A stretch of 64,000 bases of DNA from Algoriphagus algorifonticola. Its GTDB lineage: Bacteria > Bacteroidota > Bacteroidia > Cytophagales > Cyclobacteriaceae. Below, in pieces: positions 1 through 64,000 of this stretch. Location: NCBI RefSeq assembly GCF_007655305.1, contig NZ_VLOG01000041.1, forward strand, positions 1 to 64,000, read 5' to 3'. Below the pieces are notes generated by a model that saw only the letters and a list, made by a program, of their open reading frames with translations, ran no database searches and was not told the origin of the DNA. The translations under genes and the position numbers were made by a program. Every line of letters starts with the position of its first letter. Within the stretch, counting starts at the first letter, position 1.

Positions 1-29
1 AAAAAATAGCCAGGGGTTTTAACCCCTGG
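1..29 (-). terminator. Intrinsic terminator, minus strand
   Basis: Arms CCAGGGGTT (10-18) and AACCCCTGG (21-29) form a perfect 9-bp stem. On the minus strand the stem is followed by CTATTTTTT. It lies about 110 bases downstream of the GDCCVxC gene and probably ends the merTP transcript. I see nothing else between 30 and 136. Confidence 0.7.
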
Positions 30-136
30 ATCAAGTGACGATAACTACCCCAGCGCTGGCCCTATTTTTATTTTTGGAAATGAGCCTTGGTGCCAGCAAG
101 ACGGGTAATGGTCATTTAACTCTCCAATAGATTCTA

Positions 137-346
137 TTAGCCACAACAATTTTTATTCTTTTGAATAGGAGGACATTTGACAGTCCCATAGCTACAATAA
201 ACGCAACAATCTCCAGGTTTAGGCTTCAATACAGTATGGCAATTCTCACATTCATAGAAAAACTGACAGGAATCTGTGGGCATAGTTTCTTCTTTTTGAT
301 GTCCACAATGAGGACAGGTGAGGGTAGATTCAAGAGTTATACTCAT
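137..346 (-). CDS. GDCCVxC-motif small protein
   Basis: A 69-residue cysteine-rich protein. It has a CPHCGH zinc-ribbon-like pair near residue 11, a CENC pair near 33, and the hallmark GDCCVYC near residues 45-51, followed by KCPP and a terminal CCG. This is the GDCCVxC family, in which some members carry selenocysteine; here the positions visible are cysteines. The start overlaps the stop of merTP by 4 bp (ATGA), so the two are translationally coupled. The role is unknown; the partner suggests binding or handling of mercury or another soft metal in the cytoplasm. Confidence 0.85.
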   Translation of the reverse strand: MSITLESTLTCPHCGHQKEETMPTDSCQFFYECENCHTVLKPKPGDCCVYCSYGTVKCPPIQKNKNCCG

Positions 347-948
347 GGCTTTGTCGACTTTAAACTTGCTTTATAACCTGTAGAAAGTATAGCTTTTTCA
401 ATTTCAGAAACTTCTGTTTGGTTTGGGTCAAATTGAATCACCGTATTACTTTGGCTGTAAGAAGTATTGATTTGAATAATTCCCGGAAGCTGCTTAACCT
501 TTACATCCACATGTTGCTCACAACCAGAACAGGTCATCCCATCCACTGAAAATTCTATCATTTGAAGATTTTTCTGATCCGTAAATAGCTGATTGCTCTG
601 ATTATTCTCAGGATAGAACCGATCTGCGAATAGAGGGAATGCCAATAAAAAACATGCTATAATGGTAACGAGGCTTAAGAATTTTTTGCCTTGGAGAAAA
701 TCGATTGGCCCCTCTTCCTCACAATCGCAATCTATCGGCTGATTGGGCTTAAGTTTTTGAAACCATGCAAAACCAAGAACACCCAGTGTGATAAAAACAA
801 AGAAGGGTCGCAGGGGATCTAACCAACTGAATGAAGAAGCGAAACTACCAGTACCTGCGATAAGCGCTAGCAATGGAGTAATGCAACAAAGTGAGGCTGA
901 AAATGCAGTTAAAATACTAACCTTTAAGATTGTTTTCTCTGATTTCAT
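343..948 (-). CDS. merTP: Mercuric transport protein MerTP (MerT-MerP fusion)
   Basis: 201 residues. The MerT-like part has membrane helices near residues 8-32, 46-63 and 90-108, with the Cys-Cys pair at 21-22 in the first helix and a second pair, C74/C76, in the cytoplasmic loop. The C-terminal MerP-like heavy-metal-associated domain (about 128-200) carries GMTCSGC with C140/C143. In the family, Hg(II) passes from the HMA domain to the helix cysteines and into the cell. No merR, arsR or merA gene is visible in the window, so the real substrate could be another soft metal. It is first gene of a pair with the GDCCVxC protein. Confidence 0.88.
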   Translation of the reverse strand: MKSEKTILKVSILTAFSASLCCITPLLALIAGTGSFASSFSWLDPLRPFFVFITLGVLGFAWFQKLKPNQPIDCDCEEEGPIDFLQGKKFLSLVTIIACFLLAFPLFADRFYPENNQSNQLFTDQKNLQMIEFSVDGMTCSGCEQHVDVKVKQLPGIIQINTSYSQSNTVIQFDPNQTEVSEIEKAILSTGYKASLKSTKP

Positions 949-1056
949 TTTGGGGGGTAATAAATGACTAAGGGAGTGAAGTTAAGATCTTTTTAACACA
1001 ATAAAGAAGTCAAAATGAATAATGAAAAGTTCAGGATTCCATTCGATTTACCTTTT

Positions 1057-1863
1057 TCATAGATTATGCCCATTCAAGATCATCCCTTCTTTCACTGTTT
1101 TTAGATAGGTAATGACTTTTCCATCCTCCCCAACCTCTACCACACGGTAGCTAGGAAATGGGTTTCCCCATGAACCTCCAAAATGCCCGGACCATAAAAA
1201 AGGCTTTTTATTATAAAGCATTTGTCCATCTACATCGTGATCGTGCCCATGAAAAGTAGCTTTCACATTTGGATAACTGGTAACTAGATCTAAAAATGGC
1301 TTGCAGTCAATTCCATGTCTTGTCCAATCATTTTGAGATATATGGACAAATACAAACACATTGGCTAGTTCTTGATATTTTTCCAGATGGATTCTCAAAA
1401 AGTCTAAATCAGCGCATAGGTATTCTCCCTTTTCATTGGAGCAATCCAATAAAATAAATCCATACTCTCCTTTCATTTCGAATGAAAAATTGCTTGGCTG
1501 CCCCATCACTTCCAGAAAGGTATCGGCGCTAACCCGGTCGTGATTTCCACGAGTTACATAATGAGGCACTTGAAGTTGATTAAACACCTTCTTTACCTCC
1601 GGTAGCCATTTGGGATCATCATGTATTAAATCGCCGTTGAACAAAACAATGTCTACTTCTTGCTCCCTGTGAATGGCCTCAATTAAGTTTTGGTGAGATT
1701 GCTTAAAATCAGTTTCTGCTTGTCCAAAATGTCCGTCTGATGCAGTGATAAATTTCAATCGGGTCTTTTTCGGGAAGTCCATTTTCCCATAAAGCATAAA
1801 AGGCATGGTCATAAGAGAAGTGCCAAACAGGCTGATTTTTTGAAGAAAAGGTCGTCTTAGCAT
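1057..1863 (-). CDS. Exported metallophosphoesterase
   Basis: 268 residues with the calcineurin-like metal-binding motifs in order: DGH at 43-45, GDLIHDD near 78, GNHDR near 106, a lone His in VFVHIS near 175, and GHDHD near 207. This predicts a di-metal phosphodiesterase or phosphatase; the substrate cannot be told. The N-terminus LRRPFLQK followed by a hydrophobic stretch resembles a twin-arginine (Tat) signal, which would place the folded enzyme outside the inner membrane. It stands alone, with about 110 bases before merTP and 229 bases of non-coding DNA upstream. Confidence 0.85.
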   Translation of the reverse strand: MLRRPFLQKISLFGTSLMTMPFMLYGKMDFPKKTRLKFITASDGHFGQAETDFKQSHQNLIEAIHREQEVDIVLFNGDLIHDDPKWLPEVKKVFNQLQVPHYVTRGNHDRVSADTFLEVMGQPSNFSFEMKGEYGFILLDCSNEKGEYLCADLDFLRIHLEKYQELANVFVFVHISQNDWTRHGIDCKPFLDLVTSYPNVKATFHGHDHDVDGQMLYNKKPFLWSGHFGGSWGNPFPSYRVVEVGEDGKVITYLKTVKEGMILNGHNL

Positions 1864-2092
1864 TCCCTGAATTTATGGATTTCTATCCAATCTTGATATT
1901 CCATCTAAATTTTTATCACTCACTCAATCCAGCTTTCAACTCCGCCTCGTAAGTGTGTTCAGGTGTTGATAAAGACCTAAAATCAAATAATCAGCTTTTA
2001 GCAATTTTAATGAGGTGATTATTAAAGTTTTTAGTTCGAATGAGACTCTGAAAAATTTTAGCTCAAAACAAATACTATTTAATTACTGAATT

Positions 2093-2968
2093 ATGAGAAT
2101 TCCATTACTTACCAGTTTGATGTTGTTGGTCTCAGGTTTTGCCCTGGCCCAAAGTCCCGTTAGTGGGTTTATGAAGAAAAAAGGTGAAGGTTCTGTTGTA
2201 TTGACCCAGTTTAGGGAATCATACGATAGAGTCTTTTTGGTTCCTACCGAAGTAGATGGGGTACCGGTTTTTAATGAAGTGACTATTTCAAGTACTTCAC
2301 TTTATGGAGAATATGGTATTTCTGATCGTTTCAATGTGATCGTTAATCTACCATATATTAAGAGTGAGGGAAACGCTTCCGCAGCTGTTTTGCAGAATAA
2401 CGGATTTGAAAATGAGAGATCCGGTATCCAGGACATCAAAATCTATGGTAAGTACAGCTTCTTGTCAAAAGCAGTTGGGACAAACCAGCTAGACATTTTA
2501 GGGTCTGTGGGTATTGAGACTCCACTGGGGAATTATTCTGCAGACGAAGGACTTCAATCCATTATTGCAATCGGAAACGAGTCTACCAGATTCACGGGTT
2601 TCGGTATTGCTCAATTTATGACTGACTTTGGCTTATTTGCTACAGGACAATTGGGGTATAGCTTGAGAAGCAATCAGGTGCCAAATGCTCTGCTAAGTGA
2701 GTTCAAACTAGGTTATGCAGGTTCAGCTTTTTACTTGGATGCCTTCGTATCCAGTCAGCTTTCCAGCAAAGATGGAGTGGATATTTTGGGTGAAGGATTT
2801 ACAGGTTTCTTCCCTGCTACAAGAGTGAATTTCACAAGAATCGGACTTAACGGTTATGTGCCTGTTGCCAAATTTGCAGGGATCGTAGGAGGTGTTAACT
2901 CTTATATCGCCGGTAGAAATATTGGTAAATCTACAGGTTACTATGCTGGTTTAGCATTTTCTTTTTAA
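2093..2968 (+). CDS. Secreted outer-membrane beta-barrel-like protein
   Basis: 291 residues with a clear Sec signal peptide (cleavage after GFALA near residue 19). The mature part alternates aromatic and hydrophobic strands and ends in GYYAGLAFSF, a terminal Phe typical of outer-membrane barrels. I recognise no enzymatic motif; the overall look is that of the transporter-like/DUF3187-type barrels of Bacteroidota. It is followed 70 bases later by the fasciclin lipoprotein in the same direction, so the two may be co-transcribed and both act at the cell surface. Confidence 0.65.
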   Translation: MRIPLLTSLMLLVSGFALAQSPVSGFMKKKGEGSVVLTQFRESYDRVFLVPTEVDGVPVFNEVTISSTSLYGEYGISDRFNVIVNLPYIKSEGNASAAVLQNNGFENERSGIQDIKIYGKYSFLSKAVGTNQLDILGSVGIETPLGNYSADEGLQSIIAIGNESTRFTGFGIAQFMTDFGLFATGQLGYSLRSNQVPNALLSEFKLGYAGSAFYLDAFVSSQLSSKDGVDILGEGFTGFFPATRVNFTRIGLNGYVPVAKFAGIVGGVNSYIAGRNIGKSTGYYAGLAFSF

Positions 2969-3038
2969 TCAACTCATCCTTCAAACCAGATCTTGACAAA
3001 AGTCATCCGATCCAGTTAAAATTCAATCAAATACTGAC

Positions 3039-4034
3039 ATGAAAAATATTATAAATATAAAATCCACATTGATTGCACTTTTTGCAGTCATCACGTTCAC
3101 AGCTTGTGAATCAGTTTCATCCTATGAAGATGAAAGCCCATCTATCGCATTTGTGGCAGTAGCCAATGCTGATTTCAGCGTATTGGAAGCTGCAGCAGTT
3201 AGAGGGGGAGTAGCCGGTGTTTTGAGTAATTCAAATCCAAATGACCCTTCAGGAGCTTATACCGTTTTCGCACCTACCAATACTGCTTTTGCAAGATTGG
3301 GGTTGAATGAGGAGACACTTGGAGTATTGCAGGTTCCATTTTTGACAAATACGCTTTTGTATCACGTATCCAATGGTAATTTACTGTCTTCCAATATCAC
3401 TGCAGGTGGAATGTCTGCATCTGCTTTGGGTCCACAAAGAAGATTTATCCAAAGAGGTAGTGACTTGTATATCAATGGTTCCAAGATCCTTGCAACTGAC
3501 GTAGATGCAAGCAATGGTACAGTCCATGTAATCGACAAAGTAATGATTGCCACTGGTGTAGATATCGTACAGTCTGCCATCGCACTTCAGTCTGCCAATG
3601 TGTTTATCAACCCTGAATTAAGTTTCTTGGTGGAAGCAGTAGTGTACGCTGGTCTTGCGGAAGCGTTAACAGCTAGTCCAGGTAGTCCTAAGTTTACTGT
3701 CTTTGCTCCAACTGATCAGGCTTTTAAAGACTTGGGATCTGCTTTGGGATTGACATTCAATCAGCCTTCAGATATCAGACAATTGCCTGCTGAAGTCGTA
3801 GGTCAGGTATTATTGAACCACGTTTTTGTAGGAGAAAAATTTACAAGTGAGTTGAGTGCAGGAAATGTAAGTCCATTGGGTGGAGATCCATTGACTTTAG
3901 GTGCTTTCACTGAAGGAACACTAACGGTAAGAGGTGTAGGAAACAATACCCCTGCAAACATGGTGATTCCTGATGTACAGACTACCAATGGAATTGTACA
4001 CGTAATTGATAGAGTTCTATTGCCTAATTTGTAA
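3039..4034 (+). CDS. Fasciclin (FAS1) domain lipoprotein
   Basis: 331 residues. A lipoprotein signal ends in the lipobox FTAC at Cys23. Two FAS1 repeats follow (about residues 45-180 and 185-330). Each has the H1-type motif YTVFAPTNTAF / FTVFAPTDQAF and the H2-type ending NGTVHVIDKV / NGIVHVIDRV. FAS1 domains mediate adhesion and polysaccharide or matrix binding, so a surface-anchored adhesin is likely. A strong terminator follows directly. Confidence 0.9.
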   Translation: MKNIINIKSTLIALFAVITFTACESVSSYEDESPSIAFVAVANADFSVLEAAAVRGGVAGVLSNSNPNDPSGAYTVFAPTNTAFARLGLNEETLGVLQVPFLTNTLLYHVSNGNLLSSNITAGGMSASALGPQRRFIQRGSDLYINGSKILATDVDASNGTVHVIDKVMIATGVDIVQSAIALQSANVFINPELSFLVEAVVYAGLAEALTASPGSPKFTVFAPTDQAFKDLGSALGLTFNQPSDIRQLPAEVVGQVLLNHVFVGEKFTSELSAGNVSPLGGDPLTLGAFTEGTLTVRGVGNNTPANMVIPDVQTTNGIVHVIDRVLLPNL

Positions 4035-4050
4035 TAGTTGTTTTGAATTG

Positions 4051-4090
4051 AAAAAGCCGGTCTGATGTATTTCAGATCGGCTTTTTTTTT
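4051..4090 (+). terminator. Intrinsic terminator after the fasciclin gene
   Basis: Arms AAAAAGCCGGTCTGA and TCAGATCGGCTTTTT (one mismatch) around a 6-nt loop, followed by a run of T, 16 bases after the fasciclin stop codon. The A-run on the left arm makes it potentially bidirectional, but the convergent serine hydrolase gene ends 80 bases away. Confidence 0.9.
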
Positions 4091-4172
4091 GAATTTAAAA
4101 TCCTACCACCAGGCCTTGGAATTACTCCTGACGAGTGTCTTTCATTCCGGGGAGTGGGAAAATGCCCTTTAG

Positions 4173-5375
4173 TTACTGAACAATAGCCTGATAGACCATT
4201 TGACGCATCTTGTTACTGTAGTAGTTGGTGTATTGATTGTTTTGAGTCATCAGAAAGGAGACCATATTTTCCTTGGGATCAATAAAGAAGTAGGTGCAAT
4301 AAGCACCACTCCAGAAATATTGTCCTTCTGATCCTAAGAGGTCTGCATCGGCTAAATCGACCATTATACCAAATCCCAAACCAAATCCATATCCCGGATC
4401 ATAGGGTAGTCCCTCGATGTGATTTTGAGTCATCAGTTCAATAGTCTTGGGGCTTAGATATTGTTTGCCATTCCATTCACCACCATTCAATAACATTCTG
4501 GCAAAAATGGAATAGTCTTGAGCAGTGGAGAATAGTCCGTGGGTTCCTCCAAAGACTTTGTTTCCTTGAGTAGGAGTCTGATTGGGCATTTTAATTAATT
4601 TCCCCTCCTTGGAATAGCCATGAAGTGCCACCATTCTCTTAGATTGTTCCTCTGTTAGATTATAGCCCGTATCCTTCATTCCCAGCGGATCAAATAACCT
4701 TGTTTGCAAGAATTGGTCAAAACTCATCCCGGAAAAAACTTCCACCAAACGGGCAGCAATATCCGGAGATGCAGAATAATGCCACTGTTGACCGGGCTGT
4801 CCAAGTAAAGGGATACTTGCCAGGCTTTTAACTCGGGATTCGATAGATTCATGCTTCTGCATATAAAGTGCTTCTCGGACAGCCTCTTCCTGTTTGGAGT
4901 TGCCCAGACCGTGCGTAAATCCAGCAGTGTGACTTAAGATTTGGGAAATAGTAATTTTTTGCTTTGCGGGTGCGGTAAGCCCATCTTTTCCATCTTTGGG
5001 GTTGACGAGAACCCTCAGGTTTTGGAATTCAGGAAGGTAATTTTCAACAGGATCTGTTAGGAAAAACTTGCCTTCCTCGTAGAGCATCATCAGTGCCACT
5101 GTTGCAATGGGCTTAGTCATGGATTGGATGAAAAAAATCTGATCGGTTTGCATGGGTTCCTGAGCTTTTATATCGCTCATGCCAAAGGCTTTTTCATAAG
5201 CCTTTTCTCCATCTTTGTATATCAACACTACAGCACCGGGGATTTTACCTGAAGAAATCTCTGCCTCTAAGAATGCATCGTAACGCTTGAGCCGCTCCTG
5301 TGACAATTGACTTTGCGCCAAAAGGGCGGAAGTGCTGAAAGTGATTAAAAGAAGAAAAAGTCCTAATTTTTTCAT
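4173..5375 (-). CDS. Secreted class C beta-lactamase-family serine hydrolase
   Basis: 400 residues with a signal peptide (cleavage after LLAQ near residue 21). The SxxK nucleophile motif is S85-M-T-K88. The general-base tyrosine is in WHYSAS (Y200), and FGGTHGLFS near 292 is typical of the esterase/beta-lactamase family. This fold covers esterases, D-amino peptidases and beta-lactamases; the YSA rather than YxN triad argues for an esterase-like (family VIII) enzyme rather than a resistance enzyme. It starts 21 bases after the ABC ATPase gene and is probably the last gene of the exporter operon. Confidence 0.85.
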   Translation of the reverse strand: MKKLGLFLLLITFSTSALLAQSQLSQERLKRYDAFLEAEISSGKIPGAVVLIYKDGEKAYEKAFGMSDIKAQEPMQTDQIFFIQSMTKPIATVALMMLYEEGKFFLTDPVENYLPEFQNLRVLVNPKDGKDGLTAPAKQKITISQILSHTAGFTHGLGNSKQEEAVREALYMQKHESIESRVKSLASIPLLGQPGQQWHYSASPDIAARLVEVFSGMSFDQFLQTRLFDPLGMKDTGYNLTEEQSKRMVALHGYSKEGKLIKMPNQTPTQGNKVFGGTHGLFSTAQDYSIFARMLLNGGEWNGKQYLSPKTIELMTQNHIEGLPYDPGYGFGLGFGIMVDLADADLLGSEGQYFWSGAYCTYFFIDPKENMVSFLMTQNNQYTNYYSNKMRQMVYQAIVQ

Positions 5376-5396
5376 AGTGATTTGGTGTTTGTGATT

Positions 5397-6086
5397 TTAT
5401 GATTTGATAATTCTCCCGTCCTCCATTTCTATAATCCGGTGCGTACCTGCTGCAAATTCCGGATCATGGGTAACGATCAACATGGTCTGATTAAACTCTT
5501 CGGCAAGTTCTTTAAACTTGTTGAATACAATATCGGAATTTTTCTTGTCTAAATTACCCGTAGGCTCGTCTCCCATGATTAGTAAGGGATCATTAATAAG
5601 TGCCCGGGCTATGGCTACCCGCTGCTTTTGTCCGCCGGATAGCTGATTAGCTTTTTTGAGGGCATGATCTTGCATGTCGAAGATTTTTAGCTTTTCCATA
5701 GCCCGGTACTCCAGTTCTTCTCTTGAAAATTTCCCTAATTTCAATGCAGGGATCATGACATTTTCCAAGGTTGAAAATTCATTTAATAAGTAGTGAAACT
5801 GAAAGACAAAGCCTATTTTTTCGTTTCGTATGCGAGCCAAATAATCATGCGGCTTACCGCTAATCGGCTCTTGATCCAGGTGAAGCTTGCCCTGGTAGTC
5901 TGTGTCCATGGTAGAAAGGATGTAGAGCAAGGTAGATTTTCCACAGCCCGATTTGCCGACCACCGAGACGAATTCTCCTCTATTGACTGTAAATGAGACT
6001 TTTTTAAGTACCTGAATCTTGGTAGGGTTGTAGAAGTATTTATCGATTTCCACTGCCTGAAGTACCGGTTTGCCTTGTTTGCTCAT
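5397..6086 (-). CDS. ABC transporter ATP-binding protein (MacB/LolD type)
   Basis: 229 residues. Walker [10 protein letters not shown] at 44-52, Q-loop in FVFQFHYLL, signature LSGGQKQR near 145, Walker [11 protein letters not shown] with the NLD D-loop, and H-loop in IVTHD. The length and sequence fit the MacB/LolD/FtsE group of ATPases that drive mechanotransmission rather than passage through the membrane. Its start overlaps the end of the permease gene by 4 bp, so they form one complex. Confidence 0.93.
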
Positions 6087-7339
6087 TTTCCTCTGATTAT
6101 ATCTACCGGGTCAACACCACTTGCTTTTCTGGCCGGAAAAAAGCCCGCCAGATAAGTGGTGATCAAACTGAAATAACCCCCGATCAGGTAATACTTTGGG
6201 TTATAATCTACCGGAAATGTTTTAATAGTGGGTAAAGCATCTGTTTCAAAGGGTACTTGATCTATTCCAAGACATGCTAAAAAGCCTAAAATCAATCCAA
6301 CAGCACCGCCAATCAATCCTATACTAAGCGCAATAGTGATAAAAATCCGATTGACATCAGTGCTATTGAACCCGATAGCTTTCAAAATAGCAATGGTATC
6401 CAATTTTTCGTAAATCATCATGTTGAGGATATTGTATATCCCAAAACCTGACACCACCAATAAAGTGATTCCCACTGCATAGGAAATCAAAGTTCTGATC
6501 TGTGTCCCTGTTTCAAACTGTGCATTGACAGTCTGAATGTCATCAGCGTCAATGCCAAAAATTTGCTCCATTTCTTTAGCCATATCAGGGGCCAAGTCCA
6601 GATCTTTTAGCTTCACTTGAATATCTGTTACGTAGGAAGGTGATTCGCCCAGCATTTTTTGTACTGTGGTGAGAGAAGCAAAGCTGTTACTGTTATCGAA
6701 ATCTCCCAGTCCAGATTGATAATAGCCCACTACCTTCAGTTGGATTCTGTTCCCTTGTGCTGTGGTTACTTGAATCACATCCCCAACATCTGCCAACATC
6801 CGGTCTGCAGCCCCTTTTCCCAAAATAATGGTATTGGTCTGAGCCAATGCTGCATAGTCTCCAGAGGTAATGTAATCGGTAAAGGAAAATAGCTGAGCTT
6901 CTTTTTCTACATCAATCCCATTTACAATTCCTGTGAGGTCAATTGTGCCAACATTGAAGAATACCTGGGAAGAAATTTTTGGACTTACTCCCAATACTCG
7001 CTGGTCAGCCTGAAGGGTTTGAATGATTTTTTCTGCATCATGAATGGCCAACCTGCTTGTACTGGGCTTGATGGATCGGATGATATTGAGCGATTCAGAA
7101 AACTCCAGCGTTTGGTCTATGGGCTGATTGGGATTAGGCTTGATCTCATTATAAAATCGGATATGGGGTGTTCTATTCAGTACCAATCCATCCAGCATGG
7201 TGTTCAGCCCATTCATAAATCCTAATAAGGCTACAAACATGGTGATACTAAACATCACACCGACAGCTGCTATCCCTGTTTGCTTGATTCTGGCAAACAT
7301 CAAGGCTTTCGAAAGCTCTATGATCAGGGACCACTTCAT
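6083..7339 (-). CDS. FtsX-like ABC permease (MacB/LolE type)
   Basis: 418 residues. One helix near residues 22-45, a large periplasmic MacB-type core domain (about 46-280), then three helices (about 285-405) forming the FtsX domain and ending in [19 protein letters not shown], the usual coupling-helix ending. It pairs with the ATPase downstream (ATGA overlap) and the HlyD adaptor upstream (4-bp overlap). Such units export lipids, lipoproteins, peptides or macrolide-like compounds from the periplasm; the cargo is unknown here. Confidence 0.9.
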   Translation of the reverse strand: MKWSLIIELSKALMFARIKQTGIAAVGVMFSITMFVALLGFMNGLNTMLDGLVLNRTPHIRFYNEIKPNPNQPIDQTLEFSESLNIIRSIKPSTSRLAIHDAEKIIQTLQADQRVLGVSPKISSQVFFNVGTIDLTGIVNGIDVEKEAQLFSFTDYITSGDYAALAQTNTIILGKGAADRMLADVGDVIQVTTAQGNRIQLKVVGYYQSGLGDFDNSNSFASLTTVQKMLGESPSYVTDIQVKLKDLDLAPDMAKEMEQIFGIDADDIQTVNAQFETGTQIRTLISYAVGITLLVVSGFGIYNILNMMIYEKLDTIAILKAIGFNSTDVNRIFITIALSIGLIGGAVGLILGFLACLGIDQVPFETDALPTIKTFPVDYNPKYYLIGGYFSLITTYLAGFFPARKASGVDPVDIIRGK

Positions 7340-8424
7340 GGCTTGATCAGTTGAGTTTCTTTATCAATACCTTCTAATACCTGGGCGAATTGAAAGTTTC
7401 TTATGCCAATTTTCACCGGTATGGTATCTCCATCAGATTTGATGATCCATTCATCATTAATCAGGAAGTTTCGGGGTATGACTAGGGAGTTTTCGGCTGT
7501 GGCTGTAATAATATTTGCTTCCAAACTCAAGTTCGGATAGAGAACTTGAGGTTCTTTGGTAAAAGTGGCTTCAACCGTAAAGCTTTTGGACTTGCTATCC
7601 ATCAAGGGAAATATCCTACTTACTTTTCCCTCAAAAGTATTTCCCTTGTAACTATCCATGGTTACTATCACTTGCTGCCCAACCACTATTTTGGAAATAT
7701 CATATTCATCAATCTGTAGCTCCATCAGGAAGTTATCTTCACTTCCCAGAATGGCCACTGGGGTTTGAGGATTTACCATTTCCCCTTTTTCTTTGGGAAG
7801 GGCATAAACCTTGCCTTTGATCCTGCTTTTCAAAACAAATTCACTTTCCAAAGCTCTACTGATTGCCAGGCTTTTTGATGCGCTTTTGGAATTGAACTCT
7901 ATTTCTCTTTTCAGGTCCTCGTATCGGATAAGAGCTGATTCGTATGCGGTTTGGGAATTTTCATAGCTTAATCGTCTCTGCTCTAAATCCACTGCAGTTC
8001 CGATATTTTTATCCCATAGATTTTTCTGTCTAGAATAGAGTATGGAGTCATTTTGCATTTTACTCTTTGCTAAATCTATGGTGAGCTGGAGATCTCTCAG
8101 TTTGGATTGATTTTGTTGGTAGTCTGCAAAAGCCTGAGCCAGTTCAGCATTTTCTCTGTTTAGCCTTTCTCTTTCATTATAAATGGCAAGAATAGGAGCG
8201 CCTTCCTCGACTAAATCACCTTCTTTTACAAAAATTTCCTGAATCGGCCCTGTATTATTGGCAAAAGCCTCATATTGGTTCACTGCCTTAATCAAGCCGG
8301 AAGCATAGACCGATTCTGTGATTGATGTAATCTCAGGATAGGTAGATTCCTGATCAGAGGGAAAGCAGGAATAAATACTTAGGCAAATTGCTAGGAAAAG
8401 AAATACACGAAGGATAAATTTCAT
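7336..8424 (-). CDS. HlyD/RND-type periplasmic adaptor lipoprotein
   Basis: 362 residues, first gene of the operon. A lipoprotein signal ends at Cys20 (SIYSC). The lipoyl/barrel halves (about 60-85 and 205-240) flank a long coiled-coil hairpin (about 85-200), followed by a beta-barrel region (EYDISKIVVGQQV) and a membrane-proximal domain. This adaptor would link the FtsX/ATPase pair to an outer-membrane channel; no TolC-like gene lies in the window, so the channel must be encoded elsewhere. It is divergent from the esterase gene at 8546. Confidence 0.88.
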   Translation of the reverse strand: MKFILRVFLFLAICLSIYSCFPSDQESTYPEITSITESVYASGLIKAVNQYEAFANNTGPIQEIFVKEGDLVEEGAPILAIYNERERLNRENAELAQAFADYQQNQSKLRDLQLTIDLAKSKMQNDSILYSRQKNLWDKNIGTAVDLEQRRLSYENSQTAYESALIRYEDLKREIEFNSKSASKSLAISRALESEFVLKSRIKGKVYALPKEKGEMVNPQTPVAILGSEDNFLMELQIDEYDISKIVVGQQVIVTMDSYKGNTFEGKVSRIFPLMDSKSKSFTVEATFTKEPQVLYPNLSLEANIITATAENSLVIPRNFLINDEWIIKSDGDTIPVKIGIRNFQFAQVLEGIDKETQLIKP

Positions 8425-8545
8425 CCGTTAGGTCTTTGATTCGTTTCAAATTAAGGAAAGTAGTCCAGCTTTTTTCATGATAAAAGTCACCCGGTCCATA
8501 AATTTTATAAAAACATTGAGTTTGAAGCTCAGTTAATTAGATCGA

Positions 8546-9445
8546 ATGATTATTCCAATGCAAAAAATATACAGCCTTTTTATTCTTGCCTTAATTCTGC
8601 AATCCTGTGCTTTTCAGCCAATCCGGAGAAGTAAAAATATTACTTACATCTCGGATCAAAATGAGTCGGAACTACCGGCTAAGGATCTTAATGTTTTTGC
8701 TCCCAGAAAAGGAGAGGGCTTACCTGTTTTAATTTTCATTCATGGAGGAAGCTGGAATAAGGGGAAGAAAGAGATTTATGACTTTTTGGGTAGTAGATTA
8801 GCCAGGAGAAAAGTGGTGACAGTCATTATCGATTACCCTTTGGCCCCTGATTATCAAGTTCCTGCTATGGAAAAAGCAAGCGCTTTAGCAGTTAAGTGGG
8901 TTTTTGAAAATATTTCCAAATACGGAGGAGATCCTGATCAGATTTATATTTCCGGGCATTCTGCAGGAGGTCATTTAGCTGCTTTGGTTGCGATCAAGGA
9001 GGAGGCATTTCAGAAATTGGGGCTAGAAAATCCTCTTAAAGGAGCGATTTTGAATGATCCGGCAGGCTTAGATTGGTTTTGGTTTTTGAGCGAAATGAAA
9101 GGAAGACCCAATGGGACTGAAAATTATGATGCCTTTACAGATGATCCTGAAGTTTGGAAAGCATATTCTCCCATTTATTATTTGGAAGGAAGTGAAATAC
9201 CTATCCTGATTTTGGAAGGAGAAGAAACATATCCGGGTATTCGGCTGACCGTGGAGCGGTTTCGTAGAGCTGCCGAGCAAAAAGGGATTAATTTAACTTA
9301 TTCCTTTTACCCAAAAACCAAGCATATTCCCATGATTACTCAGTTTTTTTGGACTTGGAGTAAGGGGTATGAGGATGTGTTGGACTTTATCAACTCTCAA
9401 TCAAGTCTTCGGACGAGTTCCTCCGGAGTAAGCACAGGTAAATAG
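8546..9445 (+). CDS. Alpha/beta hydrolase lipoprotein (carboxylesterase-like)
   Basis: 299 residues. A signal with lipobox LQSC (Cys21) predicts outer-membrane anchoring. The oxyanion motif FIHGGSW is near 75, the nucleophile elbow GHSAGGH near 147 and the acid/histidine region near KTKHIPM. This matches BD-FAE/carboxylesterase enzymes. A second in-frame ATG at 8558 gives an equally good signal peptide and may be the true start. The last 49 bases run antisense to the end of the PIN toxin gene, so the C-terminal tail lies in overlapping DNA. Confidence 0.85.
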   Translation: MIIPMQKIYSLFILALILQSCAFQPIRRSKNITYISDQNESELPAKDLNVFAPRKGEGLPVLIFIHGGSWNKGKKEIYDFLGSRLARRKVVTVIIDYPLAPDYQVPAMEKASALAVKWVFENISKYGGDPDQIYISGHSAGGHLAALVAIKEEAFQKLGLENPLKGAILNDPAGLDWFWFLSEMKGRPNGTENYDAFTDDPEVWKAYSPIYYLEGSEIPILILEGEETYPGIRLTVERFRRAAEQKGINLTYSFYPKTKHIPMITQFFWTWSKGYEDVLDFINSQSSLRTSSSGVSTGK

Positions 9446-9813
9446 GTGTTAGATAGCCTCAAAAAATGTCTGTCAGATGTGACTATAGCATCGATTTGAT
9501 TTGAAAATGAGATTTGATAAAAAATAGCATCTTCGATATCTTTAGAATCCATCCGAAGTGCATTAAGTATATCTTTTTCGTCTCCATCCAAAAAATGAAA
9601 CATAGGAACAATAATGGTTAATATTTCTCTGGTTTTGTTATAATCAAGGTACTTAAGAAGGAAGTAGGAAACTGTTTGAATTAACCCAGTTGTTACATAG
9701 CCTTTGATTTTTCCGCTTTCTAAAGCAAAAGAAATTTTGTTAAAATTTTCGGGATTTTTTGTCCTTTTTATGGCTATGTCCAAAACCACATTCACATCAA
9801 AAAAGATCTTCAT
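9397..9813 (-). CDS. PIN-domain toxin-like ribonuclease (VapC type)
   Basis: 138 residues. PIN-domain acids are seen in FFDVNVVLD (D6), in DIEDAIFYQ and in VTSDRHF, the usual quartet region for Mg-dependent RNA cleavage. The start overlaps the antitoxin gene by 17 bp, so the antitoxin is translated first. The gene's end overlaps the convergent esterase gene by 49 bp. The target RNA cannot be told from sequence. Confidence 0.85.
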   Translation of the reverse strand: MKIFFDVNVVLDIAIKRTKNPENFNKISFALESGKIKGYVTTGLIQTVSYFLLKYLDYNKTREILTIIVPMFHFLDGDEKDILNALRMDSKDIEDAIFYQISFSNQIDAIVTSDRHFLRLSNTYLPVLTPEELVRRLD

Positions 9814-10063
9814 ACCCTAATTTTTTAGCCTTAGCCTTGTAGTATTCTTCTTTGTAATCGAAATCTTCGGGGAAATCGAATTTAGGTAATGACTGCATAT
9901 ACTCCACCAGAGACATTCCTTTGGGCAATCCGGTTTTGCGACTAATGAGTTTTTCAAAATGCTCTTCCACTAGGCTGGAAATGCTTTTCTCCTCTTTGTC
10001 TGCATACCGCTTGATTTTATCAAGCAGCTCTGCATCAATGGTAATATTTAGGCGCTTTTTCAT
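9797..10063 (-). CDS. DUF6364 antitoxin-like protein
   Basis: 88 residues. The N-terminal 45 residues (KKRLNITIDAELLDKIK ... SISSLVEEHFEKL) look like a ribbon-helix-helix DNA-binding domain, as in DUF6364 proteins. The acidic, aromatic C-terminus (FDFPEDFDYKEEYY) is the probable toxin-neutralising segment. It precedes the PIN gene with a 17-bp overlap. A palindrome ends 3 bases before the start codon and is the likely autoregulatory operator. No Shine-Dalgarno sequence is visible. Confidence 0.85.
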   Translation of the reverse strand: MKKRLNITIDAELLDKIKRYADKEEKSISSLVEEHFEKLISRKTGLPKGMSLVEYMQSLPKFDFPEDFDYKEEYYKAKAKKLGYEDLF

Positions 10064-10066
10064 TTG

Positions 10067-10094
10067 ATGCGTATTAATATTTAAATATACGCAT
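10067..10094 (-). promoter_or_regulatory. Palindromic operator at the antitoxin start
   Basis: Arms ATGCGTAT (10067-10074) and ATACGCAT (10087-10094) flank 12 AT-rich bases. The site lies 3 bases upstream of the antitoxin ATG, where a bound ribbon-helix-helix protein would block transcription start or ribosome access. Autoregulation is an inference from the gene family and the position. Confidence 0.55.
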
Positions 10095-10126
10095 TATTTA
10101 ACTATTCGTTCCATAAGAAGCTGGTT

Positions 10127-12646
10127 TTAAGATGGATCTACATCTACAATCCATCTTACTGAGCGAAATTCCGGTCTGGACTGTAAGTCTTCCAGTATTT
10201 CAGCCAGCCTTTCTTTGAAGCTTGTTTGGGTGGAGCCAGACCGGTCAAGCTTAATTAAACTTTCAAATTGGAATTGATTTTTGATGCGACCAATTAGGGC
10301 TTTTTCTGGGCCTAAAACGATTTTCTTTACAGGAATCTGTGCCATTTCCCGATGAAGTGCATTGGCAGCTTTTTCGGTAGTTTTAAAATCAGCATGCCTG
10401 GTGGTAATTTTAACCAACTTGACATAGGGTGGATAGTAAAACTTTTTCCTTTCCATCATTTCCTGACGGAAAAATTCATAATAATCTCCCTTGATTACCT
10501 TCTCAAAAATATCATTATCGGGATTTCGGGTTTGAATAATTACCTCTCCCTGAGTAGCTCTTCTTCCCGCTCGCCCTGCAACTTGGGTGATTTGCTGATA
10601 AGCTCTTTCTCCAGCTCTGAAATCGGGGAAGTTTAAAATCCTATCTCCATCCCATATGCCGACTACGGTGACTCTTCCAAAGTCCAGTCCTTTTGTGATC
10701 ATTTGGGTCCCTACTAAAATATCGATCTGACCAGCCCCGAATTCCTCCAACAATCGCTGATACCCATATTTATTCCGGGTTGTATCCAAGTCCATCCGGC
10801 CCATTCTTGCTTCCGGGAAAAGCATGCTTAAAGATTCTTCTATCCGCTCTGTGCCCATTCCCATGGTGGAAAGTTGGGTACTGCCACAAGCAGGGCAGGA
10901 GCTGGGAACTTTCTCCTTATAACCGCAATAATGACAGCGCATTTCTTCCGCAAATTGGTGGTAAGTTAAGCTCACATCACATTGTACACATTGACCTGTC
11001 CAGCCACAATCTTCACACTGAATGTAGGGTGAATATCCTCGCCTATTCTGGAAAATCAGCACTTGTTCATTTTTGCTGAGGGCATCCTGGATTTTTTCTC
11101 GCATCAAGCGGGTTGAATCCAATTTTAGGAGATTCTTTTTCCGGTCTGCACTCAGATTGGCGAGATGATATTGCGGGAGTTGGGCTTCTCCATAGCGCTG
11201 GTGTAGCTGCACATAGCCATATTTTTCCTGAAGTGCATTGAAATAAGATTCAAAAGAAGGGGTGGCAGAACCCAACAGCGTTTTGGCTTGATGAAAATAA
11301 GCGAGCATAATGGCGGAATCCCTTGCCTGAAATCTGGGTGCAGGATCAAATTGCTTGAAACTAGATTCGTGCTCCTCATCGACAATGATTAAGCCCAGGG
11401 AATCGAAGGGGAGAAAAATGGAGGAACGAACCCCCACTACAAATGAGAACCGGCCTGAAAGAACCCCATTCCAAACTTCCACCCGTTCATTATCAGAGTA
11501 TTTGGAATGGTAGACTCCCATCTTGGACCCAAAAACCTGCTGCAATCTGCTAACTATTTGTGTGGTAAGCGCGATTTCAGGAAGCAGCATGAGAACCTGC
11601 GAACCACTTTCCAAAACTTCCTGAATCAGTCTGATATAAATTTCGGTTTTACCGCTTCCGGTAATCCCATGGAGTAAGACGCATTGCTTCTCCTCAAAGT
11701 GTTTGTGGATTTCTCCAACGGCTAGCTCCTGTGAATCCGAAAGTTTGGCCGGTTCTTTTTCAGGCTCCATTTCTTCAATGCGGTTGACTACCACTTTGAA
11801 ACTTTCAAAAACACCATTTTTGATCAGGGTTTTCAAAGAGCTTTCGGAATCCCCCTCTTCCAACAAGGTAGCCTTATCAACTCCCTTTTCATTGAGTTTG
11901 ATGTTTTTGAAAACAGGAACATCCCTAAGGTATTTTAGTAGAATGGACTCTTGTTTGGCTTTTCCTGCCAATCCATCAAAAACTGCTTCCAATGCATTTT
12001 TATCAGAGGCGATTTCTGCTTTGATCCGGACTCTAGTTTCAATTTTTGGGCTATATTTTTCCTGTACTTTTTCAAAAATCAATACTGCCTCTTTGGCAAC
12101 CAAACTCTTCAATATGGGGTGTATAGTCTTGACGCCAAGAATTTTTTCACAGTCTTCATAGCTCAATTCTGCTTGATTTTCCAAGGCGTCCAGGATTTTA
12201 TCTTCCCTTTCATCCATAGGATAGGCAGCATTTTCCCGGTCAAAATTTGGGTTCGCCTGAACCTTAGACTCTGAGGATAGACGCAAGCCTGAAGGCAATG
12301 CCGCATGCATTACTTCACCGATATGGCAGCAATAATAGCTGGCCATCCAAACCCAAAATCTGATTTGAAGTGGATTTACGGATGGTTGATCATCCAATAC
12401 TTCCAAAATAGGCTTGGCATCATATGCTTGAGGAGGCTTATTATGAACTTTGCCAATGATTCCAGTCAGGATCTTTTTTCGGCCAAATTGAACAATTACC
12501 CGGGCGCCAATCTGAATTTCAGAAGCCAGATTTTTTGGAATTTTATAAGTGAACATCCTTGGAATGGGCACAGGAAGTATGATATCCGCGAAATTTTTCC
12601 CGGATTCCATCATCATATTATCTTCTTCTCCAAAAAGGCTTTGCAC
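10127..12646 (-). CDS. priA: Primosomal protein N' (replication restart helicase PriA)
   Basis: 839 residues, the family's usual length. The N-terminal 3'-DNA-binding domain is present (VPIPRMFTYKIP). Helicase motif I is GITGSGKTEIY near 330, and the DEAH-type box is DEEHE. A paired zinc cluster (CEDCGWTGQCVQCD ... CHYCGY ... CPACGS) lies inside the helicase core, followed by QMITKGLDF and QVAGRAGR. PriA reloads the replisome at stalled forks. The first ATG gives a short acidic extension before the conserved region, and a start a few codons later is possible. It begins 4 bases after the thioredoxin-domain gene, so they share a transcript. Confidence 0.96.
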   Translation of the reverse strand: MQSLFGEEDNMMMESGKNFADIILPVPIPRMFTYKIPKNLASEIQIGARVIVQFGRKKILTGIIGKVHNKPPQAYDAKPILEVLDDQPSVNPLQIRFWVWMASYYCCHIGEVMHAALPSGLRLSSESKVQANPNFDRENAAYPMDEREDKILDALENQAELSYEDCEKILGVKTIHPILKSLVAKEAVLIFEKVQEKYSPKIETRVRIKAEIASDKNALEAVFDGLAGKAKQESILLKYLRDVPVFKNIKLNEKGVDKATLLEEGDSESSLKTLIKNGVFESFKVVVNRIEEMEPEKEPAKLSDSQELAVGEIHKHFEEKQCVLLHGITGSGKTEIYIRLIQEVLESGSQVLMLLPEIALTTQIVSRLQQVFGSKMGVYHSKYSDNERVEVWNGVLSGRFSFVVGVRSSIFLPFDSLGLIIVDEEHESSFKQFDPAPRFQARDSAIMLAYFHQAKTLLGSATPSFESYFNALQEKYGYVQLHQRYGEAQLPQYHLANLSADRKKNLLKLDSTRLMREKIQDALSKNEQVLIFQNRRGYSPYIQCEDCGWTGQCVQCDVSLTYHQFAEEMRCHYCGYKEKVPSSCPACGSTQLSTMGMGTERIEESLSMLFPEARMGRMDLDTTRNKYGYQRLLEEFGAGQIDILVGTQMITKGLDFGRVTVVGIWDGDRILNFPDFRAGERAYQQITQVAGRAGRRATQGEVIIQTRNPDNDIFEKVIKGDYYEFFRQEMMERKKFYYPPYVKLVKITTRHADFKTTEKAANALHREMAQIPVKKIVLGPEKALIGRIKNQFQFESLIKLDRSGSTQTSFKERLAEILEDLQSRPEFRSVRWIVDVDPS

Positions 12647-12650
12647 TGAA

Positions 12651-14675
12651 TCAGGCTAGATAGGGTAGTTGTGAAATAGTTTCTTCTATGCTTGAGACCG
12701 GTTTTTGACAAGTATGGTCAAAGCAGACATAAATTAAGGCATTTCCATCCGAATCAGGCTTTTTGTCGGAAAGAATAGGGGCAGTTTCTGTCATGTTTTC
12801 TGACCAAGCTATAACTGCATTAGGTTGATAGCTTCGCTGAATCTCTAAGGCTTTCTCTTGAGCACCTTGACCAACAACCCCGATTTCAGCCGTGGGAACG
12901 AGCGACTCTAATAAAAAAGAGGCCCAATTACAGAGAAATCCGGGTTCTTTTAAAATTAAGCTTTTCATTCCTCCCAGCATTTTAGAAGCGACTTCACCGT
13001 ATTTCTCTTCATAAGTAAATATCGAAAGTCTGTGTAGGTTTCGGGCCATGACAGAATTGGAGGCAGGAATGACATTGTCAAAGAGTTCTTTTTTGTCTGC
13101 AATAAGCTTTTCTGCTTTGGGATTGTTGAAAAAGAAGAACCCGTCGCTTTTATCGTAAAAAGCCTCTAGACAATAATCGCTTAATTTTTGTGCAAACTCC
13201 AAATAGGTCAATTTTCCACTGGCTTCAAAAGCCATCATATTAGCTTTGATCACCTGAGCGTAGTCTTCCAAAAATGCGGGGGTGTAGTAATGACCGTTTT
13301 TGTAAGATCTATAGAGCAAATCTTTTTGGTAGAGCTTTTCTTTGATGAAATCTAAATTATTCAATGCAAGCTGCAAGTAATGATGATTGCCAGTGGCATG
13401 ATAGGCTTGGAGTAAGCCTGAACTCATCAAAGCATTCCATCCGGATAGAATTTTATCATCTTTGCCTGGAAAAATCCTTTGATTTCGGACCTCAAGCAGG
13501 CTCTTTTTAATTTGTTTGATTTTCTTTTTTATTTCCTCTTCGCTCATACCAAATTCTGAAGCAATTTGGGAATAGCTGTCTGTTTGGAATAAGATGTTTA
13601 CCCCATCTTCCCAATTTCCATTGGGTTTGAGATTGTATAATTTTTTGAGCCAGGGCAGTTCATCTCCAACCAACTCCTGTAATTCAGCATAGGTCCAGGT
13701 ATAAAATTTCCCTTCTACTCCATCGCTATCTGCATCTTGTGCTGCATGAAAGCCACCTTCTTCCTGTAGCATTTCCGCTTCAAGCCAGGCGATGGTTTCT
13801 TCAACTTTTTCCAAGAAAAAATGATCACCGCTAACTTGGTATGCCTTGGCATAAAGTTCGACCAACTGCCCATTATCATAGAGCATCTTTTCGAAATGGG
13901 GAGCAAACCATTCTCCATCTACAGAATATCTGGCAAAACCACCTCTCAAATGATCATAAATACCACCCATGCCGATTTTCTTCAAAGTAAAAAACACTTT
14001 ATCCTTCAACTCTTCATTTTTGGAAAGTAAGGCGTAATCAAGTGTGAAAAGCCAGATGGCTGGCATGGGAAATTTGGGAACACGATTCATTCCGCCCCAT
14101 TCCATATCAAACTGAGAGTTGAGTTTTAAGCTTATTTCTGCCAAATCATCCGGATCAAAATCAAGTTCTCCTGCTGAAATCCCATATTTTTCTGTTTCTC
14201 GTCGGGCCAGACTTTTTCCAAAACCTTCTGCGCTTTCAGCCAATTGATCCTCGTGCTTTGCGAAAGCATCTGCGATATTAGCCAAAAGGCCCTTCCATTG
14301 GTGATTCTTGAAATAGGTTCCCCCGTAAAATGGTTTTTGGTTAGGCATCAAAAAAACATTCAATGGCCATCCTCCCTGTAATCCCATGGCCTGAACCGCA
14401 TCCATATAGATATTATCCAAATCAGGTCGCTCTTCCCGGTCAATCTTGATGCATATAAAGTACTCATTCATCAAATCTGCTGTGACCTTATCTTCAAAGC
14501 TCTCTCTTTCCATTACATGACACCAATGGCATGCTGAGTAGCCTATAGAAACCAATATGGGCTTGTTCTCTTTCTTAGCTTTTTCCAGTGCTTCTTCTCC
14601 CCATGGATACCAGTCTACTGGATTATGAGCGTGCTGGAGAAGATAGGGACTTTGACTATGAATGAGTCGATTCAT
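12651..14675 (-). CDS. YyaL/SPATA20-type thioredoxin-domain protein
   Basis: 674 residues. The N-terminal thioredoxin-like domain (DUF255, about 1-165) starts with [21 protein letters not shown] and has the CHWCH active-site-like motif near residue 49. The rest is a six-hairpin (alpha/alpha toroid) domain related to N-acylglucosamine epimerases ([26 protein letters not shown]). Family length is about 670-700, so it is complete. The exact function of this widespread family is not settled; a redox or sugar-related role is plausible. It is upstream of priA and separated by 4 bases. Confidence 0.9.
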
Positions 14676-14795
14676 TGATTTGATAATTTATGGAGAACCC
14701 TTGAAGGATCAATTGAATTTGATTGAAATTTATCCGCTTTCCTGCGTCTAGGAAATTACTGCTTATCATCAGCTCAAAGGATCGGAATTTGGGTG

Positions 14796-14816
14796 CTTCG
14801 GTCTTCGGTCTTCGGT
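14796..14816. repeat. Three tandem CTTCGGT heptamers
   Basis: Three perfect copies of CTTCGGT followed by a broken fourth (CTTCCCA). They lie in the 203-base gap between the GSCFA gene and the YyaL-type gene (14676-14878), which otherwise shows no feature. Simple slippage is the likely cause. Confidence 0.8.
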
Positions 14817-14878
14817 CTTCCCAAAGGTCAAGAAAAGAAAATTTGGCAATTGGCATCATTGAGGATAATCAGATTATA

Positions 14879-15859
14879 TTAATGAAACCCTTGGAGCGTT
14901 TTTGAAACAGTTTCGATTTCATTGGAAAAATCAAATTCCTCGTTTAATCGTTCCAGTTTACTTTTTAAGTTCTGTAAGAATTTCTGATGCGAATTGCTTT
15001 CAGGATTAAGTGGACGATGAGCAAGTTCACGATTTACCTTTTGAATTTCCTGATAGGTAACCAGCGTTTCTTGGGTGAATTGACTTTTTATCCACTTTTC
15101 CCAGATATAGTTCTCGGCCTCTTCTGTGGGGTGGATTCTATCTTCTTTGTAAAATCTATAATCCCTTAACTCATCAATCATGATTTCATAGGAAGGAAAA
15201 TAGGACACTGAATTGTACTTTCTTTCCAATTTCTCGCAAAGCACCCTCAAAAGGCTTTTACTTAGTTGATTTTCGGGAATTCCATCTTTGATGTGACGAA
15301 CGGGGCTGACAGTTAAGATGATTTTAAGATTCGGGAATTCACTTGACATGTTATCCAAAACATGGGATAGGTCGAATACCATTTTGTCCAGCTCAGTGAT
15401 TTTCTTTTCAAACAAATTTTGAGGTTGTTTATGGCAGTTGGCTACTTTCCCAAAATCCTGATGCTCATAAATCCAGGCAGTACCAAAAGTCAGGATTAAG
15501 TGGGACCCTTCTTTGAGATATTGATGGGTTTGTTCGATCTGGTGAGTCCATTTTGTTCTGAGCTCTTCTTTTGATTTCGCATTCAAATCTGAATGACAGG
15601 AATAATGGAAAAATAGATCTTCCCGTTGCAGAATCCCCCCTTCATCTAATTTGTTCTTGAATAAGGCATGATCTATCAATTCCGCCAAGATACTGGGGTG
15701 GAAAATGGTGCCAAAAGGGTTGACTAGCATATCAAACTTGGCTTCTTTCATCCGCCTTCCCATAGAATCAGCAAAGCAGGAGCCCATGCTTAAAATTTTA
15801 GACTGATAAGTGATAGGGGAAAGGCTTTCGGGAATCGAAAAATTAGTCATCCATTGCAT
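14879..15859 (-). CDS. GSCFA-domain protein
   Basis: 326 residues. The family signature MGSCFADSMG is near residue 27 and the domain fills most of the chain (ILTVSPVRHIKDG near 187, and DDRIHPTEEAENYIWE-like text near 240). GSCFA is an SGNH-hydrolase-like family found widely in Bacteroidota, often near cell-envelope genes. Serine in GSCFA and the DRIHPT histidine would be the catalytic residues. It has no signal peptide, so it probably acts in the cytoplasm. The substrate is unknown. Confidence 0.88.
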   Translation of the reverse strand: MQWMTNFSIPESLSPITYQSKILSMGSCFADSMGRRMKEAKFDMLVNPFGTIFHPSILAELIDHALFKNKLDEGGILQREDLFFHYSCHSDLNAKSKEELRTKWTHQIEQTHQYLKEGSHLILTFGTAWIYEHQDFGKVANCHKQPQNLFEKKITELDKMVFDLSHVLDNMSSEFPNLKIILTVSPVRHIKDGIPENQLSKSLLRVLCEKLERKYNSVSYFPSYEIMIDELRDYRFYKEDRIHPTEEAENYIWEKWIKSQFTQETLVTYQEIQKVNRELAHRPLNPESNSHQKFLQNLKSKLERLNEEFDFSNEIETVSKTLQGFH

Positions 15860-15997
15860 TCTGTGAAATTAAGGAATTGGAGCTTTTTAAGCTGCTAATG
15901 GGCTACTAAATTTTCTATAATCCCATGTGAAACCCCTAGTCAATAGGAATAACATATACTATCCGGACTTTGAAAGGGTCAAATTTGTTTTGATGAG

Positions 15998-16240
15998 TTC
16001 AACTCCTTCAGAGTTGGGAAGGGGTGGATAATGCTGCATTATTTCCACCAGTTTCACTGGTGGCTATTGAGGAGTTCAACCACTTCGTGGTTATTTTCAT
16101 GACCGAAGCGATTTGAGGTCTAACCAACCCTGAAAGGATTTAACCTTATAATAGTCACGGGCCTGCTTTTGCTAGTTGGCAGGTGTAATCCGTGGAATGA
16201 AAAATTTTACGGCTAGCAATTCCTGACCCTGAGGGGGTCA
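15998..16240. repeat. Cluster of small hairpins in an intergenic region
   Basis: The 403-base gap (15860-16262) holds at least four perfect short inverted repeats: CAACTC/GAGTTG (16000-16016), CCACCAGT/ACTGGTGG (16045-16063), AACCAC/GTGGTT (16078-16092) and TGACCC/GGGTCA (16224-16240). A nested pair CACGG/CCGTG and CCTGC/GCAGG lies near 16156-16195. Loops are mostly TTC or purine-rich. The pattern resembles REP-like hairpin mosaics scattered in Bacteroidota genomes. It follows the DUF1835 gene on its 3' side and might act as a terminator or RNA stabiliser. Confidence 0.6.
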
Positions 16241-16262
16241 AACTTTAATTTTGCCTATTTCT

Positions 16263-16976
16263 TCAGCCTATTTTCTCCCAAATTCTCAATACCTGTAAAT
16301 CACCTAAACCATAGTGAGGAGATATTTGGCAAAAGTGCCGAAAGGCATCCTGAAAAGTGGAGTCGGGGTGTTGTTGCTTGAATTTGACCAAAATTTTAGC
16401 TGGTAGATTTTGCATTTTGATCTCCTCTATTCCTTTGATTGCTTTGGATAAAAAGGAAAATCTACCTTCATATCCGGAAATTTCGTTTGTAAGCATTTCG
16501 AAGTTCCCTCCTTTGTAATGATCCCAAAGCTTTCTAAAAAGTAGTAAATCCGAATCTGTAAGCAACTGGGCATTTTGAAATTGATCCTGTAAATCCTTTT
16601 GATAAAGATTTGCAAAACTGTAAGGAGACTTCTCATCGGGAAGTACTAGATAGGATTTATGATTTTTTGCAGCTAATAAACTGACAGCCTTCCAGAAATT
16701 TACTTGACAGAAGCAATCTTCCTCAAACCAAAAATAAACCTCCGACTTATCCGGGATTTTGGTGATTTTCTCGATTTCGGCCTTGGAATAGGTGTCGTAG
16801 TTTAGATCTTGATATTCCTCTGAAATGAAGTTTTTTCTTGTTTTCCAAAATGCTTCATCAGAATCAGATTCAATCGGACCGTCAATTAAGCATTCTCTGA
16901 ATATGATCTTTTCACCTATAATGTCCTTCGGAAACTGATCCTTCAATGCATCTCCATTGAGTATGTGGTAAATCAT
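16263..16976 (-). CDS. DUF1835 domain protein
   Basis: 237 residues. The N-terminus YHILNGDALKDQFP with FRECLIDGP near residue 30 is the DUF1835 signature, and the C-terminal half (about 130-237) is helical. The function of the family is unknown. It overlaps the DUF1801 gene by 4 bp and sits last in an operon that begins with a penicillin-binding-protein-4-like gene. Confidence 0.85.
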   Translation of the reverse strand: MIYHILNGDALKDQFPKDIIGEKIIFRECLIDGPIESDSDEAFWKTRKNFISEEYQDLNYDTYSKAEIEKITKIPDKSEVYFWFEEDCFCQVNFWKAVSLLAAKNHKSYLVLPDEKSPYSFANLYQKDLQDQFQNAQLLTDSDLLLFRKLWDHYKGGNFEMLTNEISGYEGRFSFLSKAIKGIEEIKMQNLPAKILVKFKQQHPDSTFQDAFRHFCQISPHYGLGDLQVLRIWEKIG

Positions 16977-17398
16977 CTGGAAGGATATTTTTCCTTCATA
17001 AAATCGTAAGATTTTTTAATCAATTCTCGTAGAACGGATTCATTTATATCTGCCAACTTATTGATATATAAGCAGGAAACACTCATTTTATGCTTTCCCA
17101 ATTTGGATAATAACTCATCAAAGTTATTCTCCATGCATCCGAGTAAATAAACTGAAATCGAAGCTTTTCTGGGAGAAAATCCAACAATTAGAAAGTCTCC
17201 CTCTCTTCCTGAATCATACTTATAATGATATTGACCAAAGCCTACTATAGATGGTCCCCACATAACTGCTTTTTCACCGGTCACTTCTTCCATCATCTTC
17301 TTTAAGGCAAAGGCGTCTTCCTTCTTTTTAGGAGATTCTACTGCCTCGATAAACTCGTCCACAGAGGCATCGGTTGCTTGGGTTTTATTTTCAGCCAA
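16973..17398 (-). CDS. DUF1801 domain protein
   Basis: 141 residues, full family length. The DUF1801 pattern is seen: SVDEFIEAVESPKKKEDAF, VMWGPSIVGFGQYHYKY and FSPRKASISVYLL. Members have a small alpha/beta fold (YdhG-like); the biochemical role is not established. It starts 2 bases after the S9 peptidase gene and overlaps DUF1835 by 4 bp, so translation is coupled. Confidence 0.88.
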   Translation of the reverse strand: MAENKTQATDASVDEFIEAVESPKKKEDAFALKKMMEEVTGEKAVMWGPSIVGFGQYHYKYDSGREGDFLIVGFSPRKASISVYLLGCMENNFDELLSKLGKHKMSVSCLYINKLADINESVLRELIKKSYDFMKEKYPSR

Positions 17399-17400
17399 AA

Positions 17401-19476
17401 TCAGTTCATTAAGTGTTTTTTCAAGAAATCTGCGGTTGATTTATCTACCCGAATCATGTTTCTCCATTTCATCCAATGATGTGTGTCTCCGGGTATCAAG
17501 ATGGATTCGTAGGGCTTATTCAATTCTTCAAATCTTCGAATTAGATCTGTGGTTTGGCTCACGTTGACATTTCTGTCATCATCGGAATGAATAAAGAGCA
17601 CAGGTGATGTCCAAGTGTCCAAATCTGCTATTGGGGAGGATTTCCATGCGATTTCCAAAGCTTTTTCATAGTCTGGAGCTACTTCATAACCATCCGGTAA
17701 ATCATACCTTCCGTCCATGTCATGAACTCCATGGATGTCCACCCCAACCTTAAATAAATCCGAGTCTCTGGCCAAAGCCAAAGCAGTCAAAAATCCGCCG
17801 TAACTGCCCCCGTAAATCCCTATTTTATCCGAGTCAACTTGCGGTAAATCTGCCAAGAATTCTCCTCCAGCTTTTACATCCTGATATTCTACAGCTCCCT
17901 GATAGTATCCATAAGCAGGCCGGTGAAATTCATAGCCATAACCAATTCCCAATCTGAAATTGACTGAAAGGACAACAAAACCTAATTCTGCCAGATATTG
18001 GTTGAGTGAATAAGTATTAGAATAATAATCCATGTAGCTCCAGCCTAGAAGCATTTGCCTTTGCGGACCTCCATGAACAAATACTACTCCTGGCTTTTGA
18101 GGAGGCCCTCCGGCTTTTTCAAAAAGCTGTCCATAGACTATCGTGCCATCTGGAGCAGTAAAACTGACTTGTTTGGGCGTGATTAAGCTTGTTTGAGGAA
18201 AATCAGAGGGGATCAAATTTTCCTGTAAAACTCGTATTTCCGCTCCCTTTTTCAAGGTGACTAAATGAGGCCTTTGAGCGGTTGCAGAAAAATATGCCAG
18301 CGTATTCCCTTGTCCAATGGTAACCGGATAGGCCTCAATTCCAGTTCCTGTTGTTTCCCAATTAAGCTTTTTGCTGGAAAGATCAATAGAACCAATATGC
18401 CTTCTATCCATATCTTCTTTTTCAGGACCAGTATTAGCCGAAAAGACCAATTTCTTGTTGTCTGTGCTTAGTTTGATTTGTTCCACCATATAATCTCCCG
18501 GAGTCAGTAAGGTAGTGGTCCCCGAGTTGATGTCTAAGGAGTATAAGTGTTGCCACCCATCTTGGTAAGACTCGAAAATCAACTCATTTGTATTGGGAAA
18601 AGCAAAAAATGGATAGCGGTAGGACCCTCTCAATGTTTCGGGAGCCTTCCAAAGCATTTTCCCTTCGCCTGAACTCACATCTGCTATCCAAATTTCCCAA
18701 GGGACATGTCTTGGTTCCAAAAGAGAAAAGGCTGCTCCTTCACCACCCAATGTCTTTATAAAAGCTAGCTTATTTCCATCCGGAGACCATTTAGGCTGGG
18801 AATAGCGATGAAAAGAAGGGGCAATCCAATGTATGGGTGTTTGGGTGTTTTCGAATATACCTAAGAGCTGATGTCCACCCCGATTTACTGTAAATGCTAT
18901 CTTTTTTCCATCAGGTGAAAATTCCAATGAATTAACAGAACCTTTGACTTCAAATAATTGGGTGGTTTTTTCTTTCCCGGATAAATCAGCTTTCCATACT
19001 TGGCCATTTTTCAAAAAAACTAATTGTTGTCCTGCACCCAAAAAGAAATCATCTCCTTCGGTTACCACTGCTGCGACCTTTGTTTGAAGGTTGATTTTCC
19101 AGATTTCTACCTTGGGAAGCTTAGGTAAATTTTGTGCATTGACAGTTGAGGATGCATTTCCTCCTCCATGGTCGCCTCCTCTTACAAAAACCAACCAATT
19201 TCCATCAGGAGTAAATCGAAGACTGCTGATTTCTTGCCCATCATCTTCATTGAAAGAAGTGAGTTTTGTGGGTTTGAAATCAGGGCCTTCAGCGAAATAC
19301 ACATTGCGTTTTCCTTGTTCGTTCATAGCCCAGGCGATCTTTTCACCGGAAGGTGAGGAAGTTAGTTCGGAGGGAAAGCTGAATTTTCCCACCTGTTCCA
19401 TGCTAAAGTTTTGGGCTTTTGCCAGAAAACAAAAAGATAGAAATAGAATGAATAAAAGCGATGTGGTCTTCTTCAT
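17401..19476 (-). CDS. S9 family (prolyl oligopeptidase/DPP-type) peptidase
   Basis: 691 residues with a signal peptide (cleavage after FLAKA near residue 21). An N-terminal beta-propeller (about 25-400) shows PD40-type repeats such as PSGEKIAWAMN, PDGNWLVFV, PDGKKIAF and PDGNKLAF. The C-terminal hydrolase domain has GIYGGSYGGF (nucleophile Ser), HSDDDRNV (Asp) and DTHHW (His). It is a periplasmic or surface serine peptidase acting on short peptides. It starts 1 base after the end of the dacB gene, implying one operon. Confidence 0.92.
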   Translation of the reverse strand: MKKTTSLLFILFLSFCFLAKAQNFSMEQVGKFSFPSELTSSPSGEKIAWAMNEQGKRNVYFAEGPDFKPTKLTSFNEDDGQEISSLRFTPDGNWLVFVRGGDHGGGNASSTVNAQNLPKLPKVEIWKINLQTKVAAVVTEGDDFFLGAGQQLVFLKNGQVWKADLSGKEKTTQLFEVKGSVNSLEFSPDGKKIAFTVNRGGHQLLGIFENTQTPIHWIAPSFHRYSQPKWSPDGNKLAFIKTLGGEGAAFSLLEPRHVPWEIWIADVSSGEGKMLWKAPETLRGSYRYPFFAFPNTNELIFESYQDGWQHLYSLDINSGTTTLLTPGDYMVEQIKLSTDNKKLVFSANTGPEKEDMDRRHIGSIDLSSKKLNWETTGTGIEAYPVTIGQGNTLAYFSATAQRPHLVTLKKGAEIRVLQENLIPSDFPQTSLITPKQVSFTAPDGTIVYGQLFEKAGGPPQKPGVVFVHGGPQRQMLLGWSYMDYYSNTYSLNQYLAELGFVVLSVNFRLGIGYGYEFHRPAYGYYQGAVEYQDVKAGGEFLADLPQVDSDKIGIYGGSYGGFLTALALARDSDLFKVGVDIHGVHDMDGRYDLPDGYEVAPDYEKALEIAWKSSPIADLDTWTSPVLFIHSDDDRNVNVSQTTDLIRRFEELNKPYESILIPGDTHHWMKWRNMIRVDKSTADFLKKHLMN

Positions 19477-19477
19477 G

Positions 19478-20785
19478 TTAGTATTGGTCGTGGAGGCGAT
19501 AAAGTATCTTTTGAAGTTCGGTTTTTAAATCGTTAGATGAAATGGTGTAATTGTTAAAAAGGCAGGAAAAGTGAAGGATTTTCCCACTTTTTGTGATCAA
19601 ATACCCACTTAGGGCATTACTCATGCTGAGAGTTCCTGTTTTAGCATAGATGTAGGGCGCCTGCCCAGGATCGGAAGGATACCAGTTGCGGATTGTGCCT
19701 GACTCTCCTCCGGCAGGGAAGTAGGCTTTGATTTTTTCCAAAGGAACTTCAGCTCTGATTTTAGCCAAGAGTGCAATTATGGAACGGGGCGTAAACATAT
19801 TTCGGGCTGAAAGACCGGAGCCATCGTACCATACCGGTTCATCCGGTAAGTCGCCTAATAAATTTTCCTTTGCATAAGCAATGGCATCCCGAGTACTTAG
19901 TTTATTGCTGAGTTGATCAGAAACCAACAGCAATAATTGCTCTGCCAGAAAATTATCCGAGATTTTCATCATCTGTGCATAAATGCTGTCTGCCGGCGTA
20001 CTGAGTAATTTTTTTGGCTCTTCGGAAAAGTAGGCTTGATCTTTTATCAAAGTGATCTTTTTACCTAAAATATCGGAAAGCATCAGGGCCGTGAGCTCGG
20101 CAGAAGTCACAAAAGGGATGTCTCTTTCGAAACTTTTTTGTTCGGGCTTATCAGTAAATTGGTAGGAAAATAAGTTTTGATATCTATCTCTCTTGAAATT
20201 ATACCCAGTCCAATTTTCTGTTTTTTGAGCGGAAAGAAAGGGCTTAAACCAAGTTGGATTGATTGTAAAATTAGGATCTCCGATTTCATATTTGAAGCGA
20301 AGGACATTTCCATAAATTGGGAAGGCTGAGCGCTCTGTGGCATAGTAAGCATTGTACCAATCCCAAGACCATCCTGGACCAAAAGCATCTACTTGTTCAA
20401 AATTATCTAGGAGATATAAATCCTTTTTACTGTTTTTTAAAAACTCAATCGCTTTCTCGTTTTTCAGATCGGGATGCAAAAGACTTGGATCACCGGTCCC
20501 CCAAAAAATTAAGGAGTCTCCTTTTTCCAGATAATTGAGGCCATTAATCAAGCTGTCACCCAAAACCGTGTAAGAGGTGTAAAAGGTGAAAAGTTTGGTA
20601 TTGGAGGCAGGAATGAAATATTTGGCGGAATTGATATCTATCAAGGTTTTGTCCTTGATAGGGTCAACTACCATCATTCCCATATGCCCCTGATTGAAAA
20701 CCTCAGATTTTTTAATGGAGCGGTTGATTTTCTGAACGGTACATGAACTACCGAGTAGCAGGATTGCGAAAAGAATTTTTTTCAT
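19478..20785 (-). CDS. dacB: D-alanyl-D-alanine carboxypeptidase/endopeptidase (PBP4 type)
   Basis: 435 residues, S13 family. A lipoprotein-like signal ends in GSSC (Cys15). The three penicillin-binding motifs are in order: S61-N-T-K64 (SxxK), SDN in KISDNFLAEQ, and KTG in YAKTGTL. It would trim or cleave peptidoglycan peptide cross-links in the periplasm. The start codon is only 4 bases from the T-run of the susD terminator, so its own promoter must lie inside the terminator or the end of susD, or transcription must read through. Confidence 0.92.
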   Translation of the reverse strand: MKKILFAILLLGSSCTVQKINRSIKKSEVFNQGHMGMMVVDPIKDKTLIDINSAKYFIPASNTKLFTFYTSYTVLGDSLINGLNYLEKGDSLIFWGTGDPSLLHPDLKNEKAIEFLKNSKKDLYLLDNFEQVDAFGPGWSWDWYNAYYATERSAFPIYGNVLRFKYEIGDPNFTINPTWFKPFLSAQKTENWTGYNFKRDRYQNLFSYQFTDKPEQKSFERDIPFVTSAELTALMLSDILGKKITLIKDQAYFSEEPKKLLSTPADSIYAQMMKISDNFLAEQLLLLVSDQLSNKLSTRDAIAYAKENLLGDLPDEPVWYDGSGLSARNMFTPRSIIALLAKIRAEVPLEKIKAYFPAGGESGTIRNWYPSDPGQAPYIYAKTGTLSMSNALSGYLITKSGKILHFSCLFNNYTISSNDLKTELQKILYRLHDQY

Positions 20786-20789
20786 TCTC

Positions 20790-20829
20790 TTAAAATAAAA
20801 AAAGTCTCCTGCATTTTGGCAGGAGACTT
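20790..20829 (-). terminator. Intrinsic terminator of the susCD operon
   Basis: Arms AAGTCTCCTGC (20802-20812) and GCAGGAGACTT (20819-20829) form a perfect 11-bp stem with a 6-nt loop. On the minus strand a T-rich run follows. It sits 17 bases after the susD stop codon and directly before dacB. Confidence 0.92.
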
Positions 20830-20846
20830 AAAGGTTTACTGATTAA

Positions 20847-22256
20847 TTATTGATTCCACCAGATTCTATCCAGCAAAGTAACAGAAGGGACATTGTCGCC
20901 ATTTCTACTGACCTCACTATCTGGATAGGCAAGTCTTCGGATATACTGTCCATTCAAATCTGGGTTTAAATTTTCCGGAAGAGTCATATCCTTATAGCTA
21001 TAATCAAATCTCCTTGCATCATTCCAGGTTTCAGGATGTAAGAATAGAGCTACCCATTTTTCTTTCATGATATCAGCCAAAGTCAAATTGGCGGCTCCCA
21101 TGCTTACGCTAGGATCAGCCAAATAAGATGCTTTTTCTGTATCAGAAACACCCAGCATATCCATATGCGCCTCGATTCCTGCTAAATAGGCCGAATAGGC
21201 TCTGGCTCTATCATTCTGTAAAGCAGCTTCCGCTTCAATAAATTTGAGTTCGGCAAAAGTCGCAATCAAAATAGGAGATTGAGTGGAGGTGTAAAACTGA
21301 CCTGGGATCAAAGTGGATCTAGCACCTTGCTCTGGTGCATTTCCTCTTCCTGCTCCGTTTACCGTACCTACAAATTCCCCTTCGTCAGTGGTTCCGATCA
21401 TCAATGGCAATCTTGGATCAACCGTAGGGTAGGAAGTACCATCCAGTGCTTCTACAAATTGCTCTGAGATCCATCCACCTAAAAGAAGGTTAGAATTGTT
21501 GATGGCAACCTGAGCCCAAGGATTAAACCTTTGCTCGAAAAAGCTTACGCTTGCATCATCATTTGAAGAAGAAAAGCCAGCATTGACTGCTGCTAACAAT
21601 TCAGATTCACTGTAGGCAGAAGTGCCTTTGGTGTGTAATATGAATCTTGCTTTTAGACTATTGCCAAATTTTATCCAATTGGCAACATTGCCCTGATAAA
21701 TGAAGTCATCATTCCCCATGGAAATGGAAGTTTGGCCTTGGAGGTTTGCAATTCCTTCATCCAAGAGATCCAAGACTCTTCCATAGAGTTCTTGATCATC
21801 ATCATAAGCCGGAGTCACTGTCTCAAAATTGAAACTTTGGGAAAATGGTACATCTCCAAAGAAGTCAACGGTCATTCCCAGATTCAGAGCCATAAGGATT
21901 TGAGCAGCTCCTTTGTAATGATTTGCTCCATTTTCCTCACTTTTTTTGATGATTACATCCAAATCAGTCATCACATTATAAAGACTGAACCAAGTGCCAC
22001 TAAAGTCCGAAGGATCCATTACGTCGGATGAACTGCCGGGATTTGGAGAAGCTAAGTATTGCACGTAATTACTTGTAGCACTACCGCCCCTGAAAATATT
22101 GAGTGCGGTTTCATAAGTACTGTTTGTCATCAAACCTGAGATAGGTGCATCTTCAGGGTTATTAGGATTTTCATTGACATCCAAAAAGGAATCGCAGGCT
22201 GAAGCCATCAATACCACGGATGCTAAAATCGCTGATAGTTTATTTTTAAATTTCAT
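20847..22256 (-). CDS. SusD/RagB-family nutrient-binding lipoprotein
   Basis: 469 residues. Lipoprotein signal with lipobox ASAC (Cys21) followed by DSFLDVNENPN, the common SusD opening. The helical SusD fold includes the TPR-like part, and WFSLYNVMTDLDVIIKKSEE marks the SusD-like_2 subgroup. It forms the lid on the SusC channel at the outer-membrane surface. It lies 19 bases after susC. No glycoside hydrolase or sulfatase gene accompanies the pair; the neighbours are peptidases, so the substrate may be a peptide or another oligomer rather than a glycan. Confidence 0.93.
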   Translation of the reverse strand: MKFKNKLSAILASVVLMASACDSFLDVNENPNNPEDAPISGLMTNSTYETALNIFRGGSATSNYVQYLASPNPGSSSDVMDPSDFSGTWFSLYNVMTDLDVIIKKSEENGANHYKGAAQILMALNLGMTVDFFGDVPFSQSFNFETVTPAYDDDQELYGRVLDLLDEGIANLQGQTSISMGNDDFIYQGNVANWIKFGNSLKARFILHTKGTSAYSESELLAAVNAGFSSSNDDASVSFFEQRFNPWAQVAINNSNLLLGGWISEQFVEALDGTSYPTVDPRLPLMIGTTDEGEFVGTVNGAGRGNAPEQGARSTLIPGQFYTSTQSPILIATFAELKFIEAEAALQNDRARAYSAYLAGIEAHMDMLGVSDTEKASYLADPSVSMGAANLTLADIMKEKWVALFLHPETWNDARRFDYSYKDMTLPENLNPDLNGQYIRRLAYPDSEVSRNGDNVPSVTLLDRIWWNQ

Positions 22257-22275
22257 CTTTTTCGTGGTTAAAGGT

Positions 22276-25200
22276 TTACAATCCCAAATTCAAAGTGAAG
22301 AATAGGCTTTGAACCCCCGGGAATCCCAATCCGGTGAATCCGACAGCATTGCCACCAGCTCCTGCAGAGAAAGATTCAGGATCAAACCCATCCCAAGGAG
22401 TGTAAAGAATGATGTTGTTTGCTGCAACGGAGATTCTGGCTGTTCTAAAAGGAGTTCTTTCCAGAAGGTTTGGCTGTAAATTATAAGCCAAAGTCACATT
22501 TCTCAGTTTGATGAAGCTGGCATCTTTGACAAAGTTTTCGGAAGTGGTTCTGTAATAATTTCTCCAATAACCTGCTCCATAATTAACTCCGTCAGGTCCA
22601 ACTCCCTGACCCAGCCATACTTCCTTCGTGTTTTGAGATCCATCAGCCAAAACGCCTGGGAAAACCACGAAATCATTTCTTCTCTCTGAATCTTTTTGTT
22701 TACCAAAAGCAGAAAGGAAGTTGCCAAACTGGTCATATTGCTCCAGTCCTGCTCTGAAATCAATTAAGAAGGAAAACTCTAGTCCTTTGTAAGAAAAGTT
22801 GTTTCTCAAGCCTCCAAAGAATTTTGGAACTGCATTTCCCAAGATTAGCTGATTACCTGTTCTCACTGGGAATCCATTTGCCCCAATAAGTACCGGTAAA
22901 TCTCTGTTTAATTCTTCAGTTCCTTCTGGAGCCCCAGGTCGGATATAGCTACTTCCATAAATATTTCCATAAGCCTGCCCTTCTTTCAAGATCATCGTAA
23001 CTCTACTTCCGGCATATCCGAATTGAGAGCCTACAACGATCTGATCAATACCTTCTCTGATTGCCTTGATTTCATTCTGGTTGGTCGTTAAGTTAGCTGT
23101 AACGTCCCAGCGGAAATCCCCTCTTTCAATTGGAGTACCTCCCAAAACGATTTCAAATCCTCGGTTCTCAATTTCTCCTGCATTTGTAATGTAGGAAGAG
23201 AAGCCAGTTGCGTCAGAAATCGGCACTGGAATAATCTGATCTGCAGCATTGGATTTGTAATAGGTTACATCCAAACTTGCGCGGTTATTAAAAAATGCGA
23301 ACTGTGTACCAAACTCAACAGAAGTAGTCGTTTCAGGTCTTAGATTAGGATCGCCAAATGTTGAGTTTCTCGAGAAACCAACTTGCCCATTCAGAGGGAA
23401 TACTCCCGGAGAAACAAAAGTTGCTCCCAAAATATGAGGGTTGGTGTCCTTACCTACCTGAGCCCATGATGCTCTCAGTTTACCGAAGGTGACCCATGAT
23501 GGTAGATCAAAATTCTCACTGAATACATACCCTAAATTAACTGAAGGATAGAAGAAGGAATTGTTATTCTTAGGTAGGGTAGAGGAGATATCATTTCTTC
23601 CGGTAATATTTAGGAAAAGGAAATTTTTGTAATCAACCATCAAATCTCCGTAGAAACCAACCAATCTTCGGATGCTTTTACCCTGAGAGGCAAAAATTTG
23701 AGTCGTATTATTCAAATTGTAGAATCCTGGAATCACGAAGTTGGTACCAGTAGCGGTTACCCTGTCAAACTTTCTTTCAAACACATCATTTCCTAATCTT
23801 AGACTGGTATTCCAATCAGAATTCCATTGTTTCTTCAAGGTGATGTAAAAGTTGGAAGTGATGTCCCTGCTGTTAATTCTGGTTTCTTCTAAAAACCCTG
23901 TAGAACTTAATGGAACCTCACCATCAATACCCATAGGACCAGGTGTGATTTCAGTTCTGGAATCCGAATAATTGTCCATACCTAATCTATATGAAAAAGT
24001 CAGCCATTCTGTTGGGCTGTAATTCAAGTTGATATTTCCTATGATACGATTGACATTGTCTTCGTAAGTAGCAAATCGGGCATCATAGATCGGATTGGTG
24101 TTGCCATAAGTTCTCATGGTGCCATCCGGATTGATGTAATCCCGCACATCGGTGGTTTCTGACCAATACATCATCCGCTCCAAAAATCTATCATGAGGCA
24201 CTCTGTTTCCTCCAGAGTTGGTGTAGTTAAATGAGCCGGAAAAGTTAAATTTCTCACTGGCCTTTACTGTACCGGATAATTTTGCACTGGTTCTATCCCA
24301 AGTAGAGAATGGTATAATTCCTTCTTGATCCAGTCTGCCAAAGGATCCGTAAAAAGTTGCTACTTCATTACCTCCTGATACACTTAAACTATTATCGAAC
24401 TGCATTCCTGTATTGAATGCTCTGTTCCAGTTATCCTGATAAACATAATTCGGATCATTTTCCTCAGCAATATTGGCACCCCAGGAAGGCCAGAAGCTGG
24501 AATCATTTCTAACCCCGCTAAAACCTTGACCAAATTGATCCTGTAGCTCAGGTAGCTTTGCCAAATTATCGAAGCCTAAAGAAGAATTAAAATCTACACG
24601 AATCTGTCCTGACTTCCCTTTTTTGGTGGTTATGATTACTGCGCCGTTGGCAGCACGAACACCATAAAGCGCTGTAGCAGCCGCCCCTTTTAATACGGAC
24701 ATGGACTCAATGTCATTTGGGTTGATGTCAGCGATACGGTTGGACATACCGCGAGGCGTTCCATTGGATTCAATAGTCGAGTTGTCTACAGGAACTCCAT
24801 CTACCACAAATAATGGTTGATTGTCTGCGGAAGGGTCCAAGGAGTTGATACCTCGAATAATGATTCTGGCGGATTGCCCTGGTGCACCACCAGAATTGGT
24901 TACCTGAACACCAGCTACCTGACCCTGAAGTGCATTGACCACATTTGGCTGTCTTGTTTTGGTGATCTCATCAGCATTGATGCTTTGAGCCGCATAACCT
25001 AAAGCTTTTTTCTCCTGCGAAATACCAAATGCGGTTACTATAAACTCGTCGAGATTGGACGTTTCTGTTGCAAGACTTACGTCAAGTGTGCTCCTGTTGC
25101 CTACAGAAACTCGTTGTGTTTCAAAGCCAATAAAGGAGAATACCAAGACCGCTTGGGCATTGGGAACTGAAATGCTGTATTTCCCGTCGATATCAGATAC

Positions 25201-25362
25201 CACTCCCGTGGAGGTTCCCTGAATGACGATGCTGACACCTGGTAGAGGCGCTCCATCTTCTTTAGCGGTGACAGTTCCCGAAACAGTCTGTTGGGCATAC
25301 AAAGGAATGCAAGCCAAAAAACCTATCAGAAAAAGCAACGCTGATTTGTAGCTGTTTTTCAT
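22276..25362 (-). CDS. SusC/RagA-family TonB-linked outer-membrane transporter
   Basis: 1028 residues. Signal peptide (PLYAQQ near 24), then a carboxypeptidase-D-like regulatory domain (VSGTVTAKEDGAPLPGVSI, about 27-110). The plug domain follows (NVVNALQGQVAGVQV ... RGINSL ... VDGVPVDN ... LKGAAATALYG) and a 22-strand barrel to the C-terminus (SLFFTLNLGL). It imports substrates too large for porins, energised by TonB. The length is typical. No ECF sigma/anti-sigma pair is present next to it. Confidence 0.95.
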   Translation of the reverse strand: MKNSYKSALLFLIGFLACIPLYAQQTVSGTVTAKEDGAPLPGVSIVIQGTSTGVVSDIDGKYSISVPNAQAVLVFSFIGFETQRVSVGNRSTLDVSLATETSNLDEFIVTAFGISQEKKALGYAAQSINADEITKTRQPNVVNALQGQVAGVQVTNSGGAPGQSARIIIRGINSLDPSADNQPLFVVDGVPVDNSTIESNGTPRGMSNRIADINPNDIESMSVLKGAAATALYGVRAANGAVIITTKKGKSGQIRVDFNSSLGFDNLAKLPELQDQFGQGFSGVRNDSSFWPSWGANIAEENDPNYVYQDNWNRAFNTGMQFDNSLSVSGGNEVATFYGSFGRLDQEGIIPFSTWDRTSAKLSGTVKASEKFNFSGSFNYTNSGGNRVPHDRFLERMMYWSETTDVRDYINPDGTMRTYGNTNPIYDARFATYEDNVNRIIGNINLNYSPTEWLTFSYRLGMDNYSDSRTEITPGPMGIDGEVPLSSTGFLEETRINSRDITSNFYITLKKQWNSDWNTSLRLGNDVFERKFDRVTATGTNFVIPGFYNLNNTTQIFASQGKSIRRLVGFYGDLMVDYKNFLFLNITGRNDISSTLPKNNNSFFYPSVNLGYVFSENFDLPSWVTFGKLRASWAQVGKDTNPHILGATFVSPGVFPLNGQVGFSRNSTFGDPNLRPETTTSVEFGTQFAFFNNRASLDVTYYKSNAADQIIPVPISDATGFSSYITNAGEIENRGFEIVLGGTPIERGDFRWDVTANLTTNQNEIKAIREGIDQIVVGSQFGYAGSRVTMILKEGQAYGNIYGSSYIRPGAPEGTEELNRDLPVLIGANGFPVRTGNQLILGNAVPKFFGGLRNNFSYKGLEFSFLIDFRAGLEQYDQFGNFLSAFGKQKDSERRNDFVVFPGVLADGSQNTKEVWLGQGVGPDGVNYGAGYWRNYYRTTSENFVKDASFIKLRNVTLAYNLQPNLLERTPFRTARISVAANNIILYTPWDGFDPESFSAGAGGNAVGFTGLGFPGVQSLFFTLNLGL

Positions 25363-25680
25363 GTGATTTTATGTTATGAGTTTAAAATTGGTTCTACAAA
25401 AACTAGAATTATGCATTTTTTTACCGTTTTAAAGTCTGTAGTTATCAGTATTTTCTTTAAAAACCGCATAAAAATGCCAGATTCTAATACCTTACTTTGG
25501 GTTGATTGCTTGATAAGAACTCTCGTGAAAAGATCTTTTTTGAAATTTTAAGAGAAAATATTATCCTCTATTTTGGTTGAAAGCTTAATTTAAAAATTTA
25601 TAGAGTGTAAAATCAACAATATTTAATAATTTATTTTAGCGGATGCTAAAAAATGGCGTAATAAATCTTGCAAGTTTTTT

Positions 25681-25718
25681 TGCAAAATTTTGCATTTATA
25701 GATATTTAAAAAATGCAA
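25681..25718. promoter_or_regulatory. Palindromes upstream of susC
   Basis: The 427-base AT-rich gap 25363-25789 has a perfect 14-bp palindrome TGCAAAATTTTGCA (25681-25694). An overlapping inverted repeat TTGCATTT / AAATGCAA lies at 25690-25697 and 25711-25718. It is about 320 bases from the susC start and 72 bases from the hppA stop, so it could be a regulator site for susCD, but this is inference. No other feature was seen in the gap except the hppA terminator. Confidence 0.35.
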
Positions 25719-25732
25719 TAAACTGATTTTAA

Positions 25733-25771
25733 GGATAAAAAAAAGGCTGCTCGGTAATCGAACAGCCTTTT
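25733..25771 (-). terminator. Intrinsic terminator of hppA
   Basis: Stem GGCTG-C-TCG / CGA-A-CAGCC with loop GTAAT. On the minus strand it is followed by eight or more T. It lies 19 bases after the hppA stop codon. Confidence 0.88.
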
Positions 25772-25789
25772 CGCAGTCAATGAAATTCT

Positions 25790-27997
25790 TTATTTCACTA
25801 TGGTTTTTGTCTCGGTGACAATCTTCTTTCCGTCTTCGTATTTTATTTCTTTTTTCACTTCCACACGCTCAGCCATTGGTTCTCCGTGTGGACGCTCACT
25901 AATATGAGGAGCAATAACCAAAGCCACAATTGACATCAGCTTGATCAAAATGTTCATGGAGGGACCAGAAGTATCTTTAAAAGGATCACCTACTGTATCA
26001 CCTGTTACTGAAGCTTTATGAGGTTCTGATTTTTTGTAGAAAGTTTCTCCGTTGATTTCCACTCCTTTTTCAAAGGATTTTTTCGCGTTATCCCATGCAC
26101 CGCCTGCATTGGATTGGAACATACCCATTAATACACCGGAAACAGTTACCCCCGCTAATAATCCACCCAAAACTTCTGGGCCAAAGGCAAATCCTACAAT
26201 AATTGGAGTAATCAATGCAATAGCTCCTGGAGCAATCATTTCTCGGATAGAAGCTTTGGTAGAGATTTCCACACACTTATCATATTCAGGTTTGGACTTG
26301 TATTCCATGATTCCTGGAATCTCTCTAAACTGTCTTCTTACCTCATTTACCATATCCATGGCAGCTCTACCTACTGCAGCAATAGCTAATGAGGAGAAGA
26401 TGAATGGAATCATTCCTCCAACAAACAAGCCCGCCAATACTGGTGCTTTATAGATATCAATTGCATCAATGCCGGCAATTCCAACGAAGGCAGCGAATAA
26501 GGCTAAAGAAGTCAAAGCTGCAGATGCAATTGCAAAGCCTTTTCCTGTGGCAGCAGTTGTATTTCCTACAGCATCCAAAATATCTGTTCTTCCTCTCACT
26601 TCTTCCGGAAGCTGGCTCATCTCTGCGATACCACCTGCATTATCAGCAATAGGCCCAAAAGCGTCAATTGCTAATTGCATGGCAGTAGTAGCCATCATAC
26701 CGGCCGCTGCGATTGCCACACCATAAAGCCCCGCAAATTCGTAAGCACCATATATACCACCAGCTAAAACCAAAATTGGTAAAACAGTTGATTCCATACC
26801 TACAGATAGTCCACCAATAATATTGGTTGCGTGACCGGTTGCCGATTGTCTGACTATTGACATCACAGGTCGCTTGCCCATTGCTGTATAGTATTCGGTG
26901 ATGATGGACATTAATGTACCTACAACTAAACCAAGAATGATGGCATAAAAAACATCCATATTAGTGAATTCATATCCTCGGATTTCCAAAGTCTCAGGAA
27001 GCATGTGTTTAACAACGAAAAAGGATGCTATACCCGTGAATATGATAGAAGACCAGTTGCCCATATTGAGCGCTTTTTGCACATCTCCTTTGTCATCTTT
27101 TACTGTTACAAAGGCCATTCCCATAATAGAGAATACGATCCCCAAACCTGCAAGTACCATTGGCAAAAGAATTGGAGCAATTCCTCCAAACTGATCATCG
27201 GAAACAATTTCTCTTCCCAAAACCATGGTTGCCAAGATAGTCGCTACATAGGAACCGAATAAGTCAGCACCCATACCAGCCACGTCACCTACATTATCAC
27301 CCACATTATCCGCAATAGTTGCCGGGTTTCTTACGTCATCTTCCGGGATTCCAGCTTCAACTTTTCCTACCAAGTCAGCACCTACGTCAGCGGCTTTAGT
27401 ATAAATACCACCACCAACTCTTGCAAAAAGAGCAATGGATTCTGCACCCAATGAGAAACCAGCCAATACTTCGAGGGCTTTTTCCATTTCTACTCCGTTG
27501 ACTCCAGCACCTGCGCTGACTACATACATTTGGTAGAAAAGGATAAACAAAGAACCTAATCCTAGCACGGCTAATCCTGCCACGCCCAGCCCCATTACTG
27601 AACCTCCGGTAAAGGAAACTTTCAGTGCTTGCTTCAAGCTAGTTCTTGCAGCTTGAGTGGTTCGAACGTTCGCCTTGGTAGCGATATTCATTCCTATGTA
27701 TCCTGCAAAAGCAGAGAATACTGCTCCGATTAGAAAAGAACCGGCAATAAGTGGGCTGGAGGTTTCAACTGTTGTCCCTGAATAGGCCAACAGAATTCCT
27801 GCGATGACCGCAAAATAGGATAAAACTTTCCATTCTGCTTTGAGAAAGGCCATGGCTCCATCAGCAATATATCCTGCCAATTCCACCATGTTTTTGTCAC
27901 CTGTTTCCTGTTTGTTTACCCAGGCTGACTTGATTGCCATGACGATCAAGCCTAGTATCCCCAGTGCCGGGACCAAATAAATCACCGCTTGTTCCAT
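25790..27997 (-). CDS. hppA: K+-dependent membrane-bound pyrophosphatase
   Basis: 735 residues and about 16 membrane helices. The catalytic segment [11 protein letters not shown] and the acidic cluster [20 protein letters not shown] bind Mg-pyrophosphate. The text [10 protein letters not shown] has Ala where K+-independent enzymes have Lys, so it should be K+-dependent. It hydrolyses pyrophosphate to pump H+ and/or Na+ across the inner membrane; the ion cannot be fixed without aligning the gate helix. The C-terminus carries a charged tail with [16 protein letters not shown]. It is monocistronic with its own promoter-like site and terminator. Confidence 0.95.
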
Positions 27998-28040
27998 AAA
28001 GTTTGTTTACGCTGTTGTGTTTGGTTAATAAATAATTGGG

Positions 28041-28077
28041 CAAATATAGAATTTCTCTCTTACCTGCCAACTCCAAA
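28041..28077 (-). promoter_or_regulatory. Bacteroidota-type promoter of hppA
   Basis: On the minus strand TATATTTG (28041-28048) matches the -7 consensus TAnnTTTG of the Bacteroidota primary sigma factor. TTTG (28074-28077) stands 25 bases upstream as a -33 element, slightly more than the usual spacing. The start of transcription would be about 35 bases before the ATG. The rest of the 357-base gap 27998-28354 shows nothing else. Confidence 0.55.
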
Positions 28078-28354
28078 GAAATTTTGGGTAAAGCCCTATA
28101 TTTCCAATGTTTATTGAAAAAATCTCAAAGATTTTAAATATCTACTGTTAATTCTTTACAGAAACTCTGAATTTACTGAGGATAAGTCTAAGTGCTTTGA
28201 TTTGATGGATTTATGATTTTCGGTAAAATAAATCCCTTGAATCCTAAAATAGATTATTTCAAGAGATCGCTTACTTAGGAATTTTGGACTCTATGCAGGC
28301 AAAAATCAGAAACCGTCTTTTGGTGAGAGTTTAATATTTACACAACTTTAAGCC

Positions 28355-28633
28355 ATGGATTTAGAATCATTTAAAAATACTACAGAACCAGATTCCAGTT
28401 TTTCTCCTGAGTTGAAAGCGCTTTGGTACGATTTCCATGGGGATTGGGACAAGGCTCATGAACAGGTAGATCAATTGGGTGGGAAATCCGCGGCTAGAGT
28501 CCATGCTTACTTGCATAGAAAAGAAGGGGATTTATGGAATGCTGATTATTGGTATACAAGGGCAGGAGAGCGGAGGCCTGAGTTAAGTTTGGATGAAGAA
28601 TGGCAACACTTGTATCAAAGGTATTCTCAGTAA
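28355..28633 (+). CDS. Conserved hypothetical protein
   Basis: 92 residues. The central text ALWYDFHGDWDKAHEQVDQL ... ARVHAYLHRKEGDLWNADYWYTRAGE is reminiscent of a short conserved bacterial family with a TPR-like helical pair. No signal peptide or catalytic motif is seen. It stands alone between two non-coding gaps and is followed by its own terminator. Function unknown; the sequence pattern makes a real gene very likely. Confidence 0.75.
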   Translation: MDLESFKNTTEPDSSFSPELKALWYDFHGDWDKAHEQVDQLGGKSAARVHAYLHRKEGDLWNADYWYTRAGERRPELSLDEEWQHLYQRYSQ

Positions 28634-28750
28634 TTTTTTACTGATTTCTGAAAAATAGGCACTAAAATATTCTTTGGAGAATAGCGAAACTTTCAGGTTA
28701 AAATTTCCTTTCTGTTAATAAATTAGTTTAAAAGTGAAGGTTTTACCCCT

Positions 28751-28778
28751 AAAAATACCCTGTATAGGGTATTTTTTT
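28751..28778 (+). terminator. Intrinsic terminator
   Basis: Arms AAAAATACCC and GGGTATTTTT around TGTATA, followed by a T-run. It lies about 120 bases after the stop of the gene ending at 28633. Confidence 0.8.
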
Positions 28779-28825
28779 GCGTTTTTTTGGGGCGTATTTT
28801 TGATGTTCAACTTTCAGCCAAACAC

Positions 28826-29056
28826 ATGAAATTCTTTTATTTATCTTCCGTGGCAAATTCAGAGGGGAGTCATGAGGTGCACCACAGAGATTGTGAGTTA
28901 ATTCCGGATTCTTTAAACAGAGATTATTTAGGCCCTTTTAACAATGGATTAGAAGCCATTCGTAAAGCCGAAAAAATCAATCCCAAAGTCAGCTTGTGCG
29001 AAGTTTGTTGCAAAATTGTCAGTCAACCTGTTTTTTTTAAAGAAAAAAACGGATAG
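28826..29056 (+). CDS. Small putative zinc-binding protein
   Basis: 76 residues from the ATG at 28826. A longer reading from a TTG at 28787 would begin right behind a terminator and is less likely. The pattern VHHRDCELIPD ... SLCEVCCK (Cys/His at the start, CxxC near the end, with a GPFNNGLEAIRKA spacer) resembles the short metal-binding motif of Ada-type proteins (HxxxC ... CxxC). This similarity is my own reading; no function is known. It is followed by the tRNA-derived repeats. Confidence 0.6.
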   Translation: MKFFYLSSVANSEGSHEVHHRDCELIPDSLNRDYLGPFNNGLEAIRKAEKINPKVSLCEVCCKIVSQPVFFKEKNG

Positions 29057-29121
29057 TCGACATTTTTTAAAGTTAATTCGACTGGCAAAAAATCAGAATC
29101 ATGTAAATTCGCTCTTCAATT

Positions 29122-29199
29122 CGGGGTGTGGCGCAGTCCGGTTAGCGTGCACGTCTGGGGGGCGTGTGGTCGTCCTGACAAAGTCAGGATCATCCCTAC
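29122..29199 (+). pseudogene. Disrupted tRNA-Pro(GGG), 5' part intact
   Basis: Positions 29122-29171 read as the first two thirds of a tRNA. There is an acceptor strand CGGGGTG, D arm GCGC/GCGT, anticodon stem CACGT/GCGTG (29150-29154, 29162-29166) with loop CTGGGGG (anticodon GGG at 29157-29159), and variable TGGTC. After 29171 the expected T arm is missing: instead there is TCCTG-ACAAAGT-CAGGA, and the 3' acceptor strand CATCCCT pairs only imperfectly. A normal TTCAAAT T-loop and acceptor-like end appear about 500 bases downstream (29671-29700). It is probably non-functional, though expression is not excluded. Confidence 0.65.
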
Positions 29200-29360
29200 A
29201 TAATAATTAGAAGTGTTACGGTTAGCATGTCCTGATTCTGGTCTGAGAGGTCGTCCTGACCAAGTCAGGATCACCCCTACATAATAATTAGAAAGTCGAT
29301 GATTAGCATGTCCTGACTGTGGTCAGGATGGTCGTGCTAACAAAGTCAGGTTCACCTTGG
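29168..29360 (+). repeat. Degenerate tandem repeats derived from tRNA-Pro
   Basis: A 45-bp unit (29168-29212, beginning GGTCGTCCTGAC and ending TAATAATTAGAA) recurs at 29249-29293 with two mismatches. Three segments beginning G(G/A)TTAGC(G/A)T (29220, 29301 and 29641) copy the tRNA D-loop/anticodon region. In two of them (29301, 29641) the anticodon arm is replaced by the hairpin TCCTGAC-NNNN-GTCAGGA; in the 29220 copy that hairpin is imperfect. The segments flank the GIY-YIG gene on both sides. Confidence 0.8.
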
Positions 29361-29397
29361 CAATTTCAAAAGTCTCTCTTTCAAATATTTTTTGTTT

Positions 29398-29646
29398 ATG
29401 GAGTTTGTAGTCTACATACTTTTTTCAGAAAGGCTCGGTAAATATTATGTTGGGCAGACATCTGATCTTGATAAACGATTAGAAAGGCACAATTCTGGAA
29501 GAGAGCGATTTACCCGGTTAGGTACTCCTTGGGTTTTGGTTCACTCTGAATTGACTAATTCAAGAGCTGAAGCAATGAAATTAGAAAAGAAAATCAAAAA
29601 TTTGGGTGCGAAGAGATATTTGGAATTGATGAAAAGGGACGGTTAG
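29398..29646 (+). CDS. GIY-YIG nuclease-family protein
   Basis: 82 residues from the ATG at 29398. The single GIY-YIG domain has VVYILFSE (GIY), KYYVGQTSDLDKRLERHNSG (YIG plus the catalytic Arg) and the EAMKLEKKIK helix with the catalytic Glu. Such one-domain proteins are related to UvrC/I-TevI nuclease domains. The stop codon TAG (29644-29646) lies within GGTTAGCG, the tRNA D-loop-derived start of the next repeat. The gene therefore sits inside the broken tRNA-Pro locus, like a mobile or homing element. Confidence 0.85.
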   Translation: MEFVVYILFSERLGKYYVGQTSDLDKRLERHNSGRERFTRLGTPWVLVHSELTNSRAEAMKLEKKIKNLGAKRYLELMKRDG

Positions 29647-29700
29647 CGTATCCTGACTATGGTCAGGATGGTCCTAGTTTCAAATCCTGTCACCCCTACA
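29641..29700 (+). pseudogene. tRNA-Pro-derived 3' segment
   Basis: It begins with the D-loop-like GGTTAGCGTA, then the hairpin TCCTGAC-TATG-GTCAGGA and TGGTC. A recognisable tRNA T-loop TTCAAAT with 3' stem strand CCTGT and acceptor strand CACCCCT follow. The T stem is weakened (CTAGT opposite CCTGT). It would complete the 5' half at 29122-29171, supporting a split ancestral tRNA-Pro(GGG). Confidence 0.55.
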
Positions 29701-29740
29701 ATTAGCTTTAGTACAATTTTTCTAAAAAATGCAAAGAATC

Positions 29741-29771
29741 AAAAAAGGCAGTCGTTCTGGCTGCCTTCTTT
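29741..29771 (-). terminator. Intrinsic terminator of the DoxX gene
   Basis: Stem GGCAGTC / GGCTGCC (one G-T pair), loop GTTCT. On the minus strand it is followed by six T. It lies 34 bases after the DoxX stop codon. Confidence 0.82.
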
Positions 29772-29798
29772 TCTCGATAAACATTAAAAGAAATTTTT

Positions 29799-30242
29799 TT
29801 ACCAATTCGGATGCTTTTTCATCCAATAATCCAGAGATACTCTTCCTGATCCGTAAAAAAGGAAAACAAAAAGAAGAATCAATACAATTAGGGAAAGTTC
29901 AAACTCCAGGTTGTTAGAAACAGAGAGAAACCCCTGCTCTATATTGACGAAAAAGACGGCTACAAAGAGAATGGGTAACTGGAAAATAATCGCAAATCGA
30001 GTTACCAAACCAAGCGCAATCAATAAGCCACCAACCAAATGTGCAAAAGCTACATAATGAGCCAGCGCAAGATTGAAAAACTGTAGTTCACTATTTTTCA
30101 TAATCTCTAACAAAGCTCCAGTATTAGAGATAAATAAAATTCCTTTATAAAGAATAAAAAGTCCAAGAGCGATTCTAATGAAGTCTAGCCAGCTGGGGTG
30201 ATGTGTGTCAGCCCAATGCTGAATTTTGCCTGAAGTTTCCAT
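29799..30242 (-). CDS. DoxX-family membrane protein
   Basis: 147 residues from the ATG at 30242. The frame stays open to 30359, but that extension overlaps the downstream end of the structured RNA and its terminator, so the later start is preferred. Four membrane helices (about 18-35, 60-80, 85-105, 115-135) and the FIRIALGLFILYKGI opening fit DoxX/TQO-small-subunit-like proteins of the inner membrane. The precise role (redox or membrane stress in some species) is not known here. Confidence 0.82.
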   Translation of the reverse strand: METSGKIQHWADTHHPSWLDFIRIALGLFILYKGILFISNTGALLEIMKNSELQFFNLALAHYVAFAHLVGGLLIALGLVTRFAIIFQLPILFVAVFFVNIEQGFLSVSNNLEFELSLIVLILLFVFLFYGSGRVSLDYWMKKHPNW

Positions 30243-30338
30243 AGCTTTTTGGGTTTGTGTAATAAAATTTACAAAAAAATAGAAACATAAGCAATTGAAA
30301 AATAAGAAGATATGAACTTTTGAATTGGCTTTAAAACA

Positions 30339-30500
30339 AAAAAAAGAAAGCCCCACCACAGGGCTTTCTATAGTAATGTCGGGATCAACTAAACTAAGAG
30401 AAAAGCCTTACTCTCCGTATGAGCAGTAGGATTTTTCTTTGACATTACCCATTCTCATACACGAGATTCGGGGTGAGGGTTTAGTTTAGTTTCAGCTTTG
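30339..30500 (-). ncRNA. Unidentified structured RNA (6S-like candidate)
   Basis: No gene lies between 30243 and 30685. On the minus strand, arms AACTAAACTAA and TTAGTTTAGTT (plus-strand 30387-30397 and 30481-30491) form an 11-bp closing stem. Inside, GTATGAG/CTCATAC plus TCTC/GAGA (30412-30423 with 30454-30466) form a second stem around a purine-rich apical region. The 8-mer GTAATGTC (30373-30380) also complements GACATTAC (30441-30448), an alternative or pseudoknot pairing. A terminator (GAAAGCCC/GGGCTTTC, then seven T) closes the RNA at 30339-30368. A closing stem, bubble, inner stem and terminator in a transcript of about 150 nt suggest a 6S-like RNA; the identity is inference. Confidence 0.55.
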
Positions 30501-30685
30501 TGATCTTTGGATAAATTACCTGTTTATCGGTCATTTTTCAGGATTAAAATACTATTTAGTTCAATTGTAAAAATGTCCTTAATCCTGTTTAAATCAGGTT
30601 TTTAAAGGTATTTAATTTTATCATTCGTTGTTTTCAAAGGTATTTTAATTACCTTTTATTCCTAAGTCCTAATATCCTTTGGTAT

Positions 30686-31522
30686 ATGCAGCATCTTGAA
30701 ACATCTTACACTGCTCCTGATGGAGTTCAACTCTATTTACAAGCCTGGATGTCGGGAGCCCCTAAAGCTTCCTTGCTTTTGATCCATGGTTTGGGAGAGC
30801 ATAGCGGAAGATATTATAGCCTAGTAGAAGGTTTGGTAGAGTTGGGTGTCTCTGTTTTTACATTTGATGGAAGAGGGCATGGACAGTCCTCGCAGGATAA
30901 ACCGACTGCTTATTTTGATTCCTATGAAAGTTATCTGGAAGATATTCATGCTTTGTATGGAAAAGTGAAAGCCTATGTGCCTGGAGTGCCTTCCTTTATT
31001 TTTGGGCACAGTATGGGTGGGGGATTGGCAGTTGCTTATGCGCTTAAATATCAACCGGAAACCCAGGGAATAATCCTTTCTGCTCCTGCAATCAAAGAAG
31101 CCGAGGGGACTTCTGCTATTCTGATTGCTATTTCTGGAATTCTCAATAAAATAACTCCTAAACTTCCAGCACTTGCTTTGGATATCAGTGGGATATCCAG
31201 AATTCCTGAGGAAGTGGAAAAATATAAAAATGATCCCTTGGTATTTCAGAGAAAAATCCCTGTTCGGACAGGTTACGAACTGCTTCAAATGATGCGGTTT
31301 ATCCAGGATAATGCTGAAAAATTTAATTTCCCTTTTTTGGTCATGCATGGCACTGCCGACCGCTTAACAAATCCGGAAGGCTCTAAATTGCTTTTTGAAA
31401 AATCTGCTTCAAAAGATAAGACAATTGAAATAATCGATGGAGCTTATCATGAATTACTCAATGATTTGGATAGAGATAAGGTTTTAGAGATGATTTTGGC
31501 GTGGGTAAAAAAAAGAATCTGA
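30686..31522 (+). CDS. Alpha/beta hydrolase (monoacylglycerol lipase-like)
   Basis: 278 residues, serine aminopeptidase S33 / lysophospholipase group. It has LLIHGLGEHSGRY (oxyanion region near 33), FDGRGHGQS, the nucleophile elbow FGHSMGGGLA (Ser near 111), Asp in MHGTADRLT near 224 and His in GAYHELLND near 255. There is no signal peptide, so it should act in the cytoplasm on monoglycerides or similar esters. It is followed 42 bases later by the GntR operon operator. Confidence 0.9.
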   Translation: MQHLETSYTAPDGVQLYLQAWMSGAPKASLLLIHGLGEHSGRYYSLVEGLVELGVSVFTFDGRGHGQSSQDKPTAYFDSYESYLEDIHALYGKVKAYVPGVPSFIFGHSMGGGLAVAYALKYQPETQGIILSAPAIKEAEGTSAILIAISGILNKITPKLPALALDISGISRIPEEVEKYKNDPLVFQRKIPVRTGYELLQMMRFIQDNAEKFNFPFLVMHGTADRLTNPEGSKLLFEKSASKDKTIEIIDGAYHELLNDLDRDKVLEMILAWVKKRI

Positions 31523-31564
31523 AAATTTTTCCCAGAAATAGCTTTTTCAAAATTAATTTGTAGT

Positions 31565-31592
31565 TTAGTGTCATAGTATATTATGACACTAA
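31565..31592 (+). promoter_or_regulatory. Palindromic operator of the YtrA-type ABC operon
   Basis: Perfect 11-bp arms TTAGTGTCATA (31565-31575) and TATGACACTAA (31582-31592) around GTATAT, 10 bases before the ATG of the ABC ATPase gene. The AGTGT/ACACT ends fit YtrA-subfamily GntR operators, and the operon encodes such a regulator. TAATTTG (31554-31560) just upstream may be a variant -7 element. Confidence 0.7.
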
Positions 31593-31602
31593 TACAATTG
31601 AT

Positions 31603-32451
31603 ATGATTGCTATTCAAAATCTTGCTTTTTCCTATCTGAAAGAGAAGCCACTTTTTAAGGATCTTTTTTGGGAGTGCCAGCCAGGAAATATCGTGGGGAT
31701 CCTGGGAAAGAATGGGGTGGGGAAGTCCAGCTTTCTTCGAATCCTAGCTGGCTTATTGTTCCCAAAAAAGGGGGAACTGTCTGTTTTGGGGTTTTCGCCC
31801 CAATTGAGGGAGGCTAACTTTCTTCAGGAAGTCTTCTTTGTCCCCGATGAAAATTTTCTTCCGGGACATTTATCCGCTCACAGCTACCGAAAGGTTTTGC
31901 AGCCTTTTTACCCGCGATTCGATACTTCGACTTTCGAAAGACTGCTTCAACGGTTTGAAGTTAATTCTCAAGAAAAAATAAAAGACCTATCCTTTGGTCA
32001 ACAGAAAAAGGTTGGTTTAGCGATAGCCTTGAGTTCGGGTTGCTCGCTGATATTATTGGATGAGCCTACCAATGGGCTAGACATTTCGAGCAAGTCTATA
32101 TTTCGGAAAGAATTAATCTCACTGCTCGGTGAAGATCAGACTGTTTTGATTGCCACCCATTTGATTCGGGATTTGGAGAACACACTCGATCGTGTTATGA
32201 TTTTGGATCAAGGGCATATCAAACTGCATGCAGACCTTAGCGAATTGGCTGATTCGCTTCATTTTGGAGTCAGTCAATCGGATGTACCAGATGCAATTTT
32301 TTCTCATCCTACGGCACTTGGGGTCCAATTCATTCAGGAGCGAACTACTCAAGCCCAAACGGTAGTAAACCTCGAATTACTCTTCGAAGGGGTCACCTCA
32401 GGTGTTCCAATAGCTTCTTTTCTTTCAAAAACTAATTCCCTTACAACATGA
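31603..32451 (+). CDS. ABC transporter ATP-binding protein
   Basis: 282 residues. Walker A GILGKNGVGKSS near 33, signature LSFGQQKKVGLA near 128 (an LSFGQ variant), Walker B LILLDEPTNGLD near 148, and H-loop ATHLI. It is the YtrB/YhcG-like type often linked to a GntR repressor. The gene overlaps the permease by 4 bp. The C-terminal 70 residues are a regulatory tail, not a second ATPase. It may answer envelope stress or antibiotics, as YtrA-controlled operons do elsewhere. Confidence 0.93.
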   Translation: MIAIQNLAFSYLKEKPLFKDLFWECQPGNIVGILGKNGVGKSSFLRILAGLLFPKKGELSVLGFSPQLREANFLQEVFFVPDENFLPGHLSAHSYRKVLQPFYPRFDTSTFERLLQRFEVNSQEKIKDLSFGQQKKVGLAIALSSGCSLILLDEPTNGLDISSKSIFRKELISLLGEDQTVLIATHLIRDLENTLDRVMILDQGHIKLHADLSELADSLHFGVSQSDVPDAIFSHPTALGVQFIQERTTQAQTVVNLELLFEGVTSGVPIASFLSKTNSLTT

Positions 32452-33290
32452 AAACGGCTAACACAATCAGCTTGACCAGAATGGGCTGGCTTCTCCAATA
32501 TTATTGGGCATTCTCTAAAAAGACTTATTTGACTGCCTTCTTGGGGTTAATTGGAATGATTATTCTTGCTTTCCAAGTGGTTTTATTTTCCAATCAAGGC
32601 TATCTCACTTTTGAAACAGGATATGTAAAAGAAATTTTTTTCATTGGGTATTTTGTCATTTGCTTGCTTTGGTTGGGGCAAAGCTTCTTAGCTCTTCGAA
32701 ACCCTCAAAATGCAAAAAGCTATTTGATGCTGCCAGCAAGCATCGCAGAGAAATATATAGTCGAACTTTCAATTAAAATGGCCGGCTTGTTATTCATTTA
32801 TCCCCTTATCTTTTGGATTGCTTCCAATTTGGGATTGGGCTTATTCCAATTGTTTGGTCCAATTGTATTCAAAAATGTCACTATAGATTATGTAGGGGTT
32901 TTGGAGTGGAAGGGTATTTGGTTAATTGAAAATTTTGGACAACAATTACTCTTTATCAAATTAATTTTATTGGGTCTTTTTGCTTTGATTCCATCTTTGA
33001 GTTGGGCGGGAAGTTTGATTTTTGGAAAGTATAATTTTATCTGGATGCCATTCAGTTTGATAGTCGCCTACTTGGCAATTAGCGCGACTTCTATCGCATT
33101 ATCATGGATAATGGATCCAGGGACTTTAACTCTAAATGGACAAGTGAAATATGAAATCCTCAAGGTTGATCAGCCTGAATTGCTTCCTGATACGCCTTTG
33201 ATAATAATCATGTCAGCCTTCTGGATTTGGCTAGCGGTGGTTTTATCCTATGTCGTAGCCTATTTTAAGCTGAAAGAAAAGCAGGTATAA
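32448..33290 (+). CDS. ABC transporter permease-like membrane protein
   Basis: 280 residues with about six to seven hydrophobic segments (about 29-50, 65-82, 110-130, 165-190, 200-225, 255-275). There is no strong family motif beyond ABC-2-like topology. It overlaps the ATPase by 4 bp and is followed by the GntR gene after 1 base, so it is the membrane partner of the complex. The substrate is unknown. Confidence 0.8.
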   Translation: MKTANTISLTRMGWLLQYYWAFSKKTYLTAFLGLIGMIILAFQVVLFSNQGYLTFETGYVKEIFFIGYFVICLLWLGQSFLALRNPQNAKSYLMLPASIAEKYIVELSIKMAGLLFIYPLIFWIASNLGLGLFQLFGPIVFKNVTIDYVGVLEWKGIWLIENFGQQLLFIKLILLGLFALIPSLSWAGSLIFGKYNFIWMPFSLIVAYLAISATSIALSWIMDPGTLTLNGQVKYEILKVDQPELLPDTPLIIIMSAFWIWLAVVLSYVVAYFKLKEKQV

Positions 33291-33291
33291 G

Positions 33292-33672
33292 ATGGATTTT
33301 AGCGAACACAAAAACATCTTTCTACAAATCCGGGATTGGTTAATCGATCAAATCCTCACCGGGAAGCTACAGCCTGGAGAAAAAATTCCGTCAGTCCGCG
33401 AGCTGGCAGCGGATATAGAAGTGAATCGAAACACGGTGATGCGCAGCTATAGTTTGATGGAGGAAGAGGGGATAATTGAGAATAAGCGGGGGATCGGTTT
33501 TTTCATCGCTTCCGATGCAACAACTCAACTCCAGCGAATCCAAAAGAGGGAGTTTTTTGAGCAGGAACTTCCTGGTATCATTCACAAAGTCGAGGTTCTA
33601 AAATTGAATTCTCAAGATTTAGCCGAATTACTTCAAGTCATAAAATCCAATGATCATGAAAACAAGCAATAA
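33292..33672 (+). CDS. GntR-family regulator, YtrA subfamily
   Basis: 126 residues. The N-terminal winged helix is seen: IFLQIRDWLIDQILTGKL, GEKIPSVRELAADIEVNRNTVMRSYSLMEEEGII, then a short C-terminal helical domain only about 45 residues long, as in YtrA regulators that lack a large ligand domain. It likely represses its own operon through the palindrome at 31565-31592. The gene overlaps the next by 23 bp. Confidence 0.92.
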   Translation: MDFSEHKNIFLQIRDWLIDQILTGKLQPGEKIPSVRELAADIEVNRNTVMRSYSLMEEEGIIENKRGIGFFIASDATTQLQRIQKREFFEQELPGIIHKVEVLKLNSQDLAELLQVIKSNDHENKQ

Positions 33673-34282
33673 AATTATAGTCGGATTTCTCAGCTTTGTC
33701 TGGGTTTCTTTGGTTTTGACCTTATTTATTTCTTTCAAAGCCTCAGATCAGCTCCCATTTAAAGTGGCAAAGGAAATCAAAACTGAAAAAATAGCCTTGG
33801 ATGAATTTTCGGTTTTGGTAGTTCAAAATGCCAGTTTTCTAAAAATTGTCCAGGCTGACTCTTCTGCTTTGGAATATGTATCGATTTATGGAGGAAATGT
33901 TAATCCGAACCAAACCAAGCCAATTCAGAATTTTCGTGTTTCCAATGACACCTTGTTTATAGACCAGCTTCAGCAGGCACCCAATGGTGGATTTGTTTTG
34001 AAAGTAAATCGATTGAATCAGCTGATTATTTTAGATAAAAGCAATGTTGAATTCGAAAAAGTGAAACAAGATGCCCTTTATTTTTCTGCCCAAGGATATG
34101 ACTTTTTACTTGGTGGAATGAATGAATTCATGCTCGAATTCCGGAATGAGCAACTATTTCTAAATGGAGAAATAACTCAGATATCAGGGAAGATAGGTCC
34201 TGGAAAATGGATGAAGGTTCCTTCGAAAGTTGAAAAGCTTGATATCCAAAAGGATCCCAATGCCACCATTTTTGTGGAGTGA
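33650..34282 (+). CDS. Membrane-anchored hypothetical protein
   Basis: 210 residues. An N-terminal helix (about 8-28) is followed by a mostly beta-rich outer part (VLVVQNASFLKIVQADS, FRVSNDTLFI, LILDKSNVEF, ELFLNGEI-like repeats). This resembles DUF2807-like auto-adhesin or beta-helix domains, without a firm match. The start is ATG at 33650 or 33656. It overlaps the GntR gene, so it belongs to the ABC operon and may be an accessory envelope part. Confidence 0.65.
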   Translation: MIMKTSNKIIVGFLSFVWVSLVLTLFISFKASDQLPFKVAKEIKTEKIALDEFSVLVVQNASFLKIVQADSSALEYVSIYGGNVNPNQTKPIQNFRVSNDTLFIDQLQQAPNGGFVLKVNRLNQLIILDKSNVEFEKVKQDALYFSAQGYDFLLGGMNEFMLEFRNEQLFLNGEITQISGKIGPGKWMKVPSKVEKLDIQKDPNATIFVE

Positions 34283-34312
34283 ATAGAATAACAAAATCTT
34301 AAATACTCGAAC

Positions 34313-34771
34313 TTGAATTGGATCAAACCAAATGGCCTCTGCTTAAGTTACTTAAGTATGTATTGGATCCTTTTAAGTATAGTTTGTATGAGTTTTTTGC
34401 AACAGCCCAAGTCCTTGGATGATTTCCGTTGGGAAAAGCGGATTGTCGTGGTTTTTGATTCTTCCGGCTTTGATCAAACCTGGATAAAAAATCATCAAAA
34501 GGAATTGGAAGAGCGAAAATTACTCTTGGTGCATGTTTCGGAAGGAAAGATCCTTTGGAAAAATCTGGAAGAGGAATTGGCCGAAAAAAGCTTTGTGAAA
34601 CTATCGCAAAACCTGAAATCTGAAGAAAACTGGTTGCTGATCGGACTTGATGGCGGAATCAAAAATCAGGGTGCTGGGGCAGTTCCAATGGAATCCCTGA
34701 TGCGTCAAATAGACTCCATGCCTATGCGGCAGTCCGAGATTCGAAGGAAAAATGGAAAAGAGGAGATGTAA
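34313..34771 (+). CDS. DUF4174 domain protein
   Basis: 152 residues from a TTG, or 137 from the ATG at 34358, which begins a better signal-peptide-like sequence and is the likelier start. DUF4174 hallmarks: LDDFRWEKRIVVVF near 35, LLIGLDGGIK near 112 and the ending IDSMPMRQSEIR. The family has a thioredoxin-like fold without catalytic cysteines. It is an exported protein of unknown role, positioned after the ABC operon. Confidence 0.82.
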   Translation: MNWIKPNGLCLSYLSMYWILLSIVCMSFLQQPKSLDDFRWEKRIVVVFDSSGFDQTWIKNHQKELEERKLLLVHVSEGKILWKNLEEELAEKSFVKLSQNLKSEENWLLIGLDGGIKNQGAGAVPMESLMRQIDSMPMRQSEIRRKNGKEEM

Positions 34772-34799
34772 TGCCTACGATTGTGTTAAGTAAAAAAAT

Positions 34800-35081
34800 A
34801 TGGAAATTCTTCTAAAAAAAGCTTTAGCCAGAGCCTCTGTTTTGACTGTATTGGCTTACATTATTTCTGGTGTTCTTTTCTGGATATTTAAAAAATTTGA
34901 TTTTTCTGGAATAGTGCTCGGAGTTTTGGTTTGCTTTAATCTAGTATTTATGACATTCCAGTTTAGGCGAGCCATAAATCCATCTTCTTTTTTTGACTTG
35001 GATGCTTCTTTCAAATCAAAAATCATCAGCCAATACATACTTAATATCTTGATCTTCATCATTTTTATTTTAAGATCTTAG
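34800..35081 (+). CDS. Small membrane protein
   Basis: 93 residues with three hydrophobic segments (about 12-30, 36-54, 75-91) and a cytoplasmic loop NPSSFFDLDASFKSK. No family recognised. It begins 28 bases after the DUF4174 gene and ends just before a strong terminator, so it is the last gene of the run. Confidence 0.6.
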   Translation: MEILLKKALARASVLTVLAYIISGVLFWIFKKFDFSGIVLGVLVCFNLVFMTFQFRRAINPSSFFDLDASFKSKIISQYILNILIFIIFILRS

Positions 35082-35097
35082 ATAGGTATATCAGCTA

Positions 35098-35130
35098 GAA
35101 GTTGCCTCAATTTTTTGAGGCAACTTTTTT
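35098..35130 (+). terminator. Intrinsic terminator
   Basis: Arms AAGTTGCCTCAA and TTGAGGCAACTT around TTTT, followed by a T-run. It closes the operon that starts at 31603. Confidence 0.92.
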
Positions 35131-35136
35131 GGATTT

Positions 35137-35200
35137 TCAAATTTCCATCCCATTAAAAGGATTAAACCGCCGTCTTCCTACACCCATGGCGACGGCCAGC
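35137..35200 (-). pseudogene. Remnant of a Y-family DNA polymerase 3' end
   Basis: On the minus strand it encodes VAMGVGRRRFNPFNGME then Ile and a TGA stop (35137-35139). This is the same C-terminus as the polymerase gene ending at 36408. A 26-bp stretch is identical in both (35144-35169 and 36415-36440), then similarity fades towards 35200. Upstream sequence is unrelated, so only the last ~20 codons survive. Confidence 0.8.
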
Positions 35201-35537
35201 CCAGACAGAATTAGTAGTTCAGAAAATTAATTGGTTTAATACTCTGTCTTCGCCTTTCAAAAGCAGTGATTTAAAGAATAATTACTAGTCATTGAATAAT
35301 AAAATTCAACTGTTCGTTTACATAATTTTTCCACTCATTAAGGATTTAAAAGTTTTTTCAGCTAAGCTCTTGACTTTCACACACACACACACCATATTTT
35401 AGTTTGAAAAAAGGCTATTATAGGGCTGGCAACCCAATCAAGTCGGGGATGTGAAAGCGAAAAACGACTTAAAAAATCCGAGAGTAGCCCCGGATACCGA
35501 AAAGGGAAAGAGTAGGTTTGACTTAAATTTTACTAAA
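35201..35537. other. Non-coding stretch with (CA)7 and a structured-looking leader
   Basis: 337 bases with no convincing gene. It holds a (CA)7 run (35378-35391) and, at 35420-35520, a G/C-richer leader with short complementary segments such as AAGTCG/CGACTT (35438-35474 region). A GTG-initiated frame from 35451 runs into the lipoprotein gene but adds 29 residues ahead of a signal peptide, so I treat it as leader. Confidence 0.4.
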
Positions 35538-36209
35538 ATGAATTCATTAAGAAAAATTTCGGCTATTGTGATTGTTTATTTTGGTTTAGTTATGGGTTTT
35601 TCAATATTAAATTCTTGTTCGATATCTGACTCTATTGAACCTGTAGGCTTAATAGAAAAGCAAGAAAGACAAGAATTATTTGAGTTGTTTAAGAATAAAA
35701 TGAGAAAAGTATCGAATGAGTTGAATTCAAAGTCCTCTTCCAAGGGAGCAAGATTGACCCAAGTTGATGAAGCTATTTTGTTTGAAGATGAAATTAGACC
35801 TACGGCATTGGATATTTTTTATAGTTATGGTTTTACTACAAGTGAAATTCTTGAGGAGTTTGGAAGCTTAAAATCTCCCGATATCTCCTTAGCAGCTCAA
35901 GCGGTTGTACTATTAGAAGAAGAACTTGATAATAATAGGTTAATTTATTTCATGGATGAAACAGATGTTTATACTGCTGGTATTTTCGGGATCTCAAGTT
36001 CCTATGCACAAACAGATACTATTGGTGGATGTTTAGCTGATGCTGTTGGAATTTCTGCAGTATTCGCACTTATTGACGGTGGTGCGCAAAAGAAGATGAA
36101 GAAGAAGGCTATAAAAAAGGCGATTCGGAAAGTTGTTAGTAGAAGTTTGGGTGTAGTTGGAGGTGCTTTAGCAGTATATGATTTTTCTAAGTGTATGGGC
36201 TGGATTTGA
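35538..36209 (+). CDS. Lipoprotein of unknown function
   Basis: 223 residues from the ATG at 35538, chosen because it puts a lipoprotein signal (lipobox LNSC) at the N-terminus. The middle is helical and charged. The C-terminal 60 residues (GGCLADAVGISAVFALIDGG ... KKMKKKAIKKAIRKVV ... GVVGGALAVYDFSKCMGWI) combine Gly-Gly/hydrophobic helices, a Lys-rich helix and two cysteines. This resembles the tails of some predicted secreted peptides or toxins of Bacteroidota. The gene is AT-rich and lies inside the insertion between the two polymerase 3' ends, suggesting acquisition. Confidence 0.6.
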   Translation: MNSLRKISAIVIVYFGLVMGFSILNSCSISDSIEPVGLIEKQERQELFELFKNKMRKVSNELNSKSSSKGARLTQVDEAILFEDEIRPTALDIFYSYGFTTSEILEEFGSLKSPDISLAAQAVVLLEEELDNNRLIYFMDETDVYTAGIFGISSSYAQTDTIGGCLADAVGISAVFALIDGGAQKKMKKKAIKKAIRKVVSRSLGVVGGALAVYDFSKCMGWI

Positions 36210-36215
36210 TAAATT

Positions 36216-36374
36216 ATGAACTGGGAGAGTATAAAATTATTCTTATTTATAGTAGGTTTTCTGCTTGCTATATTTGATTTCTACGAAAAGAGAAAGGAAA
36301 AAAACAAATTTTCTTTTCGATCATTGGTGCTGATTGTATTATTTCTTGCTCTAATTTTGGAAAGATTTCTCTGA
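36216..36374 (+). CDS. Two-helix small membrane protein
   Basis: 52 residues, MNWESIKLFLFIVGFLLAIF at the start, a charged hinge DFYEKRKEKNK, and a second hydrophobic helix SLVLIVLFLALILERFL. It starts 6 bases after the lipoprotein gene. Its size and topology fit an immunity or membrane partner for the upstream protein; that is inference. Confidence 0.55.
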   Translation: MNWESIKLFLFIVGFLLAIFDFYEKRKEKNKFSFRSLVLIVLFLALILERFL

Positions 36375-36385
36375 TGTTAGGTTCT

Positions 36386-36409
36386 GAGAGGCATAATTAC
36401 ATGCCTCTC
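36386..36409. other. Hairpin between convergent genes
   Basis: Perfect arms GAGAGGCAT / ATGCCTCTC around AATTAC, with no T-run on either strand. It lies between the small membrane protein gene and the convergent polymerase gene, touching the latter's stop codon. Confidence 0.6.
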
Positions 36410-37598
36410 ACACCTCCATCCCATTAAAAGGATTAAACCGTCTCCTTCCCACACCCATGGCCACGGCTCGGCAGACGGTTTTGTCGCCATACTTGACATT
36501 GAGTCGGTCGAGGGCCTGGTAGAGGTTGATCTGCTCTTGGCTGTCTTCGAAAAGCTTGATCTGATAGTTGCCATAGACAAGGCTGCTGAAGCGTACGCCG
36601 ATCAGACGGATGAGGAGGCGACGGCTATACAGTTTTTTGAATAGCTCCTTCACCACAGGCAGGATGCTATGATCTGCCGAAGTGTAGGGAATCCGCTGCT
36701 GCATGGTATGCGTCTCAAAGTCAGAATAGCGGATCTTCACACTCACACAGGCAGTGAGTTGCCCTTTTTGGCGAAGTTTGGTAGCGAGTTGCTCCGTCAT
36801 AGCCACCAGTGTGGCTTCCAGCATCTTGACATCGATGGTATCTTCTTCAAAGGTATTTTCAGAAGAAACGGACTTGGCTTCGGAGTAGGGGATGACCGGG
36901 TTTCGATCGATACCATTCGCTTTTTCCCAGATCATCTTGCCATTTTTTCCAAACGTTGCTTCCAGCAATTGGGAAGGCATTTGCTGGAGCGTATGGACCT
37001 TTTTGACGCCCATATTGTAGAGGGTTTGGGAGGTTTTCTCCCCAATCATGGGGATTTTCCGCACGGATAGGGGAGCAAGGAAGGGTTTTTCCTCTCCATT
37101 GGGCACCTGCTTTTCATTGTTGGGCTTGGCTTCGCCAGTGGCCACCTTGGAAACCGTCTTGTTTTCCGATAGTCCCATAGAAATATTCAGCCCGCTCTCT
37201 TTGATGATACGCTGCCGGAGTTCGTGAGCGAGCTTGAAGCAACCGAAAAACCGATCCATCCCCGTCAGGTCGATGTAAAACTCATCGATGGAGGACTTTT
37301 CAAAAAGTGGAACAGACTCTTGGATAATTTCGGTGACCTCATGGGATTTTTGGCTGTATTTTTCAAAATCTCCCTTGACGATGATGGCCTCGGGACAGAG
37401 TTGTCTTGCTGTCCGCATAGGCATAGCCGAGTGTACGCCAAATCTCCTGGCCTCGTAGCTGCAGGAAGCCACCACTCCCCGGTCACTGGATCCTCCGATT
37501 AATATAGGCTTGTCCTTGAGCCTACTGTCAAAAAGCCGCTCCACCGACACGAAAAACGTATCCAAATCCATATGCGCAATACTCCGCTTCCCTTCCAT
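36408..37598 (-). CDS. Y-family DNA polymerase (Pol IV-like)
   Basis: 396 residues. It has IAHMDLDTFFVSVERL (first metal site), GVVASCSYEARRFGVHSAMPM, SSIDEFYIDLTG (SIDE/D motif), the HhH region VRKIPMIGEKTSQTL, and a little-finger domain to residue 396. It is a translesion polymerase distinct from the second one at 57144-58244. A divergent S24 regulator gene lies about 770 bases away. No beta-clamp motif can be assigned with certainty; the tail RRRFNPFNGMEV is conserved in the remnant copy at 35137-35200. Confidence 0.92.
   Translation of the reverse strand: MEGKRSIAHMDLDTFFVSVERLFDSRLKDKPILIGGSSDRGVVASCSYEARRFGVHSAMPMRTARQLCPEAIIVKGDFEKYSQKSHEVTEIIQESVPLFEKSSIDEFYIDLTGMDRFFGCFKLAHELRQRIIKESGLNISMGLSENKTVSKVATGEAKPNNEKQVPNGEEKPFLAPLSVRKIPMIGEKTSQTLYNMGVKKVHTLQQMPSQLLEATFGKNGKMIWEKANGIDRNPVIPYSEAKSVSSENTFEEDTIDVKMLEATLVAMTEQLATKLRQKGQLTACVSVKIRYSDFETHTMQQRIPYTSADHSILPVVKELFKKLYSRRLLIRLIGVRFSSLVYGNYQIKLFEDSQEQINLYQALDRLNVKYGDKTVCRAVAMGVGRRRFNPFNGMEV
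36415..36440. repeat. 26-bp direct repeat, copy 2
   Basis: Identical to 35144-35169, in the last codons of the polymerase gene. The two copies bracket about 1.25 kb holding the lipoprotein/two-helix pair. Confidence 0.85.
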
Positions 37599-37720
37599 TG
37601 CTTTTTGTTAATTTTATTGACATTTTAATGTTTATAATTTAATCATTTTTATTAAATTTGAGAATGATTGATGGGGGAAGTGGCGGGAATTGTCAATCAA
37701 TGAAAGATATGGTTTCGATA

Positions 37721-37840
37721 AGATATGCTTCAAGAAATACGGTGGAAATATACCTCCCTTCGGTCGGTGAAATAAAGTCGAAATATGCTCCACGAAATAC
37801 TGTAGAAATACGTCTCGATTCGCCCGACGAAATACAATTG
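37721..37840 (+). repeat. 60-bp tandem duplication with GAAATA iterons
   Basis: Two diverged 60-bp units (37721-37780, 37781-37840). Both contain GAAATAC followed by GAAATA 11 bases later (37734/37745 and 37794/37805), with further GAAATA at 37769, 37780 and 37829. A 66-codon frame reads through but is only the repeat translated. The units lie between the divergent polymerase gene and the IVP gene (gap 37599-37862). Confidence 0.7.
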
Positions 37841-37862
37841 ATTTTCACTAGATGTTAAAGCT

Positions 37863-38162
37863 ATGGAAGCTAAAAAGAAATTTATTCCGCTTAGAGACTT
37901 GGAAGTCTACAGATTGGCTAGAAAGCTATCATCCATGGCATGGAGAGTTTATGAGAGGTTGACATTCCAACAGCGGAAGGTTTGGGGTGATCAAATGCTG
38001 GAAGCTGTAGATTCTGTGGGAGCAAATATTGCGGAAGGGTATGGACGATTTCACTTTTCAGATAAAAATCGATTCTTCATCATTTCAAGAGCATCTTTAT
38101 CTGAAGGCATAGAGCATTGGATTGATCTGGGCTTTGAAAGAAATATTATAACAGATCAGTAA
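37863..38162 (+). pseudogene. Four-helix-bundle (23S rRNA IVP family) protein, interrupted by a stop
   Basis: 99 residues before a TAA (38160-38162). The family pattern is clear: LRDLEVYRLARKLSSMAWRVYE, then GDQMLEAVDSVGANIAEGYGRFHFSDKNRFFIISRASLSEGIEHW. After the TAA the same frame continues for 33 more codons (FQDFEKLRFDVQVKLNNMI ...) to a TAA at 38262-38264, which is the expected C-terminal helix. So one nonsense change has cut the last helix. The truncated protein may still fold; decay is more likely. Confidence 0.75.
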
Positions 38163-38318
38163 TTTCAAGACTTTGAAAAGCTCAGGTTTGATGTCCAAGT
38201 CAAATTAAATAACATGATCAAAGCCACAAATTCTGCCAAAAATCAATCTAAAAGTGATAATTAACCCAGTGTTTCTTGGCCATGACTAGCAGAAGAACGG
38301 ACGACGCACCAATATTTC

Positions 38319-38340
38319 GCCCCGCTTGCGGGGCTTATTT
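38319..38340 (+). terminator. Hairpin terminator after the IVP gene
   Basis: Perfect stem GCCCCGC / GCGGGGC with a TT loop (38319-38334), followed by TTATTT. The T-run is short. Confidence 0.55.
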
Positions 38341-38363
38341 CCATCGTATTTCCACTGTATTTC
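38336..38363. promoter_or_regulatory. Three 11-bp-spaced TATTTC iterons before the S24 regulator
   Basis: TATTTC occurs at 38336, 38347 and 38358, exactly 11 bases apart (reverse complement GAAATA), with one more at 38313. The last ends 1 base before the ATG at 38365. The same GAAATA-N5 spacing occurs upstream of the polymerase gene at 37734-37811. Regulator-binding iterons are an inference. Confidence 0.45.
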
Positions 38364-38364
38364 T

Positions 38365-39063
38365 ATGACTTTAAATACAAACATCAAATTCCTCCGAAAG
38401 AAAAAAGCGCTCACCCAAGAGTCCTTATCTGAAGCTTTAGGTATTTCCCGCTCCAAACTGGCAGGATACGAACTCACCATTACTCCTCCTTTGGATATTT
38501 TGGTGAAAATCTCCGAGTATTTTGGAGTTTCCTTGGATATCCTGATTAAAGAGGATTTGTCTTCTTATTCTGAATATAAGCTCCGGGAATTGCTGGAGAC
38601 AGATCAGTTTCTCCGGGGAAGAAAACTCCGGATTCTTTCTACCACAGTAGACGCGGATGGTCGGGAATTGATAGAGGTGGTTTCCCAGCGGGCAAAAGCA
38701 AGTTACTTAGCTGGTTTTGCAGATCCCGAGTTTATCTCAGAACTCCCTCGATTTTCTTTGCCCTTTTTGCCCACAGATAAAAAACACCGCGTTTTTCAAG
38801 TTGACGGGGACTCCATGCTTCCTATTCCGGACGGTTCCTGGATTATCTGTGAATACATAGACGATTGGCTGAATATCAAAGATGGAGAGCGCTATGTCAT
38901 TGTCACCGAACAGGATGGAGTGACCTTTAAAATCGCCTATAATCGAATTCAATCCGAACAGAAACTCCTGCTTTGTTCATCCAATCCCATCTATCCGCCT
39001 TTCGAAGTGGAAATTGAGCAGGTGAGAGAGGTTTGGAGGTATAGACTGTTAATGAGTGAGTAA
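38365..39063 (+). CDS. LexA-like regulator (XRE helix-turn-helix + S24 peptidase)
   Basis: 232 residues from the ATG at 38365; the frame extends upstream only through iterons. XRE domain at about 4-62 (FLRKKKALTQESLSEALGISRSKLAGYE). The C-terminal S24 peptidase domain has Ser150 (VDGDSM) and Lys189 (TFKI), and an Ala116-Gly117 bond (SYLAG). The distances A-G to Ser (34) and Ser to Lys (39) match self-cleaving LexA/UmuD-type proteins. It likely represses the nearby translesion polymerase and itself until DNA damage. Confidence 0.88.
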   Translation: MTLNTNIKFLRKKKALTQESLSEALGISRSKLAGYELTITPPLDILVKISEYFGVSLDILIKEDLSSYSEYKLRELLETDQFLRGRKLRILSTTVDADGRELIEVVSQRAKASYLAGFADPEFISELPRFSLPFLPTDKKHRVFQVDGDSMLPIPDGSWIICEYIDDWLNIKDGERYVIVTEQDGVTFKIAYNRIQSEQKLLLCSSNPIYPPFEVEIEQVREVWRYRLLMSE

Positions 39064-39163
39064 GATTTTACGGAATCGTTTCCATTCATTTCCACCATCG
39101 GTCCTAGCCTTTTGACGAGTCCTTTTTATCTTAATGGCTCAATAAACCTCAAAGACCTATTTC

Positions 39164-41815
39164 ATGAATTTTAGATTCCTTGCCGCCCTCTTACTTTTGG
39201 GAAGTACGCTCTGGGCATGTGCAGAAAAAGATATAGACCCTTTTGCTACAGTAAAACCTGATGAAAGCCGATTCACCAAAATTCCCCTAGTGGAAAAATT
39301 GGATGAACCCATGGAGTTGGAAGTTCTTGATAATGGGGATGTGCTATTTATTGAGCGAGCCGGTAAGCTCAAACTGTATGAGGCTGCGACTGGAGAAACT
39401 ACGGTGGTTGGAGAGCTGAACGTTTATCTGGAAGGAGAAGATGGACTTTTGGGATTGGCCAAAGACCCGAATTTCAATCAAAATTATTGGATTTACTTGT
39501 ATTATGCGCCCAATGATTACAGTCCTGATGTGAATAGGCTTTCCCGCTTTGAGTTCAAAGAAAATCGTCTCGACCTGGCTTCTGAAAAAATAATGCTGGA
39601 AATCCCTGTATTCAGAGGGTGTTGTCATTCTGGTGGTTCCATAGAGTTTGATGCCAATGGCCATTTGTTCCTCTCTACCGGGGATGATTCCACTCCTTTT
39701 GAATCGGATAATTACAATCCCATTGATGAGCGACAGGACAGGCCTGCTAATGTTGATGCTCAAAAAACCTCTGGCAATTCCAACGACTTAAGAGGGGCCA
39801 TCATTCGGATCAAGCCAGAAGCCGATGGATCTTATAGCATCCCAGAAGGAAACTTATTTCCTCCCGGAACTCCCAATACTCGGCCAGAGATCTATGTGAT
39901 GGGTAACAGAAATCCCTACAGAATATCCTTGGATCAGCATAATGGTAATCTTTTTTGGGGAGAGGTTGGACCTGATGCTTCAGTTGATTCTATGCGAAGG
40001 GGTCCAAAAGGACATGATGAAATCAATTTGGCAAGAAAGCCTGGATTTTATGGCTGGCCATTTTTCGTAGGAAATAATAAACCGTATTGGAAATATGATT
40101 TTGCAAGCCAGGAAAGCCTGTTTGAATTTGATCCAAGTGCTCCTGTCAATACCTCTCCCAATAATACGGGATTGGAAAAGTTGCCTCCAGCTCAGCCAGC
40201 TTTAATTTGGTATCCTTATGATGAGTCTATAGAGTTTCCTATGCTGGAAACAGGCGGAAGAAATGCCATGGCGGGACCGGTGTATTACCGGGAGGATTTT
40301 GACAAGTCAGAAGTTCGCTTTCCAGGCTATTATAATGGAAAGCTTTTCATATTCGACTGGATGCGAAATTGGATTTTCACAGTATCCTTAACTGAAAACT
40401 ACGAATATGATACTATGGAACGCTTCATGCCTTCCACGGTTTTTGATAAGCCCATAGATATGCAGTTTGCGAAAGATGGATCGCTGTACGTCCTAGAATA
40501 TGGGACCTATTGGAGAGCACAAAATGATGATTCGGGTCTCTATAGAATAGAGTTTGCGGCTGGAAATAGAAAGCCTGTGGCGAAGGCTTCTGCCGAAAAT
40601 ACTACTGGAGCATTACCTTTGAAAGTGCAATTCCAAGGGGATCAAAGCTTGGATTTCGATCCGGAAGATCAATTGAGCTATGAGTGGGATTTCGGAGATG
40701 GAAGTCCAAATTCCAAGGAGGTAAATCCTATCCATGTGTATGAAAGAGCAGGAGTTTATCAGGCGACATTGACTGTGAGGGATACAGAGGGGGAGCAAAG
40801 CAAAGCTTCAGTGGAAATTAGAGCTGGAAATGCTAGACCCAATGTGAAGATCAACTGGAATGGAAATCAAAGTTTTTATTTTCCGGGGAAAGTGGCTTAT
40901 GATGTTTCAGTAAAGGATTCAGAAGATGGAGCTATCTCCGATGAGAAAGTGAATTTCTCCATTGACTTTATTGCCGGTGGTTATGATTTGATTCAGGCTG
41001 GTCATCAGGAAGAGAAAGTCAGTGTGGGAGAGAATTACATCACCCAAGCGGGTTGCAAAGCTTGCCACGCAATTGAAAATGAATCCGTGGGACCTACCTA
41101 TAGAGATGTGTCTTCGAAATATAAAGGGCAAAAGGATGCGAAATCCTACCTCGTTAACAAAATCAGAAATGGTGGGGGAGGTGTTTGGAGTGAACGCATC
41201 ATGCCGGGCCATACGCATATTCCAGTTGATCAGGTGAAAGCTATGGTAGACTTTATTCTAAGGCTTGAGGATCCTTCTTATGGAAAAGTAAGCCTGCCAT
41301 TGAAAGGGGAATTTGCTGTCCAAAAACAATCCAATCCAGAAGGCTACTACTTAATTCAAGCATCCTACACGGATCAGGGAGCTAATGGCATTCAACCTTT
41401 GATGGGGGCGGCTCAGCTTTTGTTGAGGAATCCATTAGTCAAGGCGGTGGAAGCTGATCTTTTTGAGCATACTGCAAAGGCCAATGCCAATGGGTTGAAT
41501 TTTGTGAGGTTCACCCAAAATAATTCCTGGATTGCATTTGAAGATTTGGATTTAAGGAGGATCAAGCAAGTAGAATTATTGGTGAACCCTGCCGGTATTA
41601 CAGGCTTGTTGGAGTTGAGACAAGGCTCTGTTTCTGGACCTTTAATTGGGTCTTCAGCACTTCTTAAACAAGGAGATAAAAAGGGGTATTTCTCTATAAA
41701 GGTACCTATTAAGCCAACTGACGAAATTGCTAATCTATATCTGATTTTGCGAACAGAATCAGGTATTTCCATTTGGAATACTTTCAACCTGGATACTATT
41801 CGGTTTATGGAATGA
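39164..41815 (+). CDS. Multidomain sugar-dehydrogenase-like / PKD / cytochrome c lipoprotein
   Basis: 883 residues. Lipobox LWAC near residue 19. A beta-propeller of the glucose/sorbosone dehydrogenase type covers about 40-460 (EDGLLGLAKDPNF, GCCHSGGSIEFDANGHLF, NRNPYRIS, GWPFFVGNNKPY). A PKD domain follows (about 468-560, YEWDFGDGSPN), then a cytochrome c domain with CKACH near 631-635 and a likely axial Met in ERIMPGH near 679. A C-terminal jelly-roll, CBM6-like domain (about 720-883) ends it. It is a surface-anchored PQQ-type oxidoreductase passing electrons to its own heme; cofactor and sugar are not proven. Confidence 0.88.
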   Translation: MNFRFLAALLLLGSTLWACAEKDIDPFATVKPDESRFTKIPLVEKLDEPMELEVLDNGDVLFIERAGKLKLYEAATGETTVVGELNVYLEGEDGLLGLAKDPNFNQNYWIYLYYAPNDYSPDVNRLSRFEFKENRLDLASEKIMLEIPVFRGCCHSGGSIEFDANGHLFLSTGDDSTPFESDNYNPIDERQDRPANVDAQKTSGNSNDLRGAIIRIKPEADGSYSIPEGNLFPPGTPNTRPEIYVMGNRNPYRISLDQHNGNLFWGEVGPDASVDSMRRGPKGHDEINLARKPGFYGWPFFVGNNKPYWKYDFASQESLFEFDPSAPVNTSPNNTGLEKLPPAQPALIWYPYDESIEFPMLETGGRNAMAGPVYYREDFDKSEVRFPGYYNGKLFIFDWMRNWIFTVSLTENYEYDTMERFMPSTVFDKPIDMQFAKDGSLYVLEYGTYWRAQNDDSGLYRIEFAAGNRKPVAKASAENTTGALPLKVQFQGDQSLDFDPEDQLSYEWDFGDGSPNSKEVNPIHVYERAGVYQATLTVRDTEGEQSKASVEIRAGNARPNVKINWNGNQSFYFPGKVAYDVSVKDSEDGAISDEKVNFSIDFIAGGYDLIQAGHQEEKVSVGENYITQAGCKACHAIENESVGPTYRDVSSKYKGQKDAKSYLVNKIRNGGGGVWSERIMPGHTHIPVDQVKAMVDFILRLEDPSYGKVSLPLKGEFAVQKQSNPEGYYLIQASYTDQGANGIQPLMGAAQLLLRNPLVKAVEADLFEHTAKANANGLNFVRFTQNNSWIAFEDLDLRRIKQVELLVNPAGITGLLELRQGSVSGPLIGSSALLKQGDKKGYFSIKVPIKPTDEIANLYLILRTESGISIWNTFNLDTIRFME

Positions 41816-41839
41816 CTTAATGACTCATCCTAAATATTT

Positions 41840-41880
41840 CCTCATCGTGATTCCATTTTGCTTATCGCGATGAGGATTTC
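41840..41880 (+). terminator. Weak hairpin terminator
   Basis: Arms CCTCATCG (41840-41847) and CGATGAGG (41868-41875) with a 20-nt loop, then ATTTCTATT. It lies 24 bases after the stop of the 883-residue gene. Confidence 0.45.
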
Positions 41881-41954
41881 TATTAAATAGGGGCTGTATT
41901 TTTGGGCTTTTTCAAACTAATTTTCTAAATTCAATTAGCTTTTTAATAGAAACC

Positions 41955-42314
41955 ATGGAAAATAAAACCTGTCTCAATTGCGGAGAGCCCATTCGTGGAC
42001 GAGTTGACAAAAAGTTCTGCGATGATCAATGCCGAAATAATTACAATTACCATCAATATGCAGATGCCAATAATCTGATGCGAAGGATAAATCATACCCT
42101 TAAAAAGAACAGAAATGTCCTGGAGTCATTGATTCCCCAAGGAGAAGATCTTGGAAAAGCACCTAAAGAGAAGTTGGTTCGGGAGGGCTTTAATTTTAAG
42201 TATTCCACTCATTCTTATGCAACCAAGAAGGGGAGTGTCTATACTTATTGCTACGATTATGGTTATCTCCCTTTGGAAGGAGATTGGTTTTTGATCGTTC
42301 GGGTAAAAGAATAG
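41955..42314 (+). CDS. Small zinc-ribbon hypothetical protein
   Basis: 119 residues. The N-terminal CLNCGEPIRGRVDKKFCDDQCRN is a C4 zinc ribbon (about residues 5-30), then a helical segment and a conserved C-terminus (NFKYSTHSYATKKGSVYTYCYDYGYLPLEGDWFLIV). The architecture is common in Bacteroidota; function unknown. It stands in a row of unrelated small genes. Confidence 0.75.
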   Translation: MENKTCLNCGEPIRGRVDKKFCDDQCRNNYNYHQYADANNLMRRINHTLKKNRNVLESLIPQGEDLGKAPKEKLVREGFNFKYSTHSYATKKGSVYTYCYDYGYLPLEGDWFLIVRVKE

Positions 42315-42359
42315 GCGCTCTCTGGCATTTTGGTTAACTTCTACCCAAATACAATAATC

Positions 42360-42779
42360 ATGAAAAAGAAAGTGACCGGAATAGGTGGAGTGTTTTTCAA
42401 AGTGAATAATCCCGAGCAGACTAAAGCTTGGTATGAAAAGCATTTAGGTATGCCAACAGATCAATATGGGACGACATTTGAATGGATTAGTGCTGATAAA
42501 CCTGAGAAAAAAGGGTTTACTCAGTGGTCACCTATGAGTGATTCCACAGATTATTTTAAGCCTTCCGAAAAGGATTTTATGATCAACTATCGGGTAGAAA
42601 ACCTCAAAGAACTGGTGGAGGAATTAAAGGCTAATGGAGTCCAGGTCTTAGATGAAATTGAGGAATTTGACTATGGTAAATTCGTTCATATTCTTGATCC
42701 CGATGGTCACAGCATTGAGCTTTGGGAGCCAAAGGATGAGGTTTATAATTCAATCATTCAGGTAAGAGTAAAAAGTTAA
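42360..42779 (+). CDS. VOC-family (glyoxalase-like) protein
   Basis: 139 residues from the ATG at 42360; an earlier in-frame start at 42330 would add ten residues not typical of the family. It has VFFKVNNPEQTKAWYEKHLGM and the ending GKFVHILDPDGHSIELWEP, with metal-ligand-like His and Glu in the last beta strand. It may be a lyase, dioxygenase or resistance protein; the substrate is not defined. It ends 1 base before the next gene. Confidence 0.87.
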   Translation: MKKKVTGIGGVFFKVNNPEQTKAWYEKHLGMPTDQYGTTFEWISADKPEKKGFTQWSPMSDSTDYFKPSEKDFMINYRVENLKELVEELKANGVQVLDEIEEFDYGKFVHILDPDGHSIELWEPKDEVYNSIIQVRVKS

Positions 42780-42780
42780 C

Positions 42781-43062
42781 ATGGAAATTCAACATCAATT
42801 TGATGGAAAAAGAGGAGCCTTTTTTATAGAGGAAGATGCTAAAAGGTTTGCTGAAATGGTTTATGTCATGGCGGGCGAATCAAAATTGATCATTGAGCAT
42901 ACTGAGGTGGATCCATCTCTGCAGGGGCAAGGCATAGGAGAAAAGTTGTTGGAGGAATTAGTTGAATATGTCAGGAAGAAAAATATCAGGGTAATTCCAT
43001 TATGTCCTTTTGCAAAGGCGACATTTCGGAAGCGAGAAGACCTTCGGGAGGTTCTTTCTTAA
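42781..43062 (+). CDS. Small GNAT N-acetyltransferase (YidJ/YjdJ type)
   Basis: 93 residues. The acetyl-CoA loop motif is SLQGQGIGEKLLEELVEYVRKK, and the start GKRGAFFIEEDAKRFAEM and ending LCPFAKATFRKREDLREVL fit the short Gcn5-related family. It is complete at this size. It follows the VOC gene by 1 base and its stop overlaps the convergent small membrane gene by 4 bp. Substrate unknown. Confidence 0.88.
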   Translation: MEIQHQFDGKRGAFFIEEDAKRFAEMVYVMAGESKLIIEHTEVDPSLQGQGIGEKLLEELVEYVRKKNIRVIPLCPFAKATFRKREDLREVLS

Positions 43063-43316
43063 ATCATCAAATAAAGTACTAAACAGATCAGTAGGAGTAA
43101 ACTAATCATTCCAATCCAAATAATCCTACTAAGAAAAAAGGACTCATCTCGTTTGGAAAATCGATGACTAATTGCCTCTTTGATAGACTTTTGGCTTGCG
43201 TTATTTCCACTTCTAGAAGGAGTTTCTTCTTTTCTGGTAGGGCGGATTTTTCTCAATTCCCGATTATCTTTCAGAGAATGGATTGCTTGTTTCATAAATC
43301 CAGCACCGCCAGCCAT
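43059..43316 (-). CDS. Small membrane-anchored hypothetical protein
   Basis: 85 residues from the ATG at 43316; the frame is open to 43379 but that overlaps the divergent acetyltransferase start. The N-terminal GGAGFMKQAIHSLKDNRELRKIRP motif resembles a Bacteroidota family of small proteins; a basic linker follows, and a C-terminal membrane helix (about 62-84). A tail-anchored protein of unknown role. Confidence 0.6.
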   Translation of the reverse strand: MAGGAGFMKQAIHSLKDNRELRKIRPTRKEETPSRSGNNASQKSIKEAISHRFSKRDESFFLSRIIWIGMISLLLLICLVLYLMI

Positions 43317-43345
43317 AAGTTTATCACTTAATTTCTTATAAGATA

Positions 43346-43753
43346 ATGGTTTCTTATCAAATTGAAAAAATAGTTTCACTTGAAGAGTTTATTGCTGTGT
43401 TGAACAGTTCAGGTCTTGCAGAAAGGAGGCCTATGGATCAACCTAATGTCTTGCACAAAATGCTAATTGGGTCCAATTTGATTGTTACAGCAAGGGAATC
43501 TGGAAAGCTGGTGGGGATTTTAAGAGCATTAACAGACTTTTCTTATCGATGCTTTATTGCCGATTTGGCTGTGAATAAAGCTCACCAAAATCAGGGAGTA
43601 GGAAAAAAATTAATCCAACTGGCTCGATCCACATCAGCAGATGCCAGACTTTTTTTATTTGCGGCAGAGGGAGCTGTTACCTTTTATGAGAAGCTTGGCT
43701 TTCAATTACATGACCATTGCTACCAGTTGAGACCAGAAGATGATTTGAGTTGA
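43346..43753 (+). CDS. GNAT N-acetyltransferase
   Basis: 135 residues. The GNAT motif A is IADLAVNKAHQNQGVGKKLIQLA near 73-95 (QGVGK acetyl-CoA loop), and motif B is AEGAVTFYEKLGF. It starts 29 bases from the divergent small membrane protein. Substrate unknown. Confidence 0.9.
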   Translation: MVSYQIEKIVSLEEFIAVLNSSGLAERRPMDQPNVLHKMLIGSNLIVTARESGKLVGILRALTDFSYRCFIADLAVNKAHQNQGVGKKLIQLARSTSADARLFLFAAEGAVTFYEKLGFQLHDHCYQLRPEDDLS

Positions 43754-43800
43754 TTTAGTCCGAAATTGCTATATTCCCATACCCAAAAATATCCCACCTT

Positions 43801-45084
43801 ATGAGTAAACAAATTTTATTAGGAATTGCCTGTTTGATTTCCTCTTATGCATTAGCCCAAAAGACTTTCATTCATGCCGGAAGGCTGATCGATGTGAAAG
43901 AAATGAGGGTTTTGACTGAGCAAACCATCATAGTTGAAAATGGCAAAATCACTGCTGTTATGAAGGGTTATCAAACTCCAGGAAATTCTGACCAAGCAAT
44001 TGATCTGAAAAATGCCACTGTTTTGCCAGGATTGATGGATATGCATGTACATATCGAAGGGGAGACGAGTCCTACGAGATATGTAGACGGTTTTCGGGAT
44101 AATGAAGCAGATGTGGCTTTTAAGTCTGTTCCATTGGCGGAAAGAACCCTGATGGCGGGATTTACTACCGTTCGGGACTTGGGAGGCTCCGGAGTCAATA
44201 TAGCCCTTCGGGATGCCATTGCAGCCGGAAGAGTCAATGGACCAAGAATTTTTACAGCCGGAAAAGCCATTTCACCTACAGGGGGGCATGCTGATCCAAC
44301 CAATGGAATGAAAAGGGATTTGATGGAAGATCCAGGACCGGATTGGGGGGTGATTAATGGACCTTATGAAGCTAGGAAAGCGGTAAGGCAAATGGTGAAA
44401 TACGGAGCAGATGTGATTAAAGTAACGGCTACGGGTGGTGTGCTTTCTGTTGCGCGGGACGGTTCTGCTCCTCAGTTTCAATTGGATGAATTGGAAGCAG
44501 TGGTGCAAACTGCTAAAGACTTTGGAATTCATGTGGCAGCTCATGCCCATGGGGACGAAGGAATGCAACGTGCGGTAAAAGCTGGAGTTTATTCGATTGA
44601 ACATGGTACTTTAATGTCTGAAGCTACCATGAAGTTGATGAAGGAAAAAGGAACTTGGTACGTGCCAACAATTACGGCAGGAATGTCAGCTGCTGCTTTT
44701 GCAGAAATCCCCGGATATTATCCGCCTGTTGTAGCAGAAAAAGCGAGAAGAATTGGAGCTCAGATTCAGGAAACATTCGGAAAGGCCTATAAAAATGGGG
44801 TGAAAATTGCCTTTGGATCTGATGCAGGAGTGTACCCACATGGTGAAAATTATCGGGAATTTATCTACATGGTTGAGGCAGGAATGCCTGCAATGGAAGC
44901 TCTGAAATCAGCGACCCATACCAATGCGGTTTTCATGAAAATTGAAGACAAATTAGGCTCAATTGAGACTGGGAAAATTGCCGATATCATTGCCGTGAAA
45001 GGTAATCCTGATCAGGATATCTCTGTCATGAAAAATGTGGTATTTGTGATGAAGGAAGGAAAGGTTTATAAGACTGAATTATAA
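43801..45084 (+). CDS. Secreted amidohydrolase
   Basis: 427 residues with signal peptide (SSYALAQ near 20). Metal-dependent hydrolase motifs: MDMHVHIE (HxH near 79), the metal-bridging Lys in GADVIKVTATGG near 200, AHAHGDEG, SIEHGT and FGSDAG (catalytic Asp). It belongs to the imidazolonepropionase/Xaa-Pro dipeptidase-like amidohydrolases and would hydrolyse amide bonds in the periplasm. It is upstream of two further secreted hydrolases. Confidence 0.9.
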   Translation: MSKQILLGIACLISSYALAQKTFIHAGRLIDVKEMRVLTEQTIIVENGKITAVMKGYQTPGNSDQAIDLKNATVLPGLMDMHVHIEGETSPTRYVDGFRDNEADVAFKSVPLAERTLMAGFTTVRDLGGSGVNIALRDAIAAGRVNGPRIFTAGKAISPTGGHADPTNGMKRDLMEDPGPDWGVINGPYEARKAVRQMVKYGADVIKVTATGGVLSVARDGSAPQFQLDELEAVVQTAKDFGIHVAAHAHGDEGMQRAVKAGVYSIEHGTLMSEATMKLMKEKGTWYVPTITAGMSAAAFAEIPGYYPPVVAEKARRIGAQIQETFGKAYKNGVKIAFGSDAGVYPHGENYREFIYMVEAGMPAMEALKSATHTNAVFMKIEDKLGSIETGKIADIIAVKGNPDQDISVMKNVVFVMKEGKVYKTEL

Positions 45085-45204
45085 AATTAGAAGGCTGAAA
45101 AGGCGGTACCCAGTATGGAGCTTCGGATTGAGAAAGATGAAGTCATAAATCTTAATGGTGAGGCGGTTCTTGAGAATACTAAAAATTATCAATCACCAAT
45201 TTTC

Positions 45205-45262
45205 AACAGACAATAACCATTAACTCAATAACTAATAACCAATAACTCAATAATCCATAATC
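45205..45262 (+). repeat. AT-rich short-period repeat before the S10 peptidase
   Basis: A run of near-identical AATAACTCAATAA / AATAACC units ending at the ATG (45210-45258). It is probably slippage-generated. The rest of the gap 45085-45262 shows no feature. Confidence 0.6.
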
Positions 45263-46780
45263 ATGTACTTAGTATCCAGATTAAGACTAGTTTTCCTTTT
45301 TACCTTGATTTCAACCTTCACTTTTGCCCAGGAGAAGGCTCATGAATCCAAAGAGCTTCCCAAAGCTCAGGTGTTTGAAAGTAAACAGACCGTCACCATT
45401 GACGGCAAGGTCATCAACCTTCAAGCAAAGGCAGGGACCATGGAACTGAAGGACGAAAATAATAAGCCTATCGCCCTTTTTGGTTTTACTGCTTACTTCA
45501 AAGAAAATGGAGGAAAAAATAGACCCATCGTTTTCGCCTACAACGGAGGACCGGGTTCATCGTCTTACTGGTTGCACATGGGTATCATGGGACCCAAAAG
45601 AATTGTTGTCGACGATCCGAATTACAACCAAGGCGCTCCCTATCAACTAGTCAATAATGAATTCTCCATACTGGATGTAGCAGACGTGGTCATGATGGAT
45701 CCTGTTGGCACAGGTCTTTCCGTACCCATTGGAGATGCAACAGGGAAGGATTTTTGGGGAGTGGATCAAGATATCCGATCTGTCAGCTTGTTTATCATGC
45801 AATTTTTGAAGGCTCATGATAGGCTGAATTCTCCTAAATATATCCTTGGTGAGAGTTATGGGACTTTCAGAAATGCAGGCGTGATGAATTACCTGCTAAA
45901 TAGGGGATATGCCTTGAATGGTGTGATTATGGTTTCAGCCGTATTTGACTTGAGATCACTGTTTTTCGCTCCTAATGAGGATTTATCCTATATCGTGTAT
46001 TTGCCAACTATGGCCGCTACTGCTTGGTATCATAATAAGATAGAAAGGAAACACTCGGACTTGGATGCCTTTGTGGAAGAAGTGAGAGGGTTTACAGAAA
46101 ATCATTATACGCCAGCCTTATTTAAAGGAAACAGAATATCTGATACTGAAAAAAATCAGGTTGCTGCCAGTCTTGAATCCTATACTGGAGTCTCTGCAGC
46201 TATTTGGAAAAGAGCTGATTTGAAAATTACAGCCGGTGAATTTTTCCAGGAATTATTGCGCGATGAAAAGAACACAGTGGGACGACTGGATTCCAGATAC
46301 AAAGGGATCAACATCGATCCTATGTCTATGGATTCCTTTACAGATCCTCAAAGTGATGCCATTTCTCCGGCTTATACTATGGGATTCCTGGACTACTTTC
46401 ATGGAGCTTTGGGAGTAAGTAAGGATTTACTCTATGCTACCTCAGCTTATTCCAAAGAAGGCTTCAAATGGGACTGGAAGCATCAGGGCAATAACTTTTG
46501 GGGAGCAGATGCAGCCGTTACCACAGTTCCTGATATGACAGAGGCTCTGAGCAAGGATCCAAATGTGAAGATATTAATCATGAATGGATATTATGATTTA
46601 GCAACTGTCTTCTATGGTGTGGAGCATAGTATTTCTCATATAGATCTCCCGAAGTCAGCAACTGACAGAATTATCATGGAATACTATGAAGCCGGACATA
46701 TGATGTATACCCATTTGCCATCTGCGAAGAAATTTAGAGAAGATTTGAAGGCATTTATTGAAGATACTTTGAGAAAATAA
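45263..46780 (+). CDS. S10-family serine carboxypeptidase-like protein
   Basis: 505 residues with signal peptide (FTFAQE near 22). Motifs: FAYNGGPGSSSYWLH (oxyanion hole), ILGESYGTFR (nucleophile Ser), Asp in NGYYDLATVF and His in EAGHMMYTH. This is the alpha/beta hydrolase fold of serine carboxypeptidases. The product should be exported and cleave C-terminal residues of peptides. It is 13 bases before the next gene. Confidence 0.9.
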   Translation: MYLVSRLRLVFLFTLISTFTFAQEKAHESKELPKAQVFESKQTVTIDGKVINLQAKAGTMELKDENNKPIALFGFTAYFKENGGKNRPIVFAYNGGPGSSSYWLHMGIMGPKRIVVDDPNYNQGAPYQLVNNEFSILDVADVVMMDPVGTGLSVPIGDATGKDFWGVDQDIRSVSLFIMQFLKAHDRLNSPKYILGESYGTFRNAGVMNYLLNRGYALNGVIMVSAVFDLRSLFFAPNEDLSYIVYLPTMAATAWYHNKIERKHSDLDAFVEEVRGFTENHYTPALFKGNRISDTEKNQVAASLESYTGVSAAIWKRADLKITAGEFFQELLRDEKNTVGRLDSRYKGINIDPMSMDSFTDPQSDAISPAYTMGFLDYFHGALGVSKDLLYATSAYSKEGFKWDWKHQGNNFWGADAAVTTVPDMTEALSKDPNVKILIMNGYYDLATVFYGVEHSISHIDLPKSATDRIIMEYYEAGHMMYTHLPSAKKFREDLKAFIEDTLRK

Positions 46781-46793
46781 AGTAGATTTCCAC

Positions 46794-47885
46794 ATGATAA
46801 AATTCAAGTTTTTCAAAGCCCTGTTACTGAGCGGGGCTTTTTTTCAATTGGTAACTGGCTTGGTTCAGGCACAGTCATCATCTCTATATTTTCCACCGAT
46901 CGATTCTGATGATTGGGAGAAAATTTCCCTTCAGCAAGCAGGTCTTGATCAAGGTGAAATGGGTGAATTTTTGAATTGGCTGAGTGAAACAGATACCAGA
47001 GCTTTTCTGATTTTAAAAGATGGAAGGATTGTCATAGAAGAGTATTGGGGCAATAAACTGACAGGATTGGGTCAGATGGATGCTAACTCTTATTGGTATT
47101 GGGCTTCTGCCGGCAAAACTCTTACTGCTACTTTGATCGGAATAGCTGAAGAACAAAAACTAATAAAACTCAAAGATAGGTCTCAAAAATACTTGGGGAC
47201 AGGCTGGACCTCATTAAGTCAAAAACAGGAAAAGAAAATACGTTTGATTCATCACCTTACTATGACTACAGGCTTGAATGATCAAGTTTCAAATTTAGAT
47301 GATACTTCTCCTTCCTCTTTCCAGTATTTGGCAGATCCCGGTAAGCGTTGGGCTTATCATAATGCTAGCTATACTGTTTTGGAAAAGGTGATAAATGAAG
47401 CTGCGGGAATGGATATGCAAGAATACTTTCGGATAAATATTGGAGATAAAATTGGGATGAGGGGGTTTTGGCAAAAAAACGGTCAAAATAATGTTTTCTT
47501 TAGTACACCTAGGAGCATGGCAAGATTTGGTCTTTTGCTTTTAGCTGAAGGTAATTGGGATGGAAAGATATTTTGGAGTAGTAAATATTTCCAAGACATG
47601 ACCCAATCTTCTCAGCAGATGAACCCCAGTTATGGATACCTAACTTGGCTGAATGGTCAAAAATCATATTTATTACCCGGAGGTCAGTCTAGATTACCGG
47701 GAAGTTTGATCAAAAGTGCTCCTGATGACATGTATCAGGCAATGGGGAAAAATGGTCAGTTTCTGATGGTTGTTCCATCAAAAAACTTGGTGATTGTCAG
47801 AATGGGTGGGGCCCCAGGCAACCTTCCTGTCCCTTTTTTATTGGCAAGACAAATTTGGGATAGGCTAGGACCTATATTAAAGTAA
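46794..47885 (+). CDS. Secreted beta-lactamase-family serine hydrolase
   Basis: 363 residues with signal peptide (VTGLVQAQ near 27). SxxK is seen as SAGK in YWASAGKTL, YxN as YHN in AYHNASY, and PGSLIKSA near the end is a possible third-motif region. It is a class C beta-lactamase/esterase-type fold, different in sequence from the one at 4173. It starts 13 bases after the S10 gene, so the two are co-transcribed. Confidence 0.87.
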   Translation: MIKFKFFKALLLSGAFFQLVTGLVQAQSSSLYFPPIDSDDWEKISLQQAGLDQGEMGEFLNWLSETDTRAFLILKDGRIVIEEYWGNKLTGLGQMDANSYWYWASAGKTLTATLIGIAEEQKLIKLKDRSQKYLGTGWTSLSQKQEKKIRLIHHLTMTTGLNDQVSNLDDTSPSSFQYLADPGKRWAYHNASYTVLEKVINEAAGMDMQEYFRINIGDKIGMRGFWQKNGQNNVFFSTPRSMARFGLLLLAEGNWDGKIFWSSKYFQDMTQSSQQMNPSYGYLTWLNGQKSYLLPGGQSRLPGSLIKSAPDDMYQAMGKNGQFLMVVPSKNLVIVRMGGAPGNLPVPFLLARQIWDRLGPILK

Positions 47886-47889
47886 AAGC

Positions 47890-48285
47890 TTAGTCTTTGG
47901 AATCGTTTCTTGAAAGTTGATAGTTGATTTTCTCCATGGTTAGTGGTTTTTCGATAAATCCACTAACTACTTCATAATCCATAGCCTTTTGCCTATCCTG
48001 AAAATCAATGGAGCTGGAAAGGATGACTATTTTATCTTTTCTTTCCGGAAATTTTTCAAGATAAAAATTCAAAAACTCCCATCCGTTCATAACGGGCATG
48101 TTAATGTCCAAAAAAATCATGATTTGTTGGTCTGTTGGGAGTTCGGCTATTGCAATTAAAGCTTCTTCACCTTCTAGAAACTGGTAAATGTGCTTTGATA
48201 GATCCGTCTTTCCTAACAGCCGTTTATTGATCAGATTGTTTATCGGATCATCGTCCACAAGAAAAATCGCTTCGAAATGGATCAT
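47890..48285 (-). CDS. Single-domain response regulator
   Basis: 131 residues, receiver domain only: acidic pocket VDDDP near 10-14, phospho-acceptor Asp in FLDINMP, Ser in ILSSS and Lys in IEKPLT. There is no output domain, so it must act by protein contact (CheY-like) or as a phosphorelay intermediate. No kinase gene is adjacent. It is convergent with the serine hydrolase gene, 4 bases apart. Confidence 0.92.
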   Translation of the reverse strand: MIHFEAIFLVDDDPINNLINKRLLGKTDLSKHIYQFLEGEEALIAIAELPTDQQIMIFLDINMPVMNGWEFLNFYLEKFPERKDKIVILSSSIDFQDRQKAMDYEVVSGFIEKPLTMEKINYQLSRNDSKD

Positions 48286-48404
48286 GTTGGCAAAAGTAAC
48301 TAATCAGGCTGTATATAGCCCAAAATACAATTATTCCTACTGTCAGAAAAAACTTTAGGAGCCTTTTTTCAAAAATGATTTTACAGGCACTCAAAATCAG
48401 GACA

Positions 48405-48432
48405 ATAAAAAAGGAGGCTTCAGCCTCCTTTT
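48405..48432 (-). terminator. Intrinsic terminator of groESL
   Basis: Arms AAAAGGAGGCT and AGCCTCCTTTT with a two-base loop. On the minus strand a run of T follows. It lies about 20 bases after the groEL stop codon. The remaining gap to 48286 has no feature. Confidence 0.9.
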
Positions 48433-48450
48433 CAATTATTTGGGGTTGAA

Positions 48451-50091
<1,641 letters not shown>

Positions 50092-50115
50092 TTAGTGTTT
50101 GTTCTTGTTGAATGA

Positions 50116-50394
50116 TTAAAGGATCGCGAAAATGTCAGATTCTCTCATGATAAGATAATCTGCACCATCTACGTTGAGTTCAGTTCCGGAATACTTTCCG
50201 TACAAAACAGTGTCTCCAACTTTTACAGTCAAGGGCTCATCTTTTTTACCATTGCCAACTGCTACTACGGTTCCTCTTTGAGGCTTTTCCTTGGCAGTGT
50301 CCGGGATGTAAAGACCGGATGCGGTTTTCTCTTCAGCTGCAGCAGGTTCTACTAGAACTCTGTCCGCAAGAGGTTTGATGTTCACTTTTGACAT
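50116..50394 (-). CDS. groES: Co-chaperonin GroES
   Basis: 92 residues with the family signature [38 protein letters not shown] opening and mobile loop near 18-35, ending in [11 protein letters not shown]. First gene of the groESL operon. No CIRCE element is found upstream; a sigma-54-like promoter and an inverted repeat are. Confidence 0.99.
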
Positions 50395-50440
50395 AGTTAT
50401 GAAATTGTTTAAAGGTTAGATTAAAATTCTATACTCCCTA

Positions 50441-50460
50441 ATGAGCGATTCCTGTGCCAA
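50441..50460 (-). promoter_or_regulatory. Sigma-54-like promoter upstream of groES
   Basis: On the minus strand TTGGCAC-AGGAA-TCGCT matches the -24/-12 consensus TGGCAC-N5-TTGCW with one mismatch, keeping the exact GG-N10-GC spacing. The start point would be near 50433, 39 bases before the ATG. It is a single match, so chance is possible. Confidence 0.4.
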
Positions 50461-50480
50461 GGGAGTTTTTCATGAAAAGT

Positions 50481-50506
50481 CTGACAAATCGGCTACATCC
50501 TGTCAG
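50481..50506. promoter_or_regulatory. Inverted repeat upstream of groES
   Basis: CTGACA (50481-50486) and TGTCAG (50501-50506) are perfect inverted halves 14 bases apart, at about -90 to -110 from the groES start. It is a possible upstream activator or repressor site. Confidence 0.3.
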
Positions 50507-50690
50507 GTAGAGGACTGCCAATTCGAATTTTGAGCTACTTTTTGTCTGCCAAAATTTCCAAAAATGCTGGATAAAATGTCAGAATTCTGTAAATTTTGGT
50601 AAACCTATGTTGCCTATGAAATGCCCATGAGGAAAAATCTCACACAACTTGTCCCGAACTTGTTTCGGGAGAGGGATGATTATCCTGGGC

Positions 50691-50826
50691 ATTCCATCTG
50701 ACCTCTAAAAAACAAATTATAAACAGATGAAATCGAGCACGACCCAAAGTGACACACAGAGAGACGATTATAATTAATGCGAAGATTCCATCTGACCTCT
50801 AAAAAACAAATTATAAACAGATGAAA
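50691..50826 (+). repeat. Duplicated 42-bp leader including a start codon
   Basis: A 42-bp segment at 50691-50732 is repeated without change at 50785-50826. Both contain CATCTG...CAGATG, which can pair over the ATG. Copy 2 gives the start codon of the gene at 50821; copy 1 gives an ATG followed by a 16-codon frame ending at TAA. The spacer is 52 bp. The rest of the gap 50395-50690 holds only the promoter candidates and a small hairpin near 50652. Confidence 0.85.
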
Positions 50827-51531
50827 ACATTGTCGAAAAACTGGATGACAGAAGGGCTGATTGATTTCGAGTATAAGAAGTATCAATTGTTAGCCTATTT
50901 GCAGGAAACAGAAAAGCAGTTTAAAGCGGTTCGCCTGTATCCGCATCTAGGGGAGTTGATTGAGCATCATCGAAACCTCAATGAGTTTAAATCCGGGAAA
51001 AAGTCTATCTCTGACTTCTTTCCCAAGGCTCTTTCACATGTGGATTTGAAGCAAGTTAAACTTCACTACAAGGACCTGGAAAAAGAAGATCAGGTGCTGC
51101 AGGAGGTTAACCAAATTGCGGATTTCGCATTGCCCAGCATTGAGAAAAAAATCGTGGAAGGAAGAAATATCTATGATTATGTAGAGGATCAAGTGGAGTT
51201 TGAACCAGTAGGAATTCAGCCGATTTACAACAGGGAAGGCTTTGTTTTTCTGACAAGAGAGAAAGACTCTGATGTCTATGCATACAGGTATAAATCCAGT
51301 TTGCTCCAACTTGCAGGAGAAAAATTCCGAAGTATCAGCTTATGGCTTTTGGGTGTTTTTCAGAAAACCCTTGTCAAGACATTGGAAATGCTCAAACTTG
51401 AATTAATCCGGGAGGTAAAAGAATTGCCCAATCCAGCTACTTGGAGAATGCACTCCCACCAGGCTTTTCCCATTGATGAAACGTTGATACCTATCAGTAA
51501 AAGGCTATTGCTTCAAAAAGTCAATTCATAA
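50821..51531 (+). CDS. Conserved hypothetical protein
   Basis: 236 residues, mostly helical, starting KTLSKNWMTEGLIDFEYKKYQLLAYLQ. A central LHYKDLEKEDQVLQEVNQIADFALPSIE is followed by a beta-rich part GIQPIYNREGFVFLTREKDSDVYAYRY. No catalytic motif, signal peptide or membrane segment. It appears to be a Bacteroidota-specific cytoplasmic family of unknown function. It is convergent with the hydroxylase gene. Confidence 0.75.
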   Translation: MKTLSKNWMTEGLIDFEYKKYQLLAYLQETEKQFKAVRLYPHLGELIEHHRNLNEFKSGKKSISDFFPKALSHVDLKQVKLHYKDLEKEDQVLQEVNQIADFALPSIEKKIVEGRNIYDYVEDQVEFEPVGIQPIYNREGFVFLTREKDSDVYAYRYKSSLLQLAGEKFRSISLWLLGVFQKTLVKTLEMLKLELIREVKELPNPATWRMHSHQAFPIDETLIPISKRLLLQKVNS

Positions 51532-51555
51532 AAAAAGGAGGCCTAACTGGCCTCC
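51531..51555 (-). terminator. Terminator that contains the hydroxylase stop codon
   Basis: Stem GGAGGCC (51537-51543) / GGCCTCC (51549-51555) with a five-base loop. On the minus strand a T-run follows. The TAG stop of the hydroxylase gene (51543-51545) lies in the stem/loop edge. Confidence 0.82.
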
Positions 51556-52472
51556 ACTAATTCTTCTTTTTTGTCTATTTTCTTTTCCACGGGAACCAAC
51601 TTTTTCTCCCTATTGGCAATTACCTCAGCGCCAGGCTTGTCAAATAATATTCTCCAGGCTTCTTTAAAGCTTTGAGCTTTTCTTAAGTCTGAGAAAATAT
51701 CTCTCCATTCATGAAATACTAAATAAATGGGATTGTAAGAAGTTACCGGCTTGGTAATTCCATAATTAGGTCTTTCGCCTTCCGGCATGAAAGTGCCAAA
51801 CATTCTGTCCCAAATAATGAAGGTTGAACCGTAGTTTTTATCCAAATAATGCTCGTCACTGGCGTGGTGAACTCGGTGATGGGAAGGAGTGGTGAAAATG
51901 AATTCAATTACCGGGTGAAGTTTTTTGATGTATTCTGTATGGATCCAGAACTGATAGAGAACGGCTATCTGGTGGCAAATGAAGAATACAAATGGATCAA
52001 AACCCATGAACATCACAGGGAAAAAGAAAATGATTTTAATATGCTGTGTCCATCCCAAACGGAAGGAAACGGATAAGTTATACTTGGATGAATTGTGATG
52101 GGTAATATGTGTGGCCCACCAGAATCTCTGCTCATGCGCAACTCTATGCGCCCAATACCTGGCAAAGTCAATTGCGATAAAGCAAAGGATAAAAGACCAC
52201 CAAGTCGCTGGGATTTTGAAAGGGGAGATGTTGTAGAAGAACAAAGCAGAACCAAAAGTGGCCAATTTTATCATTGCGCTGATGCCCACATTTACAAAAC
52301 CAATAGTGGCTGCCGCAAAGAAATCTTTGGCATCGTATGAATCTTTCTTTTGATACCAGCTAATTCCCCATTCTAAGAATACCAGAAAAAACATGATCGG
52401 AGCCGCCCATAAAATGAGATTAGGCCAGCTTTCTAGATTAAGATCCTCCACTCGGAGTGTTTGATTATTCAT
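51543..52472 (-). CDS. Fatty acid hydroxylase/sterol desaturase-family membrane protein
   Basis: 309 residues, with four or five membrane helices. The histidine clusters of the superfamily are seen: HRVAHE near 118, THITHH near 132, and HHRVHH near 212. Di-iron oxygenases of this type hydroxylate or desaturate fatty acids or sterol-like lipids in the membrane. No sterol genes are nearby, so a bacterial lipid is the likely substrate. The C-terminus is Lys/Glu-rich. Confidence 0.9.
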   Translation of the reverse strand: MNNQTLRVEDLNLESWPNLILWAAPIMFFLVFLEWGISWYQKKDSYDAKDFFAAATIGFVNVGISAMIKLATFGSALFFYNISPFKIPATWWSFILCFIAIDFARYWAHRVAHEQRFWWATHITHHNSSKYNLSVSFRLGWTQHIKIIFFFPVMFMGFDPFVFFICHQIAVLYQFWIHTEYIKKLHPVIEFIFTTPSHHRVHHASDEHYLDKNYGSTFIIWDRMFGTFMPEGERPNYGITKPVTSYNPIYLVFHEWRDIFSDLRKAQSFKEAWRILFDKPGAEVIANREKKLVPVEKKIDKKEELVEAS

Positions 52473-52552
52473 AAAGGATAATTTGGTTGAAGCAGCAGAT
52501 TTAAAGAACGGTGATTAGCTATCCGCTGAAAAAACGCTTATCTACTAAATTA

Positions 52553-52583
52553 AATAAAAAAGTCCGCCTTGTAAAGGCGGACT
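52553..52583 (-). terminator. Intrinsic terminator after secG
   Basis: Perfect stem AGTCCGCC / GGCGGACT (52561-52568, 52576-52583) followed on the minus strand by a T-run. It ends the long gene run that begins with pabB. Confidence 0.9.
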
Positions 52584-52616
52584 CTAAATATATTCTTAAA
52601 TGGTCTTAATTTTCCA

Positions 52617-52976
52617 TTATTGGTTGGAACTGCTGTCCGGAGTGGTAGTCTCTGCTGGAAGAACGCTTTCACCCTCGGTATCTCCAAATGCCGGAGCAAC
52701 TACTTGCTGCTTTGCACTTTCAATATTTGGTGATGCAAACTGATTTGGCTGGCTTCCAGTATAGAAAGCTGAAGATGCCAAGGAAAGAACCAAAATTGCC
52801 ATTGCCAATACCCAAGTGGCTTTTTCAAGTACATTTCCTGTACGAGTTACACCCATGATTTGGGAAGCACTTCCACCGAAAGCTGCCCCAACTCCACCTT
52901 TAGAATTTTGTCCTAAAATCACAAGGATCAAAAGAACAGCTAAGATTAGGATAATGGTGATTAATAAGGTAAACAT
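52617..52976 (-). CDS. secG: Preprotein translocase subunit SecG
   Basis: 119 residues: an N-terminal membrane helix (LLITIILILAVLLILVIL), QNSKGGVGAAFGG (the SecG loop), a second helix (ATWVLAMAILVLSLASSAF) and a Ser/Thr-rich tail about 40 residues longer than in E. coli. It associates with SecYE in the inner membrane. It lies 10 bases after the upstream gene. Confidence 0.95.
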   Translation of the reverse strand: MFTLLITIILILAVLLILVILGQNSKGGVGAAFGGSASQIMGVTRTGNVLEKATWVLAMAILVLSLASSAFYTGSQPNQFASPNIESAKQQVVAPAFGDTEGESVLPAETTTPDSSSNQ

Positions 52977-52986
52977 ATGTTTTTAA

Positions 52987-53733
52987 TTAAGATTTTTTCA
53001 GATTTTCAATCAAGTCCGCAAAGTAAGCCCTTTTATCCGGAAACTTCAAACTCAATTTCTTATAAATTTCAATGGCTTTTGCCTGTTTATCTTGCTTTAC
53101 CAAGAGTTTGGCAAAAGATTCTGAAATCAGATTGTCATTAATTTTAGTGCTTTCTGCAGCAAGGTTTTCTGTATTTTGATTGGCCTCGATTTCTTTAATG
53201 GTAGCCAGCTTGATATCCTTTTTGCTGAACGCCTTGATCAGGTCAATTTGTTCCTGCTTTTTGGAATCGAGAATTTGCTTCTTCTCTTTCTTTTTGATCG
53301 TTTCGATCAAATCTTCTCCCGCTCCCGGTCTTTTTACTCGCTTTTTAGGCTTTTCAGGGCTTTTTGGCTTCTCAGGTTGGGGGACAGTACCTTTCAATTG
53401 ATCACCCAATGCTTTTAAAGACTGGGTTCTGCTCGCTTGATCAGGTTTTTCAGGCTGGTCTTCCGGAAGAAGATCGTCTTTTCTGGAGCCTATATCGTTT
53501 GCACTTATTTTTTGCTCTATTAGTTTTTTCAACCAAATCCTATCCGGACTGGTGATTGCAGCCATTCCCAAAGCGCTGGATTTGGATTTCTTTTGAAATT
53601 CATACCTGGCTATCAAAACATGAGGGATTTGAAAATAAGGAAAGTTTTCCTGCACCTTCTTCAATTGGAGGATATCACTCTTCTCCAAGGAGTCGGCTTT
53701 TTGGATTATTTCTTGAAATTGGCTGGCGTTCAC
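52987..53733 (-). CDS. Tetratricopeptide-like hypothetical protein
   Basis: 248 residues. The N-terminus (LKKVQENFPYFQIPHVLIARYEFQKKSKSSA) and the C-terminal AKLLVKQDKQAKAIEIYKKLSLKFPDKRAYFADLIENL look like TPR helices, with a long Lys/Pro/Glu-rich low-complexity middle (about 90-190). It probably acts as a scaffold. The position between lptE and secG is frequent in Bacteroidota; function unknown. Confidence 0.75.
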   Translation of the reverse strand: MNASQFQEIIQKADSLEKSDILQLKKVQENFPYFQIPHVLIARYEFQKKSKSSALGMAAITSPDRIWLKKLIEQKISANDIGSRKDDLLPEDQPEKPDQASRTQSLKALGDQLKGTVPQPEKPKSPEKPKKRVKRPGAGEDLIETIKKKEKKQILDSKKQEQIDLIKAFSKKDIKLATIKEIEANQNTENLAAESTKINDNLISESFAKLLVKQDKQAKAIEIYKKLSLKFPDKRAYFADLIENLKKS

Positions 53734-53764
53734 TTTCTGGCTTTTGGGTGAAAATATAGAAAAT

Positions 53765-54304
53765 TTACCAATTTGCTACAGTTGCAGTGAATACATCCTG
53801 TATGATGTTTTTGAAAATTTCCTCGATTAACTGACTTTCTACATCCAATAGGGTAGTAGTTCTCGGGTCATAATCCTGAAAAAAGGAAAAACTTCTTTTG
53901 AGGTTTTCCTCTTCATTGGTCAAGTTGATATAATCTACTTCCACAGCAATGGTTAATCGCATTTGCCCCGCTCTATCTGGTAGATTTGGGTTGCCACTCG
54001 AAACAGCCGATTGTGGCGTCAAGGTGTAGCGCTTAATTGCACCGGAAAACTGAAGATCTCCATTGCTCCTTACTAATTCCAGTTGGGTATTTCTCTGATA
54101 ATATTCTTTCAGACTTTCTGTAAATAGCTGCTCCATATTTGCCGGACCACCACCAGAATCATTGAAAAAATTATCAACAGAGAATGTCTTCACCAATTCA
54201 TAATTAATGTTGGTTCCGGTAAAACTGTATTTGACCGAGCAGCTTTGGAATAATAGAAAAATCAATCCTAGTACTAGGCCAAGATTCTTATTGATCAATT
54301 TCAT
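53765..54304 (-). CDS. lptE: LPS-assembly lipoprotein LptE
   Basis: 179 residues from the ATG at 54304 (an earlier frame start adds unrelated residues before the signal). Lipoprotein signal LGLIFLLFQSC (Cys22), then the LptE core with VKYSFTGTNIN and TVANW ending. It plugs LptD at the outer membrane for LPS delivery; lptD itself is not in the window. It overlaps the sigma-54 activator gene by 17 bp. Confidence 0.85.
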   Translation of the reverse strand: MKLINKNLGLVLGLIFLLFQSCSVKYSFTGTNINYELVKTFSVDNFFNDSGGGPANMEQLFTESLKEYYQRNTQLELVRSNGDLQFSGAIKRYTLTPQSAVSSGNPNLPDRAGQMRLTIAVEVDYINLTNEEENLKRSFSFFQDYDPRTTTLLDVESQLIEEIFKNIIQDVFTATVANW

Positions 54305-55583
54305 ATTGCTTGATTTTTCTGTAAAGGGTCCTTTCAGATATTCCCAAATCGCTTGCCGCATACTTTCTTTTATTGTTATGCTTTCTTAACGCCCGAAGAA
54401 TCATTTCCTTTTCCTTTTTCTCCAAAGAAAGTGAATTGTCATCTTCTTCGTGAATGATATCTTCAATTGCTTCTTCCTCGTATTCATCGGTATCTACAGA
54501 AGAAGGCTTCTGAGATTCTAGTACCAGAGGAACATTGTAATTGGGACTGTTGTCGCTTTTGTTTTCAGCAGGAGCTAAATTGCTCTCCATATCCTCAAAT
54601 AGTCCGCTGTGTTTTTGAATTATACTTTGGTTTAAACCACCGCTTTGATAAGACTCTAATACCAATTTTTTGAGCTCATTCATGTCCTTTTTCATATCAA
54701 AAAGAACCTTGTACAGAATATCTCTTTCTGAAAAGTCCATCCCTTCGCTTTTGCCCTGATTATTTGGGAGGGTCATTGGGAGGCGGGAATTTTCTGCTGG
54801 TAAATACCTGGATAAAGTTTCTGCATCTACCTCTCTTTGCTCTTCCAAGAGAGAAATTTGTTCAGCAATATTTTTCAACTGCCTGATATTTCCAGGGAAA
54901 GGATAGCGCATCAATAAGGTTTGTGCCTGCTCGTCCAGAGAAATAGGCTTAACATGGTATTTTTCAGAAAAGTCAGAGGTGAATTTTCTAAAAAGTAAAA
55001 CCACGTCCTCGCCACGCTCTCTCAAAGGGGGGACATAAATTGGAACTGTATTTAACCTGTAGTAAAGGTCTTCCCGGAATTTTCCTTTTTCTACTGCCTT
55101 TAATAAATTGACATTGGTGGCAGTGATGACGCGGACATTCGTCTTCTGAACTTTGGAAGAACCCACTTTAATGAATTCTCCATTTTCTAAAACCCGAAGT
55201 AATCTCGCCTGTGTTCCCAATGGCATTTCTCCGATTTCATCCAAGAAAATAGATCCTCCGTCTGTTACCTCGAAATAGCCTTTTCTAGCTTCATGAGCTC
55301 CGGTAAATGATCCTTTTTCATGACCAAATAATTCAGAATCAATAGTTCCTTCCGGAATCGCTCCGCAGTTGATCGCGATAAACTTTCCATGCTTTCTGGT
55401 AGAAATGGAATGGATGATTTTTGAAAAACTCTCCTTACCGCTCCCACTTTCTCCGGTAATCAAGACCGTCATATCTGTAGGGGCAGCCTGCATTGCTACT
55501 TGAATGGCATGGTTCAGTAGGGGACTATTACCAATGATTCCAAACCGGAGTTTGACGCTATGTATCTCTTGGGCTGTGATCAT
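54288..55583 (-). CDS. Sigma-54-interacting transcriptional activator
   Basis: 431 residues without an N-terminal sensor domain: the AAA+ domain starts near residue 14. Walker A is GESGSGKES near 43, the sigma-54 loop reads GSFTGA rather than the canonical GAFTGA, and Walker B is FLDEIGEM. A long acidic linker (about 285-375) precedes a Fis-type helix-turn-helix ([21 protein letters not shown]). Control is probably by partner proteins or expression. It overlaps miaB by 4 bp and lptE by 17 bp; this linkage to housekeeping genes is a Bacteroidota trait. Confidence 0.9.
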
Positions 55584-57058
55584 GCAAAGCTTGGATTTAC
55601 TTCCAAAACTTCTCCAAACAGTGTTGCAGGCGAGCAGTCTGTAATTTTTACTTTGACATAGTCACCCATTTTCAATCCTGAAGCTGGCACAATGACTACC
55701 TTATTTGCGGAATTTCTTCCCTTTAGCTCATCCTGAGACTTTTTGGAAGTTCCTTCTATCAAAATGATTTGTTCTTTCCCTAAATCCAGCTTGTTTCTTT
55801 CAAATGAAATCTGACTTTGCTTAGAAATGATTTCTGCCAACCTTCTTTTCTTGACATCCAAAGGAATGTCATCTTCATATTTCTTGGCTGCTAGAGTTCC
55901 CGGTCTCTCAGAATAATAGAACATGTAGGAAAAGTCATATTTCACAATATCCATCATGGTCAGGGTATCCTGATGCTCTTCTTCAGTTTCGGTACAGAAA
56001 CCTGCGATCATATCAGAAGATATGCCACACTCTTCACCAAGGATTTCACGGATAGCCTGCACTCTATTCAAATACCATTCTCTATCGTAGGTTCTGTTCA
56101 TAAGTTCAAGAACCCGGCTGTTTCCTGATTGAACAGGCAAGTGAATGTATTTACAGATATTGTCGTACTTTTTAATGGTATACAACACCTCATCAGTAAT
56201 ATCCTTAGGGTGGGAGGTAGAAAATCTTACTCTCAAAAGAGGACTCACTTTGGCGACCATCTCCAACAAATTAGCAAAATTGACCACTTCTGTGACATCA
56301 CCTTCTTTTTTATTGAGACGCGCTTTGTTATTTTCTTCAGGAGACCATTTGTAAGAGTCCACATTTTGACCTAAAAGTGTGACTTCTTTATAACCCTTAT
56401 TAAATAGATCCTGAGCTTCTGCAACAATAGAATGTGGATCCCTGCTTCTTTCTCTTCCACGAGTAAATGGAACCACACAAAAGGAACACATGTTGTCACA
56501 ACCTCTCATGATAGAGATGAAGGCCGTCACTCCGTTGGAATTTAACCTTACTGGAGCAATATCCGCATAGGTTTCTTCCCTGGATAAAAAGGTATTTACC
56601 CCTTTTCTTCCATCCTCAGCAGCATTGACCAAGTTAGGCAGGTCCCGGTAAGCATCCGGACCGACAACTACGTCTACTATTTTTTCTTCCTCAAGTAATT
56701 TATCCTTCAGACGCTCAGCCATACAGCCTAAGACGCCAATAGTCATCTCAGGCTTATGCTTTTTTACAGCATTGAAGTGATTCAATCTGTTTCGGACTGT
56801 TTGCTCGGCTTTTTCACGGATAGAGCAGGTATTCAAAAAGACCACATCAGCCTGCTGAAAATCCGAAGTTGTATCGTATCCATTCTCTTTCATGATGGAA
56901 GCCACGATTTCTGAGTCAGAAAAATTCATCTGACAGCCATAGCTCTCAATGTAGATTTTCTTGGATTTACCGGTATTTTCCTCAACGGTGGTTTTATAAT
57001 CGACTGCTTGCGCCTCTTCTCCAGTGATAATGTCGATATCTTTGATCAGTTGGTCCAT
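55580..57058 (-). CDS. miaB: tRNA methylthiotransferase MiaB
   Basis: 492 residues. The UPF0004 domain ([15 protein letters not shown], with cluster cysteines), the radical-SAM motif ([12 protein letters not shown], CxxxCxxC near 188-195) and the C-terminal TRAM domain (about 430-492) are in order. It adds 2-methylthio groups to i6A37 of tRNAs. An extra N-terminal stretch of about 30 residues is acidic. It overlaps the sigma-54 gene by 4 bp. Confidence 0.96.
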
Positions 57059-57143
57059 GTAGTATTTTGAATCTTAAGGGATGCGAAATTAACAAAAAGC
57101 GGACAAAATGGCAGATTTCTTAACGATATTTATTCATAAGTGT

Positions 57144-58244
57144 TTATTCAAAAGGAATCCTCAATTGCTCTCCAAAATGCGTCTGTTCTTCTGTAATATT
57201 GAGGTTGGAAACTCCCAAGCCCAGTAAGCGCACCGCTTTGGGGATTTCTTCCTGATAAAGTAATTCCTTTGCTATCTCCCAAATCAGTTCTTTTTCAGGA
57301 TATTGTTCCAAAGTTTTACTTCGGGTTTGCTGGGTAAAATCAGAATATTTCAGTTTCAAAGTAATCGTTCTGCCTTTGACTCCGGACTTCTCCAGCCTTC
57401 GTATAACTTCTTCAAAAATTGGAAAAAATTGTTCTTCCATTTCCTGAACCGTAATCAAATCCCGGTCAAATGTATTTTCTGCGCTTAGAGATTTTCGGAT
57501 TCTATGAGGCTGAACCTCGGAGAGATGGATTCCTCTCACAATGTTATAATAATGTAAGCCTGATTTTCCGAATTTTTTGGTTAAAAACTGCAAGGAAAAG
57601 TCCTTGAGATCTTTGCCGTTATGAATCCCGAGTTTTTGCATCTTTTCGGTGGTGACCTTCCCAATTCCGAAAAACTTCCCAATAGGTAACTTTTCTAAAA
57701 ATTCTTCAGCTTCTTCCGGAAGGATGACCGCTTGCCCATTTGGCTTATTGAGATCAGAGGCGATTTTCGCCAGAAATTTATTGTAAGAAACTCCAGCGGA
57801 GGCATTCAAGCCGGTTGCCTCTTTGATTTTTGACCGGATTTGCCTCGCTATTAGAATGGCGGACTTGATGTCTTTTTTATTTTCTGTGACATCCAGAAAG
57901 GCTTCGTCCAAGGAAAGGGGTTCTACCAAATCTGTGTATTCGTAGAAAATCTCACGAATTTGATGAGAAATCTCGCGGTATCTATCAAATCTGGCTTTGG
58001 CGAAAATCAGATGAGGGCACTTTCTTGCAGCCAATACGGAAGACATGGCCGAGTGAATTCCATATTTTCTCGCCTCATAACTGGCAGCAGCTACTACGCC
58101 ACGAGCGGCATTTCCACCAACTACCAGCGGTTTGCCTCTCCATTCCGGATGATCCAACTGCTCCACTGAAGCATAAAAGGCATCCATATCCACATGGATG
58201 ATTTTTCTGATTTTGGTTTGCTCTATGCTGTTTTCAAGATCCAC
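57144..58244 (-). CDS. dinB: DNA polymerase IV
   Basis: 366 residues, normal Pol IV length. It has IIHVDMDAFYASVEQ, GGNAARGVVAAASYEARKYGIHS, LSLDEAFLDVTE (catalytic SLDEA/D), HhH region IGKFFGIGKVTTEKMQ and little finger to residue 366. It overlaps pabB by 11 bp. It is the more canonical of the two Y-family polymerases of the window. Confidence 0.96.
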   Translation of the reverse strand: MDLENSIEQTKIRKIIHVDMDAFYASVEQLDHPEWRGKPLVVGGNAARGVVAAASYEARKYGIHSAMSSVLAARKCPHLIFAKARFDRYREISHQIREIFYEYTDLVEPLSLDEAFLDVTENKKDIKSAILIARQIRSKIKEATGLNASAGVSYNKFLAKIASDLNKPNGQAVILPEEAEEFLEKLPIGKFFGIGKVTTEKMQKLGIHNGKDLKDFSLQFLTKKFGKSGLHYYNIVRGIHLSEVQPHRIRKSLSAENTFDRDLITVQEMEEQFFPIFEEVIRRLEKSGVKGRTITLKLKYSDFTQQTRSKTLEQYPEKELIWEIAKELLYQEEIPKAVRLLGLGVSNLNITEEQTHFGEQLRIPFE

Positions 58245-59469
58245 GTAATACCTCTAAAAGCGCGCTGGCTTTGAGCAGGCATTCTTCGTATTCCTGCTCT
58301 GCTTCTGCATCAATGGTGATGGCGCTACCTACTGCAAAATACAGTTTCTTAGTTTCTAAATCAGCAATGATGCTCCGGATAATGACTGAAAAATCGAAAT
58401 CTCCGTTTTCCTGAATTATTCCCAAAGCTCCGGAAAACCAGCCTCTTTGGAAGTTTTCAAATTTTTCGATCAATTCCATTGTGCTGATTTTTGGCGCACC
58501 AGTCATACTCCCCATAGGGAAGGTCGCCTGAAGAATCTCATTCAGGCCTGTTTTTGGTAAAAGCTCCGATTGAACAGTACTGATCATCTGATGAACTTTC
58601 GGAAAGGAGTATACTCCAAATAGTTCAAGTACATGAACAGATCCAATCAGAGAGACTTTAGATAGATCATTGCGCATCAAATCGGTGATCATCAGATTTT
58701 CTGCTCTTTCTTTTTCGCTTTGAAGAAGAATTCTTTTGTTAGCTTCATCTTCCTCTTTATTCTTTCCTCGTTTGGAAGTTCCTTTGATGGGCTGGGCAAT
58801 CAATCTGGATGCTTCTTTTTTCAAGAAACGCTCAGGAGATGACGAGATTAAGTATTTGTTCTTAGATTTAAAAAGCGCAGAGAATGGCATCGGTGAAAGT
58901 TCCATGAGTTTAAAAAAGCTGCCAGCTGGGTCCAGTTTCTCGAAAGAAGCTTGATATGCCATGCAATAATTCATCTCATAAGTATTCCCTTCAATGATTT
59001 CATTTTGAATTGCCTGAAAAGCATGGATGTACTCCTCTTTCGAAGTCAAAGCTTGAACCTCAATAGGGACAGAGTCAAATTTTGTATTTGCCCCTTCCAG
59101 AGACTTTTCCGGAAGAGCTTGGTTAGAATAGATTTTGTCTTCGTCCCAGGTAATTCTGAGTTCAGCTTTGAAAAAAGTTAGATCAGGAACTTTGACTAAA
59201 ATAGGGTTCTTGCTACTGAGTTTTTCCAGCTGATTTTTGTAATCGTAGGAAATGATCCCTGCTGCAGGATAATTTGAATGTTCCCATAAAGAACCTTTCT
59301 CTAGAGCAGTGTTACCTGCCAGAATTTGATCCGGAAAAGTGCCCTCGGGATAGTCATGCCCGTTTCCGAAGGTAAGGCAATAAAAAGCATAATTCTGGTC
59401 AATCCATCTGATCAGCTTTTCAATGACTTGATCCGATTGGATGGGATATTCAAAAAGGTCGTTTTTCAC
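58234..59469 (-). CDS. pabB: Aminodeoxychorismate synthase component I-like protein
   Basis: 411 residues. The chorismate-binding domain fills the C-terminal part: RFLKKEASRLIAQPIKGTSKRG, LMITDLMRNDLSKVS, GSMTGAPKISTMELIE and AVGSAITIDAEAEQEYEECLLKA. The anthranilate synthase I and PabB families share this fold; IKGT (not PxAGT) and the length favour PabB-type folate (p-aminobenzoate) synthesis. It is first gene of the run pabB-dinB-miaB-...-secG. No glutaminase partner gene lies next to it. Confidence 0.85.
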   Translation of the reverse strand: MKNDLFEYPIQSDQVIEKLIRWIDQNYAFYCLTFGNGHDYPEGTFPDQILAGNTALEKGSLWEHSNYPAAGIISYDYKNQLEKLSSKNPILVKVPDLTFFKAELRITWDEDKIYSNQALPEKSLEGANTKFDSVPIEVQALTSKEEYIHAFQAIQNEIIEGNTYEMNYCMAYQASFEKLDPAGSFFKLMELSPMPFSALFKSKNKYLISSSPERFLKKEASRLIAQPIKGTSKRGKNKEEDEANKRILLQSEKERAENLMITDLMRNDLSKVSLIGSVHVLELFGVYSFPKVHQMISTVQSELLPKTGLNEILQATFPMGSMTGAPKISTMELIEKFENFQRGWFSGALGIIQENGDFDFSVIIRSIIADLETKKLYFAVGSAITIDAEAEQEYEECLLKASALLEVLRGS

Positions 59470-59475
59470 AGGTAC

Positions 59476-59510
59476 AAAAAAAAGAGGAATTCGATCGAAT
59501 TCCTCTTTTT
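59476..59510 (-). terminator. Palindromic terminator between yceI and pabB
   Basis: A perfect palindrome with 16-base arms centred at 59494/59495, core GAGGAATTCGA and its complement, ending in T-runs on both strands. It ends yceI transcripts on the minus strand. Confidence 0.9.
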
Positions 59511-59525
59511 ATGATTAATTTCTGA

Positions 59526-60248
59526 TTAGTTAGCTGTTACGTCCAACTGCAAAGAAACAGTGTTATAGATAAACTGATCTTTTGCTTTGTCTACTGCATT
59601 AGCTTCGTCACCATAAGATAGTCCCCAAGCTGTTCTGTCAATGTTGAATCCGGCTTTTGCTATTACTGCACCATTTTCTACAGTTACAGCTGCAGGGAAT
59701 TTGATGTTTTTGGTAGTTCCTCTCATGGTCAAGTTACCGCTAATCCAATGAGTTGGGTTTTCCGGAGAAAGCTCAGAAGCTGCCTTGGGAGTGTTGTCAG
59801 TCTCGAATTGCTCCTGGTCTGCAACCATGTCACCAGCGGCAAATGGTTCTACGTCTGTGATTTCAAATGTTGCTGTTGGATAGTTTGCAGCATCAAAGAA
59901 ATCAGCGGACTGCAAGTGTCCCCAAAGTTTTCCGTAATCTTCAGAGCCATCTTCCAAATCTTCGATTTTCAATCCTGTGATGTCGAAAGTGAAAGATCCA
60001 CCTGTGATTTCTGAACCTTGAACAGTCAAAGTACCAGTTGTAGCAGGAATTTTACCGAAATGCTGGCCTGCAGGCTTGTAACCTCTCCAAGCGATAGAAG
60101 TAGAGGCAGGATCCAAGGATAGTGTAGCTCCTTCACCTTCAGCTACTTCCTGAGCATCGGTAGTTTCTACTGTGTCACCTGGTTTGCTACAAGCGAATGT
60201 AATCATTGCAGCGGCTAAGAATAGTCCGGTTTGTTTGATAAACTTCAT
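59526..60248 (-). CDS. YceI-family lipocalin-like lipoprotein
   Basis: 240 residues from the ATG at 60248 (lipobox FACSK with Cys near 20); an upstream ATG at 60287 is less likely. The YceI fold is shown by DPASTSIAWRGYKPAGQHFG, GKLWGHLQSADFFDAANYPTATFEI and HWISGNLTMRGTTKNIKFP. The family binds polyisoprenoids or other lipids in the periplasm. It is transcribed alone between two terminators. Confidence 0.88.
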   Translation of the reverse strand: MKFIKQTGLFLAAAMITFACSKPGDTVETTDAQEVAEGEGATLSLDPASTSIAWRGYKPAGQHFGKIPATTGTLTVQGSEITGGSFTFDITGLKIEDLEDGSEDYGKLWGHLQSADFFDAANYPTATFEITDVEPFAAGDMVADQEQFETDNTPKAASELSPENPTHWISGNLTMRGTTKNIKFPAAVTVENGAVIAKAGFNIDRTAWGLSYGDEANAVDKAKDQFIYNTVSLQLDVTAN

Positions 60249-60373
60249 AATGGTTTGATTTAGTTTCTTTATTTGATGTATATACACGGAAACTCAAAAT
60301 TGATTAAAAAGTTCACAGAGTTCAAAAAAAATTATCAATTTTTGTTTTTGAGTCAAACAAAAGCCCGCAAGTG

Positions 60374-60895
60374 ATGAAAGCATTGATAATGGAAGTGAAC
60401 GGTAAATCTCCACAAATGGGGAAGGAATGTTGGTTGGCACCTAATGCTACCTTGGTAGGAGATGTGATCATGGGAGATAATTGCACAGTATGGTTTAATG
60501 CTGTAATTCGTGGAGATGTTCATGAGATCAGAATTGGAAATGATACCAATATTCAGGATGGAGCAGTAATTCATTGTACCTATAAAAAAGCTGGTACATA
60601 TATAGGTAATAGGGTTTCCATTGCCCATAATGCCATTGTTCATGGATGTACTATTCATGACGATGTTTTGATCGGAATGGGGGCTGTGGTGATGGACGGA
60701 GCTATTGTGCATTCGGGTGCCGTGATAGCGGCTGGAGCAATCGTGTTGGCCAATACGGTCGTTGAGCCAAACAGTATTTATGCGGGCATGCCAGCCAAAA
60801 AAGTAAAAGATACCGGACCTGAAATGTTGGAAGTTATTGAGCGTACTGCCAAAAATTATCCCATGTACTCTAAATGGTTTTCAAAAAATGAGTGA
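60374..60895 (+). CDS. Gamma-carbonic anhydrase-family protein
   Basis: 173 residues with the left-handed beta-helix hexapeptide pattern (NATLVGDVIMGDNCTVWFNAVIRGD, NIQDGAVIHC, VSIAHNAIVHGCTIHDDVLIGMGAVVMDGA). The metal-binding His residues in VIHC, SIAHNAIVHG are present. An ATG at 60374 is preferred over the GTG just before it. Such proteins may be carbonic anhydrases or acyltransferase-like with unknown substrate. Confidence 0.9.
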   Translation: MKALIMEVNGKSPQMGKECWLAPNATLVGDVIMGDNCTVWFNAVIRGDVHEIRIGNDTNIQDGAVIHCTYKKAGTYIGNRVSIAHNAIVHGCTIHDDVLIGMGAVVMDGAIVHSGAVIAAGAIVLANTVVEPNSIYAGMPAKKVKDTGPEMLEVIERTAKNYPMYSKWFSKNE

Positions 60896-60976
60896 GTTAA
60901 CCGGATTTTTTTGATTTGGATCATTTTTAAAAGTGGCTGATTTTCTTACTTTTAACAAACTTTTAAACTACTTTTT

Positions 60977-61498
60977 ATGACTAAGTTATTGGATTTTGTA
61001 GGCAAGAAAAACCACTTAATAGTTTTGTTTGCCTTGGTAATTCTCTTCAACGTTCTCCTGTCTTTCTTCATGCCAAAAGATCAGGCTCTTGACTTAAAGT
61101 TCGCTTATACCTTTGGAGAGGCCTATCAATCGATTGAAACCATGGATCTGGAGACCAGGCAAATTTACCGTCTGGGAGTTTGGACGTTGGATTTTCCTTA
61201 CATGATTTTGTATTCTCTTGCATTCTATGGTCTGCTGTATAAAATCTGGGGAAATAGAGGATTCATCAAGCTTCCTTTCTTGATTGCATTAATGGATTTG
61301 GGAGAAAACCTTTTGGTAATAAAGATTTTAAATTCTTTTCCTGATGTGAATAAAAGTATGGCGATTTTGGCCTCTGTTTTTACGACTTCGAAATGGATTT
61401 TAGTGGGTGTACTGATGCTTTTTATCTTGGGAGGCCTTTTTAAAATTCTACATTCTAAAGCCCTTTCCAAAGAGGAGAGGGAGGAAGTCAAGGCATAA
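60977..61498 (+). CDS. Four-helix membrane protein
   Basis: 173 residues with helices near 14-32, 70-90, 98-112 and 135-155. A short charged tail KALSKEEREEVKA ends the protein. The extracytoplasmic loop holds FAYTFGEAYQSIETMDLETRQIYRLG. No family recognised; it lies between the carbonic-anhydrase-like gene and the peptide-ligase cluster. Confidence 0.65.
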   Translation: MTKLLDFVGKKNHLIVLFALVILFNVLLSFFMPKDQALDLKFAYTFGEAYQSIETMDLETRQIYRLGVWTLDFPYMILYSLAFYGLLYKIWGNRGFIKLPFLIALMDLGENLLVIKILNSFPDVNKSMAILASVFTTSKWILVGVLMLFILGGLFKILHSKALSKEEREEVKA

Positions 61499-61603
61499 TT
61501 CATTCTTTCTATACTCTTTCTCTGAGGTTCTTTGCTTTTGGGGAAATTTTTGAATAGTTTTTACCAATAGACCTGTCAACTCATCAGGTCTATTTGATTA
61601 TTT

Positions 61604-62317
61604 ATGAAAGAAGAATATGTAAAGTGGTATTCGCCAAACCTTCACAGGGATGTGCAAATGCTGGTTTTTGGTCATGCAGGATATCCTGTTGTTGTTTTTC
61701 CAACTTCCAAAGGCTCGTTTCATGAGAATAAGGACATGGGTTTGATCGGCTCAGCTCATTGGTATTTGGAGCAGGGTTTGATTCAGATTTACTGTCCTGA
61801 GAGCAATGATGCTCAGTCTTTTTATAATAAGAGTATACACCCTCACGATAGGATTCAGAATCATGTAGCTTATGATAAAATGATCTGCCATGAAATCGTG
61901 GAAAGGATCAGACTGAATACCTCAGTAGCAAAAGTGGTAATGGCTGGATGTAGTTTTGGCGGGTATCATGCTGCCAATTTCGCTTTTCGGCATCCCGGCT
62001 ATGTGAGCCATATGTTCAGTATGTCTGGGGCATTCAATATCCGGGATTTTATGGACGGATATCATCATGACGACATTTATTACAATAGTCCTCTAGAATA
62101 CCTACCCGGCTTGATGGATGGGGAGCTCTGGAATATGGATATAGTTTTAGGTACTTCCAATTGGGATATCTGCTTTGATGCTAATCTCAAGCTTAATGAA
62201 TGCCTGAAAAATAAGAATTTGAATCATTGGCTGGATGTGAGACAAGAGCGTCATCACGACTGGCCTTTGTGGAAAGAAATGTTTCCCCATTATCTCAGTA
62301 GAATAAAATTTAATTAA
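61604..62317 (+). CDS. Esterase-family alpha/beta hydrolase
   Basis: 237 residues: HRDVQMLVFGHAGYPVVVFPTSKGSFHEN (oxyanion region), nucleophile elbow AGCSFGGYHAANF near 119-131, and His in RQERHHDWPLW near 223. It matches the esterase D/antigen-85-like family, with no signal peptide. It is first gene of a tight cluster (19-base and 18-base gaps) with an ATP-grasp ligase and a carboxylate-amine ligase, which suggests it cleaves or transfers the cluster's product. Confidence 0.88.
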   Translation: MKEEYVKWYSPNLHRDVQMLVFGHAGYPVVVFPTSKGSFHENKDMGLIGSAHWYLEQGLIQIYCPESNDAQSFYNKSIHPHDRIQNHVAYDKMICHEIVERIRLNTSVAKVVMAGCSFGGYHAANFAFRHPGYVSHMFSMSGAFNIRDFMDGYHHDDIYYNSPLEYLPGLMDGELWNMDIVLGTSNWDICFDANLKLNECLKNKNLNHWLDVRQERHHDWPLWKEMFPHYLSRIKFN

Positions 62318-62336
62318 CCCTTTGGTATAAATAGCA

Positions 62337-63293
62337 ATGAAAAAAATCGGAATACTTTTCGGAATGGAAGATACTTTTCCTCATGCTTTTGTGGAGAGAG
62401 TCAATCAAAAGGCAGAAAAAGGCATAGTCGCTGAAGCTGTAAAAATTGATAAGGTAGTACAAAATCAACTAACTGATTACGCTGTCATTATAGATAGAAT
62501 ATCTCAGGACGTACCCTTTTACAGAGCCTATTTAAAAAATGCTGCTTTGACTGGCACCGCAGTGATCAATAATCCTTTTTGGTGGAGTGCAGACGATAAA
62601 TTCTTTAATAATTGCCTAGCGGATCAGTTGGGAGTGCCATTGCCGAAAACTGTTTTATTACCGTCAGCTGAACACCCAACAGACACTACCAGTAAGTCAT
62701 TTAGAAATCTGGCAGCTCCTTTGGACTGGGATTCCATGTTCAATTACATAGGTTTTCCGGCTTACATGAAACCTTACGCAGGTGGAGGCTGGAAAAATGT
62801 TTATAGATTGGAAAGTAAAGAAGAGTTTTTTCAAAAGCATCCTGAGACGGGGCAATTGGTGATGTTGCTGCAGGAAGAAATTGTGTTTGATGAATACTTC
62901 AGAGTCTATTGTTTGGGAGGAAGGGCTGTTCGAATCATGCAGTATGAACCCCGAAATCCTCATCATCTTCGCTATGTTATTGACGGACCTCCTGCCTCCA
63001 AAAAGCTTTTGGCTAAAGTCAAGGAATACACCCTAGCTCTTTGTAAAGGATTGGGATACGATTTTAATACCGTGGAATTTGCTGTTCGGGACGGAATCCC
63101 TTATGCCATTGATTTCGGTAACCCTGCGCCGGATGCAGATATCAATTCAGTCGGTCAGGAAAACTTTGACTGGGTAGTAGAAGAGGCTGCGAAAATGGCG
63201 ATCAGCTACGCCAAAGCCCAAAAGCCCGGGAAGATGAATCTTACTTGGGGAACTTTCATGAGAAACTCTGTAGAAGCAGCCAAACGCTTCTAA
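62337..63293 (+). CDS. ATP-grasp ligase (RimK/D-Ala-D-Ala ligase-like)
   Basis: 318 residues. ATP-grasp core: PAYMKPYAGGGWKNVYRL (ATP-binding Lys and glycine loop), LVMLLQEEIVFDEYFRVYCLG, and the Mg-binding end VEFAVRDGIPYAIDFGNPAPD. It should join a carboxylate to an amine through an acyl phosphate. The N-terminal 130 residues are a substrate domain I do not recognise (GILFGMEDTFPHAFVERVNQKA). It sits between the esterase and GCS2-type ligase genes. Confidence 0.85.
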   Translation: MKKIGILFGMEDTFPHAFVERVNQKAEKGIVAEAVKIDKVVQNQLTDYAVIIDRISQDVPFYRAYLKNAALTGTAVINNPFWWSADDKFFNNCLADQLGVPLPKTVLLPSAEHPTDTTSKSFRNLAAPLDWDSMFNYIGFPAYMKPYAGGGWKNVYRLESKEEFFQKHPETGQLVMLLQEEIVFDEYFRVYCLGGRAVRIMQYEPRNPHHLRYVIDGPPASKKLLAKVKEYTLALCKGLGYDFNTVEFAVRDGIPYAIDFGNPAPDADINSVGQENFDWVVEEAAKMAISYAKAQKPGKMNLTWGTFMRNSVEAAKRF

Positions 63294-63311
63294 AACTCAA
63301 ACCAAAAGCCT

Positions 63312-64000
63312 ATGTGCGCTTCAATCAAAAAGCTTCCCCCTTTTACCTTGGGCGTGGAAGAAGAGTATCAAATCATAGATCCCAAAACTAGAGATCTCAG
63401 ATCCCATATGTCCAAAATCGTGGATGGTGGGAAAATAGTACTCCGTGAACAGGTCAAGGCAGAAATGCATCAATCTGTAGTAGAAGTCGGAACCAATATC
63501 TGTAAAAACGTCGGTGAAGCAAGAAAAGAAGTTTCTTTTTTAAGAAATAAAATCTCTGAACTGGCTGCCAAACAGGATCTGGTTGTAGGTGCAGCAAGTA
63601 CTCATCCATTTGCCAAGTGGCAAGACCAAGAGATCACTGATGATCCACGCTATCACAACATTGTCAACGAGCTGAAAGATATCGCAAGATCTAATTTGAT
63701 TTTTGGGCTTCATGTGCATGTAGGAATTGAAAGCCGGGATGTAGCTCTTCAGTTAATGAATCAGGCCTGCTATTTCTTGCCCCATATTTATGCGCTGACC
63801 ACTAATTCTCCCTTTTGGGAAGGGAGGAATACCGGGTTTAAAGCTTTTAGGGCAAAAATTTTCGCCAAATTTCCCAGAACAGGCCTGCCAGAATACTTTG
63901 ACTCGGTGCAGTCTTACGATAACTTTCTGGAAATACTTGTTAAAACCAATTGCATAGATAATCCCAAGAAAATCTGGTGGGATTTGCGTATGCATCCATT
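63312..64000 (+). CDS. Carboxylate-amine ligase (GCS2/YbdK type), partial at window end
   Basis: The first 229 codons are seen; the frame runs off the window. The start LPPFTLGVEEEYQIIDPKTRDL, then QSVVEVGTNICKNVGEAR and GLHVHVGIESRDVA are the glutamate-cysteine ligase type 2 / YbdK signatures. It forms gamma-glutamyl-like amide bonds using ATP. It starts 18 bases after the ATP-grasp gene, so it belongs to the same pathway. Confidence 0.92.
   Translation, partial: MCASIKKLPPFTLGVEEEYQIIDPKTRDLRSHMSKIVDGGKIVLREQVKAEMHQSVVEVGTNICKNVGEARKEVSFLRNKISELAAKQDLVVGAASTHPFAKWQDQEITDDPRYHNIVNELKDIARSNLIFGLHVHVGIESRDVALQLMNQACYFLPHIYALTTNSPFWEGRNTGFKAFRAKIFAKFPRTGLPEYFDSVQSYDNFLEILVKTNCIDNPKKIWWDLRMHP

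What the first reader, a model, noticed from the sequence alone, without database searches (positions are those of the whole stretch)
29122..29700. A tRNA-Pro(GGG) gene broken into halves around a GIY-YIG nuclease gene and tRNA-derived repeats
An intact tRNA 5' part (29122-29171) and a T-loop/acceptor-like 3' part (29671-29700) are about 500 bases apart. Between them are repeated copies of tRNA segments and a GIY-YIG gene whose stop codon lies in a copied D-loop. In some copies the anticodon arm is replaced by a TCCTGAC/GTCAGGA hairpin. This looks like a nuclease element that lives in, and copies parts of, a dispensable tRNA gene (tRNA-Pro(UGG) can read all proline codons).
Basis: partly seen in the sequence, partly recalled or inferred. 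Interest (0 to 1): 0.7.

Follow-up and report, generated by a model that had tools for sequence, protein, structure and literature searches.

The report
tRNA-nested nuclease elements with hairpins
A tiny gene for a DNA-cutting enzyme sits between pieces of one tRNA gene, and in the extra pieces an arm of the tRNA has been swapped for a foreign hairpin; the same layout recurs at many different tRNA genes in many bacteria, which points to a little-noticed kind of selfish element that specialises on tRNA genes.

Summary
In this Algoriphagus-like genome the only tRNA-Pro(GGG) found stops after nt 51 and is followed by tRNA-derived copies whose anticodon and/or T arms are replaced by TCCTGAC/GTCAGGA hairpins; an 82-codon GIY-YIG gene lies between copies, its stop codon in a copied D-loop. 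41 of 59 genus genomes have the whole tRNA; the closest relative at the locus has it intact plus hairpin copies, so the break looks like a secondary local deletion. All four small GIY-YIG genes of this genome sit at tRNA genes (Pro, Val, Leu, Met). In a wider sample, 86 of 138 small GIY-YIG loci have an intact tRNA within 600 nt, always on the same strand; 74 of these 86 have a partial copy of that tRNA on the other side. Nuclease lineages follow tRNA isotype (25 changes versus 56 shuffled) and hairpin class (18 versus 37), hardly host order. Best reading: isotype-following, homing-like elements nested in tRNA genes, with a UPF0213/SLX1-type nuclease and its own hairpin. Cutting, movement and expression are inferred, not shown. 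A sister GIY-YIG clade is flanked by CGTC-type palindromic repeats, reported to lack a dedicated transposase.

The parts
29122..29172 (+). 5' part (acceptor, D arm, anticodon arm, variable region) of tRNA-Pro(GGG), nt 1-51
   Evidence: 98% identity to nt 1-51 of the intact gene of G112; no tRNA called by ARAGORN
29173..29199 (+). hairpin TCCTGAC-AAA-GTCAGGA in the place of the T arm, then a mutated acceptor 3' strand (TCATCCCTAC)
   Evidence: compare the intact T arm in L068
29210..29280 (+). tRNA-Pro-derived copy from the D-loop on, decayed hairpin in place of the anticodon arm (29230-29248), hairpin 29254-29270 in place of the T arm, acceptor 3' strand
   Evidence: 81-nt direct repeat; like unit in relative G112
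29291..29358 (+). second tRNA-Pro-derived copy, hairpin 29311-29328 in place of the anticodon arm, decayed hairpin in place of the T arm
29398..29646 (+). small GIY-YIG nuclease gene, 82 aa, UPF0213/SLX1-like; stop codon inside the copied D-loop
   Evidence: PF01541 8.6e-17; profile of the four genes of this genome: UPF0213 3.5e-13, SLX1 8.9e-4; model pLDDT 88.7, best fold match 1zg2
29641..29699 (+). third tRNA-Pro-derived copy: D-loop, hairpin 29650-29669 in place of the anticodon arm, T arm and acceptor 3' strand (29669-29699)
29740..29772 (+). terminator-like stem loop followed by T run, also present downstream of the hairpin copies of G112
   Evidence: read from the sequence

Best explanation
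It is one copy of a widespread, isotype-following element nested in tRNA genes. The element consists of a gene for a small UPF0213/SLX1-type GIY-YIG nuclease, a part copy of the host tRNA (5' part if the intact tRNA lies downstream, 3' part and often the trailer if it lies upstream) and a cognate hairpin that takes the place of an arm, often the anticodon arm, in that copy. Proposed working: the nuclease is expressed from the tRNA's own strand, cuts tRNA genes of its isotype that lack the element, at an arm, and repair from the occupied locus copies the element in while leaving one whole tRNA. The hairpin makes the copy uncuttable and unable to mature as a tRNA, and may be the structure the nuclease recognises. 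Copies then recombine with each other: here one repeat unit was lost between the tRNA and the array, which removed the T arm of the real tRNA-Pro(GGG). Shown: layout, strand rule, isotype and hairpin tracking, conserved catalytic residues, presence and absence between relatives. Inferred: expression, cutting, homing, protective role of the hairpin, order of events in this genome.
For: All four small GIY-YIG genes of this genome lie at tRNA genes. Of 138 sampled loci, 86 have as nearest tRNA within 600 nt one on the same strand and 0 one on the other strand; 0 of 11 UvrC control loci (up to +-2 kb, one cut at a contig end) have a tRNA. 74 of 86 have a partial copy of that tRNA on the other side of the gene, above all 100 (single-base) shuffles. 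Copies upstream of the gene begin at tRNA nt 1-4 in 20 of 26; copies downstream reach the 3' end in 35 of 48, with the trailer also copied in 20 of 34. 15 of the 17 members of the clade without an ARAGORN tRNA label (window included) have a same-strand tRNA fragment against 2 of 33 in the sister clade. Isotype needs 25 changes on the tree against 56.4 shuffled (0 of 500 as low); in 34 rows with named hosts isotype 12 against 18.0 (0 of 500), host group (order, or class or phylum where no order is given) 21 against 23.1 (24 of 500). Hairpin class 18 against 37.1 (0 of 500; 65 rows). Catalytic Y, Y, G, R, H, E are kept in 99-100 of 100. Within the genus at this locus: of 31 loci from 30 genomes, 2 have a GIY-YIG gene and 3 further genomes have TCCTGAC relics without it.
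Against: No cutting, expression or movement was observed. Only one genome per species was at hand, so no recent insertion was caught. An intact tRNA next to the gene should be cut by its own nuclease unless something else protects it. 12 of 86 loci show no copy above shuffles on the other side. No isotype is a single clade: Leu, Val and Asp need 2 changes, Ser 3, Met 5, Asn 5, Pro 11 (unlabelled rows inside add to some), and Ala, Arg, Glu, His, Thr are scattered; specificity is switched at times, and the alignment has only 73 columns. A promoter-like box precedes the 5' copy in only 8 of 20 (intact tRNA 1 of 20). The hairpin classes were defined after looking at the data; 35 of 100 rows have none; the automatic class of this genome's Met locus (TCCCGA) is not the usual Met class (TCCGC), although a TCCGC...GCGGA stem can be read in its copy, and its Leu locus got no class.
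Confidence: 0.6

Rival explanations
1. The hairpin is the mobile unit and the GIY-YIG nuclease is its mobilising enzyme, as a RAYT is for REPs. Hairpins move into the loops of tRNA arms (and other folded places) also in trans, and the tRNA copies are by-products.
For: G086 has a lone TCCCGATACTTATCGGGA in the T loop of tRNA-Pro(GGG) and no GIY-YIG gene in the 2.2 kb fetched. The sister GIY-YIG clade is flanked by CGTC-type palindromic repeats: CGTCATT/AATGACG 2.73 per kb within 500 nt (18 of 33 loci) against 0.18 per kb far away; two scrambled motifs gave 0.25 against 0.15 and 0.15 against 0.05. Such repeats recur elsewhere in several of these genomes. Hairpin class follows the nuclease.
Against: The hairpin of this locus is almost confined to it (4 of 6 places in the genome). 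TCCCGA palindromes number 0 to 77 in 60 genera, so some genomes with elements have few.
Confidence: 0.25
2. An ordinary free-standing homing endonuclease next to a tRNA gene (as SegB in T-even phages); the hairpins are unrelated host repeats that collect in dead tRNA copies.
For: SegB is a GIY-YIG homing endonuclease tied to tRNA genes, cuts inside them and drives tandem repeats (PMC13096335, abstract and passages).
Against: Hairpin class tracks nuclease lineage across hosts, hairpins stand where arms should be (20 chosen loci), and the TCCTGAC hairpin is not a genome-wide repeat. The protein is little more than the bare domain, with UPF0213 and SLX1 ahead of I-TevI as relatives.
Confidence: 0.1
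3. A toxin-like system acting on RNA: the GIY-YIG protein cuts its cognate tRNA and the hairpin-armed copies are transcribed decoys or antidotes.
For: Isotype tracking, same-strand rule and tRNA-like copies would fit.
Against: GIY-YIG enzymes of known activity cut DNA (recalled), and SLX1 is among the nearest solved relatives. Many copies hold only the 5' or only the 3' part of the tRNA.
Confidence: 0.04
4. Chance: tandem tRNA duplication debris with a hitch-hiking gene.
For: tRNA arrays do duplicate and decay (recalled).
Against: Strand rule 86 to 0, copies on the other side in 74 of 86, isotype tracking across phyla.
Confidence: 0.01

Closest known systems
SegB, free-standing GIY-YIG homing endonuclease of T-even phages (PMC13096335, abstract and passages seen)
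   Same: GIY-YIG nuclease, next to and cutting inside tRNA genes, tandem repeats of tRNA plus nuclease gene, shared short sequence between tRNA 5' end and nuclease gene 3' end.
   Different: Phage-borne; the paper reports no favoured isotype; no hairpin-armed tRNA copies in the passages seen. Here: found in bacterial genomes (2 weak partial matches in viral contigs), isotype-following lineages, nearly bare nuclease domain, hairpins.
REP elements with RAYT transposases, and CGTC REPs without a dedicated transposase (PMC3733652, abstract and passages seen)
   Same: Short palindromes grouped round an enzyme gene, palindrome type going with the enzyme.
   Different: RAYTs are tyrosine transposases; here the enzyme is GIY-YIG and the palindromes sit in tRNA arms.
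Integrative elements that use tRNA genes as attachment sites (recalled)
   Same: A partial tRNA is left on one side and a whole tRNA rebuilt on the other.
   Different: Those elements are large and use integrases; here the gene is about 250 bp and the copies are marked by hairpins at the arms.
UPF0213 / SLX1-like GIY-YIG proteins
   Same: Nearest solved sequences and folds.
   Different: No mobile role or tRNA link for UPF0213 was found in the searches made here; the 2006 survey of the superfamily (PMC1564403, passages) shows no tRNA adjacency in the passages seen.

Membership tests
GIY-YIG nuclease superfamily | GIY-YIG domain with catalytic Tyr, Arg, Glu | tested here: met
   PF01541 hits; Y, Y, G, R, H, E kept in 99-100 of 100; fold
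UPF0213/SLX1-like group | nearest sequence and fold relatives UPF0213 and SLX1 | tested here: met
   1zg2 3.5e-13, 1ywl 5.9e-10, SLX1 8.9e-4, I-TevI 7.2e-3; Foldseek rank 1 UPF0213 (2.9e-5), ranks 2-9 SLX1 (3.9e-3 to 5.2e-2)
SegB-type free-standing homing endonuclease | lies beside tRNA genes | tested here: met
   86 of 138 loci with intact tRNA within 600 nt
SegB-type free-standing homing endonuclease | extra DNA-binding region beyond the GIY-YIG domain (recalled as typical) | tested here: not met
   protein is 82 aa, of which the Pfam domain covers 3-72
SegB-type free-standing homing endonuclease | carried by phages | tested here: not met
   one scan of viral contigs gave 2 weak partial matches; 53 loci in bacterial genome contigs
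SegB-type free-standing homing endonuclease | cleaves alleles that lack it and is copied into them | not testable with these tools
   needs an experiment
REP/RAYT system | palindromes associated with the enzyme gene | tested here: met
   hairpins 1.94 per kb near against 0.28 far, 68 of 100 loci; some terminators passed the filter
REP/RAYT system | tyrosine transposase | tested here: not met
   Pfam gives GIY-YIG (and the related T5orf172) only, for the four genes of this genome
REP/RAYT system | palindrome in high copy across the genome | tested here: not met
   TCCTGAC hairpin at 6 places, 4 in this locus; the TCCCGA type of the Val locus is commoner, 42 places
tRNA-targeting integrative element | site-specific integrase and cargo | tested here: not met
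   the sequence between the tRNA pieces of this locus holds only the GIY-YIG gene and the copies

The most novel reading that the evidence does not exclude
Small UPF0213/SLX1-type GIY-YIG nucleases are the mobilising enzymes of a whole class of palindromic elements. One branch drives CGTC REPs, which were reported to lack a dedicated transposase; the other has specialised on tRNA genes, each lineage with its own tRNA isotype and its own hairpin, which it puts in place of tRNA arms.
Probability: 0.4. Interest if true: 0.95.

Novelty: new variant of a known kind. Interest (0 to 1): 0.85.

Why it matters
It would give chromosomes of Bacteroidota and other phyla an element class that specialises on some of the most conserved genes of the cell without killing them, and explain how a cell can lose a tRNA gene. 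It links a nuclease family of unknown role (UPF0213-like) with palindromic repeats, and makes the open question of what moves CGTC REPs directly testable. The broken tRNA copies may also mislead tRNA annotation, and several sampled arrays lie at contig ends.

Tried and rejected
Genome-wide REP as source of the TCCTGAC hairpin: rejected, 6 places in the genome, control pattern 2. Of the two places outside the locus, the one in C33 lies in RNase P RNA, where relatives whose arm could be read have a like stem, so it is most likely a natural helix; the one in C54 was only read.

Phage origin: one scan of viral contigs gave 2 weak partial matches.

Profile search with the four proteins of this genome in genome contigs: not possible; the single window protein was used.

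RNase P P12 arm as another place where such palindromes settle: the simple anchors found the arm in 10 of 29 loci only; left open.

Literature: ten searches of the held open-access library listed no paper on tRNA-nested GIY-YIG genes of bacterial chromosomes or on a GIY-YIG link to REPs; subscription papers and preprints were not searched. Three papers were looked into by passages; the rest were seen as listings.

Rows and samples. The family sample is 93 loci: 4 of this genome, 29 that one search returned, and 60 stretches that I picked from its listed hits, roughly by rank, so it leans to strong hits. L097 (same place as L041), L042 and L063 (domain in a very long frame) were dropped, leaving 90. 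The named sample is 53 loci chosen by likeness to the window protein; L165, L185, L205, L207 and L208 (no full small domain) were dropped, leaving 48. Five rows more than 85% alike were merged, giving 133 for the tree; a locus may be in both samples.

Full report
What was claimed. This is what the sequence shows. The window is part of a 4.45 Mb draft in 68 contigs (G000); the nearest named relatives of the nuclease are from Algoriphagus (70 and 69% identity).

Anatomy here. tRNA-Pro nt 1-51 is followed at once by a hairpin in the place of the T arm and a mutated acceptor strand. Then come copies from the D-loop on, in which hairpins, whole or decayed, stand in the place of anticodon arm and T arm; then the GIY-YIG gene, whose TAG stop is the TAG of a copied D-loop; then a last copy with a hairpin for the anticodon arm and a recognisable T arm and acceptor. 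The tRNA search of the genome gave 31 matches (150 of 374 candidates scored); ARAGORN, run on the 30 loci fetched, names no other Pro(GGG).

What relatives show. 41 of 59 genomes of the genus have the full 76-nt tRNA-Pro(GGG); G000 and G086 have a damaged one; 16 have no match, among them 5 of the 38 genomes at least 99% complete (G000 counted), so this tRNA can be lost. The closest relative at the locus, G112, has the intact tRNA, two hairpin-armed units and the same flanking sequence, and no GIY-YIG gene in the 3.3 kb held. Loss of one unit between the two GGTCG of a G112-like arrangement gives that of the window; this step is inference. G060 has intact tRNA, terminator, GIY-YIG gene, hairpin copy and the start of a second GIY-YIG gene at the contig end, with the stop codon again in the D-loop; G077 has the intact tRNA and the gene. 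Of 31 loci (30 genomes) checked, 2 have the gene and 3 further genomes have TCCTGAC relics only; 3 more have some TCCCGA-type hairpin within the flanks scanned, of unknown meaning. In G086 a lone TCCCGAT palindrome splits the T loop of tRNA-Pro(GGG), with no GIY-YIG gene in the 2.2 kb fetched.

The layout is general. The genome has six PF01541 hits; two lie in long frames (604 and 476 aa), and all four small genes follow a tRNA gene or its remains: Leu(TAA), Pro(GGG), Met, Val(TAC). Hits in 60 genomes of the family, each of another genus, and 53 loci found with the window protein in named genomes were annotated. Of 138 loci, 86 have as nearest tRNA within 600 nt one on the same strand (47 of 90 and 39 of 48) and none one on the opposite strand; 57 upstream, 29 downstream. 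None of 11 UvrC loci from the same genomes has a tRNA in the up to +-2 kb fetched.

The gene is nested. In 74 of the 86, a partial copy of the same tRNA lies on the other side of the gene, above all 100 single-base shuffles. Where the intact tRNA is downstream, the copy is mostly the 5' part (starts at nt 1-4 in 20 of 26; 13 of 26 end at nt 16-32); where it is upstream, the copy reaches the 3' end in 35 of 48 and the following 45 nt are also copied in 20 of 34. A promoter-like box lies before the 5' copy in 8 of 20 and before the intact tRNA in 1 of 20. Copies of 20 chosen loci were printed beside their tRNA: by eye the hairpin stands for the anticodon arm in about half; in others it lies in or beside the D arm, the 3' side of the anticodon arm with the variable region, or the T arm.

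Two clades. In a tree of 133 domains one clade of 33 has no tRNA neighbour; the other 100 hold all 83 rows with a tRNA, plus the window and 16 without a label. Of these 17, window included, 15 have a same-strand tRNA fragment, against 2 of 33 in the other clade. In the tRNA clade isotype needs 25 changes against 56.4 shuffled (0 of 500 as low). Among 34 rows with named hosts, isotype needs 12 against 18.0 (0 of 500) and host group (order, or class or phylum where no order is given) 21 against 23.1 (24 of 500). Hosts include Verrucomicrobiota, Ignavibacteriota, Acidobacteriota, Phycisphaerales and Desulfobacterales. The alignment has only 73 columns, so deep forks are weak, and no isotype is a single clade.

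Hairpins go with the nuclease. Hairpins, with most terminators filtered out, are 1.94 per kb within 300 nt of the gene against 0.28 per kb far off; in the sister clade 1.68 against 0.36. In 65 rows with a hairpin of one of six classes, class needs 18 changes against 37.1 shuffled (0 of 500); Met has TCCGC in 10 of 11, Leu CCTGYC in 4 of 5, Asp TCCCGA in 3 of 3, Pro is mixed. The classes were set after seeing the data and 35 of 100 rows have none. The hairpin here is not a genome-wide repeat; TCCCGA palindromes are more common (42 places against control 2) but vary from 0 to 77 per genome among 60 genera.

The enzyme. Catalytic residues are kept in 99-100 of 100. Nearest solved sequences are UPF0213 proteins, then SLX1, then I-TevI; the model (pLDDT 88.7, pTM 0.77) matches UPF0213 (2.9e-5), then SLX1 at weaker E-values (3.9e-3 and up), UvrC and I-TevI. 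SLX1 is a structure-selective nuclease, which makes cruciform or hairpin DNA a plausible substrate; this is inference.

The sister clade. Its genes are flanked by CGTC-type palindromes: CGTCATT/AATGACG 2.73 per kb within 500 nt (18 of 33 loci) against 0.18 far; tRNA clade 0.09 against 0.10; two scrambled motifs 0.25 against 0.15 and 0.15 against 0.05 in the sister clade. In G057 a palindrome core seen at the gene occurs 37 times (control 0), 14 of them within about 1 kb of the gene. TCGCAATGACG occurs 21, 35, 56 and 9 times in G001, G014, G018 and G024 (controls 0, 2, 1, 2), but is rare or absent (4, 1, 0, 1) in G059, G026, G053 and G000. [quoted passage not shown] A GIY-YIG nuclease is a candidate; 15 of 33 loci do not show the CGTCATT motif.

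Against known systems. SegB is the nearest known worker: GIY-YIG, cuts in tRNA genes, makes tandem repeats, found beside tRNAs in many phages without isotype preference (PMC13096335, abstract and passages). The present genes differ in host, size, isotype tracking and hairpins. RAYT/REP is the nearest by palindrome, but with another enzyme. I therefore file it as a new variant that works like a homing element with a REP-like hairpin, and as a member of neither.

Verdict. Observation confirmed; interpretation right in outline, but the break is most likely secondary and the element class is far wider than this locus. Cutting, homing and the role of the hairpin remain to be tested.

Noticed in passing
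L047, L100, L108, L118, L123, L142, L145, L154 (CGTCATT/AATGACG on both sides) and L141 (related palindromes): A second clade of small GIY-YIG genes is flanked by CGTC-tagged palindromic repeats that recur elsewhere in several of the same genomes; a candidate for the missing enzyme of CGTC REPs.
   Followed up: partly
L231 (G086) about 998-1085: Lone palindrome TCCCGATACTTATCGGGA splits the T loop of tRNA-Pro(GGG), with no GIY-YIG gene in the 2.2 kb fetched: the palindrome may settle alone.
   Followed up: partly
L210 1431-1828 (own genome C33): The P12 arm of RNase P RNA holds CCCCGATAGCTATCGGGG, the same palindrome as in a tRNA-Asn copy (L182); P12 arms read in some relatives differ, several ending in CCTGAGCCTGTCGAAGG-like sequence.
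   Followed up: partly
L232 (G106) about 505-553 and G110:C126:17823-17871: Lone 3' pieces (nt 28-76) of tRNA-Pro(GGG) on the same contig as the intact gene; they could be attachment-site or element relics.
   Followed up: no
own genome C14:16738-16792 (L031, about 1390-1565): A tRNA-Glu-like gene occurs twice in a row round a run of N; assembly gap or tandem copy.
   Followed up: no
L042 and L063: Strong GIY-YIG hits inside very long frames (about 690-1105 aa) in two genera; not small elements, left out of the counts.
   Followed up: no
G001:C44, G031:C1, G039:C33, G043:C15; L139, L140, L155: Tandem arrays of GIY-YIG genes, up to three units listed, some alternating with tRNA-Val copies.
   Followed up: partly
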